Source: a virus. From it: a stretch of 21,363 nt of DNA. A program made the translations under genes and the position numbers. Every line of letters begins with the position of its first letter. Within the stretch, counting starts at the first letter, position 1. Where the stretch lies: positions 1 through 21,363 of IMG/VR virus record IMGVR_UViG_3300034167_000303; one strand, written 5' to 3'. The notes beneath the pieces are model-generated. The model saw nothing but the letters and a program-made list of their open reading frames with translations. It ran no database searches and was not told the origin of the DNA. Of this stretch, positions 1 to 21,363 are shown one piece after another.

Positions 1-3
1 CGC

Positions 4-432
4 ATGTCACAGGATAATACAGATTTTACCAATGCAACAGTATATTTAGGACTATGTGTTCTAATTGCTGCTGCTAGTACCTTTTCTTATTTCTTTGGAA
101 AGGTTGGTCAGAAAGTCTATATTAAACCTAACCTTACTATAGTTACTGATACTATCTTTGTTGAAGAAAGTAGATGGTACTATGAATCAGATACAGCAAT
201 GAGGGATATTAGAATCTCTCTTTATAAAGAAAAGGGAGGAACTCCTTATGATGTTTTATATCTTGAGCCAGATGATTTTGTAGATCTTAAGCTTAAGGAA
301 GGATATAATATTGTGCATTTTAGAACTTTAGGAAAGTACCCTACAACTCATACAAGATGTAGGGTACTTCAACTAAAGCCTACTAAGATACCACCTCCTA
401 AATTTAGCTTTAAAAGATTATTTGATTACTAA
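4..432 (+). CDS. Small membrane-anchored protein of unknown function
   Basis: 142-residue protein that I do not recognise. A hydrophobic stretch at about residues 12-31 (from TVYLGLCVLI onward) looks like a single N-terminal transmembrane segment or signal anchor. A soluble domain with alternating polar and hydrophobic stretches follows, and the tail is proline- and lysine-rich (IPPPKFSFKR). There is no lipobox and no catalytic motif that I can see. The ATG at 4 is the first in-frame start in the window; an upstream start cannot be excluded because only three bases precede it. Together with the next gene it forms the only plus-strand pair, pointing toward the minus-strand replication block, so it may belong to a different transcriptional module such as the structural or lysis genes. 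That module assignment is inference. Confidence 0.7.
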   Translation: MSQDNTDFTNATVYLGLCVLIAAASTFSYFFGKVGQKVYIKPNLTIVTDTIFVEESRWYYESDTAMRDIRISLYKEKGGTPYDVLYLEPDDFVDLKLKEGYNIVHFRTLGKYPTTHTRCRVLQLKPTKIPPPKFSFKRLFDY

Positions 433-433
433 T

Positions 434-745
434 ATGACTGGCATTGAAACTCTACTAACTATTATGAAAATTATAGTTCCTCTTAGTATAATAGGAATTA
501 CAACCATGATTAGATTTCTTTATGATATTAGAAATAACTCTAAAGAAGTTCAAAGAGAGTTTCATACCTTCAAATTAGATTTTACATCAGAGATTACTTC
601 TCTTAAAAATAAGATTGATATCTTAGATAGTAAGACTAAAGATAGTTACTCTAAGTCTGAGACAGATAATTTGTTCCTAAAGCTTAAGAATGAGTTTTTA
701 GAAAAGATTGTCTTGAAAAGAAGACATGAGGCTAGTGAAGACTAG
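434..745 (+). CDS. Small protein with N-terminal membrane segment and coiled coil
   Basis: 103-residue protein, function unknown. I start it at the ATG at 434, which lies one base after the upstream stop codon (TAATATG); an in-frame TTG at 422 would add four residues. Residues 3-28 are strongly hydrophobic (IVPLSIIGITTMI) and should cross the membrane. Residues about 35-95 are polar and heptad-like (FTSEITSLKNKIDILDSKTKD), suggesting a coiled coil. A short transmembrane helix followed by a coiled coil occurs in some holin-like, spanin-like and other phage envelope proteins, but no family signature is visible, so a lysis role is only a guess. Its TAG stop lies inside a stem-loop shared with the convergent ThyX gene. 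Confidence 0.7.
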   Translation: MTGIETLLTIMKIIVPLSIIGITTMIRFLYDIRNNSKEVQREFHTFKLDFTSEITSLKNKIDILDSKTKDSYSKSETDNLFLKLKNEFLEKIVLKRRHEASED

Positions 746-749
746 CTTC
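728..749. terminator. Stem-loop between convergent genes, probable bidirectional terminator
   Basis: Nine-base-pair stem with one G-U pair: left arm 728-736, GAAG loop 737-740, right arm 741-749. The inner six pairs (GCTAGT/ACTAGC) are perfect. Both convergent genes stop inside it: the plus-strand TAG at 743-745 and the minus-strand ThyX TAG at 734-732. On the minus strand it is followed by a T-rich stretch (TCTTCTTTTC); on the plus strand it is followed only by mixed pyrimidines. The position and symmetry favour termination in both directions. Confidence 0.6.
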
Positions 750-1526
750 TACTATCTCTCTATACTGAGTAAATCCTTTAAAGTTTCTACTATAAGGTTT
801 CCAGCAATATTTAGTATCTTCCATTACTTGCCCACAATGCTCAAATGGTGACATATGTCCAGATTCTAACAATCTGTTATACAACTCTATATCAGCTGTA
901 TGTGAATTATTACTTGTTGACCCTACAGTTGTGTAGGATACTCTGGCACATCTTGCAGTAGCAACTTGTAAATCATCACCAAATGGTATATGCCATTCTC
1001 CAACTTTAAGAATTTTAGGAGTACTATTGCTCATAGCCTCCTTCATTTTTCTTGCTAACTCCTGAATATGAATCTCAGCAGCTTCATGATCTCTAAGTTT
1101 AAAGAAGTTCTCATAATCTGTAGCAGTACAAATAACTGTATGCCACATAAAAGGTTCTAGAAGTCTATTGCATAACTGTTTAGTAATTCCCATTTCATCA
1201 AGATATTTTGCTCTTTTGACAGCATCATTTCTTGCATCTAACCAATCATTTATTCTAGGAGTAATTTCATCCATAGATGTAATATAATCAGTGCCTTGCA
1301 TACCTTTGTGTTGTCTTTGCCAAGCAATAGGAATAAAAGGATTAGTCTCTACACTCTCTACCATCTTAGCAAATGGTATAGCTCTGCTACTAGCTGAGTT
1401 TCTACTAAACATTCTATGAGTATTAAACTCTGCTAGAATTATCCTAGGAAAAGTAAGAAGAAAGGTTGTTAGCCTTTCTCCCCTTATACTTTTACTATCT
1501 GCAATTATTTTAGCTTCAATGCTCAT
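732..1526 (-). CDS. thyX: Flavin-dependent thymidylate synthase ThyX
   Basis: 264 residues from the ATG at 1526; an in-frame TTG at 1532 would add two residues. ThyX converts dUMP to dTMP using FAD, NADPH and methylene-tetrahydrofolate, and is unrelated to ThyA. The ThyX motif is present as HRMFSRNSASSR at residues 37-48, a variant of RHRxxSxNxxSxR. The C-terminal part carries the family pattern SGHMSPFEH and later NFKGFTQYRE, matching the substrate-binding end. Length is usual for phage ThyX. The ATG overlaps the upstream gene's TAA by one base (TAATG), so the two are probably translationally coupled. It is the last gene of the minus-strand block, beside MazG-like and Nmad1-like genes, which fits a role in raising dTTP for phage DNA synthesis. 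Confidence 0.95.
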   Translation of the reverse strand: MSIEAKIIADSKSIRGERLTTFLLTFPRIILAEFNTHRMFSRNSASSRAIPFAKMVESVETNPFIPIAWQRQHKGMQGTDYITSMDEITPRINDWLDARNDAVKRAKYLDEMGITKQLCNRLLEPFMWHTVICTATDYENFFKLRDHEAAEIHIQELARKMKEAMSNSTPKILKVGEWHIPFGDDLQVATARCARVSYTTVGSTSNNSHTADIELYNRLLESGHMSPFEHCGQVMEDTKYCWKPYSRNFKGFTQYREIVEASLH

Positions 1527-1867
1527 TACCAATCTAAATCTAGTTCTTTCTTTCTATCCTTGTAATTGCAGTATGCTAGCTTCATATAGTTAATACCATC
1601 TAAAAAGCTATCATCAATACTCTCATTGTTAGGCCACTTGTTAGTATTAATAAGGTTACTAATTCTAGCAATCTTAAGTAAGGCCATAAACATAGCATAA
1701 TTAGTTGGGTCTGATACATTCAAACCCAACTCCTTAGCAGCAGCAGATACACTTTTAAAGTTATTTAAGACATCTTCTGTAGCATAGTCATGAGCTTTGC
1801 TACTGGAAATGTTTAACAACTTCTTATCAAGTTCTTGATAGATCTTAATTTGCTCTTGCTTAGTCAT
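1526..1867 (-). CDS. DUF1599 / nucleotide-modification-associated domain 1 (Nmad1)-like protein
   Basis: 113-residue all-alpha protein. The pattern K-x-H-D-Y-A at about residues 24-29, then LLKIARISNLI, then a W-PNNESIDDSFLDGINYMKLA segment matches what I know of the DUF1599/Nmad1 family. That family consists of small helical proteins, distantly MazG-like, that are frequent in phages and linked by context to nucleotide or base modification. The ESI-DD-D acidic residues would be candidates for metal binding. It sits between the MazG-like gene, with which it overlaps 8 bases, and ThyX, with which it overlaps 1 base. This supports a role in handling nucleotides. The biochemical activity of the family is not established, so I claim no reaction. 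Confidence 0.65.
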   Translation of the reverse strand: MTKQEQIKIYQELDKKLLNISSSKAHDYATEDVLNNFKSVSAAAKELGLNVSDPTNYAMFMALLKIARISNLINTNKWPNNESIDDSFLDGINYMKLAYCNYKDRKKELDLDW

Positions 1868-2405
1868 TAATAATTTTCTTTTCGTTATCTAGATTTCTAT
1901 TTAAAGCATAGTAGCTACTAAACCCTTCAGGATATCTAGCTTGTAGCTTTTTAATATTGATAGATAAACAATGATCTAGATTAATATCTGTTAGATTCAT
2001 CAAGCAATGAAGATAGTTTGCTAACATAGGTTTAATACTATCCTCATTTAATGGTAGATATGAGAATACATAACTCATGTTATTATAAATACTAGTATCA
2101 TACCAATTAGCATCATCATGAAACTCAGCATTCTCATCAGATATACTTTCTACCATATTACTAAATGATAATCCAGCAAACTCACAGTAGTTAGCAATAT
2201 ACCAAAAGGCATCACCAAACTCCTCAGTCATATGACTCCAATTAACTTCTTTGCCATAAGCTAGATGTTTCTTTAGAATATCAATAATCTCTGCAGTTTC
2301 AGTAATGATACCCATCTCCATGTGTATCCTGTTCTTCTCAGCATCTCCTAAATCTTTACAAGTAAGGGATGCCAACTCTTGATAGTTATTATAATTAATT
2401 TCCAT
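1860..2405 (-). CDS. MazG-like nucleotide pyrophosphohydrolase
   Basis: 181 residues. The core at about residues 28-80 reads MEMGIITETAEIIDILKK then EEFGDAFWYIANYC. This is the MazG pattern E-x2-E (here ETAE) followed by E-E-x2-D, whose acidic residues bind Mg2+. MazG enzymes hydrolyse (d)NTPs to (d)NMPs and pyrophosphate; phage members are proposed to adjust dNTP pools or to remove (p)ppGpp or non-canonical nucleotides. The C-terminal roughly 80 residues show no further motif. Its ATG lies within the end of a 50-residue ORF upstream (11-base overlap), and its end overlaps the Nmad1-like gene by 8 bases, placing it in the nucleotide-metabolism end of the operon. Confidence 0.85.
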   Translation of the reverse strand: MEINYNNYQELASLTCKDLGDAEKNRIHMEMGIITETAEIIDILKKHLAYGKEVNWSHMTEEFGDAFWYIANYCEFAGLSFSNMVESISDENAEFHDDANWYDTSIYNNMSYVFSYLPLNEDSIKPMLANYLHCLMNLTDINLDHCLSINIKKLQARYPEGFSSYYALNRNLDNEKKIIND

Positions 2406-2547
2406 AAATTTTATCTATTGTAGCTGATAGCAATTTAACCTTTTCTAAACCAATCTTTTTAATTAAAGTACTAATATTAATAGTTACCTCATCAAAGTAA
2501 GCCCTTAAGGCCTCTCTTTCTTCTTCTGATAATGTAATCTCTTCCAT
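2395..2547 (-). CDS. Small protein of 50 residues, unknown function
   Basis: This small ORF fills the gap between the HNH endonuclease and the MazG-like gene. It reads MEEITLSEEEREALRAYFDE at its start, then an amphipathic stretch, and ends KIYGN. The composition (acidic N-terminal helix, LIKKIGLEKVKLL in the second half) looks like a genuine two-helix protein rather than a random frame. The ATG at 2547 is preceded by TTAAATAAT, the same A/T leader seen at other starts in this window. The stop at 2395 overlaps the MazG start by 11 bases, as expected for coupled translation. I recognise no family. Confidence 0.6.
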   Translation of the reverse strand: MEEITLSEEEREALRAYFDEVTINISTLIKKIGLEKVKLLSATIDKIYGN

Positions 2548-2552
2548 ATTAT

Positions 2553-3116
2553 TTAATTATTGTTTGCCACTAATTTACACATCTCAATAAAATATTCTTG
2601 TGAATAAACATTTTTCATAATATTTATAGATTTATGAACCCATTGCACATTATCTAATGTATAACCTTTAGTAGAGTCTATTCTATCAAGAGAAGCTGTA
2701 GATTTTTTATTCTCAACAGCAGTGTTTTTAATAGGAAAAGTTAATTCTAATCCTGTTAAAGCACATTTTTTATCTTGTTTTAAGAAAAGTTCCCAAATAT
2801 CTTTTACTGTAATTTCTAATTGTTTTACAATATTGCTTCTTGATTTTCTACCAGAAGCAGCTCTATAAATTACATTATGAAACCAAGAAGCACTTATATC
2901 TCCTGAACCTCCCCACAAAGGACTATTCTTGCCATGTAACCTAAAACATCCACAACTAGAGTTTTCAGATCTTTCCAATGATGTACCTGTTCTTACACAA
3001 GTATTACCACAATCACATACACAATTCCATCTTGAATGTCCTTGTGGAGATTTTTCAGCTTCAGACATTACTAAAAGTTTACCAAATTTTAAGTTGTTTA
3101 AATCATGTTTTTTCAT
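2553..3116 (-). CDS. Free-standing HNH endonuclease with N-terminal zinc-binding domain
   Basis: 187 residues. Residues 6-57 form a Cys-rich domain (LKFGKLLVM, then CVCDCGNTC at 32-40 and SSCGC at 53-57), a zinc-binding module often found in phage homing-type nucleases. The HNH core follows at about 117-170: C118-A-L-T-G, then LDRIDSTKGYTLDN (143-156) and QWVHKSINIMK. The first catalytic His of a classical HNH is not obvious; D144-R-I-D, N156 and H161 are the likely metal and catalytic residues. It nicks or cuts DNA, usually to spread its own gene. It breaks the run between ribonucleotide reductase and MazG and, unlike its neighbours, has its own 49-base upstream gap with a promoter-like sequence. 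This fits a mobile insertion. Confidence 0.85.
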   Translation of the reverse strand: MKKHDLNNLKFGKLLVMSEAEKSPQGHSRWNCVCDCGNTCVRTGTSLERSENSSCGCFRLHGKNSPLWGGSGDISASWFHNVIYRAASGRKSRSNIVKQLEITVKDIWELFLKQDKKCALTGLELTFPIKNTAVENKKSTASLDRIDSTKGYTLDNVQWVHKSINIMKNVYSQEYFIEMCKLVANNN

Positions 3117-3150
3117 TACTTCACATCTATATATACATTATACGTATATA

Positions 3151-3182
3151 CAAATATAAGTAATTTTAAAGTATTGCACAAC
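3151..3182 (-). promoter_or_regulatory. Possible Bacteroidota-type promoter for the HNH gene
   Basis: On the minus strand, TATATTTG (3158-3151) matches the Bacteroidota -7 element TAnnTTTG. GTTG (3182-3179) lies 20 bases upstream in the place of the -33 TTTG, with three of four bases matching. Transcription would start around 3145, leaving a leader of roughly 30 bases before the HNH ATG at 3116. The leader contains the palindrome TATACGTATA. In AT-rich DNA a chance match is possible, but the position in a 49-base gap, the longest purely intergenic gap in the minus-strand block, supports it. Confidence 0.4.
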
Positions 3183-5070
3183 CTTCTGGACCACTACATG
3201 CAACTTCACCCTTCAAATCAGTAACATCATCAAACTCTACAACTTTAGACAAGTCTATAGAATCTAGATGAGATACCATCTCCTCATATACTTCTTTAGT
3301 AATATCTTCAAAAGGTGCTTGGCTATAGCTACCACCATCAAATGGAAGACAGCTTAATCCATTGTAGTACTCTTTATTTTCCCACATCCATTCTCCAACT
3401 ACTTCCCATTCATTTCTTAAAGAACTTCTTTCTCCTAAATTACCATAAACTCTTTCTTTATCAATAGAGATAGTAGCAGATACATTGTGTGTATTATCAC
3501 CTCTAACATGACCATATCTAACCCATCTATTTGAGATAGTCTTAACTCTCTCTAATAGTTCTGCAGCACTCTCATGCCTAGTTACAGCCCCCTCAGGAGC
3601 TTTAATAGGAATCTCTACTACTGCTGAGTTAGGGATTAGCAAGTGATCTTTAATAAGAGCAGGATGATTCTCAGCAAGGTACTTGTAAAGTTCCTCACTC
3701 TTACTCATCTGCATCCTCCTGATGTAATAATCATTATGCCAAGCATGGATACCAGAGCTAGTACCCAAGACACAAGAAGTGGTTCCACTTGGTTTAACGC
3801 AGGTAGTTCTGGCAGCTTTATTAATACCAATAATTTTTGAAATGTATTCATTTGTATCTTTAACTAATTCTACAGCTCCTTCTATATCATACTTAAATAC
3901 TTCCATAGATGCTATACCAGTCATACCTACACCAATAAGTGCATCCTTCTCAGTAGTCTTTTTCCAAATAGGTCTAAGATAATGAAAATCTGTAAATCCT
4001 GCTTGTAAAGTACCAAAGAATGAAGCTACAATTACTCTATTGTGAAAATCATCTTGAGATACAATATCAGATACATTAACCTCACATAGATTGCAGAACT
4101 GGTAAGGTCTTAGTGCAATCTCACAACAAGGATTAGTACCCCAATCAGGATTATTGGTAAAGTAGAAACCTGGTTCTCCACTACCTGAGAGCTCAATCTT
4201 TTTCCATAAGGATAAGAAGAATTCTTTAGTAATCTTATGTCTTACAAGTACAGCTGAGTTATTAGCTCTACCTCTTTGAGGATTACTTTCCCACCAGCTA
4301 CCAAACTTACAAGTAAGCATATCTTCATCATTAGCAGAAAATAAACTTATTAGTGCAGCTCTGCGTATTCCACCTGCTAGAACTGAGTCTGCAATATGGC
4401 ATACAATATCATGCACCTCTAGAGAAGATAGCTTTTCTCCATTACTCTTCCTCTCAAGAATCTGCTCAATCTTAAATAAGCATTCCTTAAGTGGCTCAGG
4501 ACCAGGAGCTTTACCTCCGGCAGTAATTAATCTAGTACCCTTAGCTCTAATATCAGAAAAATCAAATCTAGGTTTAGTACCTCTACCTCCTAGATAAGAA
4601 GCTATAAGATGTTTAATTGCATCAGCCCATCCTTCTATACTATCACCAACAAGATACTTCTGTTCTTTATGAGGTTTTCTAATCTCTGGTAGTTTCTCAA
4701 TATGAGAAAACTGTACACTGTATCCAACTCCAGTGCCACCAAGAAGCAAAAACATTACCTCACCAAAAGCTCTATAGTCATCAATAGGAAGATAGCAACA
4801 GTTGTAAATCCTAGCCTCATTCTTAAGGATAGCATCTCCAGCAAATTGCATTGCTCTCATTGATGGTAAAACTTTCTTATCATATAAGTAGTTAGCATTG
4901 TCCTCAATATCTTTAGATAGCATAGGATACTTATCTTTCATCATGTCTACATACCTGTCTACAATCTCTGAATAAGTTTCCCTCCTATTAAAGAGTGGTT
5001 TAAACTTTGCATACTTATTAAATGTCACAATGTCTGAGAGAATATCCAGACCAATATTACTTTCTGTCAT
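3166..5070 (-). CDS. nrdJ: Adenosylcobalamin-dependent (class II) ribonucleoside-triphosphate reductase
   Basis: 634 residues. Reduces ribonucleotides to deoxyribonucleotides using a cobalamin-derived thiyl radical. Visible landmarks are N90-C91-C92 (the first redox Cys of the pair), NPCCE at 313-317 (radical Cys C315 and catalytic Glu E317), C326 in the QFCNLCEVN segment (the partner redox Cys, spaced 11 residues from C315 as in the Lactobacillus leichmannii enzyme), CVKPSGTTS, and a C-terminal C625-x5-C631 pair that would reload the active site from thioredoxin. It is about 100 residues shorter than the L. leichmannii enzyme (about 739), with most of the shortening between the first Cys and the NPC motif. 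That region holds the allosteric insertion, so regulation may be reduced. Depending on B12 means the phage relies on host cobalamin but needs no oxygen, which suits an anaerobic gut host. Confidence 0.9.
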   Translation of the reverse strand: MTESNIGLDILSDIVTFNKYAKFKPLFNRRETYSEIVDRYVDMMKDKYPMLSKDIEDNANYLYDKKVLPSMRAMQFAGDAILKNEARIYNCCYLPIDDYRAFGEVMFLLLGGTGVGYSVQFSHIEKLPEIRKPHKEQKYLVGDSIEGWADAIKHLIASYLGGRGTKPRFDFSDIRAKGTRLITAGGKAPGPEPLKECLFKIEQILERKSNGEKLSSLEVHDIVCHIADSVLAGGIRRAALISLFSANDEDMLTCKFGSWWESNPQRGRANNSAVLVRHKITKEFFLSLWKKIELSGSGEPGFYFTNNPDWGTNPCCEIALRPYQFCNLCEVNVSDIVSQDDFHNRVIVASFFGTLQAGFTDFHYLRPIWKKTTEKDALIGVGMTGIASMEVFKYDIEGAVELVKDTNEYISKIIGINKAARTTCVKPSGTTSCVLGTSSGIHAWHNDYYIRRMQMSKSEELYKYLAENHPALIKDHLLIPNSAVVEIPIKAPEGAVTRHESAAELLERVKTISNRWVRYGHVRGDNTHNVSATISIDKERVYGNLGERSSLRNEWEVVGEWMWENKEYYNGLSCLPFDGGSYSQAPFEDITKEVYEEMVSHLDSIDLSKVVEFDDVTDLKGEVACSGPEGCAIL

Positions 5071-5077
5071 ACTTCTT

Positions 5078-5299
5078 TTAATTAACTAATTTGTCTATAT
5101 TTAGATTATGCTCCTCAAGAATATTATAAAATTCTTTAGCAATATCTACCTCATCCCAACTACCATGCTTCTCAATACTTCTAATCTTATTAGAAAAAGA
5201 AAATAAAGCTAAAGCCATATCTAGACTTCTAGAGCATCTCTCAAATGCTATTTGGTCATCAACATCTTCTAGATTAAATATCAGCTTTGCTTTCATCAT
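5078..5299 (-). CDS. Small protein of unknown function
   Basis: 73 residues. It begins MMKAKLIFNLEDVDDQIAFE; the second ATG at 5296 is an equally good start. The segment FERCSRSLDMALALFSFSNKIR is a likely amphipathic helix, followed by an acidic C-terminal helix (EEHNLNIDKLV). I have the impression that small proteins of this type sit next to ribonucleotide reductase or thymidylate genes in other phages, but I cannot name a family. It lies 7 bases upstream of the reductase gene and its start is overlapped by a 55-residue ORF, so it is part of the same operon. Confidence 0.7.
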   Translation of the reverse strand: MMKAKLIFNLEDVDDQIAFERCSRSLDMALALFSFSNKIRSIEKHGSWDEVDIAKEFYNILEEHNLNIDKLVN

Positions 5300-5441
5300 T
5301 TTTATTATGGATAATAATTCTATACTCTTTCCATTCTTTTAATAAAGATTGTAGGGAAGTTATTAACTCCCCTACTCCTTCAATATTATAGATGTCAATA
5401 ATCTTTGCTTTGAAATCTATTTTGTAGCATGACTTGCTCAC
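5274..5441 (-). CDS. Small protein of 55 residues with a GTG start
   Basis: The frame between the neighbouring genes is open from a GTG at 5441, which overlaps the upstream gene's TGA (GTGA), to a TAA at 5274. It overlaps the next gene's start by 26 bases. The product begins MSKSCYKIDFKAKIIDIYNI, continues with VGELITSLQSLLKEWKEYRI (a likely amphipathic helix) and ends SKADI, which looks protein-like. Without it the gap of about 140 bases would be the longest untranslated stretch in the block. The codons also form an 11-base-pair hairpin (5351-5375), so the region may act at RNA level as well or instead. Function unknown. Confidence 0.5.
   Translation of the reverse strand: MSKSCYKIDFKAKIIDIYNIEGVGELITSLQSLLKEWKEYRIIIHNKNDESKADI
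5351..5375 (-). repeat. Eleven-base-pair hairpin inside the 55-residue ORF
   Basis: Left arm 5351-5361, three-base loop 5362-5364, right arm 5365-5375, with one G-U pair as read on the minus strand. The minus-strand arm begins GTAGGGGAGTT. It is unusually GC-rich for this DNA. On the minus strand it is followed by AATCTTTATT, not a clear U-tract, so an RNA-processing or translation-control structure is as likely as a weak terminator. Confidence 0.45.
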
Positions 5442-5743
5442 AACCAGAATTTAAGTTTATTGTAAAAAAGTTTCCATCCAGAAGGATTTTCTTCTTTGAT
5501 TTCTTCTTTAACTTCTACCTTATCTTCTGTGATAGTCTTTGCAATATTTTCAAAGTCTTCTTCAATACTCTTAATAAACTTCTTTGTATCCTCAATATAC
5601 TTTGAGTCTACATCAAAGTCAGAACCTGCCAATTGAGTACCATCCTTAACTTCCTCTTTAGGTTGTAAGGATTCCCACTCTTTCTTGGAGATAAATTTGT
5701 TAGTAACCGGATGTCTATAGATCTGCTTCTTGCTCATATACAT
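5438..5743 (-). CDS. Small charged protein of unknown function
   Basis: 101 residues from the ATG at 5743, or 99 from a second ATG at 5737. N-terminal half: KKQIYRHPVTNKFISKKEWE, a basic, possibly nucleic-acid-binding stretch. The middle is acidic and helix-forming (about residues 45-85, rich in E, D and K), with a C-terminal WKLFYNKLKFWL that is aromatic and basic and could be an amphipathic anchor. No known motif. It overlaps the upstream 146-residue gene by 23-29 bases and its own TGA overlaps the next GTG start. Confidence 0.65.
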   Translation of the reverse strand: MYMSKKQIYRHPVTNKFISKKEWESLQPKEEVKDGTQLAGSDFDVDSKYIEDTKKFIKSIEEDFENIAKTITEDKVEVKEEIKEENPSGWKLFYNKLKFWL

Positions 5744-6155
5744 AATACTTTACATTTTCAACAATCAAAGATAAAATATTTCTGTTATCTATAAAATAGT
5801 CTTCGCCATCTTTAACAGAAAGAATTAAAGTATTACCCATTAATTCATCTTTAGAGGCAACTTTACCAGTAATAGATTTTTTATCACTACCAGAGGTATA
5901 TGATAATGTAAAAATACTTTGAGTGCTGTGAAGTAGTCTTACGATTTCTTCAAGACTCTTATGCTCAATATTATAGTATAAATCAGAAGAACTTAGATTA
6001 GAAAGTAAACTTTGATCTATCTCTAGATAAAAAGTCTTTCCTAAACTATCTATGCATTTACCCATCCTAACTCCCTCATTTACCTGCACTTCTACAATCT
6101 TAAAGTCAACCTTAAGTCTGTACCAGCCATTTAAACCTACATCTTGTACTCTCAT
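5715..6155 (-). CDS. Protein of unknown function, probably beta-rich
   Basis: 146 residues. It opens with VGLNGWYRLKVDFKIVEVQV, and beta-strand-like alternation continues through much of the protein (TFYLEIDQ, IFTLSYTSGS, TLILSVKDGEDYFID). There are no cysteines in a metal-binding pattern, no Walker motif and no nuclease signature. The ATG at 6155 overlaps the upstream TGA (ATGA), indicating translational coupling with the zinc-ribbon gene. Function not recognisable from the sequence. Confidence 0.65.
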   Translation of the reverse strand: MRVQDVGLNGWYRLKVDFKIVEVQVNEGVRMGKCIDSLGKTFYLEIDQSLLSNLSSSDLYYNIEHKSLEEIVRLLHSTQSIFTLSYTSGSDKKSITGKVASKDELMGNTLILSVKDGEDYFIDNRNILSLIVENVKYYVYEQEADL

Positions 6156-6316
6156 AACTTACATTTTTTACAATACTGTGATAATAATTTTATTTCTCCT
6201 TTAATAGCTTTAACTTCATCAGGAGTAAATTCTTGTCCTATTTTAATAATAGCCCCACATTTACAACACAGTAATGCACCAAGACCACTATTAAACTTAA
6301 ATATTGCCTTTCCCAT
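6152..6316 (-). CDS. Small zinc-ribbon-like protein
   Basis: 54 residues from the ATG at 6316. The frame stays open further upstream, but that part lies inside the preceding gene; another ATG at 6325 would add MRL. Two Cys pairs are visible, C17-x2-C20 (CCKCG) and C49-x2-C52 (YCKKC), separated by FTPDEVKAIKGEIKLLSQ. This is a four-Cys zinc-binding arrangement. Such miniature ribbons usually bind nucleic acid or act as protein adaptors; nothing allows a more specific call. It overlaps the upstream gene by 20 bases and the downstream gene by 4. Confidence 0.65.
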   Translation of the reverse strand: MGKAIFKFNSGLGALLCCKCGAIIKIGQEFTPDEVKAIKGEIKLLSQYCKKCKL

Positions 6317-6533
6317 AAGTCTCATTATAGTATAGTTCTGCTCTACCCATATTAGGATCAAAGTTAGTACCCATACTATCATAAACAGCCTTAACTATCT
6401 GTTCCTTCTCCATTGTCTTGGCTTGTTCAAGAAGCATTTTATATTGCCAAGGAGGATTTTTTATTGCAAAAAGCCAATCAATGTTAGATACAAGCCAATC
6501 AACTGCTGTTTGTTTTTTAGTCTCCGTACTCAT
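6297..6533 (-). CDS. Small conserved phage protein of unknown function
   Basis: 78 residues. The pattern KQTAVDWLVSNI, then EQAKTMEKEQIVKAVYDS, then AELYYNETYG is one I recognise as a recurring small-protein type in phages of Bacteroidota and other hosts, where similar proteins end in a YYNET-like stretch. No biochemical function is known to me. It is mostly helical and has no cysteines. It overlaps PhoH by 17 bases and the zinc-ribbon gene by 20 bases, so all three are co-transcribed. Confidence 0.7.
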   Translation of the reverse strand: MSTETKKQTAVDWLVSNIDWLFAIKNPPWQYKMLLEQAKTMEKEQIVKAVYDSMGTNFDPNMGRAELYYNETYGKGNI

Positions 6534-7167
6534 TAGCTAAAATTTTACCTACCAAATCACTTCTGTGGTTATGCTTAAGTTTAACCCATTCTATACCATC
6601 AATCTTCTTAGCCAGCTCAATAGCATAAGCTAAGCCATTGAAGTTTTCTCTAATATCTTGTTGTTCTAGATCACCATTAATAATAATCTTACCTGTCTTA
6701 CCAAGTCTAGTAAGGATAGCAAGCATCTCATGTCTAGTTAAGTTTTGAGCTTCCTCAACAACTAAGATATCATCAATAGTTTTACCTCTAATAAACTGCA
6801 CAGGATAAGCTGTAATCTTCTTCTCTTTAACAAGTTCTCCAATTTTAACTTTATCATAGCACTTTTCAAGGTTTTCTCTAAAAGCTTCCAAATAAGGATT
6901 GAATTTTTCTTCTAAGTCTCCTGGTAAAAACCCTAATGAGTTTCCTACCTCAACTGCTGCTCTTGTAACAAATATATGATCACATTGCTTCTTCATTAAG
7001 AAATCTAAAGCTGTTTGTGCACATATAAGTGATTTACCACTACCTGCTCTACCTGTTACTATGACAATTTGATTGTCAATAATAAGTTGTTTAGCAAGCT
7101 TTTGTTCTTCGTTAAGAGTTACATTATACTTAATGTCATTCTTTCTTTCCCTATTTGGTTCTTTCAT
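6517..7167 (-). CDS. phoH: PhoH-like ATPase
   Basis: 216 residues, a single PhoH/SF1-type P-loop domain. Walker A is GRAGSGKS at 39-46. The family pattern GFLPGDLEEKFNPY follows at 79-92. The Walker B region is ILVVEEAQN (134-142), and TRLGKTGKIIINGD at 153-166 completes the core, with a late arginine pair (HNHRSD) as candidate finger. PhoH-like proteins are nucleotide-dependent RNA or DNA helicase-like ATPases, very common in phage genomes; their role in infection is unsettled. Length is that of the minimal domain, with no fused PIN or KH domain. It sits between the PD-(D/E)XK nucleases and a row of small proteins. Confidence 0.9.
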   Translation of the reverse strand: MKEPNRERKNDIKYNVTLNEEQKLAKQLIIDNQIVIVTGRAGSGKSLICAQTALDFLMKKQCDHIFVTRAAVEVGNSLGFLPGDLEEKFNPYLEAFRENLEKCYDKVKIGELVKEKKITAYPVQFIRGKTIDDILVVEEAQNLTRHEMLAILTRLGKTGKIIINGDLEQQDIRENFNGLAYAIELAKKIDGIEWVKLKHNHRSDLVGKILANEYGD

Positions 7168-7173
7168 ACTTTT

Positions 7174-8109
7174 TTAAATATTTATTAGATAATTATTATT
7201 ATACTCTTCAAAAGTATAATTCCATTGATTGTTATCTATATGCCACTTAAGCCTAATCATAAGTGCATTATACTCAATCTCACCCTTATCTATCTGATTA
7301 TTAGATATCTTGTAACAATGTCTTGTAAAGAATTGTGTATCTACTACAGGCATATAACAAGAGAAAGAATATCCAGGAAATTTATGAGCAAGAGCTAACT
7401 TATAGAAAGCCATTTGTCTATAATATTTCCAGAACTCAAAACTTTCTGGAAAGAATTGTGCCCTCTTAGATGTAGTCTTTAAGTCTACAAGTACACAATA
7501 CTTCTCATCATGATTAACAATAACTCTATCCAGTCTGCTTTTACAGCTAACACCCATATGCTCAAAATAAACTTCATACTCATTGAATATTTCACAGTTA
7601 GGCCATTCTTGGAAAAGATACTTAGCACAAGCAACATGGCTATTTAAAGCTTCTATACAACCTTCTATAGTTAATTTTTGCTCTTTAGTCATAAACTGCT
7701 TACCTTCATTAAGCTCTAATTCTGCAATATACTCATAGATACTACTCTTCTTTAAAGTATTAAGTAGTGTATCATCTTTGTAGTTATTGTAGTAAGATGC
7801 TAGTCTTGATGCTTTAAGAAGTATATTATCAATATTATCTCCAAGATAAGTATCTTTAATAAGCATATATTGTGCAACTACATTACACAAGCTCTCATTA
7901 GGTTTAACTACTTCTGAAACAACAAAATCATCAGGACTCTCACAATACAGATGTAGGAGGCTTCCGTTTTCTAGACTTGGGGATGGAGGGTTTTTTTGTA
8001 TTGTTCCCTCCAGATACATCTGAAACAACTTTGGGCTTCCTCCTTGCTCTGGGTTTATCAGAGACAGACTGCTGTTGGCTATCTCCCTCCTCTCGTAATA
8101 ATTGGTCAT
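7174..8109 (-). CDS. PD-(D/E)XK nuclease (RecE/Cas4-like exonuclease family)
   Basis: 311 residues. The N-terminal pattern REIANSSLSLINPEQGGSPK followed by ENGSLLHLYCESPDDF (46-62) is typical of phage RecE/exodeoxyribonuclease VIII-like and DUF3799-type nucleases. The catalytic core shows E178 (NEYEVYF), K190-S-R192-L-D194, then VLVDLKTT (207-213) with D209 and K211, and QMAFYKLAL (232-240). These are motifs II-IV of the superfamily. It probably resects DNA ends for recombination with the nearby Sak4-like ATPase. No Cys cluster for an Fe-S site is seen, so it is not a true Cas4/AddB type. Its first 57 codons overlap the 3' end of the DUF1064 gene in another frame; the conserved N-terminus shows that 8109 is the genuine start. 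Confidence 0.85.
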   Translation of the reverse strand: MTNYYERREIANSSLSLINPEQGGSPKLFQMYLEGTIQKNPPSPSLENGSLLHLYCESPDDFVVSEVVKPNESLCNVVAQYMLIKDTYLGDNIDNILLKASRLASYYNNYKDDTLLNTLKKSSIYEYIAELELNEGKQFMTKEQKLTIEGCIEALNSHVACAKYLFQEWPNCEIFNEYEVYFEHMGVSCKSRLDRVIVNHDEKYCVLVDLKTTSKRAQFFPESFEFWKYYRQMAFYKLALAHKFPGYSFSCYMPVVDTQFFTRHCYKISNNQIDKGEIEYNALMIRLKWHIDNNQWNYTFEEYNNNYLINI

Positions 8110-8470
8110 AAATTTTCTTAATTTCTTCTACTACTTCTCTACACTGTACTTGATTTCTAGGCATAAAAAAGTTATGATCTGGAAACTTAAACTTAAATAG
8201 TTTATGCTTGATCTTAGCTTTTTCCTCAAGAAGCCCTTTAGTTTCTATAACTATCTTCTTATCAGCAAGATAGAAATCAGAAACATATTCCATCTTTCTA
8301 ATAGTCTTGTTTTGCCACTTAAAGGTAGGTTGTAACTCAAATGGTTCTTGCATCTTTAAGTTTGCAAGTAAATTCTCTTTCTCTAAAAGTTTATATAAGT
8401 AAACTTCTAGACCACTATCAAAGGTCAAGTTGTTATACTTGACCTTCTTAGTGGAATAATATTTTCTCAT
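7940..8470 (-). CDS. DUF1064-type PD-(D/E)XK endonuclease
   Basis: 176 residues. Core at 16-80: LTFDSGLEVYLYKLLE with E22, EYVSDFYLADKKIVIETKG with D65 and E76-x-K78. This is the DUF1064 arrangement of the restriction-endonuclease fold, seen in phage proteins thought to act as structure-specific or VSR-like nucleases. After about residue 125 a low-complexity, strongly basic tail follows (DKPRARRKPKVV, PKSRKRKPPTSVL) that should bind DNA. That tail is encoded entirely by the 170 bases shared with the next nuclease gene, so it may have arisen by overprinting. The gene starts with ATG at 8470, two bases after the preceding stop. Confidence 0.8.
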   Translation of the reverse strand: MRKYYSTKKVKYNNLTFDSGLEVYLYKLLEKENLLANLKMQEPFELQPTFKWQNKTIRKMEYVSDFYLADKKIVIETKGLLEEKAKIKHKLFKFKFPDHNFFMPRNQVQCREVVEEIKKIYDQLLREEGDSQQQSVSDKPRARRKPKVVSDVSGGNNTKKPSIPKSRKRKPPTSVL

Positions 8471-8472
8471 GT

Positions 8473-9057
8473 TTAAAAGGGAAGCCCTTGCAAATATATA
8501 TCTTTTTTGTAAAGAAATTTATTATTAATTTCTTTTAGTAACTCTTCTTTAAACTCTTTTCTTTGAGATAAGTTCTCAAATGAGTATAGTTTATGGAATA
8601 AGAAATATATATCTTCTATGCCCTCATGAATAATTTTAGTAGCTCTATAATTTTCATCATTAGTAGGACCTCCACCCCACTTAGCTACAAAAAATTGATC
8701 TATAATAGCAGTATTCTTATCATAAAAATCTTTAGTTATATGAAAAGTAATTACAAAAATACCATTAGCATTTCTTGATCTAATTGCATAAAATACTATA
8801 TTACCATCTAAATCTAAAATAGTATCATAGAATACATAATATGGAAAGCTATCTTTTAGATATCTTTTATTATGTGTCCCCTTCATATTATGAAATATCT
8901 TAGAAAAGATTTGCTCCATAGTAGTACTAGTCTTTCTAGCAGAGAATGGTTCATAATTAAAGATTCTCCTTATATAAGAACCATTAATCTTACTCATCTT
9001 GTTAGAATTGTAATACAAATCTAGCTTAGCTTTAATTTCATCTACTGTTGCTGCCAT
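8473..9057 (-). CDS. Protein of unknown function downstream of the E1-like gene
   Basis: 194 residues. It begins MAATVDEIKAKLDLYYNSNK; a mixed alpha/beta body follows (FPYYVFYDTILDLDGNIVFYA, IFVITFHITKDFYDK), with a GGG turn (KWGGGPTN) at about 128-134 and a helical C-terminus (SQRKEFKEELLKEINNK). No catalytic motif is obvious. Its ATG overlaps the end of the E1-like gene by 16 bases, the same close packing that holds the ubiquitin-like cassette together, so it may be a fifth member: an accessory factor, ligase or target. That is inference from position only; it could equally belong with the nucleases downstream. Confidence 0.65.
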   Translation of the reverse strand: MAATVDEIKAKLDLYYNSNKMSKINGSYIRRIFNYEPFSARKTSTTMEQIFSKIFHNMKGTHNKRYLKDSFPYYVFYDTILDLDGNIVFYAIRSRNANGIFVITFHITKDFYDKNTAIIDQFFVAKWGGGPTNDENYRATKIIHEGIEDIYFLFHKLYSFENLSQRKEFKEELLKEINNKFLYKKDIYLQGLPF

Positions 9058-9719
9058 GTTAGACCATTAAAAGTGTGAAAGAAAGGAACTTCTCTAATCT
9101 CCTCACCAATATCTTTTAGATGTTTTTGATTGGCAAGATAATTACAGAATAGTGCTACAGCTTGAGTTGCTACCATAGCTGCATAATGACCTGTCTGTTT
9201 ATAACTACAAGGCAAATCAGGTATCTCATCATCTCTTCTCAAAGAATCTAGATACATCTGTATATGCTCATCTTTATACACACAGAAGATTTGAAACTCT
9301 TCTGCTTGAAGTCTGGTATCTATAAAGATTTTCTTATCTTCATCTTTACACCATTCCTCAAAGATAAGTTTTCTAGCTTCCATATTGTCAAACATAGCAA
9401 AGCAATAAGGAGTTACCTCATTACCTTCCTCATATTTACCAAGATTATCAAGATAAGCATTAGAGTATTCCCTAATCATATTAGCAACTGCTATACCTTT
9501 AAGCTTACCCAAATCATCATACTTAAAGAACTGACAATCTAGATTAACATCTTCTACAGTATCCATCTCATAACAAAATAACTCATGCCTAAGTCTGGAG
9601 AGGAAGAAAGCTACATAGGCACCAACACCACCTAGACCCCCTAGAGTAATTTCTAGGGGAGTCTCTGTTACAAATGGTGCTGCTGAGAATCTACTGAATT
9701 CTAAGCGATTATATCTCAT
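9042..9719 (-). CDS. E1-like / ThiF-family ubiquitin-activating enzyme
   Basis: 225 residues, a minimal Rossmann-type adenylating domain. Residues 25-33 (TLGGLGGVG) form the ATP-binding glycine loop. CYEMDTVEDVNLDCQFF (49-65) is the family D-x-D-x-V-x3-N-L-x2-Q region, with D53, N59 and Q63. K72/K74 (GKLKG) and FDNMEAR (110-116) are the other nucleotide-contact motifs. C171 in LPCSYKQTGH is the best candidate for the thioester Cys. The zinc-binding CxxC pairs of MoeB/ThiF are absent. It would adenylate the C-terminus of the ubiquitin-like protein encoded upstream. The ATG overlaps the JAMM gene's TGA by 4 bases. A strong hairpin lies in its early codons (9634-9664). Confidence 0.85.
   Translation of the reverse strand: MRYNRLEFSRFSAAPFVTETPLEITLGGLGGVGAYVAFFLSRLRHELFCYEMDTVEDVNLDCQFFKYDDLGKLKGIAVANMIREYSNAYLDNLGKYEEGNEVTPYCFAMFDNMEARKLIFEEWCKDEDKKIFIDTRLQAEEFQIFCVYKDEHIQMYLDSLRRDDEIPDLPCSYKQTGHYAAMVATQAVALFCNYLANQKHLKDIGEEIREVPFFHTFNGLTWQQQ
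9634..9664 (-). repeat. Strong hairpin in the first codons of the E1-like gene
   Basis: Left arm 9634-9645, six-base loop 9646-9651, right arm 9652-9664. The 8-base core (CCCCTAGA/TCTAGGGG) is perfect and is extended by AGAC/GTCT past a single bulged base at 9660, giving a 12-pair stem. It covers codons 19-29, encoding the start of the glycine-rich ATP loop. The stem stands out in surrounding AT-rich DNA and could slow or gate translation or mark RNA processing. The coding constraint (Gly codons) may explain part of the GC richness. Confidence 0.45.
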
Positions 9720-10768
9720 GGCTTATACTTAATATATTCCTGCCACTCTCTATCAGTCATTCTAGAAATGTCCTTATTGCTTTTAGATTTACCAAAAGGA
9801 ATCTCATCTAAATCATTATTCATAGCTTCTGCATCTTCAATCATAGAATGAATAACACCTAAATTAAAAGTAAGTTGAGTCATAAACTTATGATTAGGAG
9901 ACATCTCTTCAAAGGTATTCATCAAATCAAAGATTGCTTTCTTAGCTTCTTTAGCTTTGTAATTATCTACATAGTCCATGCAAATCTTTTCTACCTCATC
10001 AAGATAAGAATCTAAATGATCTTCATTCTTAATTTCTGCAAGTACATCTTTAAGAGTAGCAATCTTAAAGTTAAGAGTACCTAAGTTGTACTGATTAAGA
10101 GATTTAATAAATGGAATTTCTTGCTGAATCTTGTAATACTTACCATGAGAAGAAGTTGCTACCGGAGTTCTAGCCCTCTTCTCAGCTTGTACTACTTCAA
10201 ACTCTTCTAAGAATTCATTATTATCTGTACTACATATAATTACAGGAAGAGAATACTCTACAATAATTCTACCATCACTGACTTCTTTCTTAGTATAGTT
10301 ACTATCCATGCCTCTATAAGAGACAGTATTAATAACCATATCAGTAGCTATTCTAGCATTGAAGTCTAACTTGTTATTAACAATAACAGATAGATGGAAG
10401 GGGAAGTTACTTATATTATCATGTAAGTGCTTATCATCTACACCTGATGGTGTGACACCCATATTGTGATGAGAGTGGATACTGAAGAACATTACAGGCC
10501 ACTTATCCTCATTATTCTCAAAGTACTCAGCTAAAGTTGTACCCCAGTCATACTCAGTATAACCAGATGTGCCTACATCTTTAAGAATGAGATCTATTAC
10601 ATGAAGTTTTAAGGTATCATTATAGATATCACCCTCAACCTTCATTACACCAACTCCACTCCACTCTATACTAGAGCATTTGGAATTCAAAAACTTGATT
10701 TTGTCCAGTACTCTGTTCTCCAGAGTTATTGGATTTTTTAAACTTTTCTTTATAATCATCAAAAACAT
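9716..10768 (-). CDS. JAB1/MPN (JAMM) metalloprotease, deubiquitinase-like
   Basis: 350 residues. A complete JAMM motif is present: E35 (IEWSGVG) and H98-S-H100-x7-S108-x2-D111 (IHSHHNMGVTPSGVD). This spacing is exactly that of zinc-dependent isopeptidases such as Rpn11 and AMSH. The MPN domain covers about residues 5-145. The remaining 200 residues include an acidic and helical C-terminal region with no known motif. Likely roles are to trim the ubiquitin-like precursor or to remove it from targets. Start: ATG at 10768 (MFLM) or 10759; homology-like sequence (IIKKSL-x-NPITLENRVL) begins at once, so the 98- or 89-base overlap with the E2-like gene is real. The next gene (E1-like) overlaps by 4 bases. 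Confidence 0.9.
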   Translation of the reverse strand: MFLMIIKKSLKNPITLENRVLDKIKFLNSKCSSIEWSGVGVMKVEGDIYNDTLKLHVIDLILKDVGTSGYTEYDWGTTLAEYFENNEDKWPVMFFSIHSHHNMGVTPSGVDDKHLHDNISNFPFHLSVIVNNKLDFNARIATDMVINTVSYRGMDSNYTKKEVSDGRIIVEYSLPVIICSTDNNEFLEEFEVVQAEKRARTPVATSSHGKYYKIQQEIPFIKSLNQYNLGTLNFKIATLKDVLAEIKNEDHLDSYLDEVEKICMDYVDNYKAKEAKKAIFDLMNTFEEMSPNHKFMTQLTFNLGVIHSMIEDAEAMNNDLDEIPFGKSKSNKDISRMTDREWQEYIKYKP

Positions 10769-11795
10769 TATTTATAAGTGAGAGGGGTGCACAATCTCTA
10801 AGAAGAGTGAGCAATAGTCCATCAATATTACTATACATCTTTCTTGAGGCTTTATAGATAGATGTAACTTTCTTATGCTTAATAAGAACATCATCAAACT
10901 TTACATATTTTTCCATAAGCTTTGTCTTATCAAGTACATCATTAGCCTCATAAGAAAACAAGTTGAAGAAATCTTTCTTTATAGCATCATAATCAATAGA
11001 TACTGCTATTTCCTCAGGAAGAGTACTAATCTTAATATAGTTATGGAAAGTATCTATAAACTTCTCATCATTATAGATAAGTTTTACAAACTCTTCCCAT
11101 TGTAGATCCATAGTTCTACCTAATTTGCTAAGAGCATAGTAATGGTCACCATGTTCTGTCTTCTGAGTAATAGTTCTATAAAAGTTTACCCAGAAAATAT
11201 CTGCATCATCCTCATTAAAGGTATCTATTTGATAATGTAAATTATCCAATGACATCTTAAGAGGAGAAGAACCTAAGCAATAGCTGCTAAAGTTACCATG
11301 TACATGAGGATGTATAAAATCAGGATTACCTGCATCTACTGTAGTTCTAAAGACATATATAGAACTTCCAACAAAATAGAAATATATATCTCTAAGTTCT
11401 ATAGGCGCTCTAGTATCATTAACTACAGTTAAGAACAACTTAGGAAAATGTATACCAAGATAATAGTTACCTTCCACCTCAGTTAATCCCATCTTGCAAA
11501 TATTAGTATCATACAACTCAGAGTTCTTAAGCTTATTGTAAACACTAATTACTTTAAACTTATTAGTATCTACTACAGCCTTATCTTTTTTGTAATATTC
11601 ATAAAGAGCAAAGTATTTATTAGTTTCTGAGTACTGATTAGTAAAACCATTAGCAATATCATTGTAATACTTGTACTTTCTGCACTGTTTAATGTACTCC
11701 TCTACATTAACATCTAAACTAAACTTAGGTTGGAGAGTTTGGGGTCTCCTAAGAAACCCCTTAATCTCCGCATATTTTTTACTTCTGAGTGGCAT
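10671..11795 (-). CDS. E2-like ubiquitin-conjugating protein (PRTRC-B/Prok-E2-like)
   Basis: 374 residues. The key segment is HPHVHGNFSSYCLG at 162-175, preceded by beta-strands (IYFYFVGSSIYVFRTT) and followed by a helical region. An HP-(N/H)-x-G...CL segment with His about 10 residues before the Cys is the signature of the E2 fold active site; here H162 and C173 are 11 apart. The family is best matched by the prokaryotic E2-like proteins of PRTRC-type cassettes. The first 100 residues and the last 150 are extra to a minimal E2 and are not recognisable. Position between a ubiquitin-like gene (17-base overlap) and the JAMM gene (98-base overlap) strongly supports the call. Without structural comparison the E2 assignment stays probable, not certain. 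Confidence 0.7.
   Translation of the reverse strand: MPLRSKKYAEIKGFLRRPQTLQPKFSLDVNVEEYIKQCRKYKYYNDIANGFTNQYSETNKYFALYEYYKKDKAVVDTNKFKVISVYNKLKNSELYDTNICKMGLTEVEGNYYLGIHFPKLFLTVVNDTRAPIELRDIYFYFVGSSIYVFRTTVDAGNPDFIHPHVHGNFSSYCLGSSPLKMSLDNLHYQIDTFNEDDADIFWVNFYRTITQKTEHGDHYYALSKLGRTMDLQWEEFVKLIYNDEKFIDTFHNYIKISTLPEEIAVSIDYDAIKKDFFNLFSYEANDVLDKTKLMEKYVKFDDVLIKHKKVTSIYKASRKMYSNIDGLLLTLLRDCAPLSLINNVFDDYKEKFKKSNNSGEQSTGQNQVFEFQML
11741..11760 (-). repeat. GC-rich hairpin near the start of the E2-like gene
   Basis: Left arm 11741-11748, four-base loop 11749-11752, right arm 11753-11760. On the minus strand it reads GGGGTTTC-TTAG-GAGACCCC, an eight-pair stem with one G-U. It lies 36-55 bases into the E2-like gene and about 20 bases past the stop codon of the ubiquitin-like gene. 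Codons used here (GGG, AGG, CCC) are rare in neighbouring genes, so the structure is not simply expected from local composition. Confidence 0.4.
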
Positions 11796-12351
11796 GCTTA
11801 GCTTCAGCTAGAGCCCTTTGGTTAAATCTTGCAGCATTAGCAGTATTTCTAATACCAAGTGCATACTCAACTTCAAAGAGTCTATCTTCAGAAGAAGGAA
11901 GAGTTACTGAAGGAGTTACAGGCCAGTTATTTGCCTCTTCAATTTCTTCATCCTCTCTCTCAGAAAGAACAGCTTCAGCATCCTTAAGCTTAGCACTCAT
12001 AATATTTACACTATCATGAGTGTAATTACCAATGATATCAATGATTTCATCATCATTATTCTCAATAGCTTCCTTTCTAAGTTCTCTTAGTTGATCTCTA
12101 AGACTGTAATACTCAGAAGGAAAAGCTGCCTTCATATCCTTAGGAGAAATAAAGACCTTTAAGTTACCCTCTGGAAGAATAGCATCAGCATGCTCCAAGG
12201 AATACAAAGCTTTACCAACAGTAACAGTCTTGTTACTGAAATCTACTGCAGGAAGAGCAGCTACTAGCTGAGAGAAAGTGCTTACCCCAGCTTCTACCTC
12301 AAATTGATTAACTTGAGAATTGTTTGTTGTTACAACAGTTACTTTACGCAT
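11779..12351 (-). CDS. Ubiquitin-like beta-grasp protein with long C-terminal extension
   Basis: 190 residues. Residues 1-70 have the beta-grasp pattern: strand VTVVTTN, strand NQFEVEAG, helix TFSQLVAALPAV, strand KTVTVGKALYSLEHADAILPEG, strand LKVFISPK. This agrees with ThiS/PRTRC-C-type and Prok_Ub-type proteins, in particular the late ADAILPEG-x-LKVFISP segment. Residues 80-190 form a helical, highly charged extension (EYYSLRDQLRELRKEAIE; EREDEEIEEANNW) that ends HATQK. There is no Gly-Gly, either at the end or near residue 75, so conjugation through a standard diglycine is not visible. It is the first gene of the cassette, with its own A/T leader, and the E2-like gene starts 17 bases before it ends. 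It may be a conjugated modifier or a structural scaffold with a ubiquitin fold. Confidence 0.75.
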   Translation of the reverse strand: MRKVTVVTTNNSQVNQFEVEAGVSTFSQLVAALPAVDFSNKTVTVGKALYSLEHADAILPEGNLKVFISPKDMKAAFPSEYYSLRDQLRELRKEAIENNDDEIIDIIGNYTHDSVNIMSAKLKDAEAVLSEREDEEIEEANNWPVTPSVTLPSSEDRLFEVEYALGIRNTANAARFNQRALAEAKHATQK

Positions 12352-12357
12352 TTTATT

Positions 12358-13302
12358 TTATAAAATTGTAGTTAATAAATCCTTTAAAAACTCATGCCCA
12401 AGGATTTGATAGGCATCAGAGAAATCTTTAATCCCCATTTCTCTGTATTCTTGGGGAAATAGTGCAATTGGAATATTGTATTTCTTTCTTATAAGTACTG
12501 CAGCTCTCTTACCAGGAGCATCATTGTCTGCAAGATACACACAATTGTACTTATTAACAAGCTTAGCAGGAGGAAGAACACTCTCCCCCTGCATAGCTAC
12601 AGCTTGTATACCAAATAATGATAAACATACTACATCCTTGTAACTTTTAGTAATAACTAAGAGCTCAGGATTGTCTATATACTCTATTCCTTGTATCCAT
12701 CTACTATTAGAGATGAATCTATACTCTTTTCTCTCAGGAAAGTAAGCCTTAATAGAGTTGTCAGCAAAAATGTATGCAAAACACATCTCACTGTCTCTCA
12801 TGCGATTTTCAAAGTCTCCATCTTTATTTTTAGTATATAAATGGGTGCATGAGTGAATATTAAATCTCTTTAAGGCATCTAAGCTTATTCCATATTGATT
12901 CCAGTATTCTAATTCCTTCTTAGAGAACTCTTTAAATTTTAATTTAATCTCAGTACTTTTTCTTGGGCACAATTCAATCAATTCACTTTTTTTATTTAAG
13001 TAAATATAAGAATCAGTACTATTGAGTTTTAAAGTATTATAAACATCCAACAGTGCTTCTTGATAACTAAGTTTCTTTAGATGCATAACCATAGCTATAG
13101 CATCACCTGAGAACTCTCCTGGTCTATTATCATAATAGCGCAGAATGTTACCATAATATTGAAATGCACATGTTGGAGATTTATCTCTCCTTAAAGGACT
13201 TACAAAGTTACCTTTGACTACTGGAATACCATAAGCTTCAAATATGCTTTCCTGTGAAAAGGTTTTATAAATGTAGTCCCTACTTAGATTAGAGACATAC
13301 AT
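12358..13302 (-). CDS. DnaG-like primase with TOPRIM domain
   Basis: 314 residues. N-terminus: NFVSPLRRDKSPTCAF (32-47) and YYDNRPGEFSGDAIAMVM (56-73) align in order with the CHC2 zinc-finger region of DnaG, but the Cys and His ligands are missing (CPFH is replaced by SPLR and no C-x2-C pair remains). The TOPRIM domain follows: VITKSYKDVVCLSLFG (216-231) and YLADNDAPGKRAA (256-268) with D259, D261 and G264. A basic residue (K219) stands where TOPRIM normally has the catalytic Glu; I recall TKS-x-KD forms from other phage primase-like proteins. It should make RNA primers for the phage polymerase, or be a related TOPRIM factor. The leader TAAATA precedes the ATG at 13302, and the gene starts 4 bases after the preceding stop. 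Confidence 0.75.
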   Translation of the reverse strand: MYVSNLSRDYIYKTFSQESIFEAYGIPVVKGNFVSPLRRDKSPTCAFQYYGNILRYYDNRPGEFSGDAIAMVMHLKKLSYQEALLDVYNTLKLNSTDSYIYLNKKSELIELCPRKSTEIKLKFKEFSKKELEYWNQYGISLDALKRFNIHSCTHLYTKNKDGDFENRMRDSEMCFAYIFADNSIKAYFPERKEYRFISNSRWIQGIEYIDNPELLVITKSYKDVVCLSLFGIQAVAMQGESVLPPAKLVNKYNCVYLADNDAPGKRAAVLIRKKYNIPIALFPQEYREMGIKDFSDAYQILGHEFLKDLLTTIL

Positions 13303-13306
13303 TTAT

Positions 13307-13900
13307 TTAGAATGGTAATTCTGAAGAATTATCAGCTAGAACAGGACTACTAGTAAAGTCAGCATTAACTTCTGGCTTTACAATAGTATCTGTAGGAGTA
13401 AGGGCTAATTTATCACTGTTAGGTGCAGCAATATAACCCTTATTAGCAAACTCTAGATATCCAGACTTACCATAAACAAGCTTAACATCAGCAGTCCTCT
13501 CAGAACCTACTGCAGTTACAAAGTTCTTAGCAAAATCTGCATAAGTTTTACCTTCTACAACAACATCACCAATAACTGCAGTTAGTACAGTCTTAGTATC
13601 TCTGATGAAACCCATCATCTCAAGAGCATTAGCTATCTCATCAGTCATAGCTACACCTTTCTGACCTTTAATACCATTGAACTCAAAGTTAAATGGACAA
13701 GCTCTATCCATTGGATTACCAAGTTGCTTTGGTTCCCACATAATCTTCTTGATATTACTATCAACAAGTCTAATGCATAGGACAGGATCACCAGAACCAT
13801 CTTTTCTAAGAGGTTCAAAAATAGCTTCTACAGGCACATTAACATTGATACCTGGTTTTACTGAAGCAGCTGAGGTTTTTACACTATTAGTATTAAACAT
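13307..13900 (-). CDS. Probable single-stranded-DNA-binding protein
   Basis: 197 residues. A mixed beta-rich body (INVNVPVEAIFEPLRKDG, PVLCIRLVDSNIKKIMW, VEGKTYADFAKNFVTAVG) ends in a disordered polar tail whose last residues are ADNSSELPF. This resembles the acidic tip of SSB (DDDIPF) that recruits replication partners. It lies directly before the primase-like gene and behind a Sak4-like ATPase, a position where phages often keep their SSB. The OB-fold cannot be confirmed by eye, so the call rests on tail and context. The ATG at 13900 is preceded by TTAATAAATAAAAAAT. Confidence 0.45.
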   Translation of the reverse strand: MFNTNSVKTSAASVKPGINVNVPVEAIFEPLRKDGSGDPVLCIRLVDSNIKKIMWEPKQLGNPMDRACPFNFEFNGIKGQKGVAMTDEIANALEMMGFIRDTKTVLTAVIGDVVVEGKTYADFAKNFVTAVGSERTADVKLVYGKSGYLEFANKGYIAAPNSDKLALTPTDTIVKPEVNADFTSSPVLADNSSELPF

Positions 13901-13912
13901 ATTTTTTATTTA

Positions 13913-14356
13913 TTAAAAATTAACTTGATATTGATTTTCTTGTGCAATAGGACCTTCTGTATGAGGTTCTACTTCTGGACTTTCTACTTCTACTTGAGCT
14001 TCCTCATCATCTTCAGGAACAATAGGAGTAAACTTAAAGAATGTAGCATTCTCATTCTTCTCAAATACTTCAAGCTTAAAGCTTGTACCTAGTGGAGTAA
14101 GGTAAGTAATAAGAGTAATATTACTAAAAGTCTTGCTCTTATTCTCTCCTCTAGCAGTCTTCTTATAGAACTGCCCTTCAGAAGATACCATTAGCAGATA
14201 GGTATCAATACTCTTACCAAAAGTAAGCTCATTGTTCTGCATATTATTAAGTCCAAAGAATGTCTGAGAGAACTCAAGTCTGTCATTCTTAATGCGAAGA
14301 TCCCAGTTCTGTGTGGTATTCCTCTTTCTTGTTGTTGTTGCAATTACTTGAAACAT
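13913..14356 (-). CDS. Beta-rich protein with acidic tail, possibly replication-associated
   Basis: 147 residues. It opens MFQVIATTTRKRNTTQNWDL and shows alternating strand-like patterns through about residue 110 (TYLLMVSSEGQFYKK, ITLITYLTPLGTSFKLEVFE). It then becomes strongly acidic (PEDDEEAQVEVESPEVEPH) and ends in an aromatic residue (YQVNF). An acidic tail with a terminal Phe is shared with the next gene and is typical of SSB-like or DNA-mimic proteins that dock onto replication factors. I find no family. Its leader (ACAAAACATTT) is A-rich and it lies 14 bases after the Sak4-like gene. Confidence 0.6.
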   Translation of the reverse strand: MFQVIATTTRKRNTTQNWDLRIKNDRLEFSQTFFGLNNMQNNELTFGKSIDTYLLMVSSEGQFYKKTARGENKSKTFSNITLITYLTPLGTSFKLEVFEKNENATFFKFTPIVPEDDEEAQVEVESPEVEPHTEGPIAQENQYQVNF

Positions 14357-14370
14357 AAATGTTTTGTTTT

Positions 14371-15093
14371 TTACTTTTGATTATAAATTAAATCCCAATG
14401 GGTAATAAATTTTCCATCTACTAGCTCAGAGATAACTATCTCTTGATCCTTAAGATGATTTGGCCTAGCACCACAGATAACATCATCTGTAGTCTTAAAG
14501 GACAAAATATTCTGATTATTCTCACCTCTGTATAGCAATCCTATTGCATCTACATCAGCAGAGACCATACTCTTGATTTTGCCAGTGAGATCTAACTCTC
14601 TGGCAGATACTTCTTTGCCATTCTTCTCTATGTTAGTAGTCTTTAAGTGACCAAGAAGAATTACCCTATCTGCACACTTATAAATAGCATTCAATAGGTT
14701 TGTCATGGCATCTCTCAGATATTTATAGCCTGCACCATTAGGAAGGTCTAGCACATTATTGCCAACAAAGCCTTTGCCCATAGGGGTTTGCTTGTAAAGA
14801 GTCAGCGCATAAGGTAATGCTAAATCTTCCAACTTAGTTAGAGTATCTAGAGTAATATACTTGTAAGGTCTACCAGCAGCAATAATGCTTTTGATAAGAT
14901 CCATCAATTCTTGTACACTAGTAATATGTATTTTTAGTGCATCATAATATTGAGTACCATTTTCTAGATCTATAATAAGATTATTCTCTAACTCTGCTAG
15001 TAGACTAGTTTTGCCTGTCTTAGGTTTAGAGTAAATAATAAGCTTACCAGGATCTGTTAAGGTAGCTTTAGTTTTACTTGTTGGAAGTTCCAT
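14371..15093 (-). CDS. Sak4/AAA_24-like RecA-fold ATPase
   Basis: 240 residues. Walker A is SKPKTGKTS at 22-30 (usual form GxPKTGKT). The Walker B region is YKYITLDTLTKLED at 77-90, with D83. LLGHLKTT, about 60 residues further on, takes the place of the sensor segment, and DLTGKIKSMVSADVDAIGLLYR follows. This order matches phage AAA_24/Sak4 proteins, RecA-like ATPases that promote single-strand annealing or recombination together with a phage SSB. The SSB-like gene two positions downstream and the RecE-like nuclease further on would complete a recombination set. It lies 2 bases after the DnaB-like gene. Confidence 0.8.
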   Translation of the reverse strand: MELPTSKTKATLTDPGKLIIYSKPKTGKTSLLAELENNLIIDLENGTQYYDALKIHITSVQELMDLIKSIIAAGRPYKYITLDTLTKLEDLALPYALTLYKQTPMGKGFVGNNVLDLPNGAGYKYLRDAMTNLLNAIYKCADRVILLGHLKTTNIEKNGKEVSARELDLTGKIKSMVSADVDAIGLLYRGENNQNILSFKTTDDVICGARPNHLKDQEIVISELVDGKFITHWDLIYNQK

Positions 15094-15095
15094 CT

Positions 15096-16136
15096 TTATA
15101 CTAATGAATTATAAATTACTTGCATTTCCTCAGATTTTGCAGGTGGTAGCTCTGAGAAGCTACCTGCTTTAGGATTAGCTAATAAGCCTACAGCAATATT
15201 GTCTCTACCCAATCTATTCTTAATTACCTTTAACATAATAAAGCTATCTCTTAGCTTATTAATATCATAACCTAAGCATGTAGGCATATCCATCTTGAAT
15301 GCTGACATAGTAGCAAGTACTACATCTGCATCTGCATATGGATTCCTAGAAGACTTGAAATCAGTAATTTGTGGAGATATATCTACACCTTTAAATTTGG
15401 CTCTGTCTATAGAACTCAAGCCATCATTAAATTGAGATATAAATATACTAGATACATTGAACATATTCCTAAGTTCTACCATATATTCTGATGCTTTATC
15501 TATAATTTCTTTATCTGAGAAACCTCTTTCCTTCTGCAGAAGTAGAAGATGGTCTAGGATAATTATATTATAAGCTTCAGGATTTCTTGGTATAAACTTA
15601 TCAATTTTTTTCTTAGGATTACCTTCTTTATCTACATAATCTATGTAAGTAAAGGAACCTTTAGAAGACATATATTGCCACATCTCATTATAGATGCCAG
15701 TAGGATTAGTGCTCTTAAATCTAAAATTTATCTTAGAGAATAAAGCTTCTACTGCTGGTATCTCAGCTTGAACAAGTTTCATTTGCTCAGGAGATAATCT
15801 GTTAGTACCAAAACCCTTAATTACCTCTGGTGGAATAATAACCCCATATTTCTTTCTGATGATTACGGAAAGCCAATTACATTTCTTGGATAACTCGTCA
15901 ATCTCATAAGAATAGTAAAATACATTGATTTCCAGGCCTTGGCTTTCTGCATCTTCTATAGCATTTAATAGCATATAATCTGCAAGAGTAGTCTTATAAG
16001 TACCTGAAAGTCCGCCCAGTAAGGTGTATACCCCTCTCTGAATACCATGTATTACTTGGTTTATTCTCTCAAAACCATTGGATAAGCCTTTGAACTTCCC
16101 ATCAACACCAGCTTGTATTCTCTCTTCTAAATTCAT
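15096..16136 (-). CDS. DnaB-family replicative helicase (RecA-fold domain only)
   Basis: 346 residues. Walker A is GGLSGTYKTT at 41-50; Tyr replaces the usual Gly before the Lys. YYSYEIDE (74-81) carries the catalytic Glu E78, YNIIILDH (189-196) is Walker B with D195, FISQFND (232-238) is the H3/DNA-binding loop, and LKVIKNRLGR, near residue 315, is the H4 region. This is the C-terminal RecA-like motor of DnaB; the N-terminal primase-interacting domain is absent, since the P-loop begins only 41 residues in. It would form a ring that unwinds the phage DNA ahead of the polymerase. An insertion between E78 and Walker B (about 110 residues) is longer than I would expect. The start overlaps the upstream stop by 4 bases. 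Confidence 0.85.
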   Translation of the reverse strand: MNLEERIQAGVDGKFKGLSNGFERINQVIHGIQRGVYTLLGGLSGTYKTTLADYMLLNAIEDAESQGLEINVFYYSYEIDELSKKCNWLSVIIRKKYGVIIPPEVIKGFGTNRLSPEQMKLVQAEIPAVEALFSKINFRFKSTNPTGIYNEMWQYMSSKGSFTYIDYVDKEGNPKKKIDKFIPRNPEAYNIIILDHLLLLQKERGFSDKEIIDKASEYMVELRNMFNVSSIFISQFNDGLSSIDRAKFKGVDISPQITDFKSSRNPYADADVVLATMSAFKMDMPTCLGYDINKLRDSFIMLKVIKNRLGRDNIAVGLLANPKAGSFSELPPAKSEEMQVIYNSLV

Positions 16137-16789
16137 AACGAGCTTACTTTTTCTACTTTCTCATCTAATGTTAGTTTTTCCCAAAGCTTTGCCTTAATAA
16201 AGTTTTCTATCTTCATATTGAGATTATTTTTATTAGCCTCAATCTTTCTTAGAACTTCACTATGCAATTGTATATCTCTCTTAATGTTCTTAGCATATAG
16301 AATACCTAGTAGGTTTCTATCACCGGAAGTAAGAAAAGCTTGTTTACCATCTATCATAGTGAAAGCTGGATAAACTTCATAAAGCTCATCAATGTGTCTA
16401 TCTACCTCAAAGAAAAGTTCTTGTGCAAGTTTCTCAGATACCTCAAAGTAATCCAATTGGAATGTACTTTTAGTGCTAGGAATTACTTGCTCAATTAAAC
16501 CTCTCTCAGCTAGAGATATAATCATGTCAGAGTTTATAGCTCTTCTACTTCTATTGCCATTAACTAAGACATTCTCCTTAACTCCATACTTAGAAGTCAA
16601 GGTTATCTTTTGACCAATCATGTTTTCTGTGGCTGAGGTTGGTCTTACCTCTCCATCCTTTGGTGTAAAGTTACTATACTTGTACACCAAATCAAACCTC
16701 TTATTGTAAATCAATAGGAGGTAAGTTAATTCCTCACCAGATATGTCATACCTAACAAGGACATCAACCCACTTATCTAAATCTAGCAT
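16133..16789 (-). CDS. Protein of unknown function upstream of the DnaB-like helicase
   Basis: 218 residues. It begins MLDLDKWVDVLVRYDISGEE and has a helix-rich middle, where MIISLAERGLIEQVIPSTKSTF resembles the recognition part of a winged helix. A charged C-terminal helical region follows (KIEANKNNLNMKIENFIKAK). Its end overlaps the start of the DnaB-like helicase by 4 bases. Helicase loaders and origin-binding proteins often occupy this position in phages, and the winged-helix-like segment fits DNA binding. No signature allows me to assert that role. A nine-pair inverted repeat lies just upstream of its ATG. Confidence 0.65.
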   Translation of the reverse strand: MLDLDKWVDVLVRYDISGEELTYLLLIYNKRFDLVYKYSNFTPKDGEVRPTSATENMIGQKITLTSKYGVKENVLVNGNRSRRAINSDMIISLAERGLIEQVIPSTKSTFQLDYFEVSEKLAQELFFEVDRHIDELYEVYPAFTMIDGKQAFLTSGDRNLLGILYAKNIKRDIQLHSEVLRKIEANKNNLNMKIENFIKAKLWEKLTLDEKVEKVSSL

Positions 16790-16835
16790 GTCTTTTATTT
16801 ATCGTTATTTAAACCCTATCCCCTCTATAAAAGAC
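16790..16835 (-). promoter_or_regulatory. Leader with inverted repeat before the gene at 16789
   Basis: The 47 bases between the SF2 helicase stop and the next ATG hold a perfect nine-base inverted repeat: GTCTTTTAT (minus strand 16835-16827) and ATAAAAGAC (16798-16790). They are separated by 28 bases containing a G-rich run (GAGGGGATAGGG). The right arm ends one base before the start codon and includes the A/T leader, so folding would hide the initiation site. It could be an attenuator or an operator; there is no U-tract for a terminator. Confidence 0.35.
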
Positions 16836-16836
16836 T

Positions 16837-18015
16837 CTATATTATTATTGCTGCTCTTGTTTCTTTTTGTTTACTTCTTGTCCAACTTTCTTCTTGAGAG
16901 CCTCTTATTACTAGATTGTATAGATATGAGAGTTTATCTTTCTCATACCTAGTTACCCTATATAGACGTTGTCTATGTTGGGTACTGCTTGAAGTACTAC
17001 TTGCTATAATACCAAGTGTTACACTACTGTCATCAAAACCCTGATCTACAGACTTTGCACCAATAAGATATTGGCAATTCTTGTTTAAGAAAGATGCTAA
17101 ATTATCTTTTTTTCTTTTGGTAGTAATCTTAGAGTGATAAAGTACACTATTGGGTAGAATAGTGTGAAGATAATCACAAAAAGCAGTACTCTCAGAAAAT
17201 ATGATACACCTCTCATCAGGATGTTCAGCAATAATGTTAAGTATTTCATCATACTTATTAAAAGCATTGTACAGTATATCTTTTCTTTTCTTAAGCCATC
17301 TATTAAACTGTACTGCATGCATAGTAGCTTTACCTGCATCTAAAAACCCAGGTGCAGTTGGATGCAATCCTTGGTTTCTTCTATACAAATAAGCATCTCT
17401 ACTTGCAGGGCTTAAACATGCCATAACATCATCAAACCTGTTGTAAAATGTCTTAAAGTAGAACTCATACATCTTGTTAGCTTCAGCATACTGCTTAGCT
17501 TCACTTTCTGTTAAGTCTAACATCTTATTATATTCTATAACAGGTGCAACCCACTCATTAGCAATAGCTTCCTTCATAGAGATAGTACAAATTTCTTTGA
17601 TACCTCTCTTAGATAAAGTGTCTATATGTGCCTCAGACATAGTTGCAGATAGTCCCATAAAATACTTCCACTTGCTATTTAAAATAGCTTGGTTAAAGAC
17701 AACAGCTTCATCATTAGAATACATATGTATCTCATCTTGAATCAGAAAATCTGATTGCATAGTAGTTTTAACATATGTATTAACAACAAAGACTTGTGCC
17801 TTTACTCCCCAATCACTTAGAATCTTAGTCCACTGTTCTTGTAGAATTTGTCTAGGGACAATCACATGAATTATGGTATCTTCTGGTAGTGCTTTGCAGC
17901 ACTTGATTGCAGTAATAGTTTTGCCAAAGCTACCTACTGCAGTTAGGAGACCTACTTTATCATTGTCTTCCCACAATTTTACAATCTCAGCTTGCTTTTG
18001 ATCCTTAGTCTTCAT
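16837..18015 (-). CDS. Superfamily 2 DNA helicase
   Basis: 392 residues. Motif I is TAVGSFGKT at 25-33, motif Ia VIVPRQILQEQW (51-62), motif II DEIH at 94-97, motif III SAT at 123-125, motif V GAKSVDQGFD (319-328), and motif VI QHRQRLYRVTR at 346-356. These are the SF2 signatures, in order, of a short two-domain helicase of the UvsW/DEAD-like phage type. It would remodel branched or R-loop DNA during replication and recombination. No extra nuclease or zinc domain is present. It lies between a small HNH gene, which overlaps its start by 11 bases, and the unknown gene before the DnaB-like helicase. Confidence 0.92.
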   Translation of the reverse strand: MKTKDQKQAEIVKLWEDNDKVGLLTAVGSFGKTITAIKCCKALPEDTIIHVIVPRQILQEQWTKILSDWGVKAQVFVVNTYVKTTMQSDFLIQDEIHMYSNDEAVVFNQAILNSKWKYFMGLSATMSEAHIDTLSKRGIKEICTISMKEAIANEWVAPVIEYNKMLDLTESEAKQYAEANKMYEFYFKTFYNRFDDVMACLSPASRDAYLYRRNQGLHPTAPGFLDAGKATMHAVQFNRWLKKRKDILYNAFNKYDEILNIIAEHPDERCIIFSESTAFCDYLHTILPNSVLYHSKITTKRKKDNLASFLNKNCQYLIGAKSVDQGFDDSSVTLGIIASSTSSSTQHRQRLYRVTRYEKDKLSYLYNLVIRGSQEESWTRSKQKETRAAIII

Positions 18016-18433
18016 TCATTAAATCTCTAATCTCATCTGGATCTGGTAGTTGAGGTAATTCATCAACTTCTATTTCTTGATATAAATCCATGTATTTTTT
18101 AATGTTTCTTGAAAAAATTAAAAGTTCATTAGGAGTAGCATTAGCTTTCATGCTATTAGCAAGAGTGCTAATAACAGCTATGTTATCCTTGACATATCCT
18201 TTGTTAGGATAGATTCTATCAATGGATGGGGAGTATCTTGTACTACATATTAGGGGAACTTTTAAAATAGGACACTTTCTAGGAATGTGTATATCTTTAA
18301 GCTCAATACTAAATTCTAGCCCTTTCTTTAGTGCTCTTTTTTTAGCTAATCTAAAGAGTGTTTGCTTTACCTCAAGTACACTTTTATACTTGCTTAAAGC
18401 AATGAGCTTAATATTCTTCTTTTTACTTTTCAC
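18005..18433 (-). CDS. Small HNH-type endonuclease
   Basis: 142 residues with a GTG start at 18433; the upstream in-frame stop leaves no other choice. The core IHIPRKCPILKVPL (48-61), SPSIDRIYPNKGYVKDN (68-84) and VISTLANSMKANAT (87-100) is the pattern of free-standing phage HNH nucleases in which D72, N84 and N93 are conserved and one zinc-ligand Cys remains (C54). It has a basic N-terminus (MKSKKKNIKL) and an acidic C-terminal tail (DELPQLPDPDEIRDLMNED). Such genes are usually mobile homing endonucleases. It overlaps the SF2 helicase by 11 bases and lies 17 bases after the upstream gene, so it appears well accommodated in the operon and may instead have a replication role. Confidence 0.75.
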   Translation of the reverse strand: MKSKKKNIKLIALSKYKSVLEVKQTLFRLAKKRALKKGLEFSIELKDIHIPRKCPILKVPLICSTRYSPSIDRIYPNKGYVKDNIAVISTLANSMKANATPNELLIFSRNIKKYMDLYQEIEVDELPQLPDPDEIRDLMNED

Positions 18434-18450
18434 ATACTCTTGTTACAGGA

Positions 18451-18684
18451 CTACTTATCCATGATATATTTTCTATTCTCATTTAAGAGAGTAGCAATAA
18501 GAGTTGCATAAGATTCTTGTTCTTTCTGATTACCAATATCCTTAGATAAAGTGCATATTAGTGTATAAGTTTCTTCATTCTCAAACTTACCTACACCAAT
18601 ATTATCTTTATATCTTCCAGTTACAGTGGTTTTACCATCAATTCCTACATTCTTGTAAGGCTGTATTTTTACTACTTTATACAT
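18451..18684 (-). CDS. Small protein of unknown function
   Basis: 77 residues. N-terminus MYKVVKIQPYKNVGIDGKTT; the first half looks beta-rich with several Gly turns, the second half helical (KEQESYATLIATLLNENRKYI). It has one Cys and no metal-binding pattern. It is preceded by TTTTAAATAAAT just before the ATG, the leader motif of this window, and lies 6 bases after the polymerase gene. It may assist the polymerase, but there is no sequence evidence beyond position. Confidence 0.6.
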   Translation of the reverse strand: MYKVVKIQPYKNVGIDGKTTVTGRYKDNIGVGKFENEETYTLICTLSKDIGNQKEQESYATLIATLLNENRKYIMDK

Positions 18685-18690
18685 ATTTAT

Positions 18691-20568
18691 TTAAAATAAA
18701 GATAATTGTTTTACATTAAACTCATTAACCCACTCATTAGCTTTCATTGTATAATACTGATAATCAATATTATAGTCTGCAAAATCATCTACCTTAAAGC
18801 TCTTATTAAAGTATTTAACCTTCCAGTCTTTGAAGATTCTACCATTTCTAGAGGGAGCTTCTACTTGCTCTATAATTCCTCCAGAGTATCTCTTCATTAG
18901 ATAGCCATCATGGTTCTTATTACAAATATAGTATCTTACAGTCTTACTTAATTTTTTTATTTCTAAATCTGTATAATTAATCTTATGCAACTCATAGGAA
19001 CTCTGACCTCTTTCTGCAGAACTTTTAGCCTTTACTCCTGCACAGAAGTCGAAGATATTCCTGTGATTCTTAATAGTTTCTTCCACAGGTGTACCATTAA
19101 CCCAATACTCATAAACAGAGTAAGGTATAATGCTGTGAGACTTGTTTTTATGAAGTGGGATATCTTTGTATTCATACTTACCTTTAGTTTTTGTTTTTCC
19201 ATTATTATAAATTGCTATGTAATTATTAACATCTGAGATAATCATTTTCTGATAATCTACAAACTCAAGTTCCAAGTTAGTTAAAGTTTCCCACTCTTTA
19301 CAAACAGAGCTATAAAGTTCCTCATACTCTCTTGAAATTCTGACCTCAAAACCATCTGTATTCATCATAACAAGTTCTAAAGGCATTTTTTCTGCAAGCA
19401 TCTCTAATAACATAGTTAAGAGAAGTTGACCATTAATGCAAATAGATAGAGTTACAGCTCTATCTCTTAGAAAACTATACTCATCATTTGTTAACCCATA
19501 AGTAGAATTAAGTAGAATTTTAAGTATATAGTTTCTAGGATCACCTTTTGGTATACTTCTCCTCTCATTAAAGAAACCCTCATACAATGAAAGAAAGACA
19601 TCATTAGGTAGATGTGCTGGGCATAAGTTATTTCTAATCATAAGATTAGGATAGAAACTCACTACATCTAGACTCTTGATAATCTTATCTTTACTACTCT
19701 CAAAGATTTTATTCTTAGGAGCAGCATGAATACCACCCAATCCATATACTATTGGGATACCTTTGTAATTTACTACTTTCTCAAAGTTAGCTTTATTCTC
19801 AAGCCTTAAGGTTTGAAAGTGAGCAAGAACTTCTTGAAACATAGGCTGTTGAAAGCTTACATATGGAAATATAATATCTTTAACTTGTACTATATCTCTT
19901 ATAGTAGACATACTCTTTAAATCATTTAAAGGTATTCTCATTGCCTTAGATAAATACTTACCAAATAGTTTCTTAGCCATATCAGGTTCTGTGCTATTCA
20001 TTACATTAATATTATCCCTCAGAGTTATAGCTCTGCGAATATCTATCTCATGCTTGAATCTAGTATACAGTTCCTTGGTAGCAATTACATCATTCAAATT
20101 GTAAGAAAGCACCATTTCCTCCCAATTATCACCCTCTCCTTGAGAAGGCATATCCTCAATATTCTCTAGGTCCATCATAAATTCACACCACTTCAAGCCA
20201 GTTCTTTTGGCTTTAGTAGATAAGGATAGACTCCTGAATAGGTCTAGTTGTGGTATTCTAAATTGCCATTCAGCCACATCAGGTCTTCTATTATCCTCTG
20301 AAGTTATAATTCTAGCATACCTTTTGATTTCTTGTGGAGTACAGTTAGGATTCCTAAACATATACTCTATTATCTGTCCATCAAAGTGTACACTATTGTA
20401 ACCTATTAATCCACCTACCTCATTCTTAAGAAATGAGAATAGTTCCTCTCTATCATCCTTACTCTTACTAATGACAAAGACTCTGGTATCATCAGAGTCT
20501 CTATCTATAAAAGTTGCAGTAAAGATGTCAAGTGTTTCTAGATCATAAACCCAAACTCTTTTGCTCAT
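18691..20568 (-). CDS. Family B DNA polymerase with 3'-5' exonuclease domain
   Basis: 625 residues. Exonuclease motifs: D9-L-E11 (VYDLETLD), GYNSVHFD (56-63), and YNLNDVIA (156-163) with D160. Polymerase motifs: A at SLDVVSFYPNL (299-309) with D301, B at KILLNSTYG (350-358), C at MMNTDGFEV (401-409), where NTD stands for the usual DTD so only D405 remains as the second catalytic Asp. TKGKY further on is the KxY-like motif, and VYGLGGIHAAP (274-284) the loop before motif A. Only 49 residues separate motifs A and B, so the TPR1/TPR2 insertions of protein-primed polymerases cannot fit, and this enzyme should extend RNA primers made by the primase-like protein. It overlaps the upstream zinc-ribbon gene by 26 bases. 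Confidence 0.93.
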   Translation of the reverse strand: MSKRVWVYDLETLDIFTATFIDRDSDDTRVFVISKSKDDREELFSFLKNEVGGLIGYNSVHFDGQIIEYMFRNPNCTPQEIKRYARIITSEDNRRPDVAEWQFRIPQLDLFRSLSLSTKAKRTGLKWCEFMMDLENIEDMPSQGEGDNWEEMVLSYNLNDVIATKELYTRFKHEIDIRRAITLRDNINVMNSTEPDMAKKLFGKYLSKAMRIPLNDLKSMSTIRDIVQVKDIIFPYVSFQQPMFQEVLAHFQTLRLENKANFEKVVNYKGIPIVYGLGGIHAAPKNKIFESSKDKIIKSLDVVSFYPNLMIRNNLCPAHLPNDVFLSLYEGFFNERRSIPKGDPRNYILKILLNSTYGLTNDEYSFLRDRAVTLSICINGQLLLTMLLEMLAEKMPLELVMMNTDGFEVRISREYEELYSSVCKEWETLTNLELEFVDYQKMIISDVNNYIAIYNNGKTKTKGKYEYKDIPLHKNKSHSIIPYSVYEYWVNGTPVEETIKNHRNIFDFCAGVKAKSSAERGQSSYELHKINYTDLEIKKLSKTVRYYICNKNHDGYLMKRYSGGIIEQVEAPSRNGRIFKDWKVKYFNKSFKVDDFADYNIDYQYYTMKANEWVNEFNVKQLSLF

Positions 20569-20941
20569 GCCTGTACTTTAATTCATTAGCCATTACAGAT
20601 ATACTTCTTCTTGTAGCTTCTTGTATAGAATCTCTACCAACAAGATAATCTATAATGTTAATAATGTGATCAGTATCCATATCTTTTAAGAGTTTATTAA
20701 CAGGCTCAGTTCTCTTCATATCCTTATCATAATTAGAAGTCCAAGTAAATGAATCTCTAATCCCCTCAATTAAGGAAGAAATCTCACCTTCCCTTATTTC
20801 AGCATTCCCAATAGTACGGGAATACATATCTTCAATGTCAACACCACTAGTATTGCAACTAGTACACCAAGCCATTTCATGGTGCTTAAAGTTGAATAGA
20901 TCTTTCTGACAATTCTTGCAATAACCATATCTTATATTCAT
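20543..20941 (-). CDS. Zinc-ribbon protein of unknown function
   Basis: 132 residues. The N-terminus carries two Cys pairs, C8-x2-C11 (YCKNC) and C26-x2-C29 (WCTSC), with His residues at 20-21 between them, forming a zinc ribbon. The remainder is helical and acidic (EIREGEISSLIEGIRDSF; TDHIINIIDYLVGRDSI), ending KYRHEQKSLGL. It overlaps the polymerase start by 26 bases and the upstream gene by 56 bases. A DNA- or protein-binding helper of the polymerase is plausible; no family name is evident. Confidence 0.65.
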   Translation of the reverse strand: MNIRYGYCKNCQKDLFNFKHHEMAWCTSCNTSGVDIEDMYSRTIGNAEIREGEISSLIEGIRDSFTWTSNYDKDMKRTEPVNKLLKDMDTDHIINIIDYLVGRDSIQEATRRSISVMANELKYRHEQKSLGL

Positions 20942-21248
20942 CTTCTAATCCTTTTATTCTTTTTGATAAACTCATTTGTGACATCCAATGTTTATGGTCA
21001 TCACTATATTCATAATACTCATCAACTCTTGATTTTAAAAATTCTATTTCTTGTTTAAGAGTTGCTTTCTTAATTAGATACTTAAATCCTCTTTGATTAA
21101 TAATCTCAACTTGATCTTCTGTATAATCCCAATACTTAGAACTAATTAAGAACTCAATCTTAAAATTATTAATATACCTATTATTCTTAGGTGGCATAAT
21201 CTCCTCAACTATGCTCTTAATTACATTTAAGTTGTAGTGTACAATCAT
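20886..21248 (-). CDS. Helical protein of unknown function
   Basis: 120 residues. It begins MIVHYNLNVIKSIVEEIMPP and is charged and helix-rich, with a probable coiled coil between about residues 62 and 110 (KATLKQEIEFLKSRVDEYYE; LSKRIKGLEDEYKIWLLQEL). No motif is recognised. The ATG at 21248 overlaps the stop of the gene before it (ATGA), and its last 56 bases overlap the zinc-ribbon gene in another frame, so its C-terminal part (IWLLQELSERSIQL) is dual-coding. Confidence 0.6.
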   Translation of the reverse strand: MIVHYNLNVIKSIVEEIMPPKNNRYINNFKIEFLISSKYWDYTEDQVEIINQRGFKYLIKKATLKQEIEFLKSRVDEYYEYSDDHKHWMSQMSLSKRIKGLEDEYKIWLLQELSERSIQL

Positions 21249-21363
21249 AATTTATTTATTTGAATTATAGAGTTTTGATTTAAGGGGCTAATGGCCATAT
21301 ACTTAGCTAAAAGATGTTGTGCTTGATAAGGATCATTTAAACATGTACCAACATACCAAATAA
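21245..21363 (-). CDS. Partial gene, C-terminal 39 codons only
   Basis: A minus-strand frame is open from the window edge to a TGA at 21247-21245. The visible product contains WYVGTCLNDPYQAQHLLAKY and ends SIIQINKL. It overlaps the ATG of the next gene by 4 bases (ATGA), the usual packing here, which supports a real gene whose start lies beyond 21363. Too little is visible to name it. Confidence 0.5.
   Translation of the reverse strand, partial: IWYVGTCLNDPYQAQHLLAKYMAISPLNQNSIIQINKL

Follow-up and report, generated by a model that had tools for sequence, protein, structure and literature searches.

The viral DNA analysed here probably carries a module of five translationally coupled genes for ubiquitin-like (Ubl) conjugation, a core component of the replication region in a crAss-like phage lineage whose closest counterpart in layout is the PRTRC cassette of plasmids. 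Complete prokaryotic ubiquitin-like cascades have so far been known as bacterial defence operons or plasmid cassettes. Here such a cascade would be a constant feature of the replication region in widespread phages that infect gut and environmental bacteria, the cultured Bacteroides phages crAss001 and DAC15 among them. The literature searched contained no report of a ubiquitin-like system in crAss-like phages, and the published analyses of crAss001 and DAC15 do not mention the cassette.

Organization and genomic context of the cassette

The window comprises positions 1 to 21,363 of the IMG/VR virus record IMGVR_UViG_3300034167_000303. A sequence-only reading had described a four-gene cassette at 9042-12351, carried by a phage between a primase-like gene and nucleases and encoding Ubl, E2-like, JAMM and E1 proteins. 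The four overlapping minus-strand ORFs (11779-12351, 10671-11795, 9716-10768 and 9042-9719) and their overlaps of 17, 98 and 4 bases are as described, and both the IMG/VR record and crAss-like relatives place them in a phage, with the primase on one side and the recombination nucleases on the other. The extent has to be revised, since a coupled fifth gene (8473-9057) belongs to the unit, which spans 8473-12351. The features discussed below are:

12358..13302, minus strand: primase-like gene directly upstream of the cassette (PHROG 12622 DNA primase, 7.5e-30)
11779..12351, minus strand: Ubl, 190 aa, predicted beta-grasp (residues 1-76) and helical C-terminal tail (77-190), from AlphaFold2, Foldseek and a 76-member family
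12124..12129, minus strand: Ala75-Ala76 codons of Ubl, where the rest of the family has a conserved Ser/Ala-Gly terminus
10671..11795, minus strand: E2-like protein, 374 aa, with invariant Cys, His164 and Gly175 (AlphaFold2 model)
11277..11312, minus strand: candidate E2-like active-site motif H162-P-H164 ... C173, from sequence conservation
9716..10768, minus strand: JAMM/MPN+ metalloprotease of 350 aa, extended at its C-terminus (E35 + HxHx7Sx2D; profile matches)
10436..10477, minus strand: JAMM catalytic motif H98-S-H100-x7-S108-x2-D111, read in the sequence and invariant across the family
9042..9719, minus strand: minimal E1 (ThiF fold), 225 aa (PHROG 15670, UBA5 and PRTRC ThiF profile matches)
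9207..9209, minus strand: candidate catalytic Cys171 of E1, kept in 82/82
8473..9057, minus strand: fifth cassette gene (g5), 194 aa, a coupled ORF with a 16-base overlap with the E1 gene
7940..8470, minus strand: endonuclease / Holliday junction resolvase downstream of the cassette (DUF1064, 8.4e-18; PHROG 190, 4.2e-18)

The genes around the cassette encode primase, Sak4, helicase, polymerase, nucleases, PhoH, RNR and ThyX. An Rfam search of the window gave no match, and matches in a promoter scan were no commoner than expected by chance. The gene order, which the earlier reading had proposed to look for in phage genomes, is identical (Ubl - E2-like - JAMM - E1, on one strand) in all 75 distinct viral loci in which the four genes were found. 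Among the carriers are Flavobacterium phages as well as Bacteroides phages in culture (crAss001, with gp79-76, and DAC15); in these the E1 is mostly annotated as 'thiamine biosynthesis protein' or hypothetical. Judged by their marker genes, the carriers are crAss-like phages (Crassvirales): among 13 long cassette genomes, 12 encode a crAss-type TerL and 10 the capsid protein. Within the window's clade, TerL is present in two relatives (G003 and G004) and the capsid protein only in G003; the window fragment ends short of these genes.

The sequence-only reading had named, as an outcome that would refute it, a bacterial island bordering an integrated element. A defence island of that kind is almost certainly the wrong explanation, and nothing was found in its favour: the flanking genes are phage replication genes, scanning 84,980 genomes for the motif gave three matches, all on phage contigs, with no bacterial copy outside phage contigs, and the identical replication context in complete cultured phages rules the explanation out.

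The same distribution bears on a role in counter-defence, in which the module would mimic or jam host Ubl defence (Bil, Bub, PRTRC, CBASS Cap2/Cap3), for instance through deconjugation or with a decoy modifier. Phages frequently copy host systems, and PRTRC genes were found in a gut Parabacteroides plasmid, that is, in the phylum of these phages' hosts. However, an intact core cascade of fixed order in distant phages differs from the usual patchiness of counter-defence genes, and the cassette lies in the replication block, away from accessory genes. We consider counter-defence unlikely; most likely, the cassette is a core phage pathway for Ubl conjugation tied to replication.

The fifth gene directly follows E1 as a coupled ORF in 88 of 93 loci, and its main clusters are connected by profile comparison. 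The same method found no match to PRTRC E or F. Its product is possibly an adaptor or E3-like partner.

The modifier and its terminus

AlphaFold2 predicts for the Ubl (pLDDT 88) a beta-beta-alpha-beta-beta arrangement followed by helices, with one beta-grasp domain and no tandem. The top Foldseek matches are mostly ubiquitin-fold domains (probability ~1.0, with modest E-values of about 1e-3 to 3e-2) and include ISG15, TtuB and 8tyx, a bacterial Ubl complexed with a deubiquitinase. The model and these matches support the beta-grasp fold first proposed from the letters. An HMM profile of Ubl had no match among PDB sequences, and Pfam, NCBIfam, PADLOC and PHROG models gave no meaningful match to Ubl or the E2-like protein, scans of 54 and 47 relatives included.

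The beta-grasp domain ends in K-[S/A]-G in 68/76 family sequences; in 8 of these 68 the stop codon stands exactly one residue past the Gly, resembling precursors of eukaryotic modifiers. In the cr106 phage, Ubl (ending KSGKF) and tail are two ORFs with an HNH gene between them. Ala replaces Gly76 in 8/76 Ubls, and these eight are exactly the window's clade. The window's Ubl has no terminal Gly-Gly, and its clade also lacks the single Gly typical of the family. Within this clade, amino-acid identity drops from 0.967 over residues 1-76 to 0.628 in the tail, which has its own conserved end. The clade's Ubl domain (dN/dS ~0.07) is under purifying selection.

Because the window's Ubl lacks the terminal glycine, conjugation is less certain in this phage than in its relatives. 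The clade's pathway has either come to work with a modifier ending in Ala or given up covalent attachment. If the latter, Ubl might act non-covalently, like eukaryotic Hub1/UBL5, or as a domain of the uncut 190-aa protein, with E1, E2-like protein and JAMM kept for another role. The Ala shared by all eight members, the tail's conserved end and the failure of a search for a second Ubl in two 88-kb relatives of the clade are consistent with such a loss. It is made doubtful by the retention of every catalytic residue of E1, E2-like protein and JAMM, by an E1 that is 88% identical within the clade, by the low dN/dS of the Ubl domain, and by a conservation break exactly at residue 76. The G76A form of ubiquitin still supports activation and conjugation but resists removal. 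The clade shows changes near the active sites of E1 (G62C, G135T), JAMM (F107P) and the E2-like protein (E212K, S213T, P218H). A further reading, which as a whole we consider rather unlikely, is that crAss-like viruses run a complete self-encoded Ubl pathway within DNA replication and that the window's clade has co-evolved to an Ala76 modifier whose tags would be hard to remove, which would match these active-site-adjacent changes.

The E2-like protein

Classical E2 enzymes have an HPN...C motif. In the E2-like family an H-x-H precedes an invariant Cys (79/79), with His164 kept in 78/78 and Gly175 in 79/79 sequences, so that the candidate active-site Cys follows an HPN-like His. The AlphaFold2 model (pLDDT 83) consists of a helix, a four-strand meander, the HxH...C loop and two helices. 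This is the element order of the UBC fold, yet neither Foldseek against the PDB nor an HMMER search of PDB sequences with the family profile matched an E2. Foldseek against BFVD returned phage homologues only, Pfam E2 families matched none of 54 members, and tblastn with the protein in phages gave no match, the family being too divergent (13-20% identity). A profile match to PRTRC protein B covers the Cys motif only (5%, E 0.0076). Partial support for the E2 role proposed in the sequence-only reading comes from the operon position, from a Cys/His motif that does not vary and from the helix-4-strand-motif-helix order of the model; a structural match to an E2 was not obtained. The case that the 374-aa protein is an E2 is good but, with no E2 among the Foldseek matches, short of proof.

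E1 and JAMM protease

The sequence does contain the two motifs picked out from the letters: a perfect JAMM signature (E35, H98-x-H100-x7-S108-x2-D111) and, in E1, the loop G27-G-L-G-G-V-G33. E...HxHx7Sx2D, the mark of JAMM/MPN+ proteases, is intact in 77/77 family sequences. Profile comparison gave a weak match to CSN5 (E 0.0015) and 61% for PRTRC protein A. In relatives, group I introns are inserted at the JAMM active-site motif.

In the E1, G28, G30, D53, K74 and D111 are essentially invariant, giving the GxGGxG and catalytic Asp of a Rossmann-type ThiF adenylation domain. Gly, Asn or Cys stands where the NxxRQ motif usually has its Arg. The protein matches PHROG 15670 (1.4e-39) and ThiF in Pfam (4.5e-5). 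Against the PDB its profile matched UBA5 best (4.8e-14), and also MccB and ThiF. A search against plasmids gave no real match.

An E1 of ThiF size that matches ThiF models would also suit a sulfur-carrier pathway, in which it makes a Ubl thiocarboxylate and JAMM releases the product, on the model of cysteine or thiamine-type biosynthesis; beta-grasp and JAMM pairs are known from such pathways (PMC1779556). Yet rhodanese, cysteine synthase and thiamine genes are missing from the cassette, the E2-like protein with its invariant Cys is always there, and K-S-G takes the place of G-G at the Ubl terminus. We regard sulfur transfer as very unlikely.

Comparison with known systems

Gene order and profile comparison identify the PRTRC cassette, not Bil, as the nearest bacterial relative. 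This plasmid cassette, which we read as operon type 6d in Iyer et al. 2006, is arranged on a single strand as Ubl - (F) - E2-like - JAB - ThiF, the NCBI names being PRTRC protein C, B, A and ThiF; the phages have the same order without F. E1 and JAMM/JAB appear homologous between the two, with hhalign giving 98.5% for E1 and PRTRC ThiF. The phage proteins nevertheless score far below the NCBI cut-offs: PRTRC_ThiF, the sole PRTRC model matched, gave 24 bits where the cut-off is 145. A small Ubl with one conserved terminal Gly is common to both (TKG/AKG in PRTRC, KSG in the phages), except that the window's clade has Ala; by profile the phage Ubl did not match PRTRC protein C. In PRTRC-B the His lies downstream of the classical HPN position (PMC1779556), unlike the phage E2-like protein, which has it at that position. 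A PRTRC-B (PF14460) search of the window and two genomes gave no match, and control sequences were equally without match. The PRTRC partners E and F, compared by profile with the fifth gene, and ParB were not recognised in the phages, where a different fifth gene follows E1.

The likeness to Bil drawn in the sequence-only reading is not supported beyond the shared operon of Ubl, E2, DUB and E1. The Bil modifier BilA is ISG15-like, with tandem beta-grasp domains, and Bil sits in defence islands, in contrast to the replication setting and single beta-grasp domain found here. BilD is a two-domain E1 with inactive and active adenylation domains (PMC11354881), against a 225-aa single-domain E1 in the phage, and PADLOC reported no Bil match on the cassette. 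The Bub operon of bacteria, its component proteins compared by description only, likewise includes Ubl and E1, and the 8tyx match of the phage Ubl is a further point in common. Bub Ubls include three-domain filament formers.

UFM1-UBA5 has a minimal single-domain E1 and a modifier whose single terminal Gly precedes a short precursor tail (PMC12355090). The minimal E1 and single-Gly modifier of UFM1-UBA5-UFC1 resemble those of the phage family; that pathway is eukaryotic, and the phage E2-like protein is not demonstrably UFC1-like. UFM1 is processed by a cysteine protease. Among phage genes, the lambda-type tail assembly proteins TAPI/TAPK combine a beta-grasp domain with a JAB peptidase (PMC1779556), but they form a structural module without E1 or E2.

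Proposed pathway and implications

We propose that Ubl is first synthesised as a precursor, whose C-terminal tail can be as short as 1 residue or exceed 200, and then trimmed at residue 76 by the JAMM protease. The small UBA5/ThiF-like E1 would then adenylate the exposed terminus and hold Ubl as a thioester on Cys171, before handing it to Cys173 of the E2-like protein for joining to target lysines; the fifth protein perhaps aids conjugation, and JAMM may also undo the modification. Candidate targets are replication and nucleotide enzymes of the phage or the host, which are favoured by location only. The sequence-only reading had suggested that the pathway could shield replication proteins of the phage or modify enzymes of the host.

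The phage cassette may help to explain the long-puzzling plasmid PRTRC cassette, since both reside on replicons. crAss001 and DAC15 offer a tractable laboratory system for the role of protein tagging in a bacterial virus, and the natural Gly-to-Ala swap that ends the clade's modifier offers a test, already in place, of the purpose of the terminal residue.

Genomic context and conservation of the cassette

The cassette consists of four overlapping minus-strand genes (overlaps of 17, 98 and 4 bases, as first read from the sequence) followed by a fifth.

Cassette genes in the window
11779-12351, minus strand: ORF, ubiquitin-like modifier (Ubl), 190 aa
10671-11795, minus strand: ORF, E2-like protein, 374 aa
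9716-10768, minus strand: ORF, JAMM protease, 350 aa
9042-9719, minus strand: ORF, E1, 225 aa
8473-9057: fifth cassette gene, 16-base overlap with the E1 gene

In this 21 kb IMG/VR virus record, genes for a primase, Sak4-like ATPase, DnaB-like helicase, SNF2-type helicase and DNA polymerase lie upstream of the cassette, and those for a Holliday-junction-resolvase-type nuclease, PD-(D/E)XK exonuclease, PhoH, ribonucleotide reductase, MazG and ThyX lie downstream. At 7940-8109 the resolvase-like and exonuclease genes share 170 bases, read in different frames. Two ORFs in the metabolism and replication blocks (2553-3116 and 18005-18433) resemble, by eye, free-standing HNH-type endonucleases.

Searches with tblastn matched the E1 in 78 deposited phage records and the JAMM protein in 74; the phages are crAss001, its 24 PhiCrAssBcn relatives, DAC15/17, uncultured Steigviridae and Fpv-group Flavobacterium phages. 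The crAss001 cassette is gp79-gp76, annotated in order as hypothetical, hypothetical, metalloprotease domain and ThiF. The deposited annotation of gp76 (MH675552) is misleading, as it names the E1 a thiamine biosynthesis protein; for DAC15, the start of the JAMM gene (DAC15_89) is deposited too far downstream. A scan of IMG/VR by motif yielded 80 loci, out of 151 relatives. Wherever all four proteins were recognized, in 75 distinct loci, the gene order sought in phage genomes was the same, Ubl, E2-like, JAMM, E1 on one strand; 68 of these loci have overlapping E2-like and JAMM genes. Run on 84 980 bacterial and archaeal genomes, the motif scan gave three loci only, all of them apparently on phage contigs that had been placed in bacterial bins. 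Together with the replication-gene flanks, this bears out the sequence-only reading of a phage-encoded cassette rather than a bacterial island. Among 13 long cassette genomes, 12 encode a crAss-type terminase and 10 a crAss-type major capsid protein; of the window's two closest full-length relatives, both have the terminase and one has the capsid protein. Because the order is fixed, the bacterial matches are phage-like and the long genomes carry crAss-type terminase and capsid genes, the cassette is a core module of a crAss-like phage lineage, not an accessory island.

It is a real, conserved, phage-encoded putative Ubl-conjugation module and apparently undescribed. Among the open-access papers searched, none joins crAss-like phages to a ubiquitin-like system; the main texts of the papers on crAss001, its virion and the survey of crAss-like genomes mention neither ubiquitin nor ThiF, and a jumbo-phage survey describes no ubiquitin-like system.

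An ORF of about 120-580 aa begins within 60 bases of the E1 gene end in 88/93 loci. The main clusters of these fifth-gene proteins are connected to each other by profile comparison. The fifth protein matches neither PRTRC protein E nor PRTRC protein F. From position, we would guess at an adaptor or E3-like protein.

E1 and JAMM protease

In the PDB, the E1 profile matches UBA5 (4.8e-14), MccB, ThiF and Cap2. All 82 of 82 sequences keep Cys171, the candidate catalytic residue, but the alignment lacks the usual Arg of NxxRQ. JAMM residues E35 and HxHx7Sx2D are kept in 77/77 sequences, and the profile weakly matches CSN5. Several relatives have a JAMM gene that is interrupted at the catalytic HxH codons.

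JAMM gene interruptions (by locus)
L042, 4687-5140
L067, 4136-4348
L081, 3540-3799
L051
L020 (Fpv1)

Rfam recognizes a group I intron in three of the interrupted genes (scores 66-80; gathering score 50), and the inserts of L051, L081 and Fpv1 contain minus-strand endonuclease-like ORFs. Group I introns typically occupy conserved sites in important phage genes; their presence at the JAMM catalytic codons is an independent sign of the gene's importance. The Fpv1 JAMM gene is deposited as split, owing to its insert.

In the 227 kb jumbo Xanthomonas phage PhiXhv-12 (locus L019, 4196-7570), an E1 adjoins a protein of 892 aa that carries the motif IHPHMAVPSSQESHGSLCLGSF; no Ubl or JAMM gene was recognized beside them. 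This suggests a further type of phage E2-E1 pair, built differently.

The E2-like protein

Cys173 and Gly175 are invariant (79/79 each), as is His164 (78/78); the active-site motif in the window is HPHVHGNFSSYCLG. The AlphaFold2 model (pLDDT 83) comprises a helix, four strands, an HxH...C loop and two helices, the element order of E2 enzymes (PMC1779556). Foldseek matched the model to no E2 in the PDB, and sequence profiles tied the protein to none save PRTRC protein B, weakly and over the Cys motif only (E 0.0076). The E2 role first proposed is supported in part, by the invariant residues and the predicted element order; in view of the Foldseek and profile results we label the 374-aa protein 'E2-like' rather than E2 and regard its E2 fold as putative.

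The modifier and its terminus

The Ubl is modelled with confidence as a beta-grasp and then helices. Ubiquitin-fold domains make up most of the model's best Foldseek hits, at high probability but modest E-values (about 1e-3 to 3e-2), in agreement with the beta-grasp first proposed. In the family of 76 sequences, K-[S/A]-G closes the beta-grasp, and 68 have the Gly. Eight of the proteins end one residue past Gly (KSG-K, KSG-F, KSG-R, AAG-H, AAG-Y) and six more within five residues; the remainder have tails of 21 to 217 residues. In phage cr106 (cr106_1, L015:2629-3832) an HNH endonuclease gene separates the Ubl, ending KSGKF, from a tail-like ORF, so that Ubl and tail-like part are separate proteins. 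The tail lengths and the cr106 split are as expected of a precursor that would be trimmed after a single Gly. The UFM1 precursor is trimmed in this manner (PMC12355090).

Gly is missing only from the eight Ubls of the window's clade, which have K-A-A. Within the clade, Ubl residues 1-76 are 96.7% identical (dN 0.034, dS 0.50) and the tail 62.8%, with mean identities of 88% for E1, 68% for JAMM and 55% for the E2-like protein; given this selection pattern and the intact catalytic residues, decay is unlikely. The clade has either a pathway adapted to a modifier that ends in Ala or a Ubl that now acts without covalent attachment. All four window proteins carry clade-fixed changes at otherwise near-invariant positions: G76A in the Ubl; W16F, S34A, G62C, G135T and F161R in E1; G95F and F107P in JAMM, the latter adjoining catalytic Ser108; and E212K, S213T and P218H in the E2-like protein. 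Their association with Ala76 is suggestive only, since all could stem from one ancestral branch. Two 88-kb relatives contain no second Ubl.

Comparison with Bil and PRTRC systems

The likeness to Bil operons originally drawn was not supported: Bil has a tandem Ubl and a two-domain E1, whereas the phage cassette has a single Ubl and a small E1. Bil is a poorer comparison than PRTRC, for which we used seven plasmid loci, one from the gut bacterium Parabacteroides distasonis. Full PRTRC loci encode C (a Ubl ending TKG or AKG), F, B (E2-like), A (JAB) and ThiF, and the phage order is this order minus F. Between the two systems, profiles of the E1s (98.5%) and of the JAMM domains (61%) can be matched, but those of the Ubls cannot. 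Because order and E1/JAMM links are shared, yet the phage proteins fall short of the PRTRC model cut-offs, the cassette would work like PRTRC and is probably a distant cousin of it, but is not a member. The P. distasonis plasmid (NZ_OY725769.1, locus L118) carries a PRTRC cassette of C, E2 family D and ThiF, and its host belongs to the phylum of these phages' hosts, Bacteroidota.
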